Assembly (NCBI GenBank): GCA_026390595.1 | Contig: JAPLFQ010000022.1 | Location: forward strand, 1 to 64,000 | Direction of reading: 5' to 3' | Source of the DNA: Ignavibacteriales bacterium | GTDB lineage: Bacteria > Bacteroidota > Ignavibacteria > UBA10030 | DNA: 64,000 nucleotides | Part shown: in pieces, positions 1-64,000 of the stretch | Layout: every line of letters begins with the position of its first letter | Numbering within the stretch: the first letter of the stretch is position 1 | The notes under the pieces: model-generated | Seen by the model: the letters and a program-made list of their open reading frames with translations, nothing else | What the model was told of the DNA's origin: nothing | Database searches by the model: none | Made by a program: the position numbers and the translations under genes

Positions 1-390
1 CACCTTTACAAGGCGATCAAATTCATCCGTCTCGGAGCGCTGGACCTCCCGGAGTTTTTGTATCGGTCTGGCGACTCGCTTCCGATCGTACGGTTTCAGA
101 AGATAGTCGACGGCATTTACCTCAAACGCTTTCAGTGCAAAGTCGCTGTGTGCCGTGCAGAAGACAATCCGGGGTGCATGATCAAGATGTTCGATGACCT
201 CGAATCCATCCATCCCCGGCATTCGAATGTCCAGGAAAACCACGTCCGGCTTTCCTTCGTTGATGGCCTTGATGGCTTGCCGACCCGATCTGCACTCTGC
301 GATGACGCTGATTTGCGGGTATTCCTGCAAGTACTCATTGATGAGCTGGCGGGCAAGTCCTTCATCATCGACGATGACTGCTTTTAGCAT
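1..390 (-). CDS. LytTR-type response regulator, receiver domain (3' end outside window)
   Basis: First 130 residues of a response regulator; the gene runs off the left edge. The receiver domain is complete: acidic pair D8/D9, phospho-acceptor D54 in VFLDIRMPG, switch T79 in FCTAH and K99 in the DYLLKPYDRKRV stretch, a wording typical of AlgR/LytT regulators whose DNA-binding LytTR domain follows. That output domain is not visible, so the subfamily is inferred from the receiver and from the partner kinase. The ATG at 388-390 overlaps the TGA of the kinase by one base (TGATG), so the two are probably translationally coupled. It would act in the cytoplasm as the transcriptional output of the adjacent LytS-type kinase. 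Confidence 0.88.
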   Translation of the reverse strand, partial: MLKAVIVDDEGLARQLINEYLQEYPQISVIAECRSGRQAIKAINEGKPDVVFLDIRMPGMDGFEVIEHLDHAPRIVFCTAHSDFALKAFEVNAVDYLLKPYDRKRVARPIQKLREVQRSETDEFDRLVKV

Positions 391-1442
391 CAGTGGACCT
401 CAGGATCAATCGGAATGGAAAACGCCACTTCGAATCCTTCCGCTTCTGCCGTCTTTGTTTGGAGGGCTGAGCGTTCACCATATATGGTCCGCAGCCGAAG
501 GTCGGTGTTGCGCAGTCCGATGCCATCCGTGCGGCCGCCCTCGTTGGGCCGGGCGCCTACTCCGGTGTCCACGATCCGAATCATGAGGCGTGAACCGTGC
601 ACCTCAACGACAATCGAGACCTTTCCCCCTGTCTCGCTCGGCTCGATGCCGTGCTTGATTGCGTTTTCTACGAGGGGCTGAAATATCAGCGGAGGGACCC
701 GATGGTGCAGGGCTTCGGGTGCAACGTTGTACTCGATCTGTAGACGATCGCCGAGTCTCTTCGACTCGAGACTCAGATAGGACCGCGTGAACCCAAGCTC
801 CTCCTGCAACGACACAACATCCCTCTTCGAAATCTCGGTTGCATAGCGGAAAAGATCGCCCAGTTCGGCTATCATCGTCCTCGTCTCCTCGGCGTCCCGG
901 GACGCTACAGCACTGATGCTGTTGAGGGTGTTGAAAAGGAAATGAGGATTAATCTGGGATTTGAGCGCCGAGAGCTCCTGTTCCTTGGCCAGGACTGCCA
1001 ATACAAGCGCCTCCTGTTCCTTCTGTCTCAGCCGTGCCATTATTTGAATCCCATGGTAAATCGCAAACTGGAGGAGGTAGACCGTGGTATACGAAAAGAT
1101 GATCCACTGAGAGAACGGGGTAATATATCGCGATCCATTCGGAGCAATCAGGTTCAAGTATTCCGCGTAGACAGTGAACGCCGTGATCGCATAGATCGGG
1201 GCCAGCAGAGCATGGGCGGATATGACCCAAACCCACTTCTTTCCGTCCATCCACCGGATGACCACGAGCCATGGGATCACGCTCAGTGCAGCCAGGAAGA
1301 AGTTCTGTGAGAACTCGCTCACGAGCGCAAGACCGAAAGAAATCGAACTCCCCGTCGCCAAGGGGATCGTCCCCAGAAAAGCAAAGACAGTCCAGGCCAG
1401 AGCAGAGAGACCAACGCCGCGGGGAGTGATTCGTGGTTTCAT
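390..1442 (-). CDS. LytS/YehU-type sensor histidine kinase (His_kinase family)
   Basis: 350-residue inner-membrane kinase. Residues 10-135 hold about four hydrophobic segments and no obvious periplasmic domain. The His_kinase signature follows at 159-175, with H167 in QINPHFLFNTLNS as the phospho-acceptor. The ATPase part shows an N box (PLVENAIKHG, 256-265), a G1 box (VDTGVGARPN, 291-300) and a G2 region (DGIGLRNTDLRL). This is the compact kinase class that pairs with LytTR regulators, and such a regulator gene overlaps its stop codon. No ribosome-binding site is obvious before the ATG. It lies 64 bp behind the TPR gene, so it may be co-transcribed with the TonB receptor and TPR genes. The ligand is unknown. 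Confidence 0.9.
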   Translation of the reverse strand: MKPRITPRGVGLSALAWTVFAFLGTIPLATGSSISFGLALVSEFSQNFFLAALSVIPWLVVIRWMDGKKWVWVISAHALLAPIYAITAFTVYAEYLNLIAPNGSRYITPFSQWIIFSYTTVYLLQFAIYHGIQIMARLRQKEQEALVLAVLAKEQELSALKSQINPHFLFNTLNSISAVASRDAEETRTMIAELGDLFRYATEISKRDVVSLQEELGFTRSYLSLESKRLGDRLQIEYNVAPEALHHRVPPLIFQPLVENAIKHGIEPSETGGKVSIVVEVHGSRLMIRIVDTGVGARPNEGGRTDGIGLRNTDLRLRTIYGERSALQTKTAEAEGFEVAFSIPIDPEVH

Positions 1443-1506
1443 CGTGGTTGAGTAGTCAAGTGGTGAAGAGTTTTTGTGTGTTTCGAGATCGATATCTTCG
1501 GCACGG

Positions 1507-2286
1507 TCATTTTGCTTCGGCCTGAGCCGCGAGCTTGGGCAGCAGGTCGTGTTTTACCCAGCCGTTTTCCGGGTTGATTTCCAGCGCTCTGTCGAACGCG
1601 CGCTTCGCTTGAATCGTCTCTTTCCTGTCCATGTGCGCGATACCAATCCACACCCAGACTTCGTCCTTCCCCCAATCCGGTTGGAGTGAATCGACAATCC
1701 TCCACTGATCGAAGAGCTCCACTCCCCACTTCAGTTCCCCCAATCCTTTGTCCTTGCCGCCACCAAACAAAGCGGGGGTGTTGTAGGTGCTGATAGCCGA
1801 AACCAGCGCAACACGCGGATTCATCGGCGCAAGTTCCTTCGCCTTCTTGAGTGCAGCACTGGATTGAGGACCAAGGATGATTCCTTTGATCGGCGAAAAG
1901 GAGATTTTCAACCCATAACAACTGGAAAGGAGCGCATACGCTTCTGCGAATGTCTTGTCCCTGGAGATCGCTTCCTCCAGCCGGGAGACGGCTGTGTCAA
2001 GATACGCAACTGCCCTCTCTTTGTCTACTTGCTGCAGAACGACCGCTCGCCGGTACGCCACGTACCCAAGATAGTAATTCCCGAGAGCGCTGAAACGACT
2101 GTCATGTTGAGCATGACTCAGAAGGTTTTCTGCGGTCGCAAACAAATCCTGATTTGCTGTATTGACCCCCCTTTGGATAATGGCTTTGGCCTGCGAAATT
2201 CTCTCCGCTCCGCCAGGTTCGTTTGTCTGCGCAAGGAGCATTTTGCAGAGAATAATTGTCAGAACTGCTGTAGTTGTCGCGCGCAT
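1507..2286 (-). CDS. secreted tetratricopeptide-repeat protein
   Basis: 259 residues with an N-terminal signal sequence (MRATTTAVLTIILCKMLLAQ) and helical repeats of TPR type: segments around residues 45-65, 80-110, 115-130 and 205-240 have the A/Y/L spacing of TPR helices (for example ETIQAKRAFDRALEINPENG). No catalytic motif is visible, so it is probably a periplasmic or envelope scaffold. The start has a strong site, AAGGAGT, 6 bases upstream. It sits 32 bp behind the TonB-dependent receptor and 64 bp before the LytS-type kinase, so it is probably one operon with them; a role in presenting a signal or substrate from the receptor is inference only. Confidence 0.8.
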   Translation of the reverse strand: MRATTTAVLTIILCKMLLAQTNEPGGAERISQAKAIIQRGVNTANQDLFATAENLLSHAQHDSRFSALGNYYLGYVAYRRAVVLQQVDKERAVAYLDTAVSRLEEAISRDKTFAEAYALLSSCYGLKISFSPIKGIILGPQSSAALKKAKELAPMNPRVALVSAISTYNTPALFGGGKDKGLGELKWGVELFDQWRIVDSLQPDWGKDEVWVWIGIAHMDRKETIQAKRAFDRALEINPENGWVKHDLLPKLAAQAEAK

Positions 2287-2318
2287 TGTTACTCCTTTCG
2301 AATAGTGTGGTTTCCGCT

Positions 2319-4589
2319 TTATATACCAGCGCCAAGGGCCCCGATGGAAACGGCAACGCCAAAGTAAATTGACTTCCTAAAGTCGGTTGTTCGAAGCCGC
2401 CGAACGGAATAGTCCTTGGAGTACTCGTAGAGCACCGGGTTTGCCCGATCGAGCAGGTTGGAGACTGCAAAATAGAAGACGGCTGAGTTCGAAGTACCGA
2501 ACGTCGTGTAATAGCTCAGGGTCGCATCGAGACGGACAAAATCCGGCATACGTTCTGAACTCACCGGTCCATCTACCGGCAAGTAGTAGTCTCCCTGCGG
2601 TTGTAACACCGCTCCGACGATCGGCGTGGTGGGTCTCCCCGTAGCATATCGAAACGTGATTCCTCCACTCACAATCGAGATCTGGCCTTTCGCGACAATC
2701 GTCAGGTTATGAGTGATATCGTAGGGGGAGGGGGCATCCTCGTACACATAGCGCTCAAGTTCGTCGCGTGCCTGAAGACGGTTGGAGTGAAGGTAGCTGT
2801 ACGAAATCCAGCCGTTGACCGGCGTTTGCAGAAAGGATCCGTACTTGAAGAAGAAATCGATTCCACGCGCCGCACCATCTCCGTCATTCACAAAATACGC
2901 TGTCTTGCTCGGCACAACGAGATGAGAATAGACCTTATAGTATGCTTCCAGCCGCACGATCAGCAAATCGTTCGAGTGCTCTAGTCCCACAATCAAGTGT
3001 TGTGAGCTCTGAGCTTTCAACGCAGGATTGCCGCTTTCCGGGTTGAATTGGACCGGCGCAGGAAACTGGTGATAGATCCCCCAGCTCACGCGCACATTCG
3101 AACCAGGAGAGAAATCGTATCGCAACGACGCTCGTGGGTCGACGACAGCCTGCGCAGACAAATTGTGATAGTCAGTTCGGAGACCGATGCTTCCAACCAC
3201 GCGACGAATCAGATGCATCTCCATCTCCCCGTAGATCCCCGATCGCTTCGCTGCATATCGTTCGTCGAACTGATAAACGTCAGCGCTCGGATCGAGGACG
3301 TTGTTGTTCTTCGGAGACGTGCCGGAGAACACGTTTTCGAGACGCTCAATTTCACCCCCGGTCGAGATCCGAACGCTTTCGCCTATCATGCGCTCGGCGT
3401 CAGCACGGACCTTGTAGGTGACATCGGAAGAACTGAGGTTCAGGTTCCCCAGGTGCCGATCATCGCTGAAACGGTTCTGCGAAATGCTTGTTTTGAGGAG
3501 CCAGCTCCCGACGAAATCAGACCATTGGAGGTTGTGGAACCAGCCCGTCTCTTGAGAGCGATATTCTCCTGCAAATGATGGCTCGTCGATTCGAACACCG
3601 ATCCGATCGTCCATCACGTAGTTGAAGAACTTGACCTGACCGGTGGATGAGTATTTGTAGATCACGCTGAGATTTCCGTCCTTCCCATTCGGAGGATCCG
3701 CAAACTGATTGCGGACTCCGTTCACGCGAAACATCAGATCCGTCGTGCTTTGATTGCCCGAGAACCGGATACCGAGCTTGTCCTGAATAATGGGGACATT
3801 CACGCCCAGCGAGATGGCTGCAAGACCTACACCGACGTCAAAACCCTGCCTGGCAGGAAGGTTCAGGCTCTCCATCGAGAGCACGCCGGAAAGCGCGTTG
3901 CCGTACTTCGCCGAGAACCCTCCGGACGAAAAGAAGGTCCCGCCGACCAGGAAGGGAGAGATGACACCAAAGACCCCCCCCGTCGGGCTTTCGTATTTGT
4001 ATGGATGGACAAGCGTTGCCTGGTCCAGAAGGATCACCGTCTCGCTGACATCGCCTCCCCGAACAAAAAGGCCGGAACCTTCGTCCACCGACACCACTCC
4101 GGGAAATGTCTGCACCGTCCGGAAGATGTCGGCAGCGGCCCCCGGCGTCGTGACGACGTCAAGAGACCGGAGCGTGATCGCCTTCGCCTCGTCGCCGGTT
4201 GAATATGCGCTGGCCGTTACGAGGACTTCATTGAGGCTCACGGCCGACTCCCGCAGAACTAACTTAACGTAGAGGGAATCTCCCGGCGCAATTCTGATAT
4301 TCATTGTCGCCGCTTCCATGCCGACCATTGATGCTCGCACAACCTGAGAGCCAACGTGCGATGTGCGAAACGTGAATTGACCCTTCGGCCCGGTGACATC
4401 TCCTTCAAGTGTCCCGACGATCAGCACATTGGCAAATTCCATGGGCTCACCGCTTTCGTTCTCCACCCTCCCGGCGACGATCGCCTTGTCACGTGACTGT
4501 CCCGGGGCGAGACAAGACAACCAGACAAGAAGAAGAATGACTTGGCAGACCTTTTTCTGTATCGCATACGACATGACGTGGCGCGTCAT
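2319..4589 (-). CDS. TonB-dependent outer-membrane receptor with carboxypeptidase-like N domain
   Basis: 756 residues from the ATG at 4587-4589, chosen over an in-frame start 156 bases upstream because GAGGAAAG lies just before it and a signal peptide follows (VCQVILLLVWLSCLAPGQS, about 14-32). Residues 36-115 form a CarboxypepD_reg-like beta-sandwich (AGRVENESGEPMEFANV), followed by a plug domain (TPGAAADIFRTVQTFPGV, FVRGGD) and a beta-barrel to the C-terminus with many alternating aromatic strands. The usual terminal phenylalanine is replaced by a softer end (SIGALGAGI). Receptors of this class import oligomers or chelates in a TonB-driven way; the substrate cannot be read. There is no SusD partner. 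A TPR protein and two-component pair follow. Confidence 0.88.
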   Translation of the reverse strand: MTRHVMSYAIQKKVCQVILLLVWLSCLAPGQSRDKAIVAGRVENESGEPMEFANVLIVGTLEGDVTGPKGQFTFRTSHVGSQVVRASMVGMEAATMNIRIAPGDSLYVKLVLRESAVSLNEVLVTASAYSTGDEAKAITLRSLDVVTTPGAAADIFRTVQTFPGVVSVDEGSGLFVRGGDVSETVILLDQATLVHPYKYESPTGGVFGVISPFLVGGTFFSSGGFSAKYGNALSGVLSMESLNLPARQGFDVGVGLAAISLGVNVPIIQDKLGIRFSGNQSTTDLMFRVNGVRNQFADPPNGKDGNLSVIYKYSSTGQVKFFNYVMDDRIGVRIDEPSFAGEYRSQETGWFHNLQWSDFVGSWLLKTSISQNRFSDDRHLGNLNLSSSDVTYKVRADAERMIGESVRISTGGEIERLENVFSGTSPKNNNVLDPSADVYQFDERYAAKRSGIYGEMEMHLIRRVVGSIGLRTDYHNLSAQAVVDPRASLRYDFSPGSNVRVSWGIYHQFPAPVQFNPESGNPALKAQSSQHLIVGLEHSNDLLIVRLEAYYKVYSHLVVPSKTAYFVNDGDGAARGIDFFFKYGSFLQTPVNGWISYSYLHSNRLQARDELERYVYEDAPSPYDITHNLTIVAKGQISIVSGGITFRYATGRPTTPIVGAVLQPQGDYYLPVDGPVSSERMPDFVRLDATLSYYTTFGTSNSAVFYFAVSNLLDRANPVLYEYSKDYSVRRLRTTDFRKSIYFGVAVSIGALGAGI

Positions 4590-4786
4590 AGTTCTCTTTC
4601 CTCGATGGATGAATGACCACTCAAAGTTACGACAACGAAACACCGGAGTTGTAGTCTTTCCGATGAACCGCGGAATGAGTCGCCGAAAGGCGGATTGGAG
4701 GATACAACTTCTGTCGGTGATGAAGGGAAGGTGGGGTTCCCGCATGCCAAAAGGAATCTCCGGCGGCGGGCAGGCTCAAAACGACA

Positions 4787-4815
4787 AACGAGTTAGCTAA
4801 CAACGCTAACTCGTT
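4787..4815 (-). terminator. hairpin terminator after the DUF362 gene
   Basis: Perfect 11-bp stem AACGAGTTAGC/GCTAACTCGTT with a 7-base loop. Read on the minus strand it lies 43 bases after the DUF362 stop and is followed by a T-rich stretch (TGTCGTTTTG). The T-run is interrupted, so it may be a weak terminator or a transcript-end stabiliser. Confidence 0.6.
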
Positions 4816-4858
4816 CTTGTCCACACCGATAGATCAGATCCCGACAGAACACGTCGGG

Positions 4859-6967
4859 TCATTTCATCAACAGCATCCTGCGCGTCTGAACAAAACCTCC
4901 GGCCGTCAATCGTGCGAAATAAACGCCGCTGGAGAGATCCGAGGCATTCCAGGTAAGTGAATGATAGCCGGCAGATTGTTCGGCTTCTACAAGATTCGTT
5001 ACCGCGCGCCCCTGGAGATCGTACACTCTCAGCGTCACGCGGCCCTTTGCCGGCAGCTCATAGCTGATGGTTGTTGCCGGATTGAAGGGATTCGGAAAAC
5101 AGTCGTGGAGGGCAAACGAAGTGGGAACAGATTCTCCGGTGGCGTGAACCGCTGTTGCTGTTCCGGCGGTGGTGAATTTCAATCCAGGGATCCGATTCCC
5201 TTTGTAGAGCGTGTTTGCCTGGACTTCGCAGATGTTCAGGCTGAAGGTATATTTCCCTGTGCTTTGATATGATTTCACAAGGAGCCTGTTCATCCCCTGC
5301 TGGACGTTGATCGTGACGATCTCTTTGTAGAACTCGTTCCCTGCAAACGTTCTTGTTCCTGTGTAGTTGTACACGACAACGCCGTTGAGGTAGATCTTCA
5401 ATGGCTCATCCGACCCAACCCATAATTCAGCCTGCTGCGCGGACGGAGCCGTGAAATAGCTGAAGGCGTAGCTGACGGCTGCCTGAGAACCGAGTGTTGA
5501 GTAATAGTCGCTCAGGAGGATTTGATCATCGATGAAGTAAACGGGCTGACTCCATCCGCCTGCACCCGCGGCAGGCGCAACAGAAGATTCGTTCGGAATG
5601 AACTCCTGGCTCATCGGATTGCTAACCCCGCTGGCAGGAAAGAAACCGGTCAGCAGCCATGTTCTGTTGCTTTGACCGAACGAAGAAGAGTTCGTGGTCC
5701 CGAATGGCTGTGGATATCTGAAGAGTCTCTTGGCTTGTTCGATGGTTGAACCCACAACCGTAATATTGACGGGATTATTCGTGCCGAGGCCGACACGTTC
5801 CGCCAGTGTGATATGATCAATGTCGTCCGGATTCAGACCCATGACCCGGCAGCAGACATTATCGACTGCGACAGGATCAGCTCCGGCGATGATCGTGTTC
5901 ATTTTGACGCGATGGGAGATTTTCAGGTTCGAACTGTCGGATCTATTATAGTTCGGGGACTTTGTCGAATCGAGACAGGTAATGGCGTCGACCACCGAAA
6001 ATCTGATCCGGGCAATCGATGCCAAATCGACGATCTCCTTGTCCTGCCAGTTATGCCAGGTCGAAGACATTTCGCTCATGTGAAGCAATTTGTGAGTTTT
6101 GCCGTCCTGTGATACACCGCTCATTTTGTTGAATCCGTAGCGCGAACTCGCCGCCAATCCGATCTGATTCTTGAGTGCGCCCGTGTAACGAACATCTTTA
6201 TGAATTTTCATGACCGGCACCGAGATGTAGACACTCGCATGAGTGACATCCCGATGAACGAAGTACTTCCCGCCTTGCGGCTGCGCCTGTCCGCCCCCGG
6301 GTACCGCCACATTGTCAAGTTCCGACCAGGGATCGGTATCAGAGTTACCGTTGAGATTCGAAAGCCGAAAATCGATTCCTGCAGCGAGGGCTTCCGTTTT
6401 GAGACCCTGGTATCCAGGGACATCGAAGAGCTGCTTCCAGGCAGCGGCCGTCGTGCCGCTTGCTTTCTCGAATGTCGTGAACGGCCTCGGAGATCCTTCC
6501 CCCACAATAACTTTGATCTTGCCATGGTCAATTTCGTCGACCAGGAAGACCAGCGCCTTCACCACACGCACGTCAGTGATGCCGCCGCTGCCGCTGGAAT
6601 CCTGCTGAACAAGATTCGGTTTGATCAGCACCGTATCGCCGCTCTTGATGACGTTCCGGAATCCGCCGGCAAGATCCACAGCGCGTCGGACCATTTTTGA
6701 AATCGTGGTGTACGTAATTGCTTCAGAGGTCAGGCCGCACGTATCCTGTCCGAGCGCAGGATCATTGGATTGCACGATCGAGACGGTCGCCGGGAGCGCC
6801 GCAGCCGCCTTTGTGTCCGAATCCGGGAAGAAGGAAGAATACACCATGGCGAGCTTGCTGTGAGCCTGGGTGAGATCCCACAGGATGAATCCGGACATCA
6901 CACCGGCGTATGCAGCGAGCTTGATGAAACGAGAGAGTTTGGTATTCCGGATACGGGGGAGTTTCAT
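4859..6967 (-). CDS. exported DUF362 protein with T9SS C-terminal sorting domain
   Basis: 702 residues. The reading frame is open 828 bases further upstream, but that part lies over the permease gene in another frame; the ATG at 6965-6967 follows the permease stop by 14 bp and starts a protein with an N-terminal hydrophobic export segment (about 17-33). Residues 45-370 are a DUF362 domain (VLIKPNLVQQ, GITDVRVVKALV, DPVAVDNVCCRVMGL). A beta-sandwich segment around 460-580 resembles a PA14/carbohydrate-binding fold. The last 85 residues are a type A sorting domain (CFPNPFNPATTISYEL, WNASDLSSGVYFARL) for secretion by the type IX system. No 4Fe-4S cysteine set is present, unlike many DUF362 proteins. 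The function is unknown; probably surface-anchored or released. Confidence 0.85.
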   Translation of the reverse strand: MKLPRIRNTKLSRFIKLAAYAGVMSGFILWDLTQAHSKLAMVYSSFFPDSDTKAAAALPATVSIVQSNDPALGQDTCGLTSEAITYTTISKMVRRAVDLAGGFRNVIKSGDTVLIKPNLVQQDSSGSGGITDVRVVKALVFLVDEIDHGKIKVIVGEGSPRPFTTFEKASGTTAAAWKQLFDVPGYQGLKTEALAAGIDFRLSNLNGNSDTDPWSELDNVAVPGGGQAQPQGGKYFVHRDVTHASVYISVPVMKIHKDVRYTGALKNQIGLAASSRYGFNKMSGVSQDGKTHKLLHMSEMSSTWHNWQDKEIVDLASIARIRFSVVDAITCLDSTKSPNYNRSDSSNLKISHRVKMNTIIAGADPVAVDNVCCRVMGLNPDDIDHITLAERVGLGTNNPVNITVVGSTIEQAKRLFRYPQPFGTTNSSSFGQSNRTWLLTGFFPASGVSNPMSQEFIPNESSVAPAAGAGGWSQPVYFIDDQILLSDYYSTLGSQAAVSYAFSYFTAPSAQQAELWVGSDEPLKIYLNGVVVYNYTGTRTFAGNEFYKEIVTINVQQGMNRLLVKSYQSTGKYTFSLNICEVQANTLYKGNRIPGLKFTTAGTATAVHATGESVPTSFALHDCFPNPFNPATTISYELPAKGRVTLRVYDLQGRAVTNLVEAEQSAGYHSLTWNASDLSSGVYFARLTAGGFVQTRRMLLMK

Positions 6968-6981
6968 TTCGTCTTCTTTCG

Positions 6982-7914
6982 CTAGAGAAAAGAATACACT
7001 ACACCAGCAACATACGAGAAGACAAGCGTAAGTGCCAGATAAAAAACGAGGACTCTGATGCCCAGCTGTGATCGGTACGCATACAGGGTCTCGAGTTTTG
7101 TGGCCGGACCTGCGATGAAGAAGGCAAGCATGGGCCCCTTCTGCATCCCCATTTCCATCAGTGTTTCCATGAATGGAATTGCTGAACCCCCGCAAGTATA
7201 GAAAGGGACTCCCATGCCGATCGCAATCAGTGTGCTGACTTTTCCGTCCCCTCCCAGAAGGCTTGCAATTGTTTCCGGCGGAACCAAGGCACGGACTGCC
7301 GAACTCAGCAGGAGGGCGATGGAGAAATATTTCAACATGTACTTCGAATTGCCCACAATATCCTGTGCCAGCGTCTTCTCTGCAGATCCCCGCAATGCGA
7401 CTATGCCAGGCTGCTCCTGATACAATCGTGTGAACACTTTCGAGGTCAGAAATCCTCCCCCGACAGCAAGAAGGAAAGCGGCGACGGTCCGTGCGATGGC
7501 CATGCTTAAGCTTATCTGCGTCGCTGTCAGGAAGAAGATCGTCGGATTCATCAGCGGAGAAGAAAGGATGAATGCCATCACCGCGCTGAACGGAAGACCC
7601 GTTGCCATAAGGGAAAGGCCGATCGGCACGGCCGCGTACGTCGGCAGCGGAGAGACAAGCCCGACCATGGCTGCAATGACGATCGAAAGGAATTCGTTGG
7701 AATTTGGAATCGACAGCTTCTTGGTACGCACATAACGCGCGCCTGCGACATTCAATCCGATACTGATGATGATATAGGGAAGCATCTTCCACCACAGTTC
7801 GAAGAAGTCTTCAAGGATGCGGAGGGAGTACGTTCCTGCAAGCCAATTCCGTATGTGATAGTACAGTTCGATGGCTGATAGCTCGATGTTGGTATCTGAG
7901 CACGGCTTGAGCAC
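6982..7914 (-). CDS. YraQ/DUF318 family permease
   Basis: About 310-residue inner-membrane protein of the UPF0718 permease family, with roughly eight hydrophobic helices and the family's Gly/Pro-rich motifs (LVSPLPTYAAVPIGLSL, SSPLMNPTIFFLTA, GVPFYTCGGSAIPFMETLM, FIAGPATKLETL). The two repeated halves each carry a cysteine- or proline-bearing re-entrant-like loop. Members have been linked to metal, thiol or small-anion export, but this substrate is not known. The start is GTG at 7912-7914 with only a weak upstream site, so a start further in is possible. It heads a two-gene operon with the exported DUF362 protein 14 bp downstream; a partnership between them is inferred from this spacing. Confidence 0.85.
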   Translation of the reverse strand: MLKPCSDTNIELSAIELYYHIRNWLAGTYSLRILEDFFELWWKMLPYIIISIGLNVAGARYVRTKKLSIPNSNEFLSIVIAAMVGLVSPLPTYAAVPIGLSLMATGLPFSAVMAFILSSPLMNPTIFFLTATQISLSMAIARTVAAFLLAVGGGFLTSKVFTRLYQEQPGIVALRGSAEKTLAQDIVGNSKYMLKYFSIALLLSSAVRALVPPETIASLLGGDGKVSTLIAIGMGVPFYTCGGSAIPFMETLMEMGMQKGPMLAFFIAGPATKLETLYAYRSQLGIRVLVFYLALTLVFSYVAGVVYSFL

Positions 7915-8137
7915 AAATCAACAATTCTTCTGCCAGAAGATCAAACCGCATCTGCTCTCAACAAATCTAGCAATTTTTCTTCAAGAAGCTCCGATCTATC
8001 TACAGTTCAACACCATTTTCCCGCGTACGTGGTGTGCACTGGCGGAAGGGGAGACGACCTGACTCACATGAAGAAGGCAACATACCCCACCAGCAATGAT
8101 GGAGTTCCGTCTTCCCGACCCCAATTCATTGACCCAT

Positions 8138-8167
8138 AAAAAAGCCCCGGCACATCGTGTCGGGGCT
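8138..8167 (-). terminator. rho-independent terminator of the phosphate operon
   Basis: On the minus strand a stem AGCCCCGACAC/GTGCCGGGGCT (one G-U pair, 3-base loop) runs directly into six T residues, 29 bases after the stop of the lamin-tail T9SS gene. This is the only clear terminator seen between 8.1 and 17 kb on this strand. Confidence 0.9.
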
Positions 8168-8195
8168 CTGAATTGCACATCCATGAATCAGCTGC

Positions 8196-9371
8196 TTATT
8201 TCGTGAGAACCATCTTCTTTGTCTGCGATGCGCCGTTCACTTCCAGGCGATACATATAGACACCGCTCGGTTGCGAGGAAGCATCCCATTGCACGGTACG
8301 GTTTCCAGCGGAGAGCGTGGCGTTTACAAGCATTGCAACCTCTCTTCCGAGAATGTCAAATACCCTGAGCGTCACGAAGCTGTTAGCTATTAGCTGATAG
8401 CTAATAGCTGTTGTCGGATTGAACGGATTCGGATAGTTCTGCTCAAGCCCGAATGATGATGGAATTGATTTGGATTCTTCAACTGCCGTGGCCGTACCAT
8501 TCGATTTGCCGCGGGTGCGCGCATTCGCGAGCTTCCATGGACCGCCATCCGGAACCCTGCTGTACGATTGCACGGTATCCATCGCTGCGAAGGTGACCGT
8601 GTCAATGATCGCTCCGGCTGAGTCTTCCAGCCAAACCGTTTCCCCCCCACTGGAGAGACCGAATCCACTGGGATCTGTCGTCGTCGGAATATCGGTTACG
8701 ACAACCAGGAACCCTTTCGCGGGTATTGTCGTCCCCGTGGGCAGCACCATCTTAGGCTTGGTTCCTCCCTGTCCGCCGACGTCATAGATCTTGTAGCCGT
8801 TCAGCTTTACCGGAACCGTCGACGTGTTATAGATCTCGATCCAATCAGGGTCGGTTGTCACTCCCCTTGAGTAGATCTCATTCATCTTCAACAACACGTT
8901 TGAGGTCCCACGCGTGCGTGTATTCACAAGCTTCCAGGCTCCCGCGTCCGGATACCGGCTGTACGATTGGACCGTGTCCATCGCAGTGAAGGAAATGCTG
9001 TCGATAATTGCTCCGGTAGCATTCTCAAGCCATGCCGTTTCACCTGCGCTCGAGAGGCCGAATCCGCTCGGATCGATCGTCGTTGCGATGTCGGTGACGA
9101 CGACGAGATAACCGGTGGCGGGGATCGTTGTCCCGGCCGCGAATGTCATCTTGGGCTTTGTACCACCCTGTCCGCCAACGTCATAGATCTTGTAACCGCC
9201 GATATTCACGGCGACAAGCGAATTGTTGTAGAGTTCGATCCAGTCAGGATCTCCCGTTACTCCCCTGGAGTAAATCTCGTTCATCTTCACGACCGATGCC
9301 TGGGCATGACCAACTTCGGTCACCACGAGCACCACGACCAACACTACAAAAAGCATGCTGATATATTTCAT
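8196..9371 (-). CDS. double lamin-tail-domain protein with T9SS sorting domain
   Basis: 391 residues: signal peptide (about 1-25, ending GHAQA), two tandem lamin-tail domains (about 28-155 and 160-290), each opening with KMNEIYSRGVT.DPDWIE and closing SYSR.PD.G.WKL.N.RTRG, then a linker and a type A sorting domain (about 305-391; YPNPFNPTTAISYQL, WDASSQPSGVYMYRL, KKMVLTK). Lamin-tail domains in secreted bacterial proteins often accompany extracellular nucleases or phosphatases and are thought to be adhesion modules; no catalytic domain is present here. It is the last gene before the terminator of the phosphate run. The two modules are close to each other and to the lamin-tail lipoprotein at 10249-10752, which points to recent duplication. 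Confidence 0.88.
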   Translation of the reverse strand: MKYISMLFVVLVVVLVVTEVGHAQASVVKMNEIYSRGVTGDPDWIELYNNSLVAVNIGGYKIYDVGGQGGTKPKMTFAAGTTIPATGYLVVVTDIATTIDPSGFGLSSAGETAWLENATGAIIDSISFTAMDTVQSYSRYPDAGAWKLVNTRTRGTSNVLLKMNEIYSRGVTTDPDWIEIYNTSTVPVKLNGYKIYDVGGQGGTKPKMVLPTGTTIPAKGFLVVVTDIPTTTDPSGFGLSSGGETVWLEDSAGAIIDTVTFAAMDTVQSYSRVPDGGPWKLANARTRGKSNGTATAVEESKSIPSSFGLEQNYPNPFNPTTAISYQLIANSFVTLRVFDILGREVAMLVNATLSAGNRTVQWDASSQPSGVYMYRLEVNGASQTKKMVLTK

Positions 9372-9437
9372 TGTGTACCTCCCTTGATAGAAAGCTGATG
9401 TGTCGCCAGCCAGCAGTGATAAACCGCGAACGCATTA

Positions 9438-10181
9438 TCATATCGGTTTGTCAAATACATACATCTTGTTTTCCGCGTCATTGACGATATAGATCTTGTT
9501 CTGAACGATCGCCAAACCTTCGCCTTTGGTGAAGGGGACAGACCACGAACCCAATAGGTCACCGCTTCTCGACATCTTGATCACCCTCATCGATTCGTCG
9601 CTGACAATCCAGAAACAATCCGTCGAAGACTCGTAAAAGATGTCAGAGCAGTCCAGTGTGAAGTTGATTTCCTTCCTCCAGACCTCTTTGCCCTGGTTGT
9701 ATTCCAGTATCATTGTTGGGAATTTTTCATTCAGCACGAACACGTGGTTGTTCTTGTCAACAGTCACTCCTTCCGGGCCGTGTTTGAGAACAGTTGCGAC
9801 GTTGACCGGGAATGACGACAACTTTGTCCCGTTGATCAGATATTTCGTTATGATTTGGTTCGTTTCTTCCGCTATGTACATCGTATCGCAATTGGAAGAA
9901 AGTGTAATGCCTTCCATGTCAGAACTTGGAACAACGAGCGACTTCAGAATACGCCCGGTGAAATCGATCTCATATACCGTCGAGTTCCCGTCTGAAACGG
10001 TCATCAGCGTATTGTTCTTGCTGTTATACACAAGACCGGACGGCTCGGGAACTTCGATGTTGTAGACGGCAACCTGCACGAGAGAGGTGACGGCCGGAGA
10101 GATAATGCCTCCACCTGGTTCCTGTCTTGTACATGTCCATGACAGAAGAGCCAGAAAAACCATGACGAGTTGTTTCTTCAC
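9438..10181 (-). CDS. SdiA-regulated-domain (esterase-like beta-propeller) lipoprotein
   Basis: 247 residues from GTG at 10179-10181, preferred because GGAG lies 8 bases upstream and the protein then starts KKQLVMVFLALLSWTC, a lipoprotein signal with its lipobox cysteine. The rest matches the SdiA-regulated family: a run of short beta-propeller blades (EPSGLVYNSKNNTLMTVSD, DMEGITLSSNCDTMYIAEE, GPEGVTVDKNNHVFVLNE, KGEGLAIVQNKIYIVNDAEN) with the repeated E-G-hydrophobic pattern. Family members are found with phytase or phosphoesterase genes; activity here is unproven. It lies between two lamin-tail genes at the 3' part of the phosphate run, consistent with a surface role in phosphate scavenging. 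Confidence 0.82.
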   Translation of the reverse strand: MKKQLVMVFLALLSWTCTRQEPGGGIISPAVTSLVQVAVYNIEVPEPSGLVYNSKNNTLMTVSDGNSTVYEIDFTGRILKSLVVPSSDMEGITLSSNCDTMYIAEETNQIITKYLINGTKLSSFPVNVATVLKHGPEGVTVDKNNHVFVLNEKFPTMILEYNQGKEVWRKEINFTLDCSDIFYESSTDCFWIVSDESMRVIKMSRSGDLLGSWSVPFTKGEGLAIVQNKIYIVNDAENKMYVFDKPI

Positions 10182-10248
10182 TTTTGCATCTCCGTGTTGC
10201 ATCGTTCGCCGGACATACCGTCTCCGGCCGTTTCTCACTCTTTGACTG

Positions 10249-10752
10249 CTACTTGTTTGCTGTGCCTTTGGTCATGCTGGATGTGAGCACCCATGTGCCA
10301 CCGTCTGGGACTCTGCTGTACGTCTGCGTCACATCCATGGCCGGAAATACAACATCGTCGATCACCTTGCCCGACGCGTCTTCCAACCACACTTCTTCGC
10401 CCGCGCTCGACAAGCCAAAACCACTTGGGTCGATCGTAGTCACTATGTCAGTGACAATGACATAGTATCCTTTTGCAGGTATCGTGACACCTGCAGGGAT
10501 CGACATCTTCGGCTTCGAGCCGGTTTGGCCGCCAGTGTCGTAAATCTTGTACCCGGCCAGCGTGACCGGGAACGACGACGCATTATAGATCTCAATCCAG
10601 TCAGGATCTGTCGTGACGCCCCGGCTGTAAATCTCGTTGATCTTGATAACAGTCGGTTCGACCACAATGGGAGCTACTACTGGTTCGGGTCTGGAACAAG
10701 AAACGAACACGAGCGAAGTAAAGAGGAAAATAAGAATCAGGTAGTTTTTCAT
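10249..10752 (-). CDS. lamin-tail-domain lipoprotein
   Basis: 167 residues: lipoprotein signal peptide with lipobox FVSC (C19), a short proline/valine-rich spacer, then a single lamin-tail domain (about 36-160; KINEIYSRGVTTDPDWIEIY ... YSRVPDGGTWVL). The domain is very close in sequence to the two modules of the T9SS protein at 8196-9371, so here the same module is anchored by lipid rather than by the type IX route. It starts 16 bp after the OprO/P porin stop and 67 bp before the SdiA-regulated lipoprotein. Probably an outer-surface or periplasm-facing binding protein; no enzyme motif is seen. Confidence 0.87.
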   Translation of the reverse strand: MKNYLILIFLFTSLVFVSCSRPEPVVAPIVVEPTVIKINEIYSRGVTTDPDWIEIYNASSFPVTLAGYKIYDTGGQTGSKPKMSIPAGVTIPAKGYYVIVTDIVTTIDPSGFGLSSAGEEVWLEDASGKVIDDVVFPAMDVTQTYSRVPDGGTWVLTSSMTKGTANK

Positions 10753-10768
10753 GATTTCACCTCAGGCC

Positions 10769-12034
10769 TTATAATGATGCTTGAATTCTGACTTGAAGGA
10801 ACGAATGATCGTCGTCCCCTACAAACTTCCCCTTGCTCGTTGCGTATTGATCAAGGTTTACCATGCCGTAATTGAGCATCAGCTTGATGTTCGGATTTGG
10901 GTAGTAGTTGATCCCGAGCATGAGGATATTGGACTTCCCGCCATGGATCCCTGCCTCCTGATCGTTCAGATCGCAGATGCTGTAGCGGGCGGCCAGCTCC
11001 AACGCACCCCATGAATGGATCGGAGCGTCGATCGGACCTATCTCACCTTCATCGACAAAGTACTGCCTCGTTTCTCCCGTGACCATCCAGGATAGCATCG
11101 CATAGGCCCCACCAAGACGCACGGCAGGTTTGCCGTACCAACGGATCACTCTTGTTCCGAGGTATTCCGCCTGCAGATAGAGCGGGCCCTGGATCGCAAG
11201 CAATTCGCCGCTGATACGGTTGAAGTAGTTGACATCCCCAATATCCCCCGTGTGCAACAGCTTGGGATCGAAGACATCCGTTTCTGTTCTCGCCTTTATC
11301 TCGATGGTGTTGGCGGCCAGATCGGGAACTGCATCCGGAGTTTTAAAGGCTGCCGCGGTGCCAAAGTGGAGGTTTGAGCCATGCCTGTTGATCGGCGCGA
11401 AGGTCACGCGGGCATTTGTCGAATAGCCTTCATCACGCGTTCCCTTGTCGATCTTGGTGCCGGCCTCATGGCCGAAGACTCCAATCGTCGCCTGCCCATA
11501 GTCGGTATAATACTGTGCGCTGATTCCAACACGCCGCCCCAGGGCAAGCGCATTCGAAACGGCAGAGCGTTCCATGAAGGTCACCAGGCGAGAACTGTTC
11601 AATTCTTCCATCCCGAACGGTTCCTTGAAATTGCCGGCCTTCAGCGAGAGATTGAAAGTCGGGAAACTATACATCACGAAAGCGTCCCGCATATCAAGCA
11701 CGGCTTCCGAAATGTCGAAATCGATCTCGGCTTGCCAGTCTTTCCAGAGAATGGTCTTCATCGCGAAAGTGACGCGGCGCAAGATCGTTCCGTCGCTCAT
11801 CTCATTCTTATTCTCGAAGTACTTTGCTCCGTCCACCTGGATTCGGGAATCAAACCACCATTGAAACGTGGTATCTTTGGATTCGAAAACGAGTTTGCCC
11901 TGGCGCGCCTCGACGCCAAGGGGGACTCTCGTGGCTTCCTGCCCCGGGATTCGGCCATCCTGCGCAGCAACCATGCCGATGCCCGCAAGCGTCAGCATGA
12001 TGACCAACGCTAATTGATTCTTCCATTGATTCAT
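10769..12034 (-). CDS. phosphate-selective porin OprO/OprP family
   Basis: 421 residues with a signal peptide (QLALVIMLTLAGIGMVAAQ) and an outer-membrane barrel of the porin O/P family: early strands FQWWFDSRIQVDGAKYFENK, the KDWQAEIDFDISEAVLDMRDAFVMY region, SLKAGNFKEPFGMEEL, and a final ...DDHSFLQVRIQASL. OprO/P porins pass phosphate or pyrophosphate across the outer membrane. The start has a strong AAGGAGC site. It is 75 bp behind the PiT transporter gene, so outer-membrane entry (OprP-like), inner-membrane uptake (PiT) and the DUF47 regulator are encoded together. Confidence 0.88.
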   Translation of the reverse strand: MNQWKNQLALVIMLTLAGIGMVAAQDGRIPGQEATRVPLGVEARQGKLVFESKDTTFQWWFDSRIQVDGAKYFENKNEMSDGTILRRVTFAMKTILWKDWQAEIDFDISEAVLDMRDAFVMYSFPTFNLSLKAGNFKEPFGMEELNSSRLVTFMERSAVSNALALGRRVGISAQYYTDYGQATIGVFGHEAGTKIDKGTRDEGYSTNARVTFAPINRHGSNLHFGTAAAFKTPDAVPDLAANTIEIKARTETDVFDPKLLHTGDIGDVNYFNRISGELLAIQGPLYLQAEYLGTRVIRWYGKPAVRLGGAYAMLSWMVTGETRQYFVDEGEIGPIDAPIHSWGALELAARYSICDLNDQEAGIHGGKSNILMLGINYYPNPNIKLMLNYGMVNLDQYATSKGKFVGDDDHSFLQVRIQASL

Positions 12035-12109
12035 TGTTCTTGCTCCTTTCCACCCTCAGGTGTTGTTATTTGATTACAGGACTTGCGAATCGTCCACCGC
12101 AGTACATGA

Positions 12110-13600
12110 CTATTTGGTTTTGCCTGTTTTTTCAATCGTGAACAATCTTGTCAGTGCAGCTTTCTTGTCGGTTATTTGTTTGTCAACGAGTTTGTTCCCG
12201 GTCGGCGACCACGCGGCCTGACTGTCGAACACCAATCGCTCGAAGTCGATCTTGTGCCCGAATGTGGCGCCATGGTTGAGCCGAAGAGATTGGTACTGCT
12301 CCTCGGTCAGTCGTCCCGCATCAAATCGTTTCAGAACGAGAGACGTATCCACTCGTATGCTGTCAACGAGGGAGTACTGGAAAATATCAAAAACCTGTTC
12401 GCTGGAAAACGGTGTCCGGCTCATCAGTTCATTTTTGAAGACTTTCTTGTTGTCAAACCGCCGGCCAACCAGGTCTTCGATGGTGCTCGTCGGGATTCCC
12501 GACGTCCGCAGCCGCTCAATCACCGACCCTGTGACTTCGTACGGCACAGGGTAAATGACATTTTGCTCGAACACATTCTGAATGAAAAAAAGCGAGAAAA
12601 ATGTGATGATCCCCGCGCCGACAGGCGCCACGATCCATCCGATGCCGATTTTTCCCAGAACTTTGAAGTTGATCGAGAGCGGGTCTTTTGCCAGGCCCAC
12701 GCCGATAACAGCACCGATGAATGCCTGTGTCGTCGACAACGGGACGAGGGGAAACGACGGAAGCCTGAGCGAGATGAGAAACGTCTCCAAGGTCTCGGAC
12801 GTAAAGAGCATGAGCACGAGGAACTCGGCAAAGACCACGACAAGACCCGTGAGAGGTGATATCTTATAGAGATCCTTCCCAACGGTGTTCATCACCCTTT
12901 CGCCGTAACTGTAGATGCCAACCGCAATTGCCAGTCCGCCCAGAAAGAAGAGCTGCTGTGCTCCACTGACTGCGAAGAGGCCTCCGACTTTGAGATCCCC
13001 GAACAGGGGGGCTGAGGCGAACATCCCCATAACATTGCCGATGTTGTTCGCACCGAGCGAGTAGGAAGCCAAAGCGCCGACGACGATTAATCCAATACGC
13101 GTGTACTTATCGAGCTCGAGGAGGTGGATGTTCAGCTTGCGCAGCATCCGTTTAACGAATTTGAAAAGAACGAATCCAAACAGAGCGGCGATAATCGGCG
13201 AGGCGACCCAGCTGAACAAAACCTTCGAAAGCGAGTTTTGATCGGTGGGAGAGCCCGTGAAGAGGTTCCAACCGATGATGGCACCGATGACCGCCTGCGA
13301 TGTCGATACCGGCAGCTGAGCTTTTGTCATCGCGGTGACAGCAATCCCCACCGCCAGGGCAACAGCGAAACTTCCTGCCAGCGCGTTGATGGACCCGAGA
13401 TCTGTCAACGTACGCGTCGTTCCTGCACCGCTGAATACGGCGCCAAGAATGACGAAGATCCCCGCGATCACAGCAGCCACCCGGAAACGAACCATCTTTG
13501 AAACCACGGCCGTTCCGAATACATTGACGGCGTGGTTCGCACCGAGCGACCAGCCGAGAAAAAGACCGCTTGTGATAAAAAACCAGATGGTGATATCCAC
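12110..13600 (-). CDS. PiT-family inorganic phosphate transporter with C-terminal cytoplasmic extension
   Basis: 496 residues, start GTG at 13598-13600. The two inverted PHO4 repeats are visible: SLGANHAVNVFGTAVVS near the N-terminus and SLGANNIGNVMG in the middle, with about ten membrane helices up to residue 345. It should import phosphate (or metal-phosphate) with H+ or Na+. After the last helix a soluble tail of about 150 residues follows (FEQNVIYPVPYEVTG to the end), which is longer than usual for PiT and has no motif I know. The gene begins 2 bp after the DUF47 gene, the classic PiT-DUF47 pair, so the tail might contact that protein; this is inference. Confidence 0.92.
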   Translation of the reverse strand: MDITIWFFITSGLFLGWSLGANHAVNVFGTAVVSKMVRFRVAAVIAGIFVILGAVFSGAGTTRTLTDLGSINALAGSFAVALAVGIAVTAMTKAQLPVSTSQAVIGAIIGWNLFTGSPTDQNSLSKVLFSWVASPIIAALFGFVLFKFVKRMLRKLNIHLLELDKYTRIGLIVVGALASYSLGANNIGNVMGMFASAPLFGDLKVGGLFAVSGAQQLFFLGGLAIAVGIYSYGERVMNTVGKDLYKISPLTGLVVVFAEFLVLMLFTSETLETFLISLRLPSFPLVPLSTTQAFIGAVIGVGLAKDPLSINFKVLGKIGIGWIVAPVGAGIITFFSLFFIQNVFEQNVIYPVPYEVTGSVIERLRTSGIPTSTIEDLVGRRFDNKKVFKNELMSRTPFSSEQVFDIFQYSLVDSIRVDTSLVLKRFDAGRLTEEQYQSLRLNHGATFGHKIDFERLVFDSQAAWSPTGNKLVDKQITDKKAALTRLFTIEKTGKTK

Positions 13601-13602
13601 TG

Positions 13603-14247
13603 CTATTCAAACCTCTTTATGATCGCGATCGACAATCTGTCGCACACATCTTCGGATTGCTCGGCAATCCGTTCTATATGAAATGTGAAATACCTGATAT
13701 GGATCTTGTAGCTGTAGTCTTTTTTCGAACGGAAGACCGTCCTCTTGATGCGCTCTGCGATTCCGTTGGTTTCCTTCCTATAGAACTGGACCTTGGTAAC
13801 ATAATCGCGCACTGCGTCGATGTTCTTGAAGTACGATCGAACGCCGCTGACCGTGTTTTCAAGACACGAGATCGAGCTGTCTGCCAATTCTATGAAGTCC
13901 TGCTTGAGCCCCCTGGCAATGTCCGGTATCTCGACGGAGAATTCGAGCAATGTCTCTGTGGTAATATTGAGCACCTTATCGCAGCTCTCCAGCAATCCGA
14001 GGACATCGCCCCGGGCTTCAGGGATGAGCGTTCTCGTGTAGAGCTTGATCTCGATATTCCTTCGCAGATCATCAGCGCGCTCTTCGATCTTCCGGAGCTC
14101 GGCGAGATGGTTCTCGAATTCCGCGGTCTGGCCTTCGAGGTAGCACTTGATCCCGATCTTGAAGATCAGCCCGCCTTTGATGACGGAATCGAGGTACTCA
14201 TCGATCTGCGATTCCAGTTCTTTGGTTTTCTTGAATAGCACGGACAT
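13603..14247 (-). CDS. DUF47 (PhoU-like) phosphate transport regulator
   Basis: 214 residues, all-helical, matching the DUF47/TIGR00153 family: FKKTKELESQIDEYLDSV, ELRKIEERADDLRRNIEIKLY, a GDVLGLLESCDKVLN block and the C-terminal HIERIAEQSEDVCDRLSIAII. The E/D-rich helices form the PhoU-type metal-cluster scaffold. Genes of this family nearly always sit next to PiT genes, where the product is thought to regulate the transporter, and here only 2 bp separate them. It follows the SLC13 gene by 68 bp. Cytoplasmic. Confidence 0.92.
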   Translation of the reverse strand: MSVLFKKTKELESQIDEYLDSVIKGGLIFKIGIKCYLEGQTAEFENHLAELRKIEERADDLRRNIEIKLYTRTLIPEARGDVLGLLESCDKVLNITTETLLEFSVEIPDIARGLKQDFIELADSSISCLENTVSGVRSYFKNIDAVRDYVTKVQFYRKETNGIAERIKRTVFRSKKDYSYKIHIRYFTFHIERIAEQSEDVCDRLSIAIIKRFE

Positions 14248-14315
14248 GCGAACCTCGCCAAAGTAAGAAACATGCTACAGAGGACAGCAGAGAACACCGG
14301 TGACGGGTCTCTGCG

Positions 14316-15911
14316 TCAGAATAATCCAAACACGCCGTTCGGAGTGATGCCGAGAAATCTGAACCACGTTTCACCGGCGACAATGTTCAGCACCCAGGCG
14401 ATCACCATCATGGTCATGCCGAACTTGAACGTATCAGCGAGACTGTAGTGATCGGTTTCATACAACAACGCCGCAGGCTTGCTGTTGAAGGGGAGAACAT
14501 ACACATGCTCGATCATGAAAGCGACCGGGAGCGCAAGACTGATGACGGGAAACCCGAATCTATTCGCAACGCCTATGGCAATCGGGATGAAGATCATCGC
14601 GCGCATCGTTTTGGACTGGAACAGCAGAGCGCTGAAAACCATCACGCCGGTCAGCATGAGATACAAAATCCAGAAAGGGGTTGCCGTGCCGATGCCGAGA
14701 TGATCAAAGAAGGCGTTCACGCTGATGGCGGGTAAATCGGTAGCGTCCAGGCCCGCACCGAGCGTATAGGCCCCTGCAGAAAAAAGCATGAGATGCCACG
14801 GGACATCCACCTCGTTCCACTGAACAATGCCGTACCGGGGAATCAGGGCGATGATTGCCCCAACGAACGCCACAGCCGTTGGGCTGATGCCGTGCAGACT
14901 GTCCGTGGCCCAGAACCCCAGGATTGTCAAGAACAACACAGTAGCTTTTATTTCCGCCCTGCTAATACGCCCGAGTTTGTTGTATTCCTCTCTGAGCCGA
15001 TCCATACCACCTTCTATCTGCGGCAAACGCTCGCCGGGGGCAAGGGGGAAAAAGATCTTCATCGCAACGAGATAGCCGATCAACATCAGGCAGATCACCA
15101 CCGGCAGCATCGCTTCCATCCAGTCGGCGAAAAACAGGCTCGAACTGAGTGCGCCGCCGATCAAACCGGCGCCGAGCAGGTTCGCGCCCGATCCGGTCAT
15201 GAACCCGGCAGCTCCGATATTGATGCAGAAGAGATTCTGCAGAACAACGCTTCTGCCGAAGTTATTCCGGTTCTTCCCCCCTTCCGCACCATAGATGGCG
15301 GCAATCACCATGAAGATCGGTAACAGAATGGCAGCTTTTGCAGTTGTCGCTGAAATAAACGCCGACAGGATCAGATTGATGACGATGAAACTCATAAAGA
15401 TGGTGCTGGCACTCTTCCCGAAGCGAAGTATCAGCCACAGGGCGAACCGTTTTGCCAGCCCGGTCGCAACAAGCATGCTTGCGAGGACGAACGACATGAT
15501 GTTCAACCACATGACCGGATGACCAAGCTGCGCATACGCTGTCTTTTCTGAGAGAACGCCGGTCAGAACCAGGCTGATGATCACTATGAGCGATGTCAGG
15601 TAATTCGGGATCGCCTCCGTCATCCAGAGGATGATCGATGCGGCGAAGATTGCAAGCATGAATTCATTGTTTCGGATGAACTGTCCCGCGCCGATTTTCT
15701 GAAAGGCTTCTTTCGCCGTCGAGGTGACGACATCGGAAGACCCGATGGACTGCAGGAACGGAAGCTTGATGACAAAAGCAAAAAGAACAAAGGCGGCCAA
15801 AGCGAGGAAGGGGCCTGAGAGGGCAAGCCATTTCTCGATCGTCCCTTTTTCACGTTTCGGGAGCCGCTCGATACGGTACTGATTCATATCGAGGGGATCG
15901 TGTATCGTCAT
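14316..15911 (-). CDS. SLC13 (DASS) sodium/anion symporter
   Basis: 531 residues from the ATG at 15909-15911, which has GGAG 8 bases upstream; an earlier in-frame ATG adds 11 residues without a site. About twelve hydrophobic segments with the divalent-anion:sodium symporter pattern: ILWMTEAIPNYLTSLIV, SGANLLGAGLIGG, FSAGAYTLGAGLDATD and LPFNSKPAALLYET. The family carries dicarboxylates, citrate, sulfate or phosphate with Na+. The gene lies between CYTH genes and DUF47-PiT, so phosphate or another divalent anion is a reasonable guess, but the sequence alone does not settle the substrate. Confidence 0.87.
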   Translation of the reverse strand: MTIHDPLDMNQYRIERLPKREKGTIEKWLALSGPFLALAAFVLFAFVIKLPFLQSIGSSDVVTSTAKEAFQKIGAGQFIRNNEFMLAIFAASIILWMTEAIPNYLTSLIVIISLVLTGVLSEKTAYAQLGHPVMWLNIMSFVLASMLVATGLAKRFALWLILRFGKSASTIFMSFIVINLILSAFISATTAKAAILLPIFMVIAAIYGAEGGKNRNNFGRSVVLQNLFCINIGAAGFMTGSGANLLGAGLIGGALSSSLFFADWMEAMLPVVICLMLIGYLVAMKIFFPLAPGERLPQIEGGMDRLREEYNKLGRISRAEIKATVLFLTILGFWATDSLHGISPTAVAFVGAIIALIPRYGIVQWNEVDVPWHLMLFSAGAYTLGAGLDATDLPAISVNAFFDHLGIGTATPFWILYLMLTGVMVFSALLFQSKTMRAMIFIPIAIGVANRFGFPVISLALPVAFMIEHVYVLPFNSKPAALLYETDHYSLADTFKFGMTMMVIAWVLNIVAGETWFRFLGITPNGVFGLF

Positions 15912-15960
15912 GGAATTCTCCGTTTGAATGTATCGAGGCAGCAATGGAGAAGGGAACCTG

Positions 15961-16428
15961 TCACCAGCGGGTGAAGGGATTCTTCATCAGCATAGAGTTG
16001 TAGTAGCGCGTATCGCCGGTGACCTCTTCCCCCAGCCAAGCGGGTTTCTCAAACGCCTCGGTCTCCGATCCCAGTTCGATTTCGGCAAGCACGAGTCCCT
16101 GATTGTCTCCGTGAAACTCGTCCACCTCGAACGTATGCGCGACGGCCTTGACGAGATACCTGGTTTTGTCGATGACGCCCGGCTCGCAGATCTTCAGCAG
16201 GTCGTCGATCTCATTGACCGGGAGTTCCTTTTCCCACTCGAAGCGGCTGGCGCCGGAGGCGTTACCGATACCCTTGATCGTGATGTACCCCTTGTCACCC
16301 TTGATGCGAACCCGAACGGTGCGCTCGGGAACGGACGAAAGATATCCCTGCACGATGCGAGTCTGTTTACTGATAAAGGGTTTGAAGTCGCCCTTCACCA
16401 GAAACTTCCGCTCGATCTCTTTTCCCAT
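15961..16428 (-). CDS. CYTH-domain triphosphate tunnel protein
   Basis: 155 residues, a complete single CYTH domain. The signature ExExK is E4, E6, K8 in GKEIERKFLV; basic strand residues follow (VRVRIKGDKGYITIKG) and acidic metal-site strands (FEVDEFHG, VLAEIELG). It ends with the TRYYNSMLMKNPF motif typical of the bacterial YgiF/NeuTTM-type group. Such proteins hydrolyse inorganic triphosphate or related polyphosphates; class IV adenylate cyclase is a less likely alternative. The start has AGGAGA upstream. It is 11 bp behind a second CYTH-like gene and just before the SLC13 carrier, so triphosphate or polyphosphate breakdown linked with phosphate transport is likely. Confidence 0.9.
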   Translation of the reverse strand: MGKEIERKFLVKGDFKPFISKQTRIVQGYLSSVPERTVRVRIKGDKGYITIKGIGNASGASRFEWEKELPVNEIDDLLKICEPGVIDKTRYLVKAVAHTFEVDEFHGDNQGLVLAEIELGSETEAFEKPAWLGEEVTGDTRYYNSMLMKNPFTRW

Positions 16429-16439
16429 GTCCGTTCTCC

Positions 16440-17024
16440 TTATTTCATTCCGACGAGGTTCTTGAGGCCCCGCAGATAGTTGATGTTGGGGAATGCATCC
16501 AGGCCAAGTTCACGGACGGTCTTGATGACCAGAGCCGGATCTTCCATTTCCACAGCAGCGGTCTTGATCCACTTATCTTCGACCTTTACTTCCGCGATCT
16601 CCACAATGCAGTTGTTGATGGTGAAGCCGGTTCTCTTCTTCACAACGTTGACCGCTTTCAGCAACTTCGACGGCTTGATCACTTCATCAACATATTGCTC
16701 GAACGTGTATTCCGACCGATTAAACTTGGGCAGAGCGACTTTGAAACATTTGAACACCTTTTCGATCTCAGCGACCGGGAGGGGAAAGGTCCCCTTCATG
16801 ATCGGAAGCCACAATTCAAGCCTGTCTTCGTTCACCTGCTGGAGCGTCTTGATATCCATCAGATTGTCACGGACCTTTGTGTTGTCCATGCTCACTTCGG
16901 ACAGAATGTAGACCTCTGAGCTTTCCCGGCTCTTTCCCTCCGGGAACTTCCTTATGTTCTCTTCAGCTTTTCCCAGGTCATTTGTGAACGTCCGCCATTC
17001 CCAACGTGGAATAATTTCTTGCAT
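16440..17024 (-). CDS. divergent CYTH-like protein, first gene of phosphate operon
   Basis: 194 residues with a strong AAGGAGA site. The fold hints are CYTH-like: an opening strand PRWEWRTF with charges spaced like the CYTH signature (E9, R11), a central VEIAEVKVEDKWIKTAAVEMED pair of acidic strands, and an end (LGLDAFPNINYLRGLKNL) resembling the closing NYxxxL motif of CYTH domains. The exact ExExK motif is not present, so catalytic activity is uncertain; it may be a regulatory paralogue or use another substrate. It is the promoter-proximal gene of the run and is divergent from the PhnD-like sensor gene 249 bp away. Confidence 0.65.
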   Translation of the reverse strand: MQEIIPRWEWRTFTNDLGKAEENIRKFPEGKSRESSEVYILSEVSMDNTKVRDNLMDIKTLQQVNEDRLELWLPIMKGTFPLPVAEIEKVFKCFKVALPKFNRSEYTFEQYVDEVIKPSKLLKAVNVVKKRTGFTINNCIVEIAEVKVEDKWIKTAAVEMEDPALVIKTVRELGLDAFPNINYLRGLKNLVGMK

Positions 17025-17273
17025 AGGATCTCCTTGGTTTTGTTGGTAAGAGTAAGTATTGAGGTCAATCTATATGCCAGAAAGCCTCTGAGATTCGCCT
17101 CTATTTCTAGAGAAAAAACAACCTTTCTGAAAAAAAGCTATATTGAATTGACGACCCATGGTCAACCTGACGAAAATTCGTCGCCGGCAGAAGACACCTG
17201 CGTTCGAGAGGCTCGAATTTCGTCTATGAGGACCAGCCGGACTCTGGAACGTTTCTTTATACTCTGAGAGCAC

Positions 17274-18212
17274 ATGATCTCCAAATACTCTCTGAATCAG
17301 ATGTCAAAGAAAAAGCTCATTGGCAGTCTCGCCATCATTCTCTTTCTCGCCGTGGCGTTCACGGTCGCCTTCTACCAGTACTCGCTCGACATCGGGCGCG
17401 AACGTATCATCGTTTCCAATCACTCCCCCGTTGACTCCATTGCTCTTTTAAAGCCCGTTGTGTACCTGGGAGTGATCTCGCGGTATCCGCCGAATATCAT
17501 CTACCGTGGCTATCAGCCCATCCTGGATTATTTGACATCGAAAACCCAGTACAGATTTGAATTGAAACTGAGTGATGACTACAATCAGGCGGTCCAGATG
17601 CTGGTGCGGAAAGAGGTTGCCGCGGCATTCCTTGGTTCCTATGTCTACGTCAAGGCTCACCAGGACTATGGAATCATTCCGATCCTGAAGCCGCTCAATG
17701 AAAACTCCGAACCGTTTTCGCGCTCCGTTGTCATCACCGGGATCACGAGCAAGATCTACAGCATCAATGACCTGAAAGGAAAACGGCTTGCCCTCCCTTC
17801 CAGGGAATCATTCTCAAGCATCTGGCTCGTCAGAAATGAACTGCCAAAGCATGCCATCAGGGAGCGGGATCTCGCCGAAATACGGAACTTCCCTCATCAC
17901 CAGAGCGTCATCCACAACGTGATGAAGAATGTGTATGATGTCGGCGTTACCCGCGAGTACCTCGTCAAGCGATTGATCAACAAGTCCCTTCGCGTGCTGC
18001 TATATTCCGACCCTGTGCCGACTTCACCCATTGTCGTCGCGGCAGATTACCCGAAAGACGTCATACTGGCAATCAAGAAGACTCTGCTGGCGATCGATCA
18101 GACGCATCCGGAACGGTCGACCGTTACGAAGGGTTGGGATATCGAATTCGTTTATGGATTTGTGGAAGCGTCGGATCACGATTACGATATCATCCGGAAT
18201 CTCGGAAGGTAA
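17274..18212 (+). CDS. PhnD-like periplasmic binding protein, membrane-tethered
   Basis: 312 residues: an N-terminal membrane anchor (about 14-33, IGSLAIILFLAVAFTVAF) and a type II binding fold of the phosphate/phosphite/phosphonate PhnD group (VVYLGVISRYPPNIIYRGY, YQPILDYLTSKTQYRFEL, AAAFLGSYVYV, NDLKGKRLALPSRESFSS, DVGVTREYL). There are no ABC permease or ATPase genes nearby; instead the stop is 8 bp before a histidine kinase, so the protein probably serves as the ligand sensor of a three-gene signalling unit. An alternative start is the ATG at 17301. It is divergent from the phosphate uptake operon, which makes phosphate, phosphite or phosphonate the favoured ligand; this is inference. Confidence 0.85.
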   Translation: MISKYSLNQMSKKKLIGSLAIILFLAVAFTVAFYQYSLDIGRERIIVSNHSPVDSIALLKPVVYLGVISRYPPNIIYRGYQPILDYLTSKTQYRFELKLSDDYNQAVQMLVRKEVAAAFLGSYVYVKAHQDYGIIPILKPLNENSEPFSRSVVITGITSKIYSINDLKGKRLALPSRESFSSIWLVRNELPKHAIRERDLAEIRNFPHHQSVIHNVMKNVYDVGVTREYLVKRLINKSLRVLLYSDPVPTSPIVVAADYPKDVILAIKKTLLAIDQTHPERSTVTKGWDIEFVYGFVEASDHDYDIIRNLGR

Positions 18213-18220
18213 CCGAAAGC

Positions 18221-19699
18221 ATGATGTTCACATTGCGGTCAAGCTTGAAAACAAGGATACTCCTGCTCATCGGCTCCGTTGTCGTGCTGCTGATGCTGCT
18301 CATTTCCTCTGTGCTGCTGCTGAAATGGCGGGAGCTCATCATACAGAAGGAAACCGACAATGCGATCTCGATTTCGAAGACATTTTCGGTCACGGTGATC
18401 GACGCCATGATTTTCGAAGAAAAGAGCGTCGTTCAGAAGGAGAATATCCTCGACACGTATGTCGACAATTTTATCAACAGCCTGAAGACTGTGCAGTATG
18501 TGGCCCTCTTCGACCGGAACGGTGCATCGATTCTTCAGACAATCCGCCATGAGAACGGTCGTCCGGATCGGAGCACCGATCACGAGCTCACTCCACAACC
18601 CGACGAGCGTGTCACAATCCGCCGCGACCCTCAGTTCGGATGGGTACTGGAAGTCAACCTCCCCTTCATGTTTTCCGGCAAGCACTGGGGCACCGCCACA
18701 ATCGGGTTTGATGCTCAGCCCATACGGGATGAAATCCAGAGCATCTTCCTGCTTCTGTTGTCCGCGACCGTCCTCATTACCTCCATCGTCCTCATCATCC
18801 TGTTCTTTTCCATCGACCGAATGACCTCTTCGCTGGAAACGATCGTCAGGGAGATCGACAAGATCGATTTCGTTTCCGATGTCGACATCTCCTTGCCCAG
18901 CCAGAACGACGAGATCGGCTTTCTCTACCATCATTTCAGATTGATGATGGACAGACTTGACGTCTCGAAGAAGGAACTCGAACAGGCGCAGCGACAGATT
19001 TACCAGGCCGAAAAGCTGGCATCGATCGGAAGGCTCGCATCGGGGGTGGCCCACCAGGTAAACAACCCTCTCAACGGCATCCGGGCGTGCCTGTATGCGA
19101 TTCAGCAGAATCCCGCAGATATCCCGCAAACCCGCGAATACCTCGGATTGATCAGCGAGGGGATTGCCAGCATCGAAACGGTGGTAAAAAAGCTCCTTGG
19201 CTTCGCACGTCAACAATCAACATCCGACCACGTCATCAACATCAACGACTCCATCGCGACCGTTGCGAACCTCTTTGACCTTCGGCTGAAGGAGAAGAAC
19301 ATCGAAACCACGCTGGAGCTCTCCGGGGATATCGGCTCCGTCAGGATCGATCATCATCTCTTTCAGGAAGTTGTCATGAACCTCCTGCTCAACAGTTACG
19401 ATGCGGTGGGAAACGGCGGCGTCATTCAGATGGCCACCGGCAACAAGGGCAATTCGTCGGTTTTCATGCGAATCAGCGACAACGGCTGCGGTATCAGTCA
19501 GAACGACCTGAAAAGGATTTTCGATCCATTTTTCACAACGAAAGAAGTTGGCACCGGGACCGGATTGGGGCTTTCCGTATGCATGGGAATCATCGAATCT
19601 CACGGAGGGACGATCGAGGTCCGGAGCAATGAGGGAAACGGAACATCATTTACGATTACACTACCACGGGCTGACGCTGATGAAATTACTGATCATTGA
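18221..19699 (+). CDS. HAMP sensor histidine kinase (NtrB-like core)
   Basis: 492 residues from the ATG at 18221, 8 bp after the PhnD-like gene, with GGAAGG upstream. TM1 about 12-35, a periplasmic domain about 36-170, TM2 about 175-200, HAMP to about 255, a short coil, then HisKA with H278 (ASGVAHQVNNPLNG) and HATPase_c (VVMNLLLNSYDAV, SDNGCGI, FDPFFTTKEVGTGTGLGLSV). The residue after the phospho-acceptor His is Q279 instead of the usual acidic E/D, which may lower autokinase or phosphatase activity. It overlaps the response regulator gene by 20 bases. It likely receives the signal from the tethered PhnD-like protein. Confidence 0.92.
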   Translation: MMFTLRSSLKTRILLLIGSVVVLLMLLISSVLLLKWRELIIQKETDNAISISKTFSVTVIDAMIFEEKSVVQKENILDTYVDNFINSLKTVQYVALFDRNGASILQTIRHENGRPDRSTDHELTPQPDERVTIRRDPQFGWVLEVNLPFMFSGKHWGTATIGFDAQPIRDEIQSIFLLLLSATVLITSIVLIILFFSIDRMTSSLETIVREIDKIDFVSDVDISLPSQNDEIGFLYHHFRLMMDRLDVSKKELEQAQRQIYQAEKLASIGRLASGVAHQVNNPLNGIRACLYAIQQNPADIPQTREYLGLISEGIASIETVVKKLLGFARQQSTSDHVININDSIATVANLFDLRLKEKNIETTLELSGDIGSVRIDHHLFQEVVMNLLLNSYDAVGNGGVIQMATGNKGNSSVFMRISDNGCGISQNDLKRIFDPFFTTKEVGTGTGLGLSVCMGIIESHGGTIEVRSNEGNGTSFTITLPRADADEITDH

Positions 19700-21035
19700 A
19701 GATGAGAAGATCACCCGCATTTCGCTGAGCGACATCCTCAAACGGGAAGGATATGAAGTCTATTCCGCTGAGGACGGCGAAGAAGGACTCGCCACCTACA
19801 AATCGGTGCTGCCTGAAGTTGTGATCACCGATCTGCGATTGCCCAAGCTCGGCGGCATGGAAGTGCTGCAGACCGTACTGTCGCTGGATCCCCGATGCAA
19901 GGTAATCCTTATCACCGCGTACGCGAGCGTCGAGACTGCCATCTCGTCGTTGAAGCTCGGCGCATTCGACTACCTGACAAAACCCTTCTCTCCGGAGAAG
20001 CTGTTGTCTATCCTGCGGAACATCACGCTGCTCCAATCGGCGCTCAACGAGAACGCAGAACTGAAGAACCGGATTGAGATCCTCGAAGACAAGACGATCA
20101 TCGGCAATTCGCTGATCATTCATAAGCTCAAGGAAACAATCCTTCAAATCGCCCACAACGATTCCACGGTACTGATCGAGGGGGAAAGCGGAACAGGAAA
20201 AGAACTGGTGGCGCGTGCGCTGCACAAAGCGAGTCCACGGCGCGATGGGAGCTTCGTGGCCGTGAGTTGTTCGAGCATTCCGGAAAGCCTCCTGGAGAGT
20301 GAACTGTTCGGGCATGAGAAAGGGGCCTTCACCGGAGCCATAAGAAAGCACATCGGGTACTTCGAGCGGGCGAACAAGGGAACGATCTTCATCGACGATG
20401 TTGACGATTTTCCTTTGAGCATGCAGGTGAAGCTCCTGAGGGTGATTCAGGAGAGAGAGCTCATGCCTGTCGGCGGGAGCGCAAACGTGAACATCGATGT
20501 GCGGATCATTTGCGCCACAAAAATCCATCTCAAGAAACGGGTTGAGGAGAAATTGTTTCGCGAAGACCTCTTCTATCGATTAAACATCATCCCCATCAGA
20601 ATTCCCCCGCTGCGAGAGCGCAAAGAGGATATTCCTCTGCTGGTCGACCATTTCTTCAGAAAACACCGGGCCGAAGACAAGATCATGCTCCTCACCCACG
20701 AAATCTACAATGCCCTCAAGGAGCACGATTGGCCGGGCAATGTGCGCGAGCTGGAAAACATCGTTGAAAGGATGATCGCTTTGTCGTTCAGCGGAACAAT
20801 CGATCTTTCTGTTCTGGACTTGTCGGAGAAAAAGCGGGGCGTGCTGCTGAAGGAGAATTATGGTGACTACGGTTCATTCGATGAGTTCATCTCGAAGAAG
20901 GAGAAGGAAATGCTGGAATGGGCGCTGGATGCCTGTCAGAACAACGTCACTGGCGCTGCGAAACTCCTGAACATCCCCAGAACAACTCTCAACAGCAAAC
21001 TCGGCCGGCTGCTTCCCCATCTTAAAACTCACTGA
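19680..21035 (+). CDS. sigma-54-dependent NtrC-family response regulator
   Basis: 451 residues from the ATG at 19680 (an earlier open frame lies inside the kinase gene). Receiver domain 1-120 with phospho-acceptor D51 (VVITDLRLPKLGG) and K101; AAA+ domain about 140-380 with Walker A GESGTGKE (168-175), intact GAFTGA loop (215-220) for sigma-54 contact and Walker B GTIFIDD (234-240); C-terminal Fis-type helix-turn-helix (NNVTGAAKLLNIPRTTLNSKL). It should activate sigma-54 promoters when phosphorylated by the overlapping kinase. The target is unknown; the adjacent phosphate operon is the natural candidate, though I saw no convincing GG-N10-GC promoter in 17025-17273. Confidence 0.94.
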   Translation: MKLLIIEDEKITRISLSDILKREGYEVYSAEDGEEGLATYKSVLPEVVITDLRLPKLGGMEVLQTVLSLDPRCKVILITAYASVETAISSLKLGAFDYLTKPFSPEKLLSILRNITLLQSALNENAELKNRIEILEDKTIIGNSLIIHKLKETILQIAHNDSTVLIEGESGTGKELVARALHKASPRRDGSFVAVSCSSIPESLLESELFGHEKGAFTGAIRKHIGYFERANKGTIFIDDVDDFPLSMQVKLLRVIQERELMPVGGSANVNIDVRIICATKIHLKKRVEEKLFREDLFYRLNIIPIRIPPLRERKEDIPLLVDHFFRKHRAEDKIMLLTHEIYNALKEHDWPGNVRELENIVERMIALSFSGTIDLSVLDLSEKKRGVLLKENYGDYGSFDEFISKKEKEMLEWALDACQNNVTGAAKLLNIPRTTLNSKLGRLLPHLKTH

Positions 21036-21513
21036 CAACACTGGCGCAGACTGCATTCTTCGGACAGCCCGCGATAAGAACCTTCCTCATTGGTTCGTGG
21101 ATCAGTTTGACGGGGCAGGTCAGTTTTTGAGATGTCTTCCGGCATCACTGGTTGTCAAATGGAGCATTTGGGGCGTTCCACGCACCTATTGGCCCTGCTT
21201 TCGCTTGCGTCATGCCAACGATTTCCATATCTTGTAAACAGAGTGTGCGCCTTGGGTTGACGTCTGACCCGGGCTCGGTTGTGCGGGTTCCAGGCAAGGG
21301 AAGCCTGGTTTTCTTGTCGCTGGCTCTGGTAGCTTTGTCACCCCCCTGCCTCACCAGAGTCGTTCTCGTCATCGCGCTCTGTTCCACTCTCGATCTCCGC
21401 TGAGCCGTCTGGCTGTTGTGTTTCACCAGTTGGGTGTTCACGATCAACGTGCACTGTGATGGCAACGTCCTGGTGCAACTGGTCGGGTTTTTCACTTTTC
21501 GCAAAGGTCGCAT
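21036..21513 (+). other. 478-bp intergenic region, no gene seen
   Basis: No open frame here looks like a protein: the long minus-strand frame crossing it is mostly a shadow of the next gene. A weak inverted repeat spans 21019-21137 (left CATCTTAAAACT, right AGTTTTTGAGATG), whose right side resembles the end of the terminal-inverted-repeat element found at 23590 and 28648; it could be a decayed copy or a terminator-like structure for the regulator gene. No clear promoter was recognised. Confidence 0.4.
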
Positions 21514-23367
21514 ATGAGCGAAACCAGAGTGCACACATTTCACATTCCGGTGATGGGGCTGGCGTTCTCCATCGACACACCGGTCAAAGTCGCGCGGTTT
21601 GGGATATCCTCCGTGGTATCCATCGTCGACGACATCCTCATCGAGCATATGCGGAAACAACATGCCGCCGAGCGCGGTGAGGCTTACACCCCCATCACGA
21701 CGAAAGATTACGACTACCGCGCCCGCAGAATTACCGAGTACCTCAATCTCCTGCAGCGAATCGTGCATGATCAAATCGCGTCGCTCAGGACCTCTGCGTT
21801 CGAAAAAGGAAGCGAAATAGTTAAATACTTCGAAATGCTCGCGGACCAATCTCCGTTGAAAGCGATGTACCAGCGACTGATGCACACGGACGACTCTGCT
21901 GCACGTGCGCAACTCGAACAAGAGCTGCGCTCAAAGATCGTCGCCGGCGAGATCGACGTCAACATCATGACGAAGCTGGACCGCCTGGCGCCGCCGAAAA
22001 ACGGGCAGCCGCTCCCGTCTGAGTTTTCCGATGCACTGTCTTCACTGCGGGGATTTGCGAAGAGCGACCTCAACTCGTCCGTCGTTCTCTCCGCCGGATT
22101 GAATTCGCGCCTCTTCAATTATATGGCGCAGTTCCCCGATTTTCTTCCCGATGAACACGGAGAGCTTCGAAAAAGAGTCACATTAAAAGTGAGCGATTAC
22201 CGGTCTGCCTACATTCAGGGCAAGATCCTGGCGAAGAAGGGAATCTGGGTTTCAGAGTACCGCGTCGAGTCGGGGCTGAATTGCGGCGGTCATGCGTTTG
22301 CGTCCGACGGAGACCTTCTCGGACCGATCCTCGAAGTTTTCAAGACTAATAAAACCACCCTGATCAACGAACTTCACGAGCTCTACACCGCAGCCCTGGT
22401 GTCAAAGGGCGTGCATGTGCCGGATCAACCATTGCCGGTGCTGGTTACCGTTCAAGGAGGAATCGGCACGACGAAAGAAGACGAATTCCTCCGTGACTTC
22501 TATCAGGTTGATGGCACGGGCTGGGGATCTCCCTTCCTCCTCGTTCCGGAAGCAACGAATGTGGACGACAGGACGAGGCAGCAACTGGCCCAGGCAACAA
22601 GGGAAGACTTCTATATCAGCGATTCATCTCCGCTCGGCATTCCGTTCAACAACATTCGCAACACAACAGGCGAGCAGCAACTCTACCAGCGCGTCGCAAA
22701 GGGAAAGCCCGGCAGTCCGTGCGAGAAGAAGTTCCTCTGCAGCAACACGGAGTTCACCAAAGACCCTATCTGCACGGCGTCGTCACAGTATCAGCGGTTG
22801 AAGATCAAGCAGCTGGAAGATATGGAACTTCCGTCGGACGAGCTGCAATATAAGCTCGGGAAGCTTCACGAGAAGACCTGCCTGTGCGAAGACCTCGCGG
22901 CCACAGCCCTGAACAACAACGGCGTGTGCGGAGACACCCCTCTCCCCGTTGCCGTATGTCCGGGTCCAAATCTGGCCTATTTCTCCAGAATCGCGACGCT
23001 CGAGGAAATGGTCGGACACATCTACGGCCGCATTCAACTCATGACCGTGAGTAACCGGCCGAACATGTTCATCAACGAGATCAGGCTGAACATCGATCAC
23101 CTGAAGAGCGAAATCCAGAAGGCTCTGAATTCGATTTCCGCGAGGGAGCAGGCACGATTCTCTGAATACAGGAAGAACTTGCTGGAAGGAATAGAGTACT
23201 ATAAGAAGCTCGTTCCGCATCTGGTGAAGGAAAGTGAACGGTATCATGAAATCATGCGTGCGCAGCTCCTGGAGCTGGAAAACGAGTTGATGCAAATCGT
23301 CATCCCTTGCCCATTCGAAGCACAAGGGGAATACCTACAGACGGCGCGTGTTGCGTCCGTTGGCTAA
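21514..23367 (+). CDS. conserved unrecognised cysteine-rich protein, 617 residues
   Basis: I do not recognise a characterised family, though proteins of similar wording occur as conserved hypotheticals in Bacteroidota relatives. No signal peptide or membrane segment, so it is probably cytoplasmic. The N-terminal half is mixed alpha/beta. Around 250-380 a stretch looks like a TIM-barrel, flavin-site-type end (GLNCGGHAF, VTVQGGIGT, GTGWGSPFLLVPEATN, SPLGIPFNNIRN), loosely like NPD/nitronate-monooxygenase proteins. Residues 405-495 hold a dense cysteine set (SPCEKKFLC, ICTASS, KTCLCEDL, GVCGD, VAVCPGPN) suited to an Fe-S cluster or zinc. The last 110 residues are coiled-coil-like helices. AAAGG precedes the ATG. 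A zinc-ribbon gene follows 25-31 bp downstream. A redox or metal role is a guess. Confidence 0.75.
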   Translation: MSETRVHTFHIPVMGLAFSIDTPVKVARFGISSVVSIVDDILIEHMRKQHAAERGEAYTPITTKDYDYRARRITEYLNLLQRIVHDQIASLRTSAFEKGSEIVKYFEMLADQSPLKAMYQRLMHTDDSAARAQLEQELRSKIVAGEIDVNIMTKLDRLAPPKNGQPLPSEFSDALSSLRGFAKSDLNSSVVLSAGLNSRLFNYMAQFPDFLPDEHGELRKRVTLKVSDYRSAYIQGKILAKKGIWVSEYRVESGLNCGGHAFASDGDLLGPILEVFKTNKTTLINELHELYTAALVSKGVHVPDQPLPVLVTVQGGIGTTKEDEFLRDFYQVDGTGWGSPFLLVPEATNVDDRTRQQLAQATREDFYISDSSPLGIPFNNIRNTTGEQQLYQRVAKGKPGSPCEKKFLCSNTEFTKDPICTASSQYQRLKIKQLEDMELPSDELQYKLGKLHEKTCLCEDLAATALNNNGVCGDTPLPVAVCPGPNLAYFSRIATLEEMVGHIYGRIQLMTVSNRPNMFINEIRLNIDHLKSEIQKALNSISAREQARFSEYRKNLLEGIEYYKKLVPHLVKESERYHEIMRAQLLELENELMQIVIPCPFEAQGEYLQTARVASVG

Positions 23368-23398
23368 GCACATTCGATAGATAGAGTGGAGAGTGATC

Positions 23399-23593
23399 GT
23401 GTCAGCAGAACTGAAACAATGTCTTAGCTGCGCCAAGACTGAAGAATCTGTGCCGCTTGTTACGCTGCAATTCAAGGGGGCTGCTCAGTGGATTTGCCCT
23501 CAATGCCTGCCGCAACTTATCCATGCCCCCCACAAGCTCGCCGGAAAGCTGCCGGGAGCCGAAACCATGGGCGGCGCGGAGCACCACCACTAG
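23399..23593 (+). CDS. small zinc-ribbon protein
   Basis: About 64 residues. Two CxxC knuckles, CLSC near the start and CPQC about 28 residues later, make a treble-clef or ribbon zinc site (CLSCAKTEESVPLVTLQFKG then WICPQCLPQLIH), followed by a histidine-ended tail (GGAEHHH). The start is a GTG at 23399 with GTGGAGA just upstream; an alternative GTG at 23393 would add two residues. It lies 31 bp behind the 617-residue protein and is probably its operon partner. Its stop codon is part of the left terminal repeat of the inverted-repeat element that starts at 23590, so that element inserted at or very near the gene end. Confidence 0.65.
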   Translation: MSAELKQCLSCAKTEESVPLVTLQFKGAAQWICPQCLPQLIHAPHKLAGKLPGAETMGGAEHHH

Positions 23594-23771
23594 AGGCTAT
23601 CTCAAAAACCCTCAAAGTCATTGCGAGCGACGCAATCTCACCAAGGTTTGTCGAGACAAAAGAGAGATTGTCCGCCTTTCTGGATCCCGCATAGAGGCGG
23701 ATCCAAAGAGCGGGACTTCGGCAAGAAGCGCCTCGCAATGACGTGGCTGGTGTTTTTGAGATGAGTTCTAG
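23590..23771. repeat. inverted-repeat element, copy 1 (182 bp)
   Basis: The ends are imperfect inverted repeats of about 23 bp: left CTAGAGGCTATCTCAAAAAC, right GTTTTTGAGATGAGTTCTAG (with a shared outer CTAGA). Inside is a second inverted pair, GTCATTGCGAG (23617-23627) and CTCGCAATGAC (23732-23742), a sequence type often dispersed in environmental bacterial genomes. No open frame inside. The same ends occur at 28648-28897 around a different core. Confidence 0.7.
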
Positions 23772-23778
23772 AAATGTT

Positions 23779-23823
23779 GAAGGTCGCCCTCCGCCGGATT
23801 GCCTGCGGCTGAAAGCGACCTTC
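23779..23823 (-). terminator. possible hairpin behind serC
   Basis: A 9-bp stem GAAGGTCGC/GCGACCTTC encloses a smaller CCGC...GCGG pair, 40 bases after the serC stop on the minus strand. No T-run follows, so it may be an mRNA 3'-end structure rather than a full intrinsic terminator. Confidence 0.4.
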
Positions 23824-23863
23824 ATTGTGTACATCTGCTCAAAGCTTCGAAACGATCTTCCGC

Positions 23864-24949
23864 CTACTTGTTCGCCGTGTAAAACTCCTCCATGAACTTC
23901 GCCAGCGTTTCCACCGACTCCAACGGGCACGCGTTGTATTGGGACGAGCGGATTCCGCCAACGGAACGATGCCCTTTCAATCCCACCATCTGTTTCTTTT
24001 TCGCTTCTGCCACAAACTTGTCCTCCAGCTCGGGGGTCGGAAGATTCCAAGTGAGGTTCATGATCGACCTGTCCGACTTGTCGGGCACGGTCCCTTTGTA
24101 GAAATCAGGATGTGCGTCGATCACATCATAGATCATCGCGGCTTTCTTCTGGTTGCGGGCTTCGATCGCATCGAGTCCTCCCTCCTTCTGGATCCACTTC
24201 AGCGTCTTGCCGAGAACGAATACAGCCAGGACTGGCGGAGTGTTGTAGAGAGACTTGCCATCGACGTGCGTCTTGTATTTCAGCATCGTTGGCACCTCCT
24301 CCTTCGCCTTTGCTTCGAGATAGGCTCGCTTGATGACAATCATCGTGACGCCTGCCGGACCGAGGTTCTTCTGAGCTCCGGCATAGATGAGGCTGTACCG
24401 GCTCCACTCCCGCTTCATACCAAACATATCCGACGACATGTCAGAGATGAGCGGCACGCTGCCGACATCCGGAATTGATTTCCATTCCGTTCCGTAGATT
24501 GTATTATTGGTCGTAATGTGCATGTAGTCAGCATCAGGTGAGAACTTGAAGCTCTTGGGTAAATAGTTGAAATTCTTGTCCTTGGAGCTTGCGGCCTCAT
24601 TCACGGTTCCAAATGCCTTCGCTTCCTTCGCGGCTTTCGTGGCCCACTCACCGGTTACAAGATAGTCGGCTTTCGTATGGAGAAAATTCATCGGCAGCAT
24701 CGCGAACTGAAGGCTTGCCCCACCGCCGACAAAGATGACGGCGTAGTCCTGGGCATTCAGTCCCATGATTGCCAGCGCGTCCTTTTCTGCGTCCTGAATA
24801 ACGACATCGAATTCCTTCGAACGGTGGCTGATCTCGAGAATCGAGACCCCCAGATTGGCAAAATTCACAACAGCATCCCGCGTTTCTTCGAGGACCGATA
24901 CCGGAAGAACTGCTGGGCCCGCATAGAAGTTATGTGCTCGATTAGACAT
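23864..24949 (-). CDS. serC: phosphoserine aminotransferase
   Basis: 361 residues, the usual SerC length. It converts 3-phosphohydroxypyruvate and glutamate to phosphoserine and 2-oxoglutarate in the cytoplasm. Fold type I aminotransferase with PLP: N-terminal FYAGPAVLPVSVLEE, the conserved SHRSKEF, GGGAS at 75-79 for the PLP phosphate, and the Schiff-base lysine K194 in IYAGAQKNLGPAG. The C-terminal GLKGHRSVGGIRSS block is also typical of SerC. It is divergent from serA across 326 bp, so the two middle enzymes of serine synthesis share one intergenic control region. The gene symbol rests on motif match throughout. Confidence 0.95.
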   Translation of the reverse strand: MSNRAHNFYAGPAVLPVSVLEETRDAVVNFANLGVSILEISHRSKEFDVVIQDAEKDALAIMGLNAQDYAVIFVGGGASLQFAMLPMNFLHTKADYLVTGEWATKAAKEAKAFGTVNEAASSKDKNFNYLPKSFKFSPDADYMHITTNNTIYGTEWKSIPDVGSVPLISDMSSDMFGMKREWSRYSLIYAGAQKNLGPAGVTMIVIKRAYLEAKAKEEVPTMLKYKTHVDGKSLYNTPPVLAVFVLGKTLKWIQKEGGLDAIEARNQKKAAMIYDVIDAHPDFYKGTVPDKSDRSIMNLTWNLPTPELEDKFVAEAKKKQMVGLKGHRSVGGIRSSQYNACPLESVETLAKFMEEFYTANK

Positions 24950-25275
24950 CGGAAGTCTCCTTCGTCAGGCTTGAAGTGGGTGGAGAAGCAGAAATTGTAC
25001 ATATGCAATATATGATTTTTTCGATCACGCGGAAAGTGAGGCGTTTTATTTTCTGTCCTGGCGTCAAATGAAAACCGGCGGTCTGTCGTCTCGAAAACAG
25101 GAATTGTCACGCCGCTCCGATCGTTCTCAGTTGTCACTTCAAACAAAATTCATTACGTTTCGCCCCATCAAGCCGGGAACCAGAGCGATCATTGACGCGG
25201 CTTCCTGCAAGCGTTCTCTGTATGTACTGACTCTCGTCCGGGCTCACAATCTCATCTTTGAATTCGGAGGCGTCC
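24950..25275. promoter_or_regulatory. divergent serC-serA control region
   Basis: 326 bp between the two start codons must hold promoters for both genes. I see an AT-rich stretch around 24995-25060 but no hexamers or palindrome that I would assign with confidence. The serA side ends in a strong CGGAGG site. Confidence 0.4.
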
Positions 25276-26196
25276 ATGAAGATACTCATCACAGACGGAA
25301 TTTCTCCTGAGGGGGCAAAAATCCTGCTTGATGCAGGGCACGATGTCGACCAGGTAAAGTATACGCCGGAAGAACTGCTGACAAACATCGGCAAGTACGA
25401 TTGCATTATCGTTCGTTCGGCCACAAAGGTTACCAGGGAAGTCATCGAAGCTGGGAAGAACCTGAAGGTCATTGCACGGGGCGGCGTCGGGCTGGACAAC
25501 ATCGACGTCGAAGTTGCAAAGGCGAAGAACCTTGCGGTCCTCAACACTCCCGGCGCATCGGCGATCTCCGTCGCCGAGCTGGCAATCGGACACATGTTTG
25601 CCCTGAGCCGGTTTCTGCACGTCAGCAAAATGGACATGATTGCAGGCAAGTGGCCGAAGAAGGAATACTCGAAGGGCATCGAACTGACGGGCAAGACGCT
25701 CGGGGTCATGGGATTCGGAAATATCGGCAAGGAAACAGCCCGCCGGGCTTTGGGTCTGAGCATGAACGTGCTCGCCTTCGATCCACCGTTCACGATGATG
25801 GACTTTGTCGTGCGGATCACGACGCGCGAGAAACTCCTCGAAGCATCCGACTTCATCACGCTCCACATCCCCGCGGATAAGAAAGCCGGTCCGGCCATCG
25901 GGAAAAAGGAATTCGACATGATGAAGAAGGGGGCTATCCTCATTAACTGCTCTCGCGGCGGTGTGGTCGATGAATCTGCGCTCCTCGACGCACTCGAAAG
26001 CGGCAAGGTCGCCGGCGCGGCGCTGGATGTATTTATGAACGAACCGCCGACGGATGCTCAGAAGGCCCTCATCAATCATCCGCGGGTCAGCGTGTCTCCG
26101 CATATCGGTGGATCTACAATAGAAGGCCAGGAGCGGGTCGGCATCGAGATCGCTCAGCGCGTCGTGAAGGCGTTCAATCCCGACGCATTCCACTAG
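25276..26196 (+). CDS. serA: D-3-phosphoglycerate dehydrogenase (short form, no ACT domain)
   Basis: 306 residues from the ATG at 25276 behind CGGAGG; an in-frame ATG 18 bases upstream lacks a site. NAD-dependent 2-hydroxyacid dehydrogenase: catalytic-domain start KILITDGISPEGAKIL, Rossmann motif GFGNIG at 146-151, catalytic R227 (SRGG), E256 (NEPP) and H276 (SPHIGGST). The protein ends right after the catalytic domain, so the C-terminal ACT serine-sensing domain of long SerA enzymes is absent and feedback control by serine is unlikely in that form. It catalyses the first step of serine synthesis and is flanked by serC and DUF1015, which supports SerA over other hydroxyacid dehydrogenases. 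Confidence 0.92.
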   Translation: MKILITDGISPEGAKILLDAGHDVDQVKYTPEELLTNIGKYDCIIVRSATKVTREVIEAGKNLKVIARGGVGLDNIDVEVAKAKNLAVLNTPGASAISVAELAIGHMFALSRFLHVSKMDMIAGKWPKKEYSKGIELTGKTLGVMGFGNIGKETARRALGLSMNVLAFDPPFTMMDFVVRITTREKLLEASDFITLHIPADKKAGPAIGKKEFDMMKKGAILINCSRGGVVDESALLDALESGKVAGAALDVFMNEPPTDAQKALINHPRVSVSPHIGGSTIEGQERVGIEIAQRVVKAFNPDAFH

Positions 26197-26303
26197 CCAG
26201 GGTGCGGAAAAACAAAATATCGTCACGTTGAGCGAAGCCTGACGAGGTTTTTCTTTTGGATGCCTTTTTCCGCATCATCCTTGGGTCCACTTACAACAAT
26301 CGC

Positions 26304-26414
26304 TTCACCACAAAGGCACTGAGCCAAAGGCTCATGCGCCTCTGGCGCAGAAGACTCGAATTGAGTTGCGGAGACGAGAGGTTATTTGTTTCTCTTTGTG
26401 TCTTCGTAGTTGAA
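26304..26414. repeat. ACCAC-type inverted repeat, copy 1, with two triloop hairpins
   Basis: Ends TTCACCACAAAGGCAC and GTGTCTTCGTAGTTGAA are imperfect inverted repeats. Inside, two adjacent perfect hairpins with three-base loops stand at 26321-26333 (GAGCC-AAA-GGCTC) and 26336-26348 (GCGCC-TCT-GGCGC). It fills most of the serA-DUF1015 gap. A related copy is at 49403-49464. Confidence 0.6.
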
Positions 26415-26434
26415 AAAAGGAATCAACACTCTCT

Positions 26435-27676
26435 ATGGCAACTGTTCGTCCGTTCAAAGCATTTCGTCCAAAACCGGAATTCGCAGGCGAGGTCGCAGCG
26501 AAACCGTATGACGTCCTGAGCTCTGAAGAAGCGCGTCTGGAAGTCCGCGGGAACCCCCTGTCATTTCTTCACGTCGGCAAACCAGAGATCGACCTGGATC
26601 CGGCGATTGACCATTACGATCCTCGTGTCTATACGAAGGGGAAAGAGAATCTTCAGAAGCTGATCGACCAGAAGATTCTGGCAGAAGACCCGGCTCCGTA
26701 TCTGTATGTGTACGCGCAGACAATGGAAGGACGGACACAGTACGGCATCGTCGGCTGTGCCTCGGTAGAGGAGTATCTGAACGACACGATCAAGAAGCAC
26801 GAGCTCACTCGTAGAGACAAGGAGGAGGACCGCTGCAACCACGTGCGGGTCACCAACTCGCACTCCGGCCCGATCTTTCTGACGTATCCGGACAACGCTG
26901 AGATTGATGCCATCGTGGAGGCGGTCACGAAGCAGCCTCCCGAGAATGATCACGTTGCTGCTGACGGGATTCGGCATCAGTCGTGGGTTATCAGGGATTC
27001 GGGCACGGTTCAGAAGCTCCAAGATCTCTTCAGCGGAATCCGGAACTTGTACGTTGCTGACGGACATCACAGGACAGCCGCGGCGGCAATCGTGGGACGC
27101 GAACGGAAGCTCGCAAACCCGAATCACCGGGGAGACGAAGAGTACAACTTCTTCCTGGCTGTCTGCTTCCCTGCCAGTCAGCTCAAGATCCTCGACTACA
27201 ACCGTGTTGTGAAAGACCTCAGCGGTCTGAGCCCGGAAGCGTTCTTCGAGAAAGTGAAAAAGACCTTTGCTGTGGCACATATCCAGGGCCGGCCCCGGCT
27301 TGCACGAAAGGGAGAGTTCGGCCTGTATCTCGACGGTGAGTGGTACTTGTTATCGGCGCCGGATTCATTGCTGATGAACAGCGATCCCGTTGAGCGGCTT
27401 GACGTGACAATCATCCAGAAACACCTGCTCGACCCGATACTTGGCATCAAGGACCCACGCGTGGACAAGCGCATCGATTTCGTTGGCGGCATTCGCGGCC
27501 TGGGCGAACTTGAGAAGCGGGTAGACTCCGGAGAGATGAAGCTCGCGATCTGCATGTTCCCCACTTCGATCCACGAGTTGATCGCCATAGCCGATGCCGG
27601 CAAAATAATGCCTCCCAAATCGACTTGGTTTGAACCGAAGCTGCGGGACGGGCTGTTTGTGCATTTCCTGGAGTAG
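26435..27676 (+). CDS. DUF1015 family protein of the serine locus
   Basis: 413 residues matching DUF1015 from end to end: VRPFKAFRPKPEFAGEVAAKPYDVLS at the start, HELTRRDKEEDR at 122-133 and VADGHHRTAAA with DGHHR at 209-213. The DGHHR motif resembles the active-site motif of ParB/Srx-fold kinases that phosphorylate free serine, so a serine-kinase-like role is possible. The gene lies 238 bp behind serA in the same direction and opposite serC, a context seen in other bacteria. A link to serine metabolism is therefore well supported by context, the reaction itself is inference. Cytoplasmic, no signal peptide. Confidence 0.88.
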   Translation: MATVRPFKAFRPKPEFAGEVAAKPYDVLSSEEARLEVRGNPLSFLHVGKPEIDLDPAIDHYDPRVYTKGKENLQKLIDQKILAEDPAPYLYVYAQTMEGRTQYGIVGCASVEEYLNDTIKKHELTRRDKEEDRCNHVRVTNSHSGPIFLTYPDNAEIDAIVEAVTKQPPENDHVAADGIRHQSWVIRDSGTVQKLQDLFSGIRNLYVADGHHRTAAAAIVGRERKLANPNHRGDEEYNFFLAVCFPASQLKILDYNRVVKDLSGLSPEAFFEKVKKTFAVAHIQGRPRLARKGEFGLYLDGEWYLLSAPDSLLMNSDPVERLDVTIIQKHLLDPILGIKDPRVDKRIDFVGGIRGLGELEKRVDSGEMKLAICMFPTSIHELIAIADAGKIMPPKSTWFEPKLRDGLFVHFLE

Positions 27677-27682
27677 AAGAAA

Positions 27683-27735
27683 CCAGTTAATTGGTTAAAT
27701 GGTTAAATAACCAATCACCAATTAACCAGTCACCA
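27683..27735. repeat. AT-rich imperfect inverted repeat
   Basis: GTTAATTGGT and ACCAATTAAC stand in inverted orientation with TGGTTA/TAACCA nearer the centre, just after the DUF1015 stop. It could act as a transcript-end hairpin. Sequences of this GGTTAA type are often dispersed in intergenic DNA. Confidence 0.45.
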
Positions 27736-27817
27736 CATACCCCCGTGAACTAAACCTGAGAATTGTTGGTTGATATGTAGCAGACCACCACATTGAACCA
27801 ATACTCGGAGATGATCC

Positions 27818-28351
27818 ATGAAATCCAGCCTGACAGCAGTGTTGACCTGCGTGCTCGCCTTCACAGCTGCTGCTCAACACGATATGCAGAAGATGGGAAA
27901 CGTGCCGTTGAAAGCCATCGCGCTTCTGGCTCCTGCCAAAGACAAGACCGTGAAAGGTGTCGTCACTTTCACCCAATCGGACAACGGTGTCAAAGTGTAT
28001 GCACACCTGGAGGGGCTCACTCCCGGAAAGCACGGATTTCACATTCATGAGTTTGGGGATTGCACGGCGGCCGATCTGACGAGCGCTGGCGGACATTTCA
28101 ATCCGACTCAATCATCCCATGGTGCGCCGGCTGATGAGATGCGCCACTCTGGCGATCTTGGCAACATTGTGGCAGACGAGAAGGGGATGGCAATACTGGA
28201 GTGGGTGGACCCAATGATGCAGCTCTCAGGTCCGAACGCGATCATCGGTCACGCAGTCATCGTCCATGCAAAAGAGGACGATCTGAAGACTCAACCAACG
28301 GGGAATGCCGGTGCGCGTGAGGCGTGCGGAGTGATAGGTATCGCGAAATAG
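27818..28351 (+). CDS. sodC: secreted Cu/Zn superoxide dismutase
   Basis: 177 residues with a signal peptide (about 1-20, MKSSLTAVLTCVLAFTAAAQ). All copper and zinc ligands are in place: GFHIHEFGDC, AGGHFNP, the SHGAP region, HSGDLGN with its aspartate, and a C-terminal VIVHAKEDDLKTQPTGNAG. The disulfide pair is the Cys in FGDC and the Cys in EACGVIGIA. It removes superoxide in the periplasm or outside. It is a single-gene unit with its own upstream gap and a strong terminator 27 bases after the stop. Confidence 0.95.
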   Translation: MKSSLTAVLTCVLAFTAAAQHDMQKMGNVPLKAIALLAPAKDKTVKGVVTFTQSDNGVKVYAHLEGLTPGKHGFHIHEFGDCTAADLTSAGGHFNPTQSSHGAPADEMRHSGDLGNIVADEKGMAILEWVDPMMQLSGPNAIIGHAVIVHAKEDDLKTQPTGNAGAREACGVIGIAK

Positions 28352-28377
28352 AATCGACCTCATCCGTCGAGAATTCC

Positions 28378-28405
28378 AAAGGCCCGCACACCGGGCCTTT
28401 TTTTT
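28378..28405 (+). terminator. rho-independent terminator of sodC
   Basis: Stem AAAGGCCCG/CGGGCCTTT with loop CACAC, followed by an uninterrupted T-run. The identical 23-base palindrome occurs again at 29511-29533, where it serves the opposite strand. Confidence 0.92.
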
Positions 28406-28451
28406 GTTTGAGCCCTTTCGAGGAATCGAAAACATTGGATAGCAACCACCT

Positions 28452-28585
28452 TGGAGTGAACCCAAGCTAACCCTCACCTGCCGGCTCGAACATCGAATCA
28501 CCAAACCTCCCCTCCTTCTGTGAAGGAGGGGGCAGGGGAGGTCAGCCCAGGAACAACCCATTCGACGTTCCCACCCACCCTCCTT
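28452..28585 (+). repeat. left direct repeat of the DUF559 cassette
   Basis: A GC-rich segment of about 130 bp centred on CCTCCCCTCCTTC and its near-inverse GAAGGAGGGGGCAGGGGAGG, flanked by AAGCTAACCCTCA and GGAACAACC. The same order of motifs recurs at 29340-29470 on the other side of the DUF559 gene with roughly 65-70 % identity by eye. Confidence 0.6.
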
Positions 28586-28647
28586 TTTCCGCCAATCATA
28601 TTTTCTTGTTCCCCGAATTGCGACTGACTAAGTTTCCCTTCAATTGA

Positions 28648-28897
28648 CTAGAACCTATCTCAAAAATGCTCACGCCCGCCTGCCTCTGGAATTGCCCGAG
28701 GCGGGCAGGCAAAGGCGCCCCCGACAATCCTTCGACTCCGCTTCGACTCGTGCTGGCAAGAACGCACTCGCTCAGCGTCGCTCAGGACGTCGGGGCAAGC
28801 AAGACAGCAAAGGTAAGATCTTGAGTTGAAAATTCTCTCCTTTGCGGCTTTGCGTGAAATTCTCATCTTACCGAGGTGTTCTTGAGATGGCTTCCAG
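28648..28897. repeat. inverted-repeat element, copy 2 (250 bp)
   Basis: Ends CTAGAACCTATCTCAAAAA and GGTGTTCTTGAGATGGCTTC match the ends of the element at 23590-23771, but the core is different: a GCCCGCCTGCC/GGCGGGCAGGC pair, then a disrupted copy of the CCTTCGACTCCGCTCAGG repeat, then a CTTTGCGGCTTTGCGTGA tract. Its right end runs up to the start of the DUF559 gene. Confidence 0.68.
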
Positions 28898-28919
28898 AAC
28901 CAAAGCGCTCTCTGCAACG

Positions 28920-29294
28920 ATGACTCTCCACTTCAACATCACTCCCCTCAAGAAGAGGCGCCGCTACCTTCGGACCCATCTTCCGAAAGCCGAAGTGCTC
29001 CTCTGGATGCGACTCTCGAACCGTCAGATGCTTGGGTTCAAATTCCGACGTCAGTACAGCGTTGACAAATTTGTGATTGACTTCTATTGCACGGAGCTGA
29101 GACTTGCGATCGAAGTCGACGGCGACAGCCATTTCACACCGCGGGCCAGGATTTACGACCGTGGCCGCCAGCATCACATCGAGTCGTTTGGAATCAGGTT
29201 CCTGCGGGTAATGAACGAAGATGTCTACCATAATCTGGAGGCGGTGTTGGATGAGATTGAGTCAACGATTCGAGCAATCGAAGGCAGGGGATAG
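28920..29294 (+). CDS. DUF559 endonuclease-like protein
   Basis: 124 residues from the ATG at 28920; an upstream in-frame ATG at 28887 lies inside the terminal repeat and is less likely. The family pattern is clear: KKRRRYLRTHLPKAEVLLWMRLSN, LGFKFRRQYSVDKFVIDFYC and LRLAIEVDGDSH, the last two carrying the D...ExD core of a restriction-endonuclease-like fold related to Vsr nucleases, and a RFLRVMNEDVYHNLEAVL tail. The biological role is not known. The gene is bracketed by direct repeats and by two copies of the same terminator palindrome, so it looks like an inserted cassette. Confidence 0.8.
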   Translation: MTLHFNITPLKKRRRYLRTHLPKAEVLLWMRLSNRQMLGFKFRRQYSVDKFVIDFYCTELRLAIEVDGDSHFTPRARIYDRGRQHHIESFGIRFLRVMNEDVYHNLEAVLDEIESTIRAIEGRG

Positions 29295-29339
29295 CGACCA
29301 ACCCTTCGATGTGTCCCCTCCTTTGCAGGAGAGAATCTG

Positions 29340-29470
29340 TGGGAAGCAGCCTGAACTAACCGTCATCAGCGAGCTCCATCATTGACCCGCCAACCCTCCC
29401 CTCCTTCATTGGAAAGCGGGGGCAGAGGAGGTCGGCCCCTGAACAACCTGCCCGACGATTCCTCCCCTAT
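29340..29470 (+). repeat. right direct repeat of the DUF559 cassette
   Basis: Second copy of the CCTCCCCTCCTTC...GGGGGCAGAGGAGG segment, with GAACTAACCGTCA before and TGAACAACC after it, as in the copy at 28452-28585. The two copies face the same way and enclose the DUF559 gene. Confidence 0.6.
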
Positions 29471-29501
29471 TGTATGAGCAGAGCCGCTGTTTCGCTTACC
29501 C

Positions 29502-29533
29502 AAAAAAAACAAAGGCCCGCACACCGGGCCTTT
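29502..29533 (-). terminator. rho-independent terminator of the S9 peptidase gene
   Basis: On the minus strand the stem AAAGGCCCG/CGGGCCTTT (loop GTGTG) is followed, after a G, by eight T residues; it lies 58 bases after the peptidase stop. The palindrome is identical to the sodC terminator. Confidence 0.85.
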
Positions 29534-29591
29534 GTCGTTCGCTGGTGGACAGATAGTCAACCAGTCCGACAGTAATGATCACAAGAGAGAG

Positions 29592-32444
29592 CTATTTCGT
29601 CAGTTCATACCCCCGCGTCTTCCCCTTCTCGATGGCCGGTATCCCCCTGGTCATCCACACAGGCTCCGGTTGCCCCATCAGGTAATGATCGAAGAACTGG
29701 AGCATGCGCACCGAGAGATCTTTCCGGTTCTTGCGCTGCACGAGGTTGTGCGCCTCGCCGTTGTACGTCAGCATCCAGGCCGGCTTGCCGAGGCGGCGGA
29801 GAGCCGTAAACAGTTCGATGCCCTGATACCAGGGAACAGCCCCATCCGCATCATTTGCCATGATCAGAAGCGGTGTCGTGATGTCCGGAGCACTGAACAA
29901 CGCTGAGTTCTCGATGTAGAGCAGCGGCTTCTCCCATAGCGTAGCCCCAATCCGACTCTGGGTCTTTTCATACTGGAACATTCGGCTCATGCCCGACTCC
30001 CACCGTATCCCGCCATACGCACTCGTCATGTTTGAAACGGGAGCCCCCGCGCCGGCTGCAGCAAACATGTGTGAATGCGCCACAAGATACGCCACCTGGT
30101 ATCCCCCCCAGCTCTGACCTTGAATGGCGATCTTTGAGCTATCCACATATCCCTCTCCGATCAGTTTCATGATACCGGGGATGACACAATCATACGCGCC
30201 TTTCCCGGGGTATCCTACCTGATAGCGAATATCGGGGACGAAAATGACATAGCCGCGGCTGACGAAGAGTGAGATATTGACCGTCGATGCTGATGGAGCC
30301 GGCGCAATGTAGCGATGGAGGAGATCGGAATTGCGTTCATAGAAGTACGAGATCAGAGGATATTTCTTCTTCGGATCGAAATTCTCCGGCTTGAAGAGCA
30401 GGCCTTCGATCGGCTTGCCGTCCGCTGCGATCCACGAAATCAACTCCACCGAACCCCAGAGATACTCTTTTTGCTGCGGATTGATGTCGCTGATCCGCTC
30501 GAGCTTTGCCATCGCCATATCGGAGACATACAGATCAGGACACTCCCTGAACGTGCTGCGTGTGAGTATCAGTTTCTCCGCCTTGTCGGCCTTCTTCGGG
30601 GCAGAGTAATCACAAGCCTGCATGACGATCTTGCGCGGCGCCTGCCCATCGTTGAGCTTCATCGTGTAGAATCCTGAGGACTTGTCGGTAAACGAAAATG
30701 CATCGAGAAGAATCTGCGCGTCAGGGTTCAGAAACTTCTCTTCGGGATCGAGTCGGACGTACCGGAATCTCAACTGCTCCTTGCGTCCAAGTCCGCGCGT
30801 CAGATTCTCGGGGGCCTTCTTCCCTTCCGGATCGATTCTCCAGATATCATGGCGATCATAGATCAAAACGTCCTGGTCATCTTTCGTCCACCCCATCATA
30901 CCATGGGGGTTGGGGTCATCCGGCACGTCATTCAGCTCGTTCCACACCGGGAAGGGAATCTGAGCGGATAAATTGATGGTCTTTTCTTTCTTCAGCGAAT
31001 ACGCGCGCCAGCAGGTGTCCTCCTCAGCATACCAAACAACGTACTGCGCGGAAGGGGACAGGGTTGGATTCCCTCTCGTTTTGCCGGCAATCTTCTTTGC
31101 TTCACCCGTCACGGGATCTACCACGTACACATCCCGGTACGAAGCATCCCACGAAACGAGCTGGCGGTACGGGACATCGGTCGAGCCGACAGCCACGTCA
31201 GCGTTTCCGTCGAGCCCTACCGTCACATTCGGCATGGCGACCGTGGCAAGCTGCGAGAACTTTCGCTTCTTCAGATTTACGACCGCCGTATATGATCGCT
31301 TCTTTTCCGTATCGAGGTTCTTGAGCTGCTGCGGCTGCAGCAAAGGATCCTGCCAATTCCATACGTCGAGCTTCGCAGATTCCTCATCGTTCATGGTTGT
31401 GTCTTCCGGCATCGGAACCGGCGCCGTTCCAAGGAACAGCCTCTTGCCATCCTTCGAGAAAAACAGTTTTCCATTTTCGCTGACCAGCCACTTTTTCGGT
31501 AATCCCTGCGTGAGCGTGTCGGCCAGAAGCTCCGGAGCTGTTGAATTCTCCGACCAATAATAGAGAGAGTAATACCTCTGCTTCGCCTTGGAAGTGTCAC
31601 GGTCTGCCACGTATGCCGCCTGCGTTCCTTCGTCGTCGCAGACGACGCCCTTGAACTTTCCTTTTCCGGCAGCGAGAGTGTCGATGTACGCTCGGGATGT
31701 ATCGGTAAACGCCTTTCCCGTGTTCACCGTGATCACCCCTGCTTTGACCGTGCTGTCATTCCCGGTTGTCGCGGCGATGAAACGCTTTCCGTTCTTCGAG
31801 AATGCATAGTCACCGCCAAACGGGAAGCTGTAGTCTTTGCCCGAGAGGAGATTGCGGAGAAGAATGGTAGTTCCCTTTTCTTCCTTCTTGGTCGTCTCTT
31901 CGTCCGCCGGATCAGCATCATCGCTCTTCTTTTCGACGTTTCGCTTCCCTTTCTTCGTGGTATCCGGGAGTTCCTTTTCGAGCTGATATGCGACCCATCC
32001 CGATCCCTTCTCGGGGAGCTTGAATGATTTCACTCGCGCGATCTTTGTCAGTTTCATCGTCGAGAGCGCGATGATGCCGAGGGAGTCCTTCGGAAGATCG
32101 TCCTCTTTCTTCTTGGCGATCTTGAGCTTCCTAACCTCTGCGAAGAATGGCTTGATCGAGAAGACGACGTAGTCTGACGACTCCGATATCTTCGCGTTCA
32201 TGCCCCGAGGAATCGTGTCATACCTGCGAGATTCGGTGTTGTAGATTACCAGATGCGCATCCCCCTCCTGGGGTTCGACCGAGTAGACAACCCATTTGCC
32301 GTCGTTGGAGATCGATTCTCCGGCGACTCTTTTCCACTGATCATATACGTCATGACTCAACGGTTTCTTCCCGGCCGTCTGGCCTAGCGCTATGCACATG
32401 GATGCGATGATGAACCCCGCGAGGAGAATGAAGCGCGATTTCAT
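29592..32444 (-). CDS. S9-family (prolyl oligopeptidase-type) secreted peptidase
   Basis: 950 residues from the ATG at 32442-32444, with GGGAG 6 bases upstream and a signal peptide following (FILLAGFIIASMCIALGQ). Residues about 30-680 form WD40/PD40-like propeller blades with a charged linker (TTKKGKRNVEKKSDD region). The C-terminal alpha/beta-hydrolase holds the catalytic triad: Ser in GQSWGGYQVA, Asp in ANDADGAVPW, His in YNGEAHNLV. It should cleave peptides in the periplasm or outside. It is a single gene with its own terminator, divergent from the restriction-modification gene. Confidence 0.92.
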   Translation of the reverse strand: MKSRFILLAGFIIASMCIALGQTAGKKPLSHDVYDQWKRVAGESISNDGKWVVYSVEPQEGDAHLVIYNTESRRYDTIPRGMNAKISESSDYVVFSIKPFFAEVRKLKIAKKKEDDLPKDSLGIIALSTMKLTKIARVKSFKLPEKGSGWVAYQLEKELPDTTKKGKRNVEKKSDDADPADEETTKKEEKGTTILLRNLLSGKDYSFPFGGDYAFSKNGKRFIAATTGNDSTVKAGVITVNTGKAFTDTSRAYIDTLAAGKGKFKGVVCDDEGTQAAYVADRDTSKAKQRYYSLYYWSENSTAPELLADTLTQGLPKKWLVSENGKLFFSKDGKRLFLGTAPVPMPEDTTMNDEESAKLDVWNWQDPLLQPQQLKNLDTEKKRSYTAVVNLKKRKFSQLATVAMPNVTVGLDGNADVAVGSTDVPYRQLVSWDASYRDVYVVDPVTGEAKKIAGKTRGNPTLSPSAQYVVWYAEEDTCWRAYSLKKEKTINLSAQIPFPVWNELNDVPDDPNPHGMMGWTKDDQDVLIYDRHDIWRIDPEGKKAPENLTRGLGRKEQLRFRYVRLDPEEKFLNPDAQILLDAFSFTDKSSGFYTMKLNDGQAPRKIVMQACDYSAPKKADKAEKLILTRSTFRECPDLYVSDMAMAKLERISDINPQQKEYLWGSVELISWIAADGKPIEGLLFKPENFDPKKKYPLISYFYERNSDLLHRYIAPAPSASTVNISLFVSRGYVIFVPDIRYQVGYPGKGAYDCVIPGIMKLIGEGYVDSSKIAIQGQSWGGYQVAYLVAHSHMFAAAGAGAPVSNMTSAYGGIRWESGMSRMFQYEKTQSRIGATLWEKPLLYIENSALFSAPDITTPLLIMANDADGAVPWYQGIELFTALRRLGKPAWMLTYNGEAHNLVQRKNRKDLSVRMLQFFDHYLMGQPEPVWMTRGIPAIEKGKTRGYELTK

Positions 32445-32626
32445 AGGCACTCCCAGATTAATCGTTTGATGGACTGCGTTCGGCAACCTAAGTTACGGCA
32501 GAGATGTGGCTGGAATAGTAATGATAATCCTGAATTCATCCAAGCCTTTGTTTTTCCCCGCCGTTTGTCGTAGATTTATCCAGCGGCATAGAAGTCTTCC
32601 ATCCTACCAACCGATCAAACCGCACC

Positions 32627-35600
32627 ATGACTGCACCCAAAGAGATCGTCAGGCTCGTCGAGCGCTTCGACCAGAACAGAGAACAGTATACCTCGGGAAA
32701 CTACAACGAAGCGCAACTGCGCCAGGAGTTTCTGAACCCGTTCTTCTCAGCTCTGGGATGGGATGTTGAGAACCGGCAAGGGTACGCTGAGCCATATAAA
32801 GAGGTTATACACGAGGACGCAATAAAGATCGGCGCAGCGACGAAAGCGCCGGACTATGCGTTCCGCATCGGCGGCACGAGAAAGTTCTTTGTTGAAGCAA
32901 AAAATCCATCGGTGAATCTGAAAGAAGATTTTTCACCTTCCTACCAGCTTCGCCGTTACGCATGGTCGGCGAAACTCCCGCTCAGCATCCTTACCGACTT
33001 CCAGGAATTTGCCGTCTACGATTGTCGCACTCAACCTTTCAAGACAGACAAAGCCTCAACGGGCCGGGTTCGATATCTTACTTACAACGACTACGCAACG
33101 GAGTGGGAGTCCATCGCGACCGTCTTTTCCAAGGAAGCCGTCTTAAGAGGCGCCTATGACAAATTCGCCGAATCGACGAAAGGCAAGAAAGGAACGGCCG
33201 AGGTCGACGACGCGTTCCTCAAGGAAATCGAGTCGTGGCGCGACATACTTGCGAAGAACATCGCCCTCCGGAACCCGAAGCTCTCGCAGCCGCAACTCAA
33301 CTTCGCCGTGCAGCGAACAATTGACCGGATCATTTTCCTCCGCATTTGCGAAGACCGCGGGATCGAACAGTACGGCCGCCTCCTCGCCCTCGTCAACGGA
33401 GAGCGCGTCTACCGGCGGCTGTACGAGCAATTCGAACACGCGGACGAAAAATACAACTCGGGACTTTTCCACTTTGAACCGGAGAAGGGGCGACCGGAAC
33501 AGCCCGACGAGCTGAGCCTCTTGCTCCACATCGACGACAAACCGCTCAAAGAGATTATTGGCAACCTGTACTATCCGGATTGCCCGTACGAGTTCTCGGT
33601 GCTTCCTGCAGACATACTTGGCCAGGTCTACGAGCAATTCCTCGGAAAGGTCATCAGGCTCACAGCGGGCCATCAGGCGAAGGTCGAAGAGAAGCCGGAG
33701 GTGAAGAAGGCCGGCGGCGTCTACTACACGCCAACGTACATCGTCGATTACATCGTCAAGAACACCGTCGGCAAGTTGCTCAATCCCGAAACTTCCGAAA
33801 CAGGGTCCGACAAAAGCAAACGTCACCCTGAGCGCAGTCCCGACGTTCTTAGTCGGGACGGAGTCGAAGGGTCTGCACACAAGCCAACGAAGCCCTTTAC
33901 CCCCAAGGAAGCCGCGAAGCTTCGCATACTCGACCCCGCGTGCGGCTCGGGTTCGTTCCTCATTGGAGCGTACCAATATTTGCTCGACTGGCACCGCGAC
34001 TGGTACTTCAACGACGGCCCTGAGAAACACGCAAGCGGCAGGAACGCGACGGTTTTTCGCGGGCCGGGGGGAGAGTGGCGCCTCACCACTGCGGAGCGGA
34101 AGCGTATTCTATTGAACAACATTTACGGTGTGGACATTGACTCGCAGGCGGTTGAGGTAACGAAGCTCTCCCTTCTGTTGAAAGTGCTGGAGGGCGAGAA
34201 CGAGCAGACGATTTCGCAGCAGCTCAAGATGTTCCATCAGCGGGCTCTCCCCGACCTCGGCAGCAATATCAAGTGCGGCAATTCGCTCATTGGACCGGAT
34301 TTCTACGATGGGAAACAACTCTCCCTACTGGATGAGCAGGAGAAGAATCGGATCAACGTCTTCGACTGGAAGAAAGAATTCATGGAGATCATGGATGCAG
34401 GCGGGTTTGACGCGGTGATTGGGAATCCGCCATATGTGAGGCAAGAGGGCCTCAGTTTTGCGAAGGACTATTTCGAAGCGCACTTCAAGACCTTCCGAAG
34501 CACTGCGGACCTATATGTCGGGTTTGTTGAGATGGGACTCAGACTGCTGAGGCCTCTCGGCCATTTCGGGATGATCATCTCAAACAAATGGCTCAGAGCA
34601 GATTACGGCGATCGGCTTCGTGATTTTCTTCAGAAAGAGGCATCACTTAGCTGTATCATTGATCTTTCGGGACTGCCGGTTTTCGAAGGTGCAACAGTCC
34701 GAACGATCATTTTGATTTGCTCTCGAAGTAAGGTCAAACGGCTTGAGTTTCAATATCTACCTCCGATGTCGATAGAGGACTTCAGAACAATTCGCAGCGG
34801 CGGCGAATTAGAACGCATGGCGTGTAATCGAAGCCACATGATCTCCGTCCAATCCTTGTCATCGACAGGCTGGTCACTATCGAGGTCTTCATCAACTCGG
34901 CTTGTTCAGAAACTCGTTGATGGGAAAACACTGTTGGGGGAATACATTAAGCGAGGACCATTTTTCGGAATCAAAACTGGTTTCAATGAGGCGTTCATCA
35001 TTGATCAGGAGGCGAGGAACAAGCTCGTCGAGAAAGATAGGCGCTGCGCCGATATTATCAAACCTCTTGTCGGAGGTAGGGATGTGCAGAGATATCATCT
35101 TGATTTCGACCATAAGTACCTTATTTGGACTTACATCGGAGTCCCGATAAATAAGTATCCCTCTATCCTGAAACACTTGACGAAATTTGAAGACCGGTTA
35201 AAAAAACGCTCGGATCAAGGTAACGAATGGTGGGAACTTCGTGCATGCGATTACTATGAAGATTTCCAGAAGCCAAAGATTATTTATCCGGACATTTCAA
35301 CGAGTTGCCGGTTCACCTTAGATCTCGATGGTTTCTTTGGTTCTAATACCAGTTATGTTATTCCTAGTGACAACTTGTACTTGCTGGCACTATTGAACTC
35401 ACGAGTCGCCAATTTCTATTTTCACGAAGTTTGCGCGGGACTCGAGAGCAAAGGAACGACGTATCTCAGGTTCTTCGGGCAATATCTGAGCGGATTCCCT
35501 GTGTGCCAGATTGATTCTACGATCGCATCCGACAAATCCCGCCACGACAAAATGGTGCAGCTTGTGGAGCAGATGCTGTCATTGCACAAGCAACTTCCCG

Positions 35601-35734
35601 CCGCGAAGACTGAGCAGGAGAAGACGGTGATACAGCGTCAGATCGATGCGACGGACAAGCAGATAGATCAGCTTGTCTATGAGCTGTACGGGTTGACTGA
35701 GGAGGAGATAAGGATAGTGGAGGGGATAGAATAG
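32627..35734 (+). CDS. type IIG restriction-modification enzyme (single chain)
   Basis: 1035 residues. The N-terminal nuclease has a PD-(D/E)xK site: D76, then E90-A-K92 in KFFVEAKNP. A helical linker follows, then the gamma-type m6A methyltransferase: YYTPTYIVDYIVKNTVG, motif I DPACGSGSF at 436-444 and motif IV NPPY at 600-603, then a TaqI/Eco57I-like specificity region with SRVANFYFHEVC near the end and a coiled tail. Cutting, methylation and recognition are therefore in one chain. Residues 399-416 (33821-33874) are not part of the family pattern: they translate a dispersed CTGAGCGNAGTCGAAGG-type repeat inserted in frame between the helical linker and motif I. Solitary defence gene, no partner. 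The last third looks lower in G+C than the rest. Confidence 0.92.
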   Translation: MTAPKEIVRLVERFDQNREQYTSGNYNEAQLRQEFLNPFFSALGWDVENRQGYAEPYKEVIHEDAIKIGAATKAPDYAFRIGGTRKFFVEAKNPSVNLKEDFSPSYQLRRYAWSAKLPLSILTDFQEFAVYDCRTQPFKTDKASTGRVRYLTYNDYATEWESIATVFSKEAVLRGAYDKFAESTKGKKGTAEVDDAFLKEIESWRDILAKNIALRNPKLSQPQLNFAVQRTIDRIIFLRICEDRGIEQYGRLLALVNGERVYRRLYEQFEHADEKYNSGLFHFEPEKGRPEQPDELSLLLHIDDKPLKEIIGNLYYPDCPYEFSVLPADILGQVYEQFLGKVIRLTAGHQAKVEEKPEVKKAGGVYYTPTYIVDYIVKNTVGKLLNPETSETGSDKSKRHPERSPDVLSRDGVEGSAHKPTKPFTPKEAAKLRILDPACGSGSFLIGAYQYLLDWHRDWYFNDGPEKHASGRNATVFRGPGGEWRLTTAERKRILLNNIYGVDIDSQAVEVTKLSLLLKVLEGENEQTISQQLKMFHQRALPDLGSNIKCGNSLIGPDFYDGKQLSLLDEQEKNRINVFDWKKEFMEIMDAGGFDAVIGNPPYVRQEGLSFAKDYFEAHFKTFRSTADLYVGFVEMGLRLLRPLGHFGMIISNKWLRADYGDRLRDFLQKEASLSCIIDLSGLPVFEGATVRTIILICSRSKVKRLEFQYLPPMSIEDFRTIRSGGELERMACNRSHMISVQSLSSTGWSLSRSSSTRLVQKLVDGKTLLGEYIKRGPFFGIKTGFNEAFIIDQEARNKLVEKDRRCADIIKPLVGGRDVQRYHLDFDHKYLIWTYIGVPINKYPSILKHLTKFEDRLKKRSDQGNEWWELRACDYYEDFQKPKIIYPDISTSCRFTLDLDGFFGSNTSYVIPSDNLYLLALLNSRVANFYFHEVCAGLESKGTTYLRFFGQYLSGFPVCQIDSTIASDKSRHDKMVQLVEQMLSLHKQLPAAKTEQEKTVIQRQIDATDKQIDQLVYELYGLTEEEIRIVEGIE
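33821..33874. repeat. palindromic repeat inserted in frame in the restriction-modification gene
   Basis: Arms CACCCTGAGCGCAGTC and GGAGTCGAAGGGT enclose a perfect stem GTCCCGAC (33837-33844)/GTCGGGAC (33852-33859). The same arm sequence occurs at 40128-40154 and, disrupted, in 28729-28790. Length 54 bp, a multiple of three, so the frame is kept. Confidence 0.7.
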
Positions 35735-35744
35735 ATCCGAATCG

Positions 35745-35852
35745 TCTGGACGGCCTTATTGGCATCCGTCCGAAACGAAATGGCGAACATGAACAGAGTA
35801 CAAACTGTCGGGGGCGAATCGCTATTCGCCCCCGACGATGACGCCATTTCGT
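35745..35852. repeat. nested hairpins between convergent genes
   Basis: A perfect 13-bp stem GTCGGGGGCGAAT/ATTCGCCCCCGAC with a 4-base loop (35807-35836) sits inside an outer inverted pair ACGAAATGGCG (35775-35785)/CGCCATTTCGT (35842-35852); a further GGACGG/CCGTCC pair precedes it. No T-run on either side. It lies between the stops of the convergent restriction-modification and cytochrome genes and may end both transcripts. Confidence 0.6.
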
Positions 35853-35870
35853 CCGCCCCGACCAGGCCCG

Positions 35871-37451
35871 CTAATTGTACCGCGCCTTGTACGCTTTCCT
35901 GAGCTCCTCCGCCTCTTTCGGGCTCAATCCTTTCATCCAGATATGCTCGTCCTGTGTCAGGATTTGATTGACAATGGCCTCATACTTCTTCCCCATCGCA
36001 GGACTCCGCTGCGATGCCGCTTCAATCACCTGAGGAAGGAACTTTGTATAGTAATGCTTCGAGACTTCGTAGAGACCGTGCCAATGCGTGTAGTCCGGGC
36101 CCATCATCGCTGCTCCGTGACGTGCGCGCCGCCCCTCATGGTGCCATAGTTCATAGTATGTCCATTGAAGCTCGTGCTCGAAGGGCGCGGTCGCCTTCAA
36201 CACGCTGTCCGCGATCAAGTCGGCCATCAACTTCGCTGACGGTTTCCCGAATTTGTCGTTGAAGAGGCCCACGAGGTTGTCGTACTGCGCATAGAAATTG
36301 TCCGTGTGCATCTCGCCGTGACAGTTCTTGCAGACTCCTTTCATGCTCGCCCGCCTCTCCTCCCAGCGAATGATCCGCTCGACCTTCCGATCGACATTTT
36401 TGTTCACGAGTTTTTCCCCTTCCACAACTTTGTCGATTGTCTTTAGGACATCACCGATCTTGGGAAGCGGCCTGTCTTCCGGATAGTCTTCCTTCTCTCC
36501 ATCCTGAAAAACCACGAGATTCTGTTTCTTGCTGATTGCCGGGCGAAGTGTCCAGCTGATCCGTTCTCCGACATCATGGGTATTTCCGGCAACAACCCCC
36601 GTCGGAGTGTTGTAGCTGCTGATGTGGCACGTTGCGCAGGTCGGAGCTGCCGAGTAGTCCTTGCCGAGCACCCAGTCGCCCTCCTTGTCGAGCGCCATAC
36701 GATCACGGTTTGCATGGAACGCGATGCCGTGTTTCGATTCATTATAGATCTCAATCTGCGGATGGTCCGGTCCCATATGACACTTACCGCAATTCTCAGG
36801 AGACCGGGCGAGCTTCGCTTCAAACGAATGTCGTGAATGACAGGCGTGGCACGATCCCTGCGATCCATCGGGATTCATGCGCCCCATGCCGCTGTTCGGC
36901 CACGTCGTTGCATCAATGACCGGTATTCCCTCCGCCCCCTTCTTCATCATCTTCCCCTCCTTGTCACGGACAAACTTGACGATCGTGCCGTGACACTGCC
37001 AGCATCCGCTCACCGCGTCGGCATTGTTTCCCGGCATGCCGGCTGCCCGCTCCGCCAAAACGTTATCGAGACTTGCAAGAATCTGTCCGGCTTTGGCGTG
37101 GTGGCTTCTCGCGAACTGCTGGTATTCCTGGTCGTGACATCGCGCACAGTCTTTAGGCGTCACGAGGGCTGCGACCTGAACACCATGATGATTCCAGCTG
37201 TCGACGTCTGTTTTTTCCGCACCGTGACACTCCAGACATCCGATGCCACTCTGCGCGTGACGCGATCGCTGCCATTCCATGACGAGTGCCTGGTCGAGTT
37301 TGCGATGGCAGGAAACACACTGGTCGCTTGGATCGGAGCTCTTGGGTTTTACTTCCTGGCAGAGTGCGCTGGCGAACAGGATCAGAGTCATGGCTATCGC
37401 GAAGGGAATTGCCAGCGAAAAACTGGAAATACCTCTCTTATGGTGAGTCAT
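35871..37451 (-). CDS. octaheme c-type cytochrome, hydroxylamine oxidoreductase-like
   Basis: 526 residues from the ATG at 37449-37451 behind an AAGGAGGT site, with a signal peptide (about 12-31). Eight CxxCH haem sites are present at 45-49, 72-76, 102-106, 150-154, 201-205, 221-225, 272-276 and 374-378, the number found in the HAO family. The region RHGAAMMGPDYTHWHGLYEV (about 445-463) is also characteristic of that family; Y454 is a candidate for the P460 cross-link tyrosine, to be settled by alignment. Family members oxidise hydroxylamine or hydrazine, or reduce nitrite; direction cannot be read here. No redox partner gene is adjacent, and the gene stands alone, convergent with the restriction-modification gene. 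Confidence 0.85.
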   Translation of the reverse strand: MTHHKRGISSFSLAIPFAIAMTLILFASALCQEVKPKSSDPSDQCVSCHRKLDQALVMEWQRSRHAQSGIGCLECHGAEKTDVDSWNHHGVQVAALVTPKDCARCHDQEYQQFARSHHAKAGQILASLDNVLAERAAGMPGNNADAVSGCWQCHGTIVKFVRDKEGKMMKKGAEGIPVIDATTWPNSGMGRMNPDGSQGSCHACHSRHSFEAKLARSPENCGKCHMGPDHPQIEIYNESKHGIAFHANRDRMALDKEGDWVLGKDYSAAPTCATCHISSYNTPTGVVAGNTHDVGERISWTLRPAISKKQNLVVFQDGEKEDYPEDRPLPKIGDVLKTIDKVVEGEKLVNKNVDRKVERIIRWEERRASMKGVCKNCHGEMHTDNFYAQYDNLVGLFNDKFGKPSAKLMADLIADSVLKATAPFEHELQWTYYELWHHEGRRARHGAAMMGPDYTHWHGLYEVSKHYYTKFLPQVIEAASQRSPAMGKKYEAIVNQILTQDEHIWMKGLSPKEAEELRKAYKARYN

Positions 37452-37677
37452 CGTAACCTCCTTGGATCGGTGTGCCCGTGAGAGCAGTCGGTGCGGTGGG
37501 TAGTTGAAATCAAGGTATATCAGATAATGCTCGGAATCAAGGGAACTCAATATCGTTCAGCGCCACATGGATCCGTCCATTCATTTCACATTCCCGCTTG
37601 AAAGGCTGCACATCGGCGGCTATATTCAGATGTTAAAAAGATCTCAATTCGGCTGCTGCTCATTGGGAGGATTTCTC

Positions 37678-38403
37678 ATGGAAACAAACAGACTACTTTC
37701 GGCCGCCCTTATTGCAATTGGCATTACTGCCGCGGGATGGTTCGTCGGACGCGGTTTCATCAAAGCACGATCCGCTGACCGCTGCGTCACGATGAAAGGC
37801 GTGGCAGAACGTGAAGTGCAGGCAAACATTGCCTTGTGGCCGCTTCGGTTCGTTGCAACGAGCGACAATCTCGCGGAAGCACAGAACAGGATCAAGAAGA
37901 ACAGTGCCGCAGTGTATTCCTTCCTGAAGCACAGCGGGATCGACTCGGCTTCAACGGAGGTCCAGAAGACCGAAGTGACAGACGTTCTTGCCAATCAGTA
38001 CAGAAGTGGGACCACCCAGAGCCGGTATATCATTGCCCAAACGATCATGGTGCGAACAATTCAGATCGAAAAGGTCGTTCGTGCAAGCCAATCGGTGGGA
38101 GGACTCGTCGACGCCGGCGTTGTGCTGTCTTCTGCAGGCGGACCCGAAAGCGGCCCCACCTACCTCTTCACCGAACTGAATGCTCTGAAACCTGATATGA
38201 TCGCTGAAGCAACAGCAAGTGCCCGCAAAGGGGCAGAGCAATTCGCCAATGACTCGGGAAGCAAGCTCGGTGGAATCCGGAGAGCGAGTCAGGGGGTTTT
38301 TGAAATCCTCCCTCGTGATCGCGCTCCCGGCATCTACGAGGGGACACAGTTGAACAAGACTCTCCGCGTCGTCACGACGGTTGAGTACTTTCTGGAAGAT
38401 TAG
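37678..38403 (+). CDS. SIMPL (DUF541) domain protein
   Basis: 241 residues from the ATG at 37678, which has GGGAGG upstream; an earlier in-frame start adds 37 poorly conserved residues. An N-terminal membrane anchor or uncleaved signal (about 5-22, LLSAALIAIGITAAGWFVG) is followed by a SIMPL domain: VTMKGVAEREVQANIALWPL, TEVTDVLANQY, SRYIIAQTIMVRT and LNKTLRVVTTVEYFL at the end. SIMPL proteins are periplasmic oligomeric proteins of mostly unknown function. It is divergent from the octaheme cytochrome. Downstream lies a cluster of triloop hairpins. Confidence 0.85.
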   Translation: METNRLLSAALIAIGITAAGWFVGRGFIKARSADRCVTMKGVAEREVQANIALWPLRFVATSDNLAEAQNRIKKNSAAVYSFLKHSGIDSASTEVQKTEVTDVLANQYRSGTTQSRYIIAQTIMVRTIQIEKVVRASQSVGGLVDAGVVLSSAGGPESGPTYLFTELNALKPDMIAEATASARKGAEQFANDSGSKLGGIRRASQGVFEILPRDRAPGIYEGTQLNKTLRVVTTVEYFLED

Positions 38404-38902
38404 CTGAACCGAAATCAATGCCGGTGAACTCCAGTCATTCAGACACGAAGCGTTTTTCGATTTGAGAATTCCCCTGCAGCACTCTTCATTGCCTGTGTTC
38501 TTCGACAGTTACACTGTCGAAGAAGGCTCATGCTGGAGTTACACTCCAGGAAGTTGGAAGCGAACCCGGGGCAGGGTGCGAGAGTGCAACTCTCGCATAG
38601 ACGGTGAGGCTGTCCAAAAAGTAATCCCGACGGACAGAGAAACCTTTGAAGGTTGCGGAATTCATGCGATTTGTGAATCTTTACCAGGTCGAAATTGCAT
38701 TCCCGCCTGACCTCTCGGAACAGAAATGGCGGGCAGGTCGACCTACAATTTGGACAACCTCAACTTCGCGTCTTTTCCGCCCAGCACAATGGACGCCGCG
38801 TAGGATTCCCATCGGATCTTCATTGCACTTCAAGGCGATTCTTCCTTCTTTGATTAGCCCAAGAATGAAGAACGCCGATGTTGAACGAAGATATACCCGC
38901 CG
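38404..38902 (+). other. 499-bp intergenic region, hairpins but no gene
   Basis: Apart from the three triloop hairpins at 38498-38597, there is a CCCGCCTGAC...GGCGGGCAGG inverted pair near 38703-38740. The short open frames here have no recognisable protein pattern. No promoter was assigned for the GH3 gene. Confidence 0.5.
38498..38597. repeat. three tandem hairpins with trinucleotide loops
   Basis: Perfect stems with three-base loops: 38498-38524 (12-bp stem ending ...GACAGT, loop TAC), 38533-38549 (CTGGAGT-TAC-ACTCCAG) and 38577-38597 (TGCGAGAGT-GCA-ACTCTCGCA). They start 95 bases after the SIMPL stop, lack T-runs and are separated by non-repeated spacers. The first stem shares TCTTCGACAG with the hairpin at 52067-52091. 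Confidence 0.8.
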
Positions 38903-40345
38903 ATGATCGCCTGTAGAATCTCGCGGCCGAAGTTCCCTTCGGCCTTTCTCGTACTTGTTTCTCTTCTCTCCTTCATTCCCCACATCAGCGACGCCCAGGT
39001 CTCTCTCCGTCGCAAGATCGGCCAGATGGTCATGGTGACGTTCGTCGGCGACTCGTTGGAGAAATCCTCCGCCAGCCTCGATACGATGAAATCCGATCTC
39101 GCGAACGGGTTCGTCGGCGGAACAATCTTTTTCACGTGGAGCAACAACCTCAGGCGGCCTCAACAAATTACTCACCTGACGAGCGAACTTCAGCGGCGAT
39201 CTTCTATTCCCCTGCTGATCGCGACAGACGAAGAAGGAGGCCAGGTTGCCCGCTTGAGCAGCTCAAACGGCTTCGCAAACACCCCCTCTGCGTATCAGAT
39301 GGGCACAGTGACCAACTCGGAAGCATACACACGATCCACCGCCTCCATGATGGCAGGATGGTTTCAGCAAACGGGCATCAATGTAGATCTTGCCCCCGTC
39401 GTGGACGTCAACGTCAACCCGACCAGCCCGGCAATCGGAGCGCTCGGACGCAGCTTCTCTTCAGATCCGTTCCTCGTAGCTTCTCACGCTGGATGGTTCA
39501 TCGATGAATTCCGTAAGAAGAGCCTCTTCACAACATTGAAACACTTCCCGGGGCATGGGAGCGCGAAGACCGACTCTCATCTCGGACTGGTCGATATCAC
39601 AAAGACGTGGGCAGACAGCGAACTCACTCCGTATCGCAGACTGCTGAGTGCCGGAGTCGTCGACCTGATCATGACGGCGCACGTGTTCAATGCAAACCTC
39701 GACAGCGTGTATCCTGCAACTCTTTCAAAGAAAATTGTGACCGGTCTCTTGCGCCAGAACCTCGGCTACCAGGGGGTCGTTGTCAGCGATGAAATGAGTA
39801 TGCAAGCCATCGTCAACTATTATGGATTCGATGAAGCGATCACACTGGCGGTGAAGGCGGGCGTCGACATCCTCCTCTACAACAAGAACCAGGACAGCAG
39901 CGGGTTTTCCCTGGCCAGGCATGTCGTCGATTTCCTCGAACAGAAGGTGCTCGATGGCACGATCGCCGCCAGCAGAATCGACGAGTCGTACAACCGCATC
40001 ATGGCCCTCAAGCAACGGATTGTCTCCGACGTTCCCGCCATATCGATTGCGTCGGTACCGGCCAATTTCGACCTGGGCAATTATCCCAATCCTTTCAACT
40101 CTTCAACAGCTATCAGCTACCGGCTACCTGCCCTGAGCGGAGTCGAAGGGGCAGCGAACAGGTACGTAACGCTGAAGTTGTACGATGTCCTTGGCAGAGA
40201 AGTCGCAACACTTGTTGACAAGCTTGAATCTCCCGGCACCCACATTGTCCGATGGGATGCATCCCGATTTTCCAGTGGAGTTTATTTTTACCGGCTTTCG
40301 GCCGACGCAATCGTCCAGACCAGGAAGATGGTTCTGACCAAATAG
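38903..40345 (+). CDS. GH3 beta-N-acetylhexosaminidase (NagZ-like) with T9SS sorting domain
   Basis: 480 residues. A signal peptide (about 12-31, FLVLVSLLSFIPHISDAQ) precedes a GH3 barrel: IPLLIATDEEGGQVARL, KHFPGHGSAKTDSHLG with the His/Asp general-acid dyad of NagZ-type enzymes, and the nucleophile Asp in VVVSDEMSMQAI. A type A sorting domain fills the last 90 residues (YPNPFNSSTAISYRL, FSSGVYFYRL, KMVLTK), so the enzyme is exported by the type IX system instead of acting in the cytoplasm like classical NagZ. Residues about 409-418 (LSGVEGAA region) are encoded by an in-frame CTGAGCGGAGTCGAAGG repeat that replaces the usual short turn of the sorting domain. Likely cell-wall or chitin sugar release outside the cell. 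Confidence 0.9.
   Translation: MIACRISRPKFPSAFLVLVSLLSFIPHISDAQVSLRRKIGQMVMVTFVGDSLEKSSASLDTMKSDLANGFVGGTIFFTWSNNLRRPQQITHLTSELQRRSSIPLLIATDEEGGQVARLSSSNGFANTPSAYQMGTVTNSEAYTRSTASMMAGWFQQTGINVDLAPVVDVNVNPTSPAIGALGRSFSSDPFLVASHAGWFIDEFRKKSLFTTLKHFPGHGSAKTDSHLGLVDITKTWADSELTPYRRLLSAGVVDLIMTAHVFNANLDSVYPATLSKKIVTGLLRQNLGYQGVVVSDEMSMQAIVNYYGFDEAITLAVKAGVDILLYNKNQDSSGFSLARHVVDFLEQKVLDGTIAASRIDESYNRIMALKQRIVSDVPAISIASVPANFDLGNYPNPFNSSTAISYRLPALSGVEGAANRYVTLKLYDVLGREVATLVDKLESPGTHIVRWDASRFSSGVYFYRLSADAIVQTRKMVLTK
40128..40154. repeat. CTGAGCGGAGTCGAAGG repeat inserted in frame in the GH3 gene
   Basis: CTGCCCTGAGC and its partner GAAGGGGCAG make an imperfect palindrome over 27 bp, placed between the YRL and RYVTL strands of the sorting domain. 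The core matches the repeat in the restriction-modification gene at 33821-33874. Confidence 0.7.
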
Positions 40346-40486
40346 CCGTTTCGTCCCACTCAACTAGTACGCATTCCTTGCGTCCACCTCCTTTTTTTCG
40401 TAATGTCGAGGTGCTTCCTCAACTGTTCACGTCTCCTGACCGGTCACAATACTTTCACCCAGTCATCACTACGACAGGATCTCATC

Positions 40487-43400
40487 ATGAAACGCTCTGC
40501 GATCTTCCTGCTTCTGCTTGTGCTCCCCTTGCTGGCGCTCGCGGGTTCCCCGCAAGGGTACTACCGCTTCCCGACTCTCACCTCCGACAAGATCATCTTC
40601 ACCGCTGAAGGCGATTTGTGGAAAGTCGATCTCAACGGCGGCATCGCGCAGCGACTGACATCTCACCTGGGAGGCGAAACAAATGCGGCCGTCTCGCCCG
40701 ACGGTAAACTCGTGGCCTTCTCGGCGCAATACGAAGGTCCGACGGAAGTATATACTATGCCGGTCGAAGGAGGACTTCCAACCCGCCGCACGTATGACGG
40801 CGACGCCATCGTTGTCGGGTGGACACCCGACGGCAGGATCATGTATCAGTCCGGCCATTACTCGACGGTCCCGAACCGTCAGTTGCTGACGATTGACCTG
40901 AAGACTGGGATTTCCGAGTTGATTCCCCTGAGCCAGGCAAGCGATGGATGTTTCAACCCGCAAGGGACGACGTTGTTCTTCACCCGGCTTCCTTTCCAGG
41001 GAAGCCATACCAAGCGCTATAAGGGAGGAACGGCTCAGAACATCTGGAAGTACGAGCTCGGCAAACCGGAGGCCTCCCCGGTGACTGCGGATTTCACGGG
41101 AACGAGCAAAGTCCCGATGTGGTGGAACAAACGGATCTACTTCGCGAGCGATCGTGACGGCACGATGAACCTCTGGTCGATGAACGAAGACGGAAAGGAT
41201 CTGAAACAACTCACCGTTCATAAAGGATGGGATGTCAAGTCCCCCTCATTGAGAGATGGGAAGATCGCATACCAGGTGGGTGCCGACATTCACGTGTTCG
41301 ACATCTCCTCGAACACTGACCGGCTCGTGACGATAACGCTGTCTTCCGACCTCGATCAGGAGCGCGAGCGATGGGTCAAGAAGCCGTCCGATTATCTCAC
41401 GGCGACAAACGTCTCGGCGAACGGAGACCGTGTCGTCCTGACCGCGCGCGGGCAGGTGTTCGTCGCACCGGCACAGCAAGGGAGACTGGTGCGCGCGACC
41501 AGCCGGAACAACATTCGCTATCGCAGCGCCCAATTCATGCCCGACGGTAAGTCCCTCCTCGTCCTTTCCGATGAATCGGGTGAGCTCGAATTCTGGAAGG
41601 TTCCCTCGAATGGCGTCGGAGATCCGGAGCAGCTCACGAACGACGGGAAAGTCTTCCGCAACGATCCTACGATATCACCGAACGGGAAATGGATCGTATT
41701 TGATGACAAGAATCAAGATCTCTGGCTATTCAATCTCGAAACGAAAAAGATGACGAAGATTGCGTCGTCGGAGTTCGACGGATTCAGCGGCTTCAGCTGG
41801 TCGTCCGACAGCAAGTGGCTGACGTTCGTCCAGACGGCAGAAAACACCTTCTCACAGATCATGCTCTACAATGTTGCTGACGGGAAAACGGCTGCCTTGT
41901 CACGCGACCGCGTCGACAGTTACAATCCCGTGTGGAGCGCTGATGGAAAGTGGATCTACTTCATCTCTGAACGCGTCTTTCAGTCGCTCGTTGGCAGCCC
42001 GTGGGGAGCCCGACAGCCCGAGCCCTTTTTCGACAAGACCAGAAAGATCTATGGCATTTCGCTGAGGAAGGACGGGCGATTCCCGTTCCTCCCGACGGAC
42101 GAACTCGTCGCTCTACAGTCAGAGGACAAAGACAAAGAAAAAGAGAAGGACAAGAAGAAAGAAGCGGACGATCAGAAGAAAGAGAAGACAGTCGATGTCG
42201 TCGTCGACCTTGACGGGATTCAGGACAGAGTTTTCGAGGTTCCGCTGCCGGCAGGCAGATACCGCGCACTTTCGATCAACGATAAAAACCTGTTCTGGAC
42301 AGAGTCCGAGGGAGTGTTCGGTTCGAAAACCAAGCTCATCGCGCTTGAAATCAAAAACAAGGATATCACCCCGAAGACCCTGCTCGATGAGGTCGACGGC
42401 TACGATCTCTCCGGCGACGGCAAGAGGTTGATGGTCCAGAAATCAGGCGACCTCTACGTCATTGAAGCTTCGACATCACCTCCTTCTGATCTCCCGAAGA
42501 GCAAGGTAAACCTCGACAACTGGACTCTTTCGATCAGTCCCCGTGAAGAATGGCGCCAGATGGTCATGGAAGAATGGAGACTCGAACGGGATTATTTCTA
42601 CGATCCAGATCTTCACGGTATCGACTACAAGGGTCTGCTGCAACGGCATCTGCCGCTTGTGGACCGCGTGACCGACCGCGACGAACTCAATGACCTCATC
42701 ACAAACCTGGTGGGCGAACTTGCTGCCCTTCACATTTTTGTAGGGGGCGGCGACAGGCGGCTAGGACTTGACCAGATCAACCCGGCATCCCTGGGCGCTC
42801 TTCTCGTGAAAGATGAGGCGAATGGCGGGTACAGGATTCAGCACGTGTACCGCTCCGATCCGGATTATCTTGAGGTCTCTTCGCCTCTTGCGAAGCCCGG
42901 CCTGCCGATCAGAGAGGGAGATGTGGTCAAATCGATCAACGGAGTTTCGACGTTGTCCGTCCAGTCACCTTACCTGCTCCTGAGGAATCAGGCGAATCAG
43001 CAGGTGCTTCTCAAACTGAAATCCGCCACGACCGGGAAGGACTATGACGCGGTTGTAAAGCCGATCTCGCAGGGAGACGAATCAAATCTCCGGTACAGCG
43101 AGTGGGAATACACCCGCCGGCTGCGTGTCGAGGATGCGAGCAAGAACGACATCGGCTACGTCCACCTCCGCGCGATGGGAGGAGGCAACTACACAGAATG
43201 GGTGAAGAACTTCTACCCGGTGTTCAATCGCAAGGGCTTAATCATCGACGTGCGGCACAACCGGGGCGGGAACATCGACAGCTGGATACTCGAGAAACTG
43301 ATGCGCAAGGCATGGTTCTACTGGAAACAGCGCACACAGCAGCCAACGTGGAACATGCAATATGCATTCCGCGGCCACCTCGTAGTGCTCTGCAACGAGT

Positions 43401-43759
43401 TTACAGCTTCCGACGGCGAGGCGTTTGCGGAAGGATTCAGACGGCTCGGTTTGGGCAAAGTGATCGGCACAAGAACGTGGGGAGGTGAAATATGGCTCTC
43501 TGCGCGACCATGGCTGCAGGACAGAGGAATGGCGACGGCGGCCGAGACCGGCGTCTACGGACCGGAAGGCGAATGGCTCATTGAGGGACACGGCGTCGAT
43601 CCCGACGTGGTTGTGGACAATCTTCCGCGGGCGACGTTTGACGGGAAGGACGCGCAGCTCGACGCGGCAATCAAATATCTGCAGGAACAGATCAAGCTGC
43701 ATCCTGTCGAAATACCCCCTGCTCCGAAATTCCCGAACAAATCGTTCGAGTATCGATAG
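40487..43759 (+). CDS. tricorn-type S41 protease
   Basis: 1090 residues from the ATG at 40487 (AGGAT upstream, signal peptide AIFLLLLVLPLLALAG follows). Domain order: six- and seven-bladed PD40-type propellers (repeated A.SPDGK, W..D.KW patterns, about 25-560), a charged K/E-rich linker near 545-570, a C1 helical domain, a PDZ domain (GLPIREGDVVKSINGVSTL) and the S41 core with the nucleophile in NEFTASDGEAFAEGFR and the GTRTWGGEIWLS segment. Tricorn proteases cut oligopeptides; bacterial forms with signal peptides act in the periplasm. Downstream there is a large inverted repeat and a bidirectional terminator. Confidence 0.93.
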   Translation: MKRSAIFLLLLVLPLLALAGSPQGYYRFPTLTSDKIIFTAEGDLWKVDLNGGIAQRLTSHLGGETNAAVSPDGKLVAFSAQYEGPTEVYTMPVEGGLPTRRTYDGDAIVVGWTPDGRIMYQSGHYSTVPNRQLLTIDLKTGISELIPLSQASDGCFNPQGTTLFFTRLPFQGSHTKRYKGGTAQNIWKYELGKPEASPVTADFTGTSKVPMWWNKRIYFASDRDGTMNLWSMNEDGKDLKQLTVHKGWDVKSPSLRDGKIAYQVGADIHVFDISSNTDRLVTITLSSDLDQERERWVKKPSDYLTATNVSANGDRVVLTARGQVFVAPAQQGRLVRATSRNNIRYRSAQFMPDGKSLLVLSDESGELEFWKVPSNGVGDPEQLTNDGKVFRNDPTISPNGKWIVFDDKNQDLWLFNLETKKMTKIASSEFDGFSGFSWSSDSKWLTFVQTAENTFSQIMLYNVADGKTAALSRDRVDSYNPVWSADGKWIYFISERVFQSLVGSPWGARQPEPFFDKTRKIYGISLRKDGRFPFLPTDELVALQSEDKDKEKEKDKKKEADDQKKEKTVDVVVDLDGIQDRVFEVPLPAGRYRALSINDKNLFWTESEGVFGSKTKLIALEIKNKDITPKTLLDEVDGYDLSGDGKRLMVQKSGDLYVIEASTSPPSDLPKSKVNLDNWTLSISPREEWRQMVMEEWRLERDYFYDPDLHGIDYKGLLQRHLPLVDRVTDRDELNDLITNLVGELAALHIFVGGGDRRLGLDQINPASLGALLVKDEANGGYRIQHVYRSDPDYLEVSSPLAKPGLPIREGDVVKSINGVSTLSVQSPYLLLRNQANQQVLLKLKSATTGKDYDAVVKPISQGDESNLRYSEWEYTRRLRVEDASKNDIGYVHLRAMGGGNYTEWVKNFYPVFNRKGLIIDVRHNRGGNIDSWILEKLMRKAWFYWKQRTQQPTWNMQYAFRGHLVVLCNEFTASDGEAFAEGFRRLGLGKVIGTRTWGGEIWLSARPWLQDRGMATAAETGVYGPEGEWLIEGHGVDPDVVVDNLPRATFDGKDAQLDAAIKYLQEQIKLHPVEIPPAPKFPNKSFEYR

Positions 43760-43780
43760 CCCATCTCTTCAATGATGGGA

Positions 43781-43849
43781 CATGGAAACCGAAGGTGACC
43801 GTCACTTCCAGAGATTCTCGCTGAAGTGCCGGTCACCTTCCTGTCCATG
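43781..43849. repeat. long inverted repeat after the tricorn gene
   Basis: An 18-bp stem, GAAGGTGACCGTCACTTC at 43791-43808 against GAAGTGCC plus GGTCACCTTC at 43823-43840 (17 of 18 pair), with a 14-base loop, and outer CATGG/CCATG at 43781-43785 and 43845-43849. No T-run follows. Confidence 0.7.
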
Positions 43850-43982
43850 CGCCCCGCGTCACCGGGTTAAACCAACCTTTTCCCCGCGTTGTCTCACCTT
43901 CAGAAGACGTCAACCACCGCATCATTCACGGAAGACAGTTGAACGATGTCTGAGGTCCCCGGCCCCTTCTCCGGCAAGAACA

Positions 43983-44014
43983 AAAAACCCTCAAACAACT
44001 TGAGGGTTTCTTTA
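43983..44014. terminator. bidirectional terminator
   Basis: Stem AAACCCTCAA/TTGAGGGTTT, loop ACAAC, with an A-run on the left and TTTCTTTA on the right. It lies between the convergent tricorn and dCMP deaminase genes and can stop transcription from both sides. Confidence 0.85.
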
Positions 44015-44078
44015 TTGCATCGACGATGCCTGTCCATCATTCCATGGGATATCGAATTGATGTCACAGGGGACCACGC

Positions 44079-44528
44079 CTAGATGAGTTCGAGGTGATCC
44101 CCCTCGCCCATATAGATCAGAGTGATGCCCGCCTCTTTTGCATAGGCCGTAATCCGCTCATCGCGATAGAACTCCTTATAGTAGACCACTTTGATGCCGC
44201 AATTCGCAACCAGCTTGAAACACGCAAGACACGGTGAGGCGGTGACATAGATTTCGGAGTTGTCGATGGACACGCCATTCTTCGCAGCCTGAGCGACCGC
44301 GTTCGCCTCGGCATGCACCGTTCGCACGCAATGATCATTTTCCATGTCGTGGCCGGCTTCATCGCAATGCGCCGCTCCGCGAAGACTTCCGTTGTATCCC
44401 GTGGAAAGTATTGTTTTGTCCCGAACGATCACCGCGCCGATGTTTTTCCTGTCACAGGTGCTTCGCGTCGCGACCTGTTCGGCGATTTTCATGAAATACT
44501 CGTGCCATTCGAGCCTTTTTTCATCCAT
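44079..44528 (-). CDS. deoxycytidylate deaminase family (dCMP/ComEB-like)
   Basis: 149 residues from the ATG at 44526-44528 with AAGGAAA upstream; the open frame extends further but without a site. The zinc site is complete: HAEANA with its catalytic Glu and PCLACFKLVANCGI with two Cys ligands. The N-terminal RLEWHEYFMKIAEQVATRSTC and the AHCDEAGHDMENDHCVRT block match dCMP deaminases of the ComEB type, which convert dCMP to dUMP for thymidylate synthesis. A deaminase for another cytosine compound cannot be excluded. Cytoplasmic. Divergent from yebC. Confidence 0.92.
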   Translation of the reverse strand: MDEKRLEWHEYFMKIAEQVATRSTCDRKNIGAVIVRDKTILSTGYNGSLRGAAHCDEAGHDMENDHCVRTVHAEANAVAQAAKNGVSIDNSEIYVTASPCLACFKLVANCGIKVVYYKEFYRDERITAYAKEAGITLIYMGEGDHLELI

Positions 44529-44740
44529 GATGATTTCCTTCGAGAGGTGGGGGTCGACACAATGGGGGTTTTGCCTCGACCTGCGAATGATATTCAAAGA
44601 AAACCCTGAAAGCAAGCGCTCCACCCGTCCAAGTCAGAGGAAAAAGACCGCTCGATCCGTTGTTCCTTTTCAATTTTCAGACTCGTATCTTGTTCTCTAC
44701 GAAAGCTCTTCTCAACCAGCACCGAATTCCAGCGAGATTT

Positions 44741-45451
44741 ATGGGACGAATATTCGAAACACGCAAAGCGAAGATGTTCAAGAGATTTGCCCGCATGTCG
44801 AAGGCGTTCAACCGGATTGGGCGTGAAATCGAAATCGCAGTCAAGTCGGGGGTGACCGACCCGAAAATGAACCCGCGGCTGCGGATGGCCATTCAGAATG
44901 CCAAAAGCGTCAATATGCCGAAGGACCGCATCGAGTCGGCTATCAACCGCGCTGCATCAAAGGATACGGCAGGATACCAGGAAGTGCTGTATGAAGGGTA
45001 TGGACCGCATGGGATCGCGATCATGGTGGAGTGCGCCACGGACAATCCGACGCGCAGCGTCGCCAACATTCGCATGATCTTTTCCAGGAACAGCGGGTCC
45101 CTGGCATCGACCGGCTCGATCGCCTTCATGTTCGAACGGAAAGGACTTTTCAAGGTCGCGGCAGACAAAATTTCCAACGTAGATGAGTTCGAACTCGAAA
45201 TGATCGACCACGGGCTGGAAGAAATGGAACAACAGGATCAGGAGGTGTTCATCTATACATCCTTCCAGGACTTCGGCAAAATGCATAAAGCTCTGGAGGA
45301 GAAGGGGATCGAAGCGATCAATACGGAGCTTCAATACATCCCGACGACAACGAAAGAGCTCTCCGAAACCGAAGCGAAAGAAGTCCAGGACCTGATCGAC
45401 AAGCTGGAGGAAGACGACGACGTGCAGTCGGTGTTCCACTCGATGGCGTAA
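44741..45451 (+). CDS. yebC: YebC/PmpR family regulator (TACO1 family)
   Basis: 236 residues from the ATG at 44741 with a weak GCGAG site; an earlier in-frame start adds 27 residues that do not fit the family. The family pattern is complete: RIFETRKAKMFKRFARMSK, IEIAVKSGVTDPKMNPRLR, NMPKDRIESAINRA, EGYGPHGIAIMVECATDNPTRS and GSLASTGSIAFMF. YebC proteins are reported as DNA-binding regulators and more recently as factors that help ribosomes through proline-rich stretches. A long acidic C-terminus (VQDLIDKLEEDDDVQSVFHSMA) is normal for the family. Cytoplasmic. Confidence 0.95.
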   Translation: MGRIFETRKAKMFKRFARMSKAFNRIGREIEIAVKSGVTDPKMNPRLRMAIQNAKSVNMPKDRIESAINRAASKDTAGYQEVLYEGYGPHGIAIMVECATDNPTRSVANIRMIFSRNSGSLASTGSIAFMFERKGLFKVAADKISNVDEFELEMIDHGLEEMEQQDQEVFIYTSFQDFGKMHKALEEKGIEAINTELQYIPTTTKELSETEAKEVQDLIDKLEEDDDVQSVFHSMA

Positions 45452-45474
45452 ACGAGACAGCTTGACATTGTATC

Positions 45475-45560
45475 TTCTTGTTAACAAATCTGAAATTCGA
45501 ATACCGAAATCCTAGGCAAATACTGAGCACGAAATCCGAATTTCGAGTTAGCGCGTCCTT
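45475..45560. repeat. left AT-rich flank of the four-helix-bundle cassette
   Basis: Degenerate GAAATTCGAATACCGAAATCC and CGAAATCCGAATTTCGAG runs, which pair as inverted relatives with the TTCGAATTGGGATTTTGG and CGGATTTCGAG runs at 46098-46140. Such ATTTCGAA sequence is unlike the surrounding genes in base composition. Confidence 0.55.
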
Positions 45561-45681
45561 CACACCTCTTCACCAGAACCGTCTAAACTGCTGCAATAAT
45601 TCGATTGGCAATTCTCTCCCACTTCAGATAATGTCGGTAACTTGGTGTATATTCGATTGAAACTGATCTGATCGAATCGAA

Positions 45682-46044
45682 ATGACTCAAGTGCACGCAC
45701 CACCAAAGTACGATTTGGAAGAGCGAACTCTTCGCTTCGCGAAAGAGACAATCAAGTTTGTAGGTCTCCTGCCAAAAACCCTCCCCAATATTGAAGTTGC
45801 CAGACAACTTGTCAGGTCGGCTGGTTCAGTTGGAGCAAACTACATTGAAGCGAACGAGTCCTTGGGAAAGAAGGACTTTCTGATGAGAATTAAAATCTCA
45901 AGAAAAGAATCGAAGGAAAGTCGGTATTGGTTGGAGCTTGTGACGTGTGAGGCCACATCGGAACCAGCTCGAGAGCAGCTCATTCAGGAGTCAACGGAAT
46001 TGATGAAGATCTTTGGAGCAATATTGCGCAATTCAATGAGCTGA
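45682..46044 (+). CDS. four-helix-bundle protein, S23/IVP (Avd-like) family
   Basis: 120 residues of the TIGR02436 four-helix-bundle family: LEERTLRFAKETIKFVGLLPK, NIEVARQLVRSAGSVGANYIEA, KKDFLMRIKISRKESKESRYWLEL and a last helix QLIQESTELMKIFGAIL. Members are encoded in 23S rRNA intervening sequences and as the accessory Avd protein of diversity-generating retroelements; isolated copies are common in environmental genomes with unknown role. No reverse transcriptase or variable repeat is near, so this is not a retroelement as such. AT-rich, mutually related repeats flank the gene on both sides, so it looks like a small dispersed cassette. Confidence 0.85.
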   Translation: MTQVHAPPKYDLEERTLRFAKETIKFVGLLPKTLPNIEVARQLVRSAGSVGANYIEANESLGKKDFLMRIKISRKESKESRYWLELVTCEATSEPAREQLIQESTELMKIFGAILRNSMS

Positions 46045-46097
46045 AACGGTGGGAGCGAGGATGAATAGGAAGGAAGTTATCATCCCCCACGGTTTCG

Positions 46098-46225
46098 TAT
46101 TTTCGAATTGGGATTTTGGATTTGTCTCGGATTTCGAGATTCCTGCCGGCAGGCAGGATAATTTCGAATTTGTCGTGATCCCTTTGGATATTGGATTTCG
46201 AGCTTCGAATAATAGATGTCGCAGT
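46098..46225. repeat. right AT-rich flank of the four-helix-bundle cassette
   Basis: Runs of TTTTCGAATTGGGATTTTGG, CGGATTTCGAG, AATTTCGAATTTGTCGTGAT and GGATATTGGATTTCGAG, interrupted by a CCTGCCGGCAGGCAGG palindrome near 46142-46157. A related GAATATCCAATATCGAAC segment occurs at 51175-51210. Confidence 0.55.
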
Positions 46226-46242
46226 TTGGTTTGCGGCAAATG

Positions 46243-46280
46243 AAAACGCCAGGAATCCCTCCCTTGGACCCCTGGCGTTT
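46243..46280 (-). terminator. terminator of the kor operon
   Basis: Stem AAACGCCAGG/CCTGGCGTTT around a 16-base loop, followed on the minus strand by TTCATTT, 24 bases after the korC stop. The long loop makes it somewhat atypical. Confidence 0.65.
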
Positions 46281-46303
46281 CCTTGTACAGCCGACCTGCT
46301 TCT

Positions 46304-46873
46304 TTACGCGAGCGCTTTCTCTGTCTCGTTCTTCAGCACCTGCAATCCGTACTCGTACCCCTTTTCGAATGCTGCAAAGTTGAGTTCCTCCGTTCCCTTC
46401 GGCACTGAAACCTTCACTGCGCTCCGTGCCGCTTCGCGGCCTACGAAGTTCGTCACCGCCGTCGCGAACCCCAGCATCACGATGTTCAGCACAAGCCTCT
46501 TTCCAAGTTCCTCGGCGAAACGGGTTGCCGGAATGGAAAAGTGCTTGACGTCCGAGCGAAGGTTGTGCGTTACAACCAGATCCTCCTCCGTCAGAAGAAC
46601 ACCGCCGGGGGCAAGTTCGAGTGAAAACTTCGAATACGCTTCCTGCGACATCAGCACCATGACATTTGGCGCAATGATGTAGGGATACGTGATCTGTTCG
46701 TCCGAGACGATCAATTGAGCGCTGCAGGCGCTCCCGCGGGCCTCGGGCCCGAACGCCTGGATCATCGTAGCATATTTGTTGTCATAAATCGAGGCAGCGC
46801 GTCCAAGGATGTAGCCGCTGAGAATTACCCCTTGTCCGCCGAACCCGCCGATTTTGATTTCAGTCCTTGGCAT
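46304..46873 (-). CDS. korC: 2-oxoacid:ferredoxin oxidoreductase, gamma subunit
   Basis: 189 residues of the POR gamma family: EIKIGGFGGQGVILSGYILGR at the start (glycine-rich nucleotide loop), FGPEARGSACSAQLIVSDEQI, and a C-terminal helical end. The last gene of the four-gene kor operon; it overlaps korB by 14 bases. Together the subunits oxidise 2-oxoglutarate (or a similar 2-oxoacid) to the CoA ester with reduction of ferredoxin, or run in reverse for reductive carboxylation. Subunit order and the alpha sequence fit Kor better than Por or Vor, but substrate choice is inferred. Confidence 0.88.
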   Translation of the reverse strand: MPRTEIKIGGFGGQGVILSGYILGRAASIYDNKYATMIQAFGPEARGSACSAQLIVSDEQITYPYIIAPNVMVLMSQEAYSKFSLELAPGGVLLTEEDLVVTHNLRSDVKHFSIPATRFAEELGKRLVLNIVMLGFATAVTNFVGREAARSAVKVSVPKGTEELNFAAFEKGYEYGLQVLKNETEKALA

Positions 46874-47768
46874 GGAACACCTTCCTCATTTCTTCTGAAG
46901 GGACATAGCGTTCGCCATACTTTTTCTGATAGTGTGCGTTCATCGCTTCAAGGTAGGTCGGACGTTCTTTGTCAACAAATTTGCCGACGGTGATTTTCCC
47001 CTGGAAATCGAGCGCAACGCTCTTTGTGTCAGCGCCATTCTTGATTTCGCTGTTATCTCGATAGAATTCCATTTGATCCAGACCGTCACCAAGCTTGTTC
47101 CGCCGGCTATACAGCGTTGGGCAGGGGGCGAGGATCTCGACAAACGAAAACCCCTTCTTGGCAAGAGCTTCTTTGATGGACTTCGTCAGGTGACGCACGT
47201 GGTGAGCTGTCCACCGTGCCACGTACACCGCACCGCACGACTCGGCAAGGAACGGGAGATTGAATGTTTCCTCAAAGTTTCCGTGCGGCGTGGTTGATGC
47301 CGTTGCACCCACGGGAGTCGTAGGAGCCGCCTGTCCGCCGGTCATTCCATAGATCATGTTGTTGATCAGAATCACGGTGAGATCCATGTTGCGCCGCGCC
47401 GCGTGGATAAAGTGATTGCCGCCGATGGCCGTCAGGTCCCCGTCGCCGCTATAGACAACGACTTTCATCTCCGGATTGGCGAGTTTGAGGCCGGTGGCAA
47501 AGGGAATTGCCCGGCCGTGCGTGGTGTGGAACGAATCCAAATTCATATATCCTGCGACACGTCCCGTGCAGCCGATCCCGGACACGACAGCCACCTTGTC
47601 GAGATCCAATCCGCTGGTCTGCAGCGCGCGGACAAAACAGTTGACCGTTGTACCAATTCCACAGCCCGGACACCAGATGTGCGGCATCCGGTCCATGCGC
47701 AGATAATCCTCGATCGGGTTCGACGGGATGGTAGCTTCGATTTCGTAAAGTTCTTCCGGCATGTTCAC
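46860..47768 (-). CDS. korB: 2-oxoacid:ferredoxin oxidoreductase, beta (TPP-binding) subunit
   Basis: 302 residues. Cluster-binding opening WCPGCGIGT, then the thiamine diphosphate motif GDGDLTAIGGNHFIHAARRN ending in VILINNMIYGMTGGQ, and a third Cys (SGIGCTGRV). This subunit carries TPP and one 4Fe-4S cluster for decarboxylation and electron transfer. It overlaps korA by 4 bases (ATGA type) and korC by 14 bases, so translation of the operon is tightly coupled. Cytoplasmic. Confidence 0.92.
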   Translation of the reverse strand: MNMPEELYEIEATIPSNPIEDYLRMDRMPHIWCPGCGIGTTVNCFVRALQTSGLDLDKVAVVSGIGCTGRVAGYMNLDSFHTTHGRAIPFATGLKLANPEMKVVVYSGDGDLTAIGGNHFIHAARRNMDLTVILINNMIYGMTGGQAAPTTPVGATASTTPHGNFEETFNLPFLAESCGAVYVARWTAHHVRHLTKSIKEALAKKGFSFVEILAPCPTLYSRRNKLGDGLDQMEFYRDNSEIKNGADTKSVALDFQGKITVGKFVDKERPTYLEAMNAHYQKKYGERYVPSEEMRKVFHAKD

Positions 47769-48928
47769 TTCCCTCGCAATGATTTCTCAATCGCCGCAAA
47801 AATCTCTTTTGGCTGGTGGACAGTTCCACCTGCGTGCGGCACGGACACAACACTGCACTTCCCCGCCGCGCACCGCTCAACTTCAAACACCATCTGACCC
47901 ATGTTCAGTTCAGGCACGACGATCGATTTTACGCGTCCCGCCAGTTCCCTGATTCGCTTCTCCGGAAACGGCCACGCGACGATGAGTCGCAAATGACCGA
48001 CCTTCAATCCTTTGGCCCTCGCCTGCTCGATTGCCGGAATTGCAGTACGCGAAGTAATCCCGTACGTCACCACGACAACATCTGCCCCCTCAACGTTTTC
48101 CTCTTTGTACATGATGATGTCATCCGCGTGGAGCCGTATCTTGTCCATCAACCGCTGGACCAGTTTTCCCTGGGCGCTGACGGACATGTCGGGATATCCT
48201 TTTTCGTCGTGCGTCAAACCCGTCACGTGAATGCGGTACCCGTCTCCGGCCTTGACCATCATCGGCACGAGGTCTCTTCCGGCGTCGAACGCACGGTAGT
48301 TTTCCTTCGGACCTTCATACACTTTTCTGTCGACCACTTCGATTTTGTCCGCCGCCGGGATGACGACGCGTTCGATCATATGACCGACGCACTCATCCAT
48401 CATCATCATCACCGGAACGCGATAGCGTTCGGAGAGATTGAAGGCATGGATCGTGAGGTCGAAACACTCCTGGGGCGAATTGGGGCACAGAGCAATAATC
48501 TGGTAATCGCCATGCGACCCCCAGCGAGCCTGCATCATGTCGCCTTGCGCCGGCATGGTCGGCAATCCGGTGGACGGACCGGCGCGCTGCACGTCGACAA
48601 ACACGCACGGTGTCTCGGTCATCGCCGCGAGGCCGATATGCTCCATCATCAGAGAGAACCCGGGTCCGGAGGTCACGGTCATCACTTTCTTTCCTCCCCA
48701 CGCCGCACCCTGGATTGCAATGGAGGAAGCTATTTCGTCTTCCATCTGGATGAACACTCCGCCGACAAACGGGAACCGGTCTGCAATACGCTCGACGACT
48801 TCCGTTGACGGGGTGATGGGATAGCCGGCAACAAACCTGCATCCGGCCGCGATCGCTCCTTCGCTGCACGCGTGGTCGCCATCGATAAAATGGGCTCCGG
48901 TAAGAACTCCAATTGGATCAGCGTGCAC
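47765..48928 (-). CDS. korA: 2-oxoacid:ferredoxin oxidoreductase, alpha subunit
   Basis: 387 residues with the alpha-subunit pattern: FIDGDHACSEGAIAAGCRF, AGYPITPSTEVVERIA (the YPITPS motif that shapes the substrate pocket), QMEDEIASSIAIQGAAWGGKK, TSGPGFSLMMEHIGLA and VDVQRAGPSTGLPTMPAQGD. It forms the catalytic dimer with KorB. The gene begins 2 bp after the ferredoxin-like korD stop. The YPITPSTEV wording is usual for 2-oxoglutarate enzymes. Long open frames on the opposite strand over this gene are shadows. Confidence 0.92.
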   Translation of the reverse strand: MHADPIGVLTGAHFIDGDHACSEGAIAAGCRFVAGYPITPSTEVVERIADRFPFVGGVFIQMEDEIASSIAIQGAAWGGKKVMTVTSGPGFSLMMEHIGLAAMTETPCVFVDVQRAGPSTGLPTMPAQGDMMQARWGSHGDYQIIALCPNSPQECFDLTIHAFNLSERYRVPVMMMMDECVGHMIERVVIPAADKIEVVDRKVYEGPKENYRAFDAGRDLVPMMVKAGDGYRIHVTGLTHDEKGYPDMSVSAQGKLVQRLMDKIRLHADDIIMYKEENVEGADVVVVTYGITSRTAIPAIEQARAKGLKVGHLRLIVAWPFPEKRIRELAGRVKSIVVPELNMGQMVFEVERCAAGKCSVVSVPHAGGTVHQPKEIFAAIEKSLRGK

Positions 48929-48930
48929 GG

Positions 48931-49191
48931 TTAAGCCTCCTTCGTCTTTTTCTTGATGATATAGCCGTAGATCGCAAAGTCAGGGCACACCATTCCGCAA
49001 ATATCGCATCCGGTGCACTGATCCTTCTTCACCAGAACCGGTACGTGATATCCTTTGGAATTGTACTCGGTGGAGAGCTCAAGCACTTCAGGGGGGCAAA
49101 ACTCTACACAAAATCCGCAGCCTTTGCAGCGTTCGGCAGCGATGACTACACTTCCCTTTGCCTTTTTCGTCGGTTCCGCCACTTGGGCCAT
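48931..49191 (-). CDS. korD: 2-oxoacid:ferredoxin oxidoreductase, delta (2x[4Fe-4S]) subunit
   Basis: 86 residues from the ATG at 49189-49191 behind GAGAGGGA; an earlier in-frame start adds 15 residues without a site. Two full cluster motifs, CKGCGFCVEFCPP and CTGCDICGMVCPD, make it the electron-transfer subunit or bound ferredoxin. It is the first gene of korDABC. A short lysine-rich tail (IIKKKTKEA) ends the protein. Confidence 0.92.
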   Translation of the reverse strand: MAQVAEPTKKAKGSVVIAAERCKGCGFCVEFCPPEVLELSTEYNSKGYHVPVLVKKDQCTGCDICGMVCPDFAIYGYIIKKKTKEA

Positions 49192-49402
49192 ATCGGGTAT
49201 CCCTCTCAGTGATAAGAATCTTGTCAAATGGCACAAATTGTATGCCGACCAAAATTGGCTGTTTTTGGCCGTTAAGGCGGTGAGACATAAGAAGAGGGGA
49301 CAGGAATTCTTATTTGTGGTAAGTCAATCCTGTTTGTCGGGGAAAATTGAGGGAATTTGGAACGGTGTTCAGCAATTAATCGCCTAGCCAGACTGAAGGA
49401 AA

Positions 49403-49464
49403 TTTTACCACGAAGACACAAAGAACAGCCTTCTTCTATGACTTCGTGCCTTTGTGGTTGAAAA
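49403..49464. repeat. ACCAC-type inverted repeat, copy 2
   Basis: Ends TTTTACCACGAAGACACAA and GTGCCTTTGTGGTTGAAAA in inverted orientation, without the hairpins carried by the copy at 26304-26414. It lies between the C69 peptidase stop and korD. Confidence 0.6.
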
Positions 49465-49482
49465 CCCTTTGCATGAGGATTG

Positions 49483-51063
49483 TCAGAATTTGTAGGTGTA
49501 CTTCGTCCAGAGTTCATCTCCCAGCTGCCAGTACCTTTCAACTGCGTCGTTGGCAAGCTTGTGACTGTACTCCGTCAACTGTCGTTTTGCTTTCGCGGGA
49601 TCTTTCTTCCAGAGTTCCAGCACCTTCTTCTCAAACTCCGGCTGGTTGTCGAATGCCTTCTTCTCAATCTCCTGCCACACCAGTTCGACATCTTTCTGCA
49701 TCTCCTGGAAGCGGAGGTAGCAAAGCTGACCCACAGATCTGTACGCCCACCAGGCACAATCTCTTCTGAACTTCTGGCGGCCATCGATCATATAGCTCTG
49801 AGGCATGCTCTCAATGCCGGAATAGAATGGGGTGTGAGGTGTTGTGGCAGGATTGTCGTATCCTAACCACACAACTCCGCCGATCGCATCTGGCAGCCAC
49901 GCTCTCGATTGCGTCACATGAACATACGTTGCCCTCGCACACGCGATGGTCCTTTCGCCTTTCACTCTGAAGAGCTCTTTGTAGTCGTTGCTCATGAACG
50001 GATTCGCGACAGGGCTCTTGACAGCCTTCCCGTCCTTGTCCTTCACGTAGATACCATTGGTCATGTCAAATTCTGTTCCCTGGTAGTAGTCACGAAATAT
50101 TTCCAGAACATCCTTCACCGAGAGCTTCTTCTCTGCTTTGACTGAGAGCGGATAGTTTTCTGCGTTCGGATCCAGCTTGAGAGACGGAGCTGCCTGGCTG
50201 AGAACACGCCACTCCCTTCTGCGGCTATATAAACCATTTCTGTCTGCATATGCATTACAGAACACGAACGGCTTTCCGCTTTCCGGTTTCCACCATCCAT
50301 GTTCTTGTGCGAGCGAGAACACGTTGTCCGAAGCCAGGACATTGGCCGTATCGTTCACATCGATTTGTTGTATCCTGCTCGCATTTGCCGATACACCGAC
50401 GTGATCATCGGGTATCCGCACCGCTGCCCAGACGGCCCCCTTCTTTCCTTTCCCCGGACCCATTATTTCGAAGTGCCATGCTTCTTTCGTGTCCGCGAAT
50501 GTGAAACACTCCCCATAGTCATTGTACCCGTAGGCCTTCGTAAGTTGATCAATGACACGAATTGCCTCCCTGGCGGTGCCGGCTCGTTCGAGGGCCAGCC
50601 GGTAGAGCTCGGGACAATCGAGTATTCCTTCGTCGCTCTTGAGTTCCGATTTCCCCCCGAATGTCGTCTCGCCGATCGCGAGCTGCTTCTCATTCATGAC
50701 AGGATAGGCGGAATTGATGTAGGCGTACGTTTCCGGTATCTGCGGAATCTGACCCACTGAGATAGCGTCCGGATCACCCGGTCCCTTTGTCTCTTTTGAG
50801 CCCATATAGACCAGCGCCATATCGCCCTGCTTGTGCTTCATTCGCGGGACAACATTGATCCATGTTCTGTCTGTCTTGGAATCGCAGGAATGAGATGTCA
50901 TCGTTGAACCATCGGACGACGCGGCTTTCCCCACGATGACGCTTGTGCAGGCGTCAAGATCGGGTCCGGCATCACGCCTCTCAGGTGCGTTCGCTGGCCT
51001 CGCGGAGAGAATTGAAAGGATGAGGATGAAGAATGGGATCATTACACGGTGCAGGTGGTTCAT
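49483..51063 (-). CDS. C69-family dipeptidase, exported
   Basis: 526 residues from the ATG at 51061-51063 with AAGGCGG upstream. A signal peptide (about 9-26, FFILILSILSARPANA) is followed by the N-terminal-nucleophile domain: catalytic Cys in DACTSVIVGKAASSDGS, and the downstream GECFTFADTKEAWHFEIMG and FSLAQEHGWW segments that match C69 dipeptidase A-type enzymes. In this family the Cys is usually exposed by removal of a propeptide; here about 35 residues precede it, so processing between the signal peptide and the Cys is expected. It should cleave dipeptides in the periplasm. Single-gene unit. Confidence 0.9.
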   Translation of the reverse strand: MNHLHRVMIPFFILILSILSARPANAPERRDAGPDLDACTSVIVGKAASSDGSTMTSHSCDSKTDRTWINVVPRMKHKQGDMALVYMGSKETKGPGDPDAISVGQIPQIPETYAYINSAYPVMNEKQLAIGETTFGGKSELKSDEGILDCPELYRLALERAGTAREAIRVIDQLTKAYGYNDYGECFTFADTKEAWHFEIMGPGKGKKGAVWAAVRIPDDHVGVSANASRIQQIDVNDTANVLASDNVFSLAQEHGWWKPESGKPFVFCNAYADRNGLYSRRREWRVLSQAAPSLKLDPNAENYPLSVKAEKKLSVKDVLEIFRDYYQGTEFDMTNGIYVKDKDGKAVKSPVANPFMSNDYKELFRVKGERTIACARATYVHVTQSRAWLPDAIGGVVWLGYDNPATTPHTPFYSGIESMPQSYMIDGRQKFRRDCAWWAYRSVGQLCYLRFQEMQKDVELVWQEIEKKAFDNQPEFEKKVLELWKKDPAKAKRQLTEYSHKLANDAVERYWQLGDELWTKYTYKF

Positions 51064-51223
51064 TTGTTTCCGCCTTCTGGATTGGTGCTCTGTTCTCACG
51101 TTTTCCGGGCTTCACAATTCGTTATTTCTGGTTCGATAATCACTATCCATACGAAAGAGACGGAGGTTCCGGAGAATATCCAATATCGAACAAATGAATT
51201 TCGAATCATGAAGTTTGGTTCTG

Positions 51224-51904
51224 CTAGTACCCCAGCTCTTCCCCCACGAACACAACCGCCAGCCGATCCTTGACCCGATTGGACTCGATGATTGTGATCT
51301 GGCTGCACACGCGTGCTGGCGCAAGACAGTTCGCGTCATCACAGAACCCGGTGCGGGCGCATGGCGTGTCGAGGCCGAGTCGTATGCAATTCAGAGGTGC
51401 TGCAATCTCTCGTATGCGTGTGATGCCGTCTTCCACGCTTTGGACGATCTTGTTCACTCCCACCATGATGATGACCTTTTTGGGACCGAAGATCAATCCC
51501 GCAACGCGATTCCCACGACCGTCTTCGTTCACAAGCTTTCCGTCGGACGTCACCGCGTTGCAGCTCATGAGCTGGATATCGGCTGTCATTCCACGAGCCA
51601 TCACCGCTTCAACTTCCTCGCTCGAGATGCCTGGACGATAGCGGTCGAGAAGATCGATCTTTTTGTTTCGCAACTCGTCGAGAAGGCCCGACTGCATGAT
51701 TGTGACCGATCCTCCCAGTGAAACGGAGGCACCTTCCGGTATCATCCGACAAATCTCGGCGACTGCCTCTTTCGTTGTATGGCAGTAAATCCCGTTGATA
51801 TTTCTTTTCTTCAGCTTCTCAATGACAGACTCGGCTTTCTTCCTGAAGATGATTTCCCGCGGTTTTGTTACGATGTCGTCCATGTTCATCATGACGGTTG
51901 CCAT
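51224..51904 (-). CDS. LUD-domain protein (DUF162/DUF1121 type)
   Basis: 226 residues of the LUD family related to LutC: KKRNINGIYCHTTKEAVAEI, GASVSLGGSVTIMQSGLLDEL, TADIQLMSCNAVTSDGKLVNEDGRGNRV, GPKKVIIMVGVNKIV and a final TPCARTGFCDDANC segment with Cys residues. LutC-type proteins take part in lactate oxidation with LutA/LutB, but no lutA or lutB lies nearby, so a stand-alone role is more likely; stand-alone LUD proteins are poorly understood. The opening MATVMMNMDDIVTK leaves a choice of start. Confidence 0.85.
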   Translation of the reverse strand: MATVMMNMDDIVTKPREIIFRKKAESVIEKLKKRNINGIYCHTTKEAVAEICRMIPEGASVSLGGSVTIMQSGLLDELRNKKIDLLDRYRPGISSEEVEAVMARGMTADIQLMSCNAVTSDGKLVNEDGRGNRVAGLIFGPKKVIIMVGVNKIVQSVEDGITRIREIAAPLNCIRLGLDTPCARTGFCDDANCLAPARVCSQITIIESNRVKDRLAVVFVGEELGY

Positions 51905-52066
51905 ACAACCTCCTTTGGTCTCTGAACAGATCTCCCGGCCCGGAGAATGTAAGATCTTTTTCTTGAAACGTCATCAGATTGATTTCGTGCTCGGAAGACG
52001 ATAGTCGGCTTGTTTATCAGATTTGGGAATCGATAGAACATAACGAGGTAAGAAGGAAGAAGCAGT

Positions 52067-52143
52067 TCTTCGACAGATGATCTGTCGAAGAGGATTCGTG
52101 TCTCACAGCTGACCTGTCGGACAGGATGACATCCTGTCCGACA
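52067..52143. repeat. two triloop hairpins behind slyD
   Basis: 52067-52091: stem TCTTCGACAGA/TCTGTCGAAGA with loop TGA. 52115-52143: stem TGTCGGACAGGAT/ATCCTGTCCGACA with loop GAC. They begin 9 bases after the slyD stop (minus strand) and have no T-run. Confidence 0.8.
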
Positions 52144-52151
52144 AGTATTTT

Positions 52152-52631
52152 CTAGTGATGCCCACCCGCTCCATGTGCGTGCCCGTGGTCGAGTTCATCG
52201 GAGTTCGCCTCGCGTACGCCGACGACGATAACATCGAAGTTGAGCGTCTTCCCCGCAAGCGGATGGTTCGCATCAACCGTAACCGTTTCATCCTCGACTT
52301 TTGTTACAGTAACGATCTTCTCTCCCACGTTACTGTGGACGCTGAACTCCATGCCGACTTGTATTTCCTCCACACCGCTGAACTGTGCTTTCGGGATGAT
52401 CAGGATTTTCGACTCTTCCCAGATACCGTAAGCATCTTCCGGAGGAATGGAGACATTGATCGATTCGCCGGCTGATTTTCCCTCGAGCGATGCCTCGAGT
52501 CCGGGTATGATATTTCCCTGGCCGTGAAGATACGTCAACGGCTCCTGCCCTTCAGAGCTTTCGATGAGGCCGCCGGTATCATCCTTGAGCGTATAGTTGA
52601 TTGTCACGACTGAGTTCTTCTGAATGGTCAT
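52152..52631 (-). CDS. slyD: FKBP-type peptidyl-prolyl isomerase, SlyD-like
   Basis: 159 residues. FKBP core with an inserted IF domain: VVTINYTLKDDTGGLIESS, PLTYLHGQGNIIPGLEASL, then the flap AGESINVSIPPEDAYGIWEES and the closing LAGKTLNFDVIVVGVREA. A short histidine-rich tail (DHGHAHGAGGHH) can bind Ni or Zn, as in SlyD. It helps fold proline-containing proteins and may deliver nickel. Cytoplasmic. Single gene. Confidence 0.92.
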   Translation of the reverse strand: MTIQKNSVVTINYTLKDDTGGLIESSEGQEPLTYLHGQGNIIPGLEASLEGKSAGESINVSIPPEDAYGIWEESKILIIPKAQFSGVEEIQVGMEFSVHSNVGEKIVTVTKVEDETVTVDANHPLAGKTLNFDVIVVGVREANSDELDHGHAHGAGGHH

Positions 52632-52838
52632 GCGAAGTCCTTTTTCTGGATTGGAGGAAATTGACCGTTCAAGATAAGAAGAACAAGGGAAATCAGAAAG
52701 CGATTTTTGGAAACTGCGGAATGATATGAAGGGATGATTCCTACGCGATGTAATTGCAGCATGAGATGTTCGATGCCGGGATTCCGATAGACCTCGAATT
52801 GAGAAGGTCAGCCACTGAACGTGGTCTGAGACCCACCC

Positions 52839-53528
52839 TCACAATTCCCTTCTACCGTAGAGCCAGACTGATAACCGCCAGGAGATCGACAGGGCGATGC
52901 ATATGACGACTACCGAAAAGAACATCCACCGCTCCAACCCCAGGAAGAAGCCTGTATACAATGAAAAGCGAAGCAGTTGTTTGACCACCGTTGACCACGC
53001 GAATATCAAGGCAAGATATCCCAGGAGGATTCTCCACAGCGACCCGTAGCGAATGATCAGCGGAACCGCAAGAGAGATCATAATGGTGAGTGTGAGCGCG
53101 CGTGCGATGAGCGAATGTTCCAGTGCATATCCTGAGTCCACCTGAGTGGTCAGGTCGTGGACAATCCTTCCCGGGAATCTTCGCACCCACGGGCCCAGGC
53201 GAGAGTTTGTTGATTGGACCGCCACTCCGTACGCGATATTTGCGATACCAATCAGGAAGATCGCGATGTACCTCGCCGAGACGATCTTCGCGTGACTCAA
53301 CGGAAGGCTGCGATATATGATCTGTCCTTTGTTTTGATCTTCCCTCAGGAACAAAGCGAGCACCATGACTGACGTTATGGCGAGGCCCATTCCGATGCCT
53401 CCGGGACCGTAGCCCCATCCGAGCATGTCAATCCGCGCCAGAAGCAAGTACAATAGATTCGAGATTACAAACAAGGAGAAGAACAGGACGGCATTTAGTT
53501 TGAAATCATTCGCGACAAGCCTACGCAT
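52839..53528 (-). CDS. ABC transporter permease subunit
   Basis: 229 residues from the ATG at 53526-53528, which overlaps the end of the ATPase gene by 8 bases; a longer open frame would overlap it by 62. Six hydrophobic segments with short loops (AVLFFSLFVISNLLYLLLA, GGIGMGLAITSVMVLALFL, IVSARYIAIFLIGIANIAYG, ISLAVPLIIRYG, ILLGYLALIFAWSTV, FSVVVICIALSISWRLSVW) typical of ABC-2-type permeases. The QIIYRSLPLSHAKIV loop is common in bacterial ABC-2 permeases of YtrB/YtrC type. The substrate is unknown. Third gene of the GntR-ABC operon. Confidence 0.82.
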   Translation of the reverse strand: MRRLVANDFKLNAVLFFSLFVISNLLYLLLARIDMLGWGYGPGGIGMGLAITSVMVLALFLREDQNKGQIIYRSLPLSHAKIVSARYIAIFLIGIANIAYGVAVQSTNSRLGPWVRRFPGRIVHDLTTQVDSGYALEHSLIARALTLTIMISLAVPLIIRYGSLWRILLGYLALIFAWSTVVKQLLRFSLYTGFFLGLERWMFFSVVVICIALSISWRLSVWLYGRREL

Positions 53529-54387
53529 GGTTTCCTCCCGCGTGCATATAGTACAATAGATCTTCCAGGGTTGGGTGCTCAATGATCACGCTGCCCGCCA
53601 GAAGTTGCCGTACTTTCGGAACGTCGGATGTCAGGGCCTCAAAACCGTGCGGATGCTTTCTCCACCCTTTGAAAAGCGCCTTGTTTTCCTGTGTGATGAA
53701 ATCTTCGCGCCCCTTGACCACTCCCCACTTTTCCTGTATCTCGTCCTTCCATAGAGAACAGAGAATCTCGCCGTTGTCGATGATGACCGTGTAGTCAGCC
53801 GCGCGGTCGAGATCGGAGGTGATATGCGTCGAAAAGAGGACTGATTTCTCCTCGTCCTGGATGATCTCTGTGAGCATGTCGAGGAACTCCCTTCGAAACA
53901 GCGGATCGAGTCCCGCCGTAGGTTCGTCCAGAACGATCAAATCAGCATCATGCGACAAAGCGAGGGCGAGGGCAAACTTCGTCTTCATCCCTTTGGAGAG
54001 CGACATGAACTTCTTCCTCGGAGATAATCCGAAGCGGTCAAGCAGCGACGAGAATTTCTTGCCGTCCCACTTTGAATAGAATGGACCGATGCCACTCATC
54101 AGCGTTTGCAGGTCCTGATCTTCGTAGAAATACGGCGTGTCGTAGACGAAACCGATACGGTCTTTTATTTCAACATCGTGCTCGAGGTTATCAAGACCGA
54201 ATACCCTGATCGTCCCGCCTTGTTTCGTGATCAGGTTCATGATGAGTTTGATGATCGTCGTCTTCCCCGCTCCGTTCGGCCCGACAAGTCCGGTGATGTA
54301 GCCCTTCGGGATACCGAATGAGACATCTTTGAGCCGGAATCCGGTGTACCCTTTGGCGAGCGAATCCACTTCAATGACGTTTTCCAT
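53521..54387 (-). CDS. ABC transporter ATP-binding protein
   Basis: 288 residues. Walker A GPNGAGKTT, signature LSKGMKTKFALAL, Walker B DLIVLDEPTAGLD and H-loop STHITSD are all intact, so it is an active ATPase. A C-terminal extension of about 70 residues (from about 218, EIQEKWGVVKG onward) resembles the tail of YtrB/CcmA-like ATPases. Its ATG overlaps the regulator stop (TAATG) and its end overlaps the permease start, so the three genes form a coupled operon. Confidence 0.92.
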   Translation of the reverse strand: MENVIEVDSLAKGYTGFRLKDVSFGIPKGYITGLVGPNGAGKTTIIKLIMNLITKQGGTIRVFGLDNLEHDVEIKDRIGFVYDTPYFYEDQDLQTLMSGIGPFYSKWDGKKFSSLLDRFGLSPRKKFMSLSKGMKTKFALALALSHDADLIVLDEPTAGLDPLFRREFLDMLTEIIQDEEKSVLFSTHITSDLDRAADYTVIIDNGEILCSLWKDEIQEKWGVVKGREDFITQENKALFKGWRKHPHGFEALTSDVPKVRQLLAGSVIIEHPTLEDLLYYMHAGGNHA

Positions 54388-54761
54388 TAGTCTTCCTTCA
54401 GGAGCAATGAGAGCATCCGTTCGAGTTCTTTGGGTTTGACGCCGAGCATGTTTGCTGCTTCTATTGCTTCTGCGAGCTTAGATTCGAGAAGTTTGAGTTT
54501 CTTTTCTTTCAGAAAGTTTTTGTTCTTTGCCGAAATAAACGTCCCCTTCCCCGCGACCGAGGATATGAGTCCCTCCTTCTCCAGATCGTCATAGGCGCGT
54601 TTCGTTGTGATGACACTGATCTGCAGATCCATCGCGAGTTTCCGGATGGATGGGAGTGCTTCACCGTCGCCGAGAGCTCCCGTGACGATCTGACGCTTGA
54701 TCTCGTTCTTTATCTGCTCGTAGATCGGATCAGGGGAGGAATTTGAAATAAGGATTTTCAT
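54387..54761 (-). CDS. GntR-family (YtrA-type) transcriptional regulator
   Basis: 124 residues from the ATG at 54759-54761. A winged helix-turn-helix (PIYEQIKNEIKRQIVTGAL, LPSIRKLAMDLQISVITTKRAYDDLEKEGLISSVAGKGTFIS) is followed by only a short helical dimer region, the YtrA subfamily, which lacks the big effector domain of other GntR proteins. Such regulators usually repress an ABC operon in which they are the first gene, as here. A palindromic ACTGTATAT...ATATACAGT site lies 38 bases upstream of the start. Confidence 0.9.
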   Translation of the reverse strand: MKILISNSSPDPIYEQIKNEIKRQIVTGALGDGEALPSIRKLAMDLQISVITTKRAYDDLEKEGLISSVAGKGTFISAKNKNFLKEKKLKLLESKLAEAIEAANMLGVKPKELERMLSLLLKED

Positions 54762-54798
54762 GTACGTTGTGGACGCGCGGCGATGATGGGATTCGATG

Positions 54799-54832
54799 AC
54801 TGTATATACTGTATATAAGATATATATACAGT
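54799..54832. promoter_or_regulatory. probable GntR/YtrA operator
   Basis: Half-sites ACTGTATAT at 54799-54807 and 54809-54817 and the inverted half-site ATATACAGT at 54824-54832. The spacing and the ACTGTATAT/ATATACAGT symmetry suit a dimeric winged-helix repressor, and the position 38-71 bases upstream of the regulator start fits autoregulation. Extreme AT content also makes it a likely -10 region. Confidence 0.7.
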
Positions 54833-54936
54833 TAACAAATGTCAAGAAGAAAGTGAATCCTCTTTCTGGGGGGCTACAACGAAGAGAGAACCAAGGGGCT
54901 TTGAGTGGCCTAACGAAGGCGGAGAAACCGCCCGCT

Positions 54937-54963
54937 CTCATCGGGAGCGGTGCTCCCGATGAG
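54937..54963. repeat. triloop hairpin behind the racemase gene
   Basis: Perfect 12-bp stem CTCATCGGGAGC/GCTCCCGATGAG with loop GGT, 14 bases after the racemase stop (minus strand). No T-run follows. Same structural type as the hairpins at 38498-38597 and 52067-52143. Confidence 0.75.
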
Positions 54964-54976
54964 TACTGCGGCGAGT

Positions 54977-55669
54977 TTAGTCGGAAAGTGCGAAATCGAC
55001 AGCAGCCAGCGAATGAATGTGCGTCGTATCAAAGACCGGGAGGTCCGTATCTTCCTGCTTAACCAGAAGCGGTATCTCGGTGCAGCCAAGAATGACACCT
55101 TCAGCACCATGGGTCTTGAGTTTCTTGATGATTTCAAGAAATCCCGCTTTGCTTTTCGGCAGGAAGAGATTTTTCACCAGTTCGTCATTGATGGTCCGCT
55201 GAATGAAGTCCCTCTCCTCTTTCTCCGGAACCAGGACCTCGATGCCGGCATCGTTCAATTTCTTCTTGTAGAATTCCCGTTCCATGGTCATCCTGGTCCC
55301 CAGGAGCCCTATCTTCTTCATCGATTTCGCCCGGATTTGCTTCGCTGTCGCCTCCACGATGTGAATCAAAGGAACCGGAACCGCCGCCTGGACGCGTTCG
55401 GCGTGCATGTGCATCGTGTTTGCGCACAGGAGGATGCAATCGGCACCAATGCTCACGAGCTTTTTCGACGCGTCCGTGAGCAATGCGCCCACACCATCGA
55501 TATCCCCCTTTGCGTGGAACGCATCAATTTCTCCGAAATCCACTGAATAGAGAACGATCTTCGCGGTATTCTGGCCGCCGCGGCGGGCGTTCACTTCAAG
55601 ATTGATGAAGCGGTAATAGTCGATCGTAGAAATCCAGCCAGTCCCTCCAACCAATCCAATTGTCTTCAT
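54977..55669 (-). CDS. aspartate/glutamate racemase family protein
   Basis: 230 residues from the ATG at 55667-55669 behind a GGAAGGAG site. KTIGLVGGTGWISTIDYYRFIN, the first catalytic Cys in LLCANTMHMHAE and the second in ILGCTEIPLLV are the two-cysteine pattern of cofactor-independent amino-acid racemases (RacX/YgeA/AspR type). It should interconvert L- and D-amino acids, aspartate or glutamate being the commonest substrates; the exact one cannot be read. Cytoplasmic. The adjacent M19 dipeptidase can act on D-residue peptides, so both may belong to D-amino-acid metabolism. Confidence 0.88.
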   Translation of the reverse strand: MKTIGLVGGTGWISTIDYYRFINLEVNARRGGQNTAKIVLYSVDFGEIDAFHAKGDIDGVGALLTDASKKLVSIGADCILLCANTMHMHAERVQAAVPVPLIHIVEATAKQIRAKSMKKIGLLGTRMTMEREFYKKKLNDAGIEVLVPEKEERDFIQRTINDELVKNLFLPKSKAGFLEIIKKLKTHGAEGVILGCTEIPLLVKQEDTDLPVFDTTHIHSLAAVDFALSD

Positions 55670-55764
55670 CGAATGATCTCCTTCCAATCTTGGAACTTAT
55701 TTCAGCGGCGAGCCGTCAGCGTTCAGCCATCAGCGCAGAACACCAGCAACTTGAAACTCAAAAC

Positions 55765-57105
55765 TCACCTGCTTCCAGATTGAATTTCCTTCGCTACGCG
55801 TTCGACATCTCTCCACACGCGAAGCAGGTTCCCTCCCCAGATCTTATCAATGTCTTCCTCCGTGTAGCCGCGCTTCACCAACTCCGTCGTGATGTTCATT
55901 GCTTCGCCCGCATCGTTGAATCCCGTCACCCCTCCGCCGCCATCAAAATCAGTTCCGATCCCGACATGATCCACGCCGATGACCCTTACGACATGATCGA
56001 TGTGGTCGACCATATCCTGGACCGTTACGAGCGATCTCGGGTATTTTGTATCGAGCCCCCGGATCTTCTCCCTGAACTTCGCGCGTTGTTCCTCACTGAG
56101 AGCCTGCATCGCCTTGCGGGCTGCGTCGCCGCGACCTTCGGGAATGCCGTACTCCTTACGAATGGAATCTTGTGCAGCAGAGCGTCCCGGCGGATCCACC
56201 CGCGTCTTGATGTAATCGGCCAGGGAAACCACCTGCACGACGCCGCCATTCTTTCTTATTGCCAGCAGCGATTCATCATCCAGGTTCCGAAGATGCTGAT
56301 TGACAGCGCTTGCACCGGAGTGCGATGCGATAACCGGAGCCTTTGAGAGCGCGATCGCTGCGAGAGTTGCCTTTTTCGACGTATGAGACACATCGACCAT
56401 CATGCCGAGCCTGTTCATTTCTCGAACAACATTTTTGCCGAAGTCGCTCAGTCCTCCGTACTCTTCGTTCGGCTGGCCGTCCCGCGGCGTTGAAGAGTCG
56501 CAAATTTGATTGTGCGCAGTGTGGGTCAGCGTGATATACCGAGCCCCCTTGTCGTAGAACTCCTTTATTCTCCCCAGATCGGCTGCAGCCGGGTAACCAT
56601 TCTCCATGCCAATGCAGGCAACCAGTTTGCCACTCTTGTGAATGCGGAGAACATCGGCAGCCGTGTATGCGATCTCGACCAGCTCGGGATACCGCTGAGG
56701 GAGCCGTCGTATCGCATCGAAGAGAGCGATTGCCGTCTTATAGGCCGCCTCGTAGGATGCAGCCGAACGGTCGCCAACGCTTGTGAAAACGGCGAAGAAT
56801 TCAGCATCAAGTCCTCCTTTTTTCATTTTGAAAAGGGTGACCTGTCGTTTGTTCTCCGGGCTTGCCTCATCATCCCCCTCCGCTCCAAAATTGCCGGATA
56901 TGTCGTCGTGCGTATCCATTGTAAGAGCCCGTTCATGGATTCCTGCGGCCAATGCCCTCAGCTCCGCTTCAGGGATAGATTTCGCCTGACGCTGCAGCGT
57001 TCCTGTGGAAGAACAGCCGGAGAAAAACAGAACCAGTACTGGTAGAATGACGACCCCTAGCAAAACTCGGCGGAAAACAACGACGAACAAACGGTGTTTG
57101 GTCAT
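55765..57105 (-). CDS. membrane (renal-type) dipeptidase, M19, lipoprotein
   Basis: 446 residues from the ATG at 57103-57105; neither this nor an in-frame ATG at 57153 has a clear site, but a lipoprotein signal with lipobox FSGC (VLLGVVILPVLVLFFSGC) follows this start. The metal-binding DTHDDI near the start (in place of the usual DxHND), the central ARYITLTHTAHNQICDSS, the DVSHTSKKATL and the ASHSGASAV segments and GVDHVGIGTDFDG match M19 dipeptidases. Such enzymes hydrolyse dipeptides, including those with a D-residue. It would sit on the periplasmic face of the envelope. It lies about 95 bp upstream of the racemase gene. Confidence 0.88.
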   Translation of the reverse strand: MTKHRLFVVVFRRVLLGVVILPVLVLFFSGCSSTGTLQRQAKSIPEAELRALAAGIHERALTMDTHDDISGNFGAEGDDEASPENKRQVTLFKMKKGGLDAEFFAVFTSVGDRSAASYEAAYKTAIALFDAIRRLPQRYPELVEIAYTAADVLRIHKSGKLVACIGMENGYPAAADLGRIKEFYDKGARYITLTHTAHNQICDSSTPRDGQPNEEYGGLSDFGKNVVREMNRLGMMVDVSHTSKKATLAAIALSKAPVIASHSGASAVNQHLRNLDDESLLAIRKNGGVVQVVSLADYIKTRVDPPGRSAAQDSIRKEYGIPEGRGDAARKAMQALSEEQRAKFREKIRGLDTKYPRSLVTVQDMVDHIDHVVRVIGVDHVGIGTDFDGGGGVTGFNDAGEAMNITTELVKRGYTEEDIDKIWGGNLLRVWRDVERVAKEIQSGSR

Positions 57106-57245
57106 GGCGGTCTGGAATTGAAGTGATTGTTCCGGTGCGAATCTGGATTTCATGATAAACGGAGTCAATCTACGAAGGTTTCTGAGAAAAGAAAGGGGCG
57201 GCGGAGAATTGTCGTTACCCGGAGCAGGATGGTGTCCCTCGGGAC

Positions 57246-57713
57246 TCAAGCCGGGCTGGCAGCCCAGATTGTTCCGAGGCTGAAGTGCATTTGGTGCAAC
57301 GTGAAAATGCGTTGTTGTTCTTCAAGAAATGTCAGAGTTCGGTGGTATTCCTTCTGCGCTTCGATAAATTGTTCCACATCCTTGACGAGCGAATTCGCCG
57401 TTGAGATCGCCGTGTAAGCTTTTTGCCAAGCGAACTTTGAAATAATGAAATCGTTGCTATTGACCCAGTGAGAAGATTCACCCTTGATGTTTTTGAGTAT
57501 GTCCTTCACCGCGTAATTCGGATTGAGGAGGAAAAGAAGGTGGAGATGGTCTGAAGTTCCGTTGATACTTTGAAGGAGGCAATGGAAGTCATTTTCAAGA
57601 TGGTCTTTGACATGGGCATGGAGCTTGGGTTCAAACGATGCATCGATAAGGGGCATGCGGTTCTTGGTGCAGAAGAAGGTGTGAATCCAGATTTTGGTGA
57701 GGGAGGAGGACAT
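57246..57713 (-). CDS. IS200-type Y1 transposase with a substituted catalytic tyrosine
   Basis: 155 residues from the ATG at 57711-57713. The HUH nuclease fold is clear: KIWIHTFFCTKNRMPLI at the start, HUH motif H56-L-H58 (GTSDHLHLLF), ILKNIKGESSHWVNS and AWQKAYTAISTANS. In this family the catalytic Tyr lies in a YIxxQ motif; here the position is F116 (VEQFIEAQ, codon TTT) while Q120 is kept. So nicking activity is probably lost, unless Y123 substitutes. A short GGGCT-GGC-AGCCC hairpin overlaps the 3' end of the gene. No partner tnpB. Likely a decayed insertion sequence. Confidence 0.85.
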   Translation of the reverse strand: MSSSLTKIWIHTFFCTKNRMPLIDASFEPKLHAHVKDHLENDFHCLLQSINGTSDHLHLLFLLNPNYAVKDILKNIKGESSHWVNSNDFIISKFAWQKAYTAISTANSLVKDVEQFIEAQKEYHRTLTFLEEQQRIFTLHQMHFSLGTIWAASPA

Positions 57714-57854
57714 GGTGGGGAGCTGCAAACCGGGTCTGCATTGAAGAAAGAATGGTCTAAACGGTACACCAGAGTGTGGGATAAATCTACATCATCCGAG
57801 AAGATGAATCAACCCCTCCCGCCTTACTATCGCTTGACAAAAAAGAACCCCCCC

Positions 57855-60038
57855 TCACATCCGCCACAAGTATGACATCTTGAAGAAGAACCCGCGCTGT
57901 GATTCCAGAAACCGGTCACTGCTCACATAGCTGCCACGCGTGTTATCCCATTCCACTCTCTCGTAGAGCGAACCATAACCGGCATGTGCAACGGTGCCGG
58001 GAATGTACGTGAACGAAGCAAGGAAATCAGTCAGCATCCTCCCCCGGTACTTGTTGTACTCGAGAATTCCCCGGAAGAAGAGGTACTTGTTCATCTGATA
58101 GGTGATCTTCGCGCGCGCGATAGGATACTCGTAGACTTTTTCCGAGTTCGATGCGCGATAGAAATCAGAGTACACAAAGCTCACGTTGGTCTCGAGGTTC
58201 GCCGTGGGCTGATAAATGACCGCCGCTGAAGCCCGGCTGCTTCTTCCCTGATACGGTGTCGAAGAATAATAGATCGCACTCCCGGCTCGGAACGAAAGAG
58301 AGGTGCGCACTTGCTTCGTCACCAACCCGCTGACAGAAGCCTGCCCCCCCCCGGTGTTGAATGATTCGCCCGCGAAAATCTCCGTCGCATACGCATAGAG
58401 GAGCGTCGCGTTCATCGCACCGAGAAATGCGGGACGTATGGCAACGTGGTTGTAGGTCTCCCACATGCGGGCAAACTTGTCCCTCGTTTGGGCCGATACC
58501 AACTCAAACGAAATCCGCTGGAACATGCTTCCCTGAGGATAGATCTTCGGCCGAACCATTCCGGACAATCCGAGGAGGCCTGTTCGGGTGACATAACCCG
58601 ATTCGGTAGCAAAATCTTCAGAAATCGTATTGGCACTCAGCGAGAAGTCCAGATCCCGCGTCCCGTGCGAAAAATCCGCGCTGACCGAATATCCCGGCGC
58701 CTGCTTCGTCGCTGCATCAAGTTTCGTCGCCGAATACAGTCCATTGAATTGAACCATGCTCGCCTGCGTCGCCCTCAGCATTCCATCAACTCCCAGCACA
58801 CGATTATAACGATCCTTGAGCTCCCGGCCGGCGTAGATTGCTCCGAGATAGCTGTCCTCTGCCAACGACCGCTTATACCGGAAAATCGGAAAATGGGAAT
58901 AGTCGCCCGAAAGCGTCCGCTCATCAGATGGGACCTCATCCATAACGTACAACGAGGCGATGGTGTTTTTTGCATCGATCTTGCCCGAGAGCTTTCCGCC
59001 CACGAGCGGATTCACCATCATCCTTGTATGAACAACTGAGACAACAGGGTCAATCGCCGACATTTGTGTAGCGGCAACATTGTAGATTTCGCTTCCCTCG
59101 AGGAAGAACGGCCTTTTCTCCGGATAGAACAATGCAGAGCGCAGATTCACGTCTACCTGCCCCGCATCCGCCTCGACCTGGCTGAAATCGGGATTATATG
59201 TCCCGTCGAGGATGAGATCAGAGGTGAGCCCATAGGTAGCAGTGAGACTGAAGTCCCCTTTGTTCTCGTCGACGATGAGCTTCCCTGCGTCCAGCTTGTA
59301 TTTCTGGCTGTACGTCACTGCAGGAAGAATATCAAGGAGGGAAAAGTGCTTCACATCCGGATAGAGCAACGGAGTCATCTGAGGAAGGAAATTCATTCCT
59401 TTTGCGGGATTGAGCTCCGGATACGAGGAATGCTCGGAGAGCCGCGTGATGTATCGCTCGAAGAAGACCGACATTTGAACAGGATTCGTTTCGGAATATC
59501 GTATGCTTCTCAGCGGGATCTGCATTTCTATGGTGTAGCCATCGGGGGTCTTCTGTCCTGCACTGTACCAAACTATGTCAGCGCTGAAATCTTCACGTCC
59601 GGCCGCGAAGCGGCTGTCCATTTGGATACCATCCGGATTGACGTAGAACGCATACAGCGATTGCTGATCGTTGAAGGAATCGAGATTGATGCAAACCCAA
59701 TCGTCCGACCCCACATTGTCGCGACTGCTGACGACGCTCTTGATCTTGTCGGGCTCCCCGTCGAAACACCGAAATGCAAAATAGAGGTTCTCGCTGTCGT
59801 ACGCCATATAGCCGATCGTTTTGCCCGACCCGTCACGTCCGAAATCCGGAGCGAAGGTCTTGAAATTCGTGACGCTGGGACACACCTGCCAGATGGCATC
59901 ATCCAGCCTCCCATCGATGATCGGAGGTGTATCGGTTCGCAGAGGCCTCAGTATCTCCTTGGCTGAGAGGGTGCTGAAGATACACGCGACCAAGAGACAC
60001 CCGCTTGCCACTGTGAACCGCTGAATCGGAGTCTTCAT
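57855..60038 (-). CDS. CBM9-like/DUF5916 outer-membrane protein
   Basis: 727 residues: signal peptide (about 8-26, VASGCLLVACIFSTLSAK), an N-terminal carbohydrate-binding-family-9-like beta-sandwich (about 30-220; PIIDGRLDDAIWQV, YMAYDSENLYFAFRCFD, NPDGIQMDSRF, YTIEMQIPLRSI), then a DUF5916 region that folds as a large outer-membrane barrel, with FYPEKRPFFLEGSEIY as its best-known motif. The protein ends in aromatic strands (QRGFFFKMSYLWRM). Proteins of this type are common in Bacteroidota with unknown ligand. Its ATG overlaps the stop of a small upstream open frame (TAATG). Confidence 0.85.
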   Translation of the reverse strand: MKTPIQRFTVASGCLLVACIFSTLSAKEILRPLRTDTPPIIDGRLDDAIWQVCPSVTNFKTFAPDFGRDGSGKTIGYMAYDSENLYFAFRCFDGEPDKIKSVVSSRDNVGSDDWVCINLDSFNDQQSLYAFYVNPDGIQMDSRFAAGREDFSADIVWYSAGQKTPDGYTIEMQIPLRSIRYSETNPVQMSVFFERYITRLSEHSSYPELNPAKGMNFLPQMTPLLYPDVKHFSLLDILPAVTYSQKYKLDAGKLIVDENKGDFSLTATYGLTSDLILDGTYNPDFSQVEADAGQVDVNLRSALFYPEKRPFFLEGSEIYNVAATQMSAIDPVVSVVHTRMMVNPLVGGKLSGKIDAKNTIASLYVMDEVPSDERTLSGDYSHFPIFRYKRSLAEDSYLGAIYAGRELKDRYNRVLGVDGMLRATQASMVQFNGLYSATKLDAATKQAPGYSVSADFSHGTRDLDFSLSANTISEDFATESGYVTRTGLLGLSGMVRPKIYPQGSMFQRISFELVSAQTRDKFARMWETYNHVAIRPAFLGAMNATLLYAYATEIFAGESFNTGGGQASVSGLVTKQVRTSLSFRAGSAIYYSSTPYQGRSSRASAAVIYQPTANLETNVSFVYSDFYRASNSEKVYEYPIARAKITYQMNKYLFFRGILEYNKYRGRMLTDFLASFTYIPGTVAHAGYGSLYERVEWDNTRGSYVSSDRFLESQRGFFFKMSYLWRM

Positions 60039-60649
60039 TACTTCCCCTTTACGGAGTCTGTGTCAATTGTGATTGATTTGACGCGCGCGAAGGTACCGGT
60101 TTCTTTTGCCCGAGCTATGGTTCTGACGGCCCCGGGAGCCAGGTAGATTGCCGGTTGTGGCGAAATTCCGCAGGTGATCGAATAGTGCTGAAGAATCAAA
60201 CCAGAAAACATGTGCAACCCGCCCGGATTTGTCCCTTTTCCGACAAGACTGATCGATATCGACCAGCGTGACTCATGGCACAGCAGGAGAATTGGCGGCA
60301 AGCTATCATTGGATAACACCGTTCGATTTACTAACGGTATCTGGCGCTACTTGTTGCATCAACACAAACGAATACTCGCTTGTCCTGCAATTTGGAAGCG
60401 CTCGACGCAGGCGACCGGCTTGGTTGACTTTGGCTGCAGGGAGCTTCGGGTTTTGCAGGTACCTGAATCGGGACAATAGACTCGGTTTTCACCCACAGTC
60501 TTGTATTAGCTAGGGATGAAGAAGTCCTGCAACCAATTGATTTGCAATGAGATACAGGTTGGTGACGTCGGGCACTGCGCTTCCCGCTGATTCCTGCTAA
60601 TATTGTGCTGGATTCTTGAAGTTGAAAGCGCGAACTTGAAACAACCACT
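60039..60649. other. 611-bp region with one weak open frame
   Basis: A 93-residue minus-strand frame ends in a TAA that overlaps the ATG of the DUF5916 gene (60038-60319), and GGGGAAG before that ATG lies inside it. It shows no motif (YLAPGAVRTIARAKETGT region) and could be a leader or a remnant. The rest holds no gene, repeat or terminator that I can support. Confidence 0.35.
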
Positions 60650-61414
60650 ATGGATGAATCAACTAAAATAAGAGCCCTGGTCGCCGAGGATGAAGAGTCT
60701 TTCCTCCGTGTCCTCACCACCGTGCTCGAATCGACGAAGCGCTTTGAGGTGTATCCTTGCGAGTCGGGTGATGAAGCGGTAGAGACGCTCAAGAGGTCTC
60801 ATTTCGACATTATCATCCTCGATCATAAGATGCCGGGCATGACCGGGCTGAACGTTCTTCAGTGGCTGCACGAGCAAAAATCGGAAATACCGGTCATCAT
60901 GCTCACCGGCGCCGGATCAGAGAACATCGCTGTCGAGTCAATGAAGCTGGGCGCCTACGACTATCTGAGGAAGGATCAGTTCGACAAGACGCACTTTCCG
61001 ATCTTCGTCAACGGTGTATACGAGAGGTACCTTTTCAGAAAAGAAAAGGAACAGCTTGAAGCCACCGCACGCGAACGGGAAAAGAACCTGGCTGCTCTTG
61101 GCCAGATCATCAATTCCGTAACTTCACTTTCTGAGATTGTTCAAATGGCGATTGCGAAGGTGGCGTTCCTGACCGACGAAAGTGAACACCTTCTCCGCTC
61201 GCACGTTCAGGCAGGCGGAAAGGAAAAACTCGATCACTATTTCCGGCAACTCCGTGAAGAACTCGAAACGCTCGCTTACGCGAGCAAGTCGATGGTTGGC
61301 GTTCCGAGCTCCCCTGGCGTGACTTCATCGAATGACAAGCACAAGCCCGCAACGGACAGATCCGATCTCCCGCAGAAGGAGACAGTGTCGCTGAAGTCGA
61401 CCCCCAATCGATAG
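60650..61414 (+). CDS. single-receiver response regulator with helical tail
   Basis: 254 residues. Receiver domain at about 5-125 with acidic pair E14/D15, phospho-acceptor D57 in IIILDHKMPGMTG and K107 in the YLRKDQFDKTHFP end. It continues as a charged coiled-coil (YLFRKEKEQLEATAREREKN) and a helical part to about 200, then a polar tail of low complexity. No DNA-binding, enzymatic or HTH domain is seen, so it probably acts through protein contacts in the cytoplasm. No histidine kinase gene is adjacent, so its partner is encoded elsewhere. Confidence 0.85.
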   Translation: MDESTKIRALVAEDEESFLRVLTTVLESTKRFEVYPCESGDEAVETLKRSHFDIIILDHKMPGMTGLNVLQWLHEQKSEIPVIMLTGAGSENIAVESMKLGAYDYLRKDQFDKTHFPIFVNGVYERYLFRKEKEQLEATAREREKNLAALGQIINSVTSLSEIVQMAIAKVAFLTDESEHLLRSHVQAGGKEKLDHYFRQLREELETLAYASKSMVGVPSSPGVTSSNDKHKPATDRSDLPQKETVSLKSTPNR

Positions 61415-61776
61415 CGCAGCCGACCCTGTTCAGTCCTACCCCCCAGTACGCGGTTCCTGCACCTGCTTCATTGAAACTCTCTCTTCCCTCCACTTTCCGC
61501 GCCTATGCGGCTTTGCCTCGAACAGGACTATCCCATCTTTACTTTGGTAGCCTGGTGCGCTGCGAACTATCCGTTCCGACTGAGCTACGAAGTTGAGATA
61601 GAATAAGCGCCGCCCCACAACCAAGCCAAGACCTGACAGGGATCGTCATATCTCAGGACAACGGCGGAGGGGATAACAGGCGGAGCAACAATCCGAGGAC
61701 CACGATAAGGAAAGAAGCCAGGAGGGAGATAATCACTTCATTCCGCCCGAGTTGATCGAGCTTGACCACTTCTGCT
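61415..61776. other. 362-bp region, no gene assigned
   Basis: The stretch contains a tRNA-like string near 61546-61600 on the minus strand (GTAGCTCAGTCGG, later GTTCGAGG) whose arms do not pair at tRNA spacing, so it is not called as a gene. Short frames here show no family motif. Confidence 0.35.
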
Positions 61777-61995
61777 TCAAGAAATGTTCAGACCAAGAGG
61801 TATCGGGAGAGTTCCATGACACGCACTTTCCCGTTGTGCGTTCGTCACTTTGATGACATTCCCGCACTCACCGCACACGTAGACAAATCGCGTCAATCTG
61901 TAGGATTTATATCGAATCACCCAGGCCCATTCGAGTCGCTTGGAACAGCGAGCGCAAACAAGCTCAATTTTGACCTTTTCAACGCGGGAGTCCAT
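61777..61995 (-). CDS. possible small zinc-ribbon protein
   Basis: 72 residues with two CxxC knuckles, CARC and CGEC, 27 residues apart (VKIELVCARCSKRLEWAW ... RFVYVCGECGNVIKV), forming a plausible zinc ribbon. No strong ribosome-binding site precedes the ATG at 61993-61995, and the last part looks unstructured. It may be real but no family is recognised. It lies convergent with the response regulator at 60650. Confidence 0.5.
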   Translation of the reverse strand: MDSRVEKVKIELVCARCSKRLEWAWVIRYKSYRLTRFVYVCGECGNVIKVTNAQRESACHGTLPIPLGLNIS

Positions 61996-62269
61996 TCGTG
62001 AGCAAATGCCTGCAATTCTAGGGGTTTATGGGGGTTCTTGCAGAGTCGCTGGCAGCATTCCGGCTTCTGTATCTAAGACGTTATGAAGTCCCTGAGGGTT
62101 CCCCCCAAAAAGGACCGCTCGTCCCCGATTGAGGGCTGTTCACGTCAGCCTGAACACCATTGGAGGAAATGTCAGAACACGGAGAGAGTGAAGGCGTATC
62201 CACTCCTGAACGCACCTGGTATCTTGACACTCGGGCCACCAAATTACAACCATCGTTACGGAGGATGCA

Positions 62270-62722
62270 ATGAAGCGGAGCGGAAAGGTTTTCGGAGTGA
62301 TTGCACTGGCTATCATTCTGGCCCTGCCAGCAACGGCAAGTGACGTGAAGAAAGAAATTGGTGAGGCAAAATATGATCTCGCCGTCCAGAATCTGCTCAA
62401 GGGCGTGTCGAGCACAAACGACGGTTTGCGCCGAAGTTCGATTTATCAGCTGGGCGAACTGGAAGCTCAGGACGCAGTGATCCCCCTGATGAGAGTTCTG
62501 CGGTCCTGTACCGATGTACGATGTCGGGTTGCTGCAGCATGGGCGCTGTGCAAAATCGGCGACGACCGTGGAGTCTATGCGGTGAAGCAGGCCGTGCGAT
62601 TCGACGACAACCCGAAGGTCCAGCTCCACAGCGCGTGGTATTATAATCTGTATGTGTCGGAGGGAACATTTGCCTTCATTCCTTCTGTCAGCGCCCCAAC
62701 ACAGATTGCAGAGAATCGCTAG
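62270..62722 (+). CDS. secreted HEAT-repeat protein
   Basis: 150 residues with a signal peptide (about 7-23, VFGVIALAIILALPATAS). The mature part has two to three HEAT-type helical repeats: LRRSSIYQLGELEAQDAVIPLMRVL and CRVAAAWALCKIGDDRGVYAVKQAV, as in lyase-like or scaffold HEAT proteins. No catalytic residue set is visible. Probably a periplasmic protein-binding module. A hairpin terminator follows 39 bases after the stop. Confidence 0.8.
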   Translation: MKRSGKVFGVIALAIILALPATASDVKKEIGEAKYDLAVQNLLKGVSSTNDGLRRSSIYQLGELEAQDAVIPLMRVLRSCTDVRCRVAAAWALCKIGDDRGVYAVKQAVRFDDNPKVQLHSAWYYNLYVSEGTFAFIPSVSAPTQIAENR

Positions 62723-62760
62723 GTTCTTCGTTCTATTGCATCCCGAGGTCATGAGTTCCG

Positions 62761-62794
62761 GCGGGTGAGCAACGCATGCTCACCCGCTTGTCTT
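62761..62794 (+). terminator. terminator of the HEAT-repeat gene
   Basis: Stem GCGGGTGAGCA/TGCTCACCCGC with loop ACGCA, followed by TTGTCTTGT. Strong stem, imperfect T-run. Confidence 0.7.
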
Positions 62795-63099
62795 GTACGT
62801 CCAGCAGGCGACGTCGCAGACCCCCGCCACACCCATACCACCTGTCACACCCGAACCTGCGCACCTCCGACGCATCAATGTCTGCACACACATCAAGAGA
62901 TCCTTCACCTGTTCGCGCCGGATGCAATAACAACAGGGCAAGGTTTTTCCAGAATTATTTGGTATACTCTCCTGTCCGAACGAGGGACTTGTTGTCTTCT
63001 TGCAGACTAGAAGAGAGACCTTCTCGTTGCGTAACTCGATGCACTTGTTCTCTCCACGCACATCCGAATTTCCTATTTGCAAAGTACACCGCACCTGTC
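62795..63099 (+). other. 305-bp gap before the deacetylase gene
   Basis: The frame of the deacetylase is open through this stretch, but the sequence reads as low-complexity proline/serine/cysteine and no start with a site is seen. No promoter or repeat assigned. Confidence 0.4.
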
Positions 63100-63936
63100 A
63101 TGCATAGAAACTGGATTCACGGGGTCATTGCTCTTGCCACCGCCGCATCGTTCTTCATGCTGTCACTGCATGGAACAAAACAAAGGGTGGAAGTCACACT
63201 GCCCTTTCAGCCGGAGGGTCCTCCCGTCGATCGAGTGGCCAGCACTGACAGCCTCACGATTCCTCTTCTCGCAACCGCGAAACCATCCGGGACTATTCAA
63301 CCAATTGCTCCGGTCGTGATTCTCCACGGCCCCCGGGATCTCAAAGTGATTGCCCTGACGTTCGACGCTTGCTCCACCACGCTGCCGAGCCGCTACGATG
63401 AGCGAATCACAAACATCCTGATTGAAACGAAGACTCCAGCGACGCTTTTCCTTGGCGGCAAATGGATGGAAGAAGAACCGGAGCATACACGACAGCTCGC
63501 CTCCCATCCTCAGTTCGAGCTGGCCAATCACACCTATCAACATCCGCATCTGAATACGATGTCGGACGACAGCATCCGCCACGAGCTCCAGCGAACGCAG
63601 GACGTCATGGATTCGCTTACGGGCAAACGGCCCACGCTCTTTCGACCTCCGTATGGTGAATACAACGACAGGGTCGTGCGTGTTGCGGCGGAGCTCGGAC
63701 TCAAGACCATCCAGTTTGACCTCGCCTCGGGTGATCCGGATCCCGGCTTTACGAAAGAGAAGCTGATCAGCTACGTGACGTCGATGGCGAAGAACGGTTC
63801 CATCGTCGTCATGCATATCAACAGGCGGGGATGGCACACTGCCGAAGCGCTGCCGGAGATCATTGCCCGGCTTCGCGGGCGCGGATTCACGTTCGAGACT
63901 GTCTCCGAAATGATATCACAGACAAATCAAAGGTGA
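63100..63936 (+). CDS. polysaccharide deacetylase (NodB-type)
   Basis: 278 residues from the ATG at 63100, where a membrane anchor or signal begins (WIHGVIALATAASFFMLSL); the site is weak. The deacetylase domain is at about 80-270: motif 1 IALTFDACSTT (Asp base), motif 2 ELANHTYQHPHL with the two metal-ligand His, motif 3 RPPYGEYNDRVV, motif 4 FDLASGDPDP and motif 5 IVVMHINRRGWHTAEALPEI. The TFDAC variant of motif 1 is typical of a large bacterial subgroup. It should remove acetyl groups from a polymer such as peptidoglycan or exopolysaccharide in the periplasm. The next gene starts 8 bp on. Confidence 0.92.
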   Translation: MHRNWIHGVIALATAASFFMLSLHGTKQRVEVTLPFQPEGPPVDRVASTDSLTIPLLATAKPSGTIQPIAPVVILHGPRDLKVIALTFDACSTTLPSRYDERITNILIETKTPATLFLGGKWMEEEPEHTRQLASHPQFELANHTYQHPHLNTMSDDSIRHELQRTQDVMDSLTGKRPTLFRPPYGEYNDRVVRVAAELGLKTIQFDLASGDPDPGFTKEKLISYVTSMAKNGSIVVMHINRRGWHTAEALPEIIARLRGRGFTFETVSEMISQTNQR

Positions 63937-63944
63937 ATGAACAC

Positions 63945-64000
63945 ATGACTGTCGCCTCCATCCTCATTACGCTCGCACTCGTCTTCTATTCCCTGGGGGT
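63945..64000 (+). CDS. start of a membrane protein gene, cut by the window end
   Basis: ATG at 63945, with AGGTGA of the previous stop region as its site. The first 18 residues (TVASILITLALVFYSLG) are a membrane helix. Nothing more can be said; it is likely in an operon with the deacetylase. Confidence 0.55.
   Translation, partial: MTVASILITLALVFYSLG

Follow-up and report, generated by a model that had tools for sequence, protein, structure and literature searches.

The window analysed here, a stretch of 64,000 nucleotides, holds an open reading frame of 617 amino acids that starts with ATG (21514-23367, +) and, downstream of it, one of 64 amino acids with a GTG start and the arrangement CxxC...CxxC (23399-23593, +), both as described in the original prediction. 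The features assigned at the locus, with the basis of each, are the following.

21514..23367, + strand: whole gene of a 617-residue FabX-like enzyme, predicted to carry FMN and a putative [4Fe-4S] cluster (open reading frame, homologues, conserved residues)
21514..22554, + strand: predicted FMN-type TIM barrel, residues 1-347 (models, fold matches, alignments)
22270..22293, + strand: SGLNCGGH motif, residues 253-260 (alignments, model)
22453..22551, + strand: QGGIGT ... GWGSPFLLVPE, residues 314-346, expected FMN-phosphate loops (alignments, hhalign)
22720..22959, + strand: cysteine subdomain with C403, C420, C456, C458 and C482 as putative [4Fe-4S] ligands (alignment, placement relative to FabX)
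23056..23313, + strand: C-terminal helices, residues 515-600, variable in sequence (model, alignment)
23399..23593, + strand: 64-residue zinc-ribbon-like reading frame, CxxC + CxxC, a neighbour at genus level only (open reading frame, relatives)

Upstream in the window, genes for a phosphonate-binding-like protein, a histidine kinase and a sigma-54 response regulator end about 480 bp before the 617-residue gene; this trio is absent from the recurrent neighbour clusters listed for the family and therefore says little about the enzyme. On the downstream side lies an opposite-strand gene read as serC. Upstream FNR-like or sigma-54-like sites were sought across 33 loci, with only scattered two-mismatch matches and none consistent among them.

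The 617-residue protein belongs to a real conserved family and is more than a chance reading frame, since homologues are spread across relatives, the phylum and other contigs. They were found in 54 of 100 relatives, the window's own genome included, and in 152 of 392 genomes sampled phylum-wide, 150 of which had a single match, one two (G243) and one three (G189); the weak match among these 152 carriers is that of genome G374 (E 1.5e-41). A wider set of genome contigs gave 20 loci, among them those of Dyadobacter, Chitinophaga and Daejeonella and of contigs labelled Omnitrophota and Myxococcales. Alignments A1 and A2 comprise the window protein and 18 of these 20 loci (L022 and L031 were left out), whose identity to the window protein in A1 is 43-91%. 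A larger set of 81 sequences combined the window protein and the 20 loci with 60 hand-picked matches out of the 152 in the phylum, the intention being to represent each genus once. A quick tree built from this set places the genome families f35 and f15 on distant branches, a separation that suggests transfer or old paralogy. Plasmids searched for the protein gave no match, and 14 pattern matches in viral contigs included no relative.

Conservation within the family is concentrated in a few signatures, namely a near-invariant HxFHIPVxG at the start, SGLNCGGH, QGGxG, GW..PFLL.P, GSxC, CxC and CPGPN. After the barrel the window protein has cysteines at positions 403, 409, 420, 456, 458, 472 and 482, so that the seven counted in the original prediction were counted rightly (403-482); only five of them are conserved, and to these is added Cys257, near the histidine. 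C257, H260, C403 and C482 are present in 81 of 81 sequences and C420, C456 and C458 in 80, with one gap, while C409, C472 and C599 of the window protein vary across the set. G315, G316, G318, W337 and F341 are likewise found in all 81. Judged from sequence, His260 of SGLNCGGH would occupy the position of the catalytic histidine of nitronate monooxygenases (NMO) and FabX, with the invariant Cys257 beside it at the expected active site. QGGIGT ... GWGSPFLLVPE, by analogy with the NMO family, we take to be the FMN-phosphate loops. At motif level, both the GGH histidine and the phosphate loops of the NMO superfamily are thus present.

Profile searches gave the family no name, in keeping with the earlier statement that it could not be placed in a characterised family. 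The 617-residue protein had no usable match in Pfam (best E 0.19) or NCBIfam (best E 0.093), and the 64-residue protein had none in Pfam and a best E of 0.048 in NCBIfam. Matches of the 19 aligned members were weak and scattered, with best E values of 0.0062 in Pfam and 0.00042 in NCBIfam; the latter belongs to PRK00420, matched weakly by 5 of the 19, and sll1863_fam was matched by one (E 0.00043). Both were taken as chance matches, the window protein scoring 12.8 bits against PRK00420 where the cut-off is 162. The NMO profile PF03060 was not matched by the window protein, nor at E up to 1 by the 19 members, and the PfaD profile TIGR02814 is absent from the 15 NCBIfam families that these members matched at E up to 1. 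No PfaD family member was found in 148 genomes. A comparison by hhalign of the 81 members with 19 Bacteroidota NMO/FabK proteins (row L137 left out) was not significant (E 0.16, probability 0.4%); in its single alignment, GGIGT stands opposite GGI, and GSPFLLVPE opposite the G-T-x-F loop. A sequence profile search of the PDB was set aside, since 11 of its 12 matches were apolipoprotein A-I chains aligned to the C-terminal helices, with a best E of 0.017. In the literature, covered mostly through open-access journals, no description of the protein was found by title or opening of the abstract.

Structure prediction was more informative. The AlphaFold model obtained for the window protein (pLDDT 80.0, pTM 0.80; pLDDT below 50 at residues 258-261, 368-374, 403-415, 454-463 and 468-472, among others) and that for a homologue from Chitinophaga with 57% identity to it (pLDDT 83.2, pTM 0.85) both match NMO/FabK/FabX barrels, and on these models a TIM-barrel fold of the NMO/FabK kind is very probable. 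The flavin-type barrel anticipated in the original prediction is thereby supported, although not as the middle of the protein: in the window model it starts at the N terminus, with a strand at residues 9-11, and extends to about residue 347, with a long helical stretch inside it at residues 40-141. Extra helices follow after residue 515, in agreement with the coiled-coil end that had been proposed.

For the window model, Foldseek placed FabX first (9lt5, E 5.7e-8), as did VIA-align (7e1q, Z 24.3, 3.5 A over 324 of 366 residues, 16% identity), with residues 2..506 of the model matched to 12..363 of the FabX chain. PfaD (4z9r, Z 23.4) lies within 1 of FabX and is hence tied with it; FabK, PA1024 and nitronate monooxygenases come next at Z 19-22. 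The Chitinophaga model gave FabX first as well, both in VIA-align (9lt5, Z 22.7, 3.3 A, 322 residues), where PA1024 and 2gjl, a 2-nitropropane dioxygenase, are tied with it and NMO/FabK entries score Z 21-22, and in Foldseek (9jsy, E 2.2e-6), where the next entry is an NMO (E 2.8e-4). Identity to FabX is 16-18% over both models. A special nearness to FabX is suggested by its first rank in the four lists, with no wide gap behind it. Among viral structures, the best match for the model was a COG2070 protein (E 1.3e-3).

FabX (PDB 7e1q) is the decanoyl-ACP dehydrogenase/isomerase of Helicobacter pylori, and the paper that describes it presents it as the only NMO superfamily member characterised by 2021 with a [4Fe-4S] cluster (PMC8626469). 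In the mechanism proposed there, His182 and FMN perform the chemistry, and the cluster, held by C300, C304, C308 and C320 at 13.4 A from the FMN, stores one electron (PMC8626469). The present family resembles it in its predicted FMN-type TIM barrel, with a histidine expected at the flavin, and in the conserved cysteines that come after the barrel as a putative counterpart of the cluster subdomain; the Fe-S site of the original prediction gains plausibility from this placement, as in FabX (PMC8626469). By aligned length, at least some 69 of the 97 residues that make up the FabX cluster subdomain (267-363) would be covered; the 324 residues align inside FabX 12-363 with pLDDT low at the cysteines, and the correspondence is one of ranges. 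Unlike the C-x3-C-x3-C-x11-C of FabX (PMC8626469), the invariant cysteines here are C403, C420, C456, C458 and C482, and two further differences are the long helical stretch within the barrel and the extra C-terminal helices. Because the spacing differs, the family is FabX-like, not FabX: on our reading, the enzyme would work like FabX yet fails the FabX cysteine pattern.

On these grounds an Fe-S cluster in the FabX-like cysteine subdomain seems rather probable, by analogy. The ties of PfaD and of NMO/FabK entries with FabX in Z weaken this reading and strengthen a rival one, in which the cysteines bind a structural zinc, no cluster exists and the protein is a plain FMN oxidoreductase. Five invariant cysteines in irregular spacing, unlike that of FabX (PMC8626469), could bind zinc, and the cluster-free folds PfaD, FabK and NMO score nearly as high as FabX; set against this are the place of the subdomain, which by aligned length and ranges would match the cluster subdomain of FabX, and the recurrence of RIC, named as an Fe-S repair protein, among the neighbours of the enzyme gene. 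We consider structural zinc a possible but less probable occupant of the site. The barrel is shared with NMO, FabK and PfaD (PF03060, TIGR02814), whose Z scores are within 1 to 5 of that of FabX, as are the GGH, GGI and G-x-P-F-type loops, whereas the family does not match their sequence profiles. The original prediction had counted a known fold with a defined reaction, or unconserved cysteines, as evidence against it; the fold is indeed that of a known superfamily, but the family forms a branch without a defined reaction, and its cysteines are conserved.

The small metal-binding partner proposed for the enzyme fared less well. In the window's genus the zinc-ribbon gene adjoins the enzyme gene in all five carriers (six genomes, own included; G001 lacks both genes), and among relatives, with kinship ignored, it occurs in 31 of 54 enzyme carriers versus 9 of 46 non-carriers, 40 of 100 in all. 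A two-gene unit in which the enzyme works with the downstream protein would account for this, but in the 26 relatives outside the genus that have both genes, mostly draft assemblies, the two lie on different contigs in 25 and about 31 kb apart in one, and at the 4 of 16 ribbon sites outside the enzyme locus whose surroundings were readable the neighbours have no theme in common with the enzyme. With adjacency confined to the window's genus, the zinc ribbon was rejected as a general partner, and a two-gene unit is very improbable.

Gene neighbours in other Bacteroidota, pointed to earlier as a possible sign of a shared pathway, do include recurrent nitric-oxide (NO) and nitrous-oxide (N2O) genes, yet nos, RIC or HemN genes stand in only 15 of the 81 fetched stretches. 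Neighbours were clustered over these 81 loci (the window, the 20 contig loci and 60 phylum stretches), and the recurrent ones were an ABC ATPase read as NosF-like (11 loci), cytochrome c (9), Rrf2 (9), NosZ (8), NosD-like (8), HemN (7) and RIC (7), with NosY-like, NosL-like, NadA and NadB proteins among others. The 60 loci intended as genus representatives account for nosZ 7 times, NosD-like 7, Rrf2 9, RIC 5, HemN 4 and cytochrome c 8. HMM checks on single representative neighbours confirmed NosZ, NosD, RIC, Rrf2, HemN and NadA, and on other single neighbours identified a globin, a hemerythrin, a DUF2249-ScdA_N-hemerythrin protein, heme-copper oxidase members and a response regulator-Crp fusion; the NosY-, NosL- and NnrS-like neighbours are named by reading, HMM searches having given no such family for them. 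Two Rrf2 neighbours tested fell far below the NsrR cut-off, a result that lends no support to NO sensing by them. Scaffolds with clade II nos genes are enriched in Rrf2 genes, according to PMC6264515.

Some of these arrangements are tight. At locus L116 the 617-residue gene has a nos operon on one side and, on the other, two genes read as NorBC-like; an Rrf2 gene starts 2 bp after it in L101 and ends 24 bp before it in L109; and in Daejeonella HemN ends 12 bp before it. Of 24 nosZ places looked up, three were farther than 13 kb, which leaves at least 21 carriers with nosZ inside that distance (16 of family f35, 3 of f33, 1 of f34 and 1 of f25); as distances were picked by eye, this count and that for RIC are lower bounds. 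RIC lies within 250 bp in at least 18 carriers (17 of f35, 1 of f33), on the same strand as the enzyme gene in 17 and divergent in G300. Mapped on the 81-sequence tree, linkage with nos genes (9 loci), with RIC (7) and with HemN (7) takes 6 changes in each case and is therefore not one inherited block; physical linkage to NO/N2O genes recurs on separate branches.

Co-occurrence across the 392 genomes, with kinship ignored, points the same way: RIC is present in 99 of 152 carriers versus 56 of 240 non-carriers (odds ratio 6.1) and NosZ in 70 versus 63 (odds ratio 2.4), where presence of RIC means E below 1e-40 (155 genomes, 146 over the curated cut-off) and that of NosZ a score over the cut-off (133 genomes). 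Against the link, neither gene occurs in 44 of the 152 carriers, and one of them does in 81 of the 240 non-carriers. The tie to RIC being the stronger, handling of NO is favoured over N2O respiration as such. RIC/YtfE/ScdA, the Fe-S repair protein, thus shares neighbourhoods and genomes with the enzyme, but is an unrelated protein, di-iron by its family name. A role in an NO/low-oxygen programme is likely on this evidence.

The same data bear on what the enzyme might do. Detoxification of nitro compounds, or of nitronates arising in nitrosative stress, by a nitronate monooxygenase-like enzyme would suit the NMO-type fold, the GGH motif, the NO-linked neighbourhood and the tie of 2gjl with FabX in the second model; we regard it as improbable, since for the window model the NMO entries score clearly lower than FabX, and NMO itself uses oxygen and is not known to carry a cluster. 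Nearness to HemN in 7 of 81 loci, down to 12 bp in Daejeonella, raised the idea that the enzyme is the missing oxygen-independent protoporphyrinogen-oxidising partner of HemN. Among relatives, however, HemN (E below 1e-90; 62 genomes, 61 over the cut-off) is present in 31 of 54 carriers and 31 of 46 non-carriers, with 23 carriers lacking it, own genome included; given this lack of co-occurrence a HemN-coupled anaerobic heme step was rejected as the general role, and we give it scarcely any credence.

A functional analogue of FabX, that is, an acyl-carrier-protein dehydrogenase/isomerase that makes unsaturated fatty acids at low oxygen and passes electrons out through its cluster, would explain why FabX is the first fold for both models and would fit the mostly microaerophilic distribution of FabX homologues (PMC8626469). 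The identity of only 16-18%, the lack, by our reading, of any fatty-acid gene among the 17 recurrent neighbour clusters listed (0/17), and the absence of a link to fatty-acid desaturases make it unlikely; the latter, sought at E up to 0.001 (39 genomes, two of them below the cut-off), occur in 23 of 54 carriers versus 16 of 46 non-carriers among relatives.

We lean, with moderate confidence, to an FMN/[4Fe-4S] oxidoreductase of the NO/low-oxygen programme in Bacteroidota and perhaps in other groups. What the computation shows is that the family and its key residues are conserved, that the predicted fold has matches and that the gene neighbourhood recurs; from this we infer the FMN, cluster, electron path and role as follows. 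An NMO-type FMN barrel would be joined to a cysteine subdomain that holds one [4Fe-4S] cluster through C403, C420 and two of C456, C458 and C482. His260 would handle the proton of the substrate and FMN the hydride, and electrons would pass between FMN and a one-electron partner via the cluster, a path proposed because the protein has no recognised NAD(P)H domain. The enzyme would serve cells that cope with nitric oxide and low oxygen. As to its direction, a reductive step on the NO-stress side, for which a ferredoxin-like carrier would supply the electrons, is a possibility rather than an expectation; we tentatively prefer it to an acyl-ACP dehydrogenation, which we hold to be unlikely. Bolder still, and rather doubtful, is the proposal that the family represents iron-sulfur NMO-type flavoenzymes of a second, independent lineage that ligates its cluster in its own way, is common in Bacteroidota NO/N2O handling, and performs a ferredoxin-fed reaction on an NO-derived molecule carried out by no known enzyme family.

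About four in ten of the phylum genomes sampled (152/392) carry the enzyme, which is strongly conserved, and no Pfam or NCBIfam model covers the family. If it is an Fe-S flavoenzyme, FabX would no longer be the lone example within the NMO family; if the NO link is true, an enzyme has been overlooked in the gene clusters for N2O reduction and NO detoxification of Bacteroidota. Counting against that link, the window's own genome, searched for RIC, NosZ and HemN, gave no match to the first two and none over the cut-off to HemN; in its favour, a qNOR-type NO reductase and a cbb3-type oxidase are encoded there.

Searching the genome that carries the window with PF03060, the Pfam profile of the NMO/FabK proteins that are predicted fold relatives of the FabX-like enzyme, returned three weak places and no others. 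Two of the three were read and resemble IMP dehydrogenase and HisA, so that search gave no recognisable protein of the NMO/FabK type in this genome.

The surroundings of the enzyme gene in the window, and the corresponding downstream genes at the homologue locus L132, were as follows (serC, serA and DUF1015-like were named by reading).

Window 17274-21035, consecutive genes for a phosphonate-binding-like protein, a histidine kinase and a sigma-54 response regulator
Window 23590-23771, inverted-repeat arms of 24 nt (79%) and of 20 nt (80%), directly 3' of the small zinc-ribbon-like ORF
Window 23864-27676, serC, serA and a DUF1015-like gene, downstream of the enzyme
L132:14139-17450, serC, serA and a DUF1015-like gene, downstream of the enzyme

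The first of these runs lies about 480 bp upstream of the enzyme, and the serC/serA/DUF1015-like set was found 3' of it in the window's genus and at one distant locus of a different family, L132. Among the 60 hand-picked loci, NadA (quinolinate synthase) was encoded near the enzyme in six and NadB in five (listed for this neighbourhood: L089, L101, L114, L116, L117 and L129), with the identity of the L101 NadA confirmed by HMM.

At L039:1996-4542, on a contig labelled Myxococcales, the enzyme frame is extended by about 270 residues containing a CxxCH motif, reflecting either a fusion or an assembly fault. This homologue is presumably the one member, of 19 searched against Pfam, that weakly matched HZS_alpha (E 0.0062).

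The outer arms of the inverted repeat carry GTCATTGCGAG on both strands, and the repeat might be a dispersed palindromic element.
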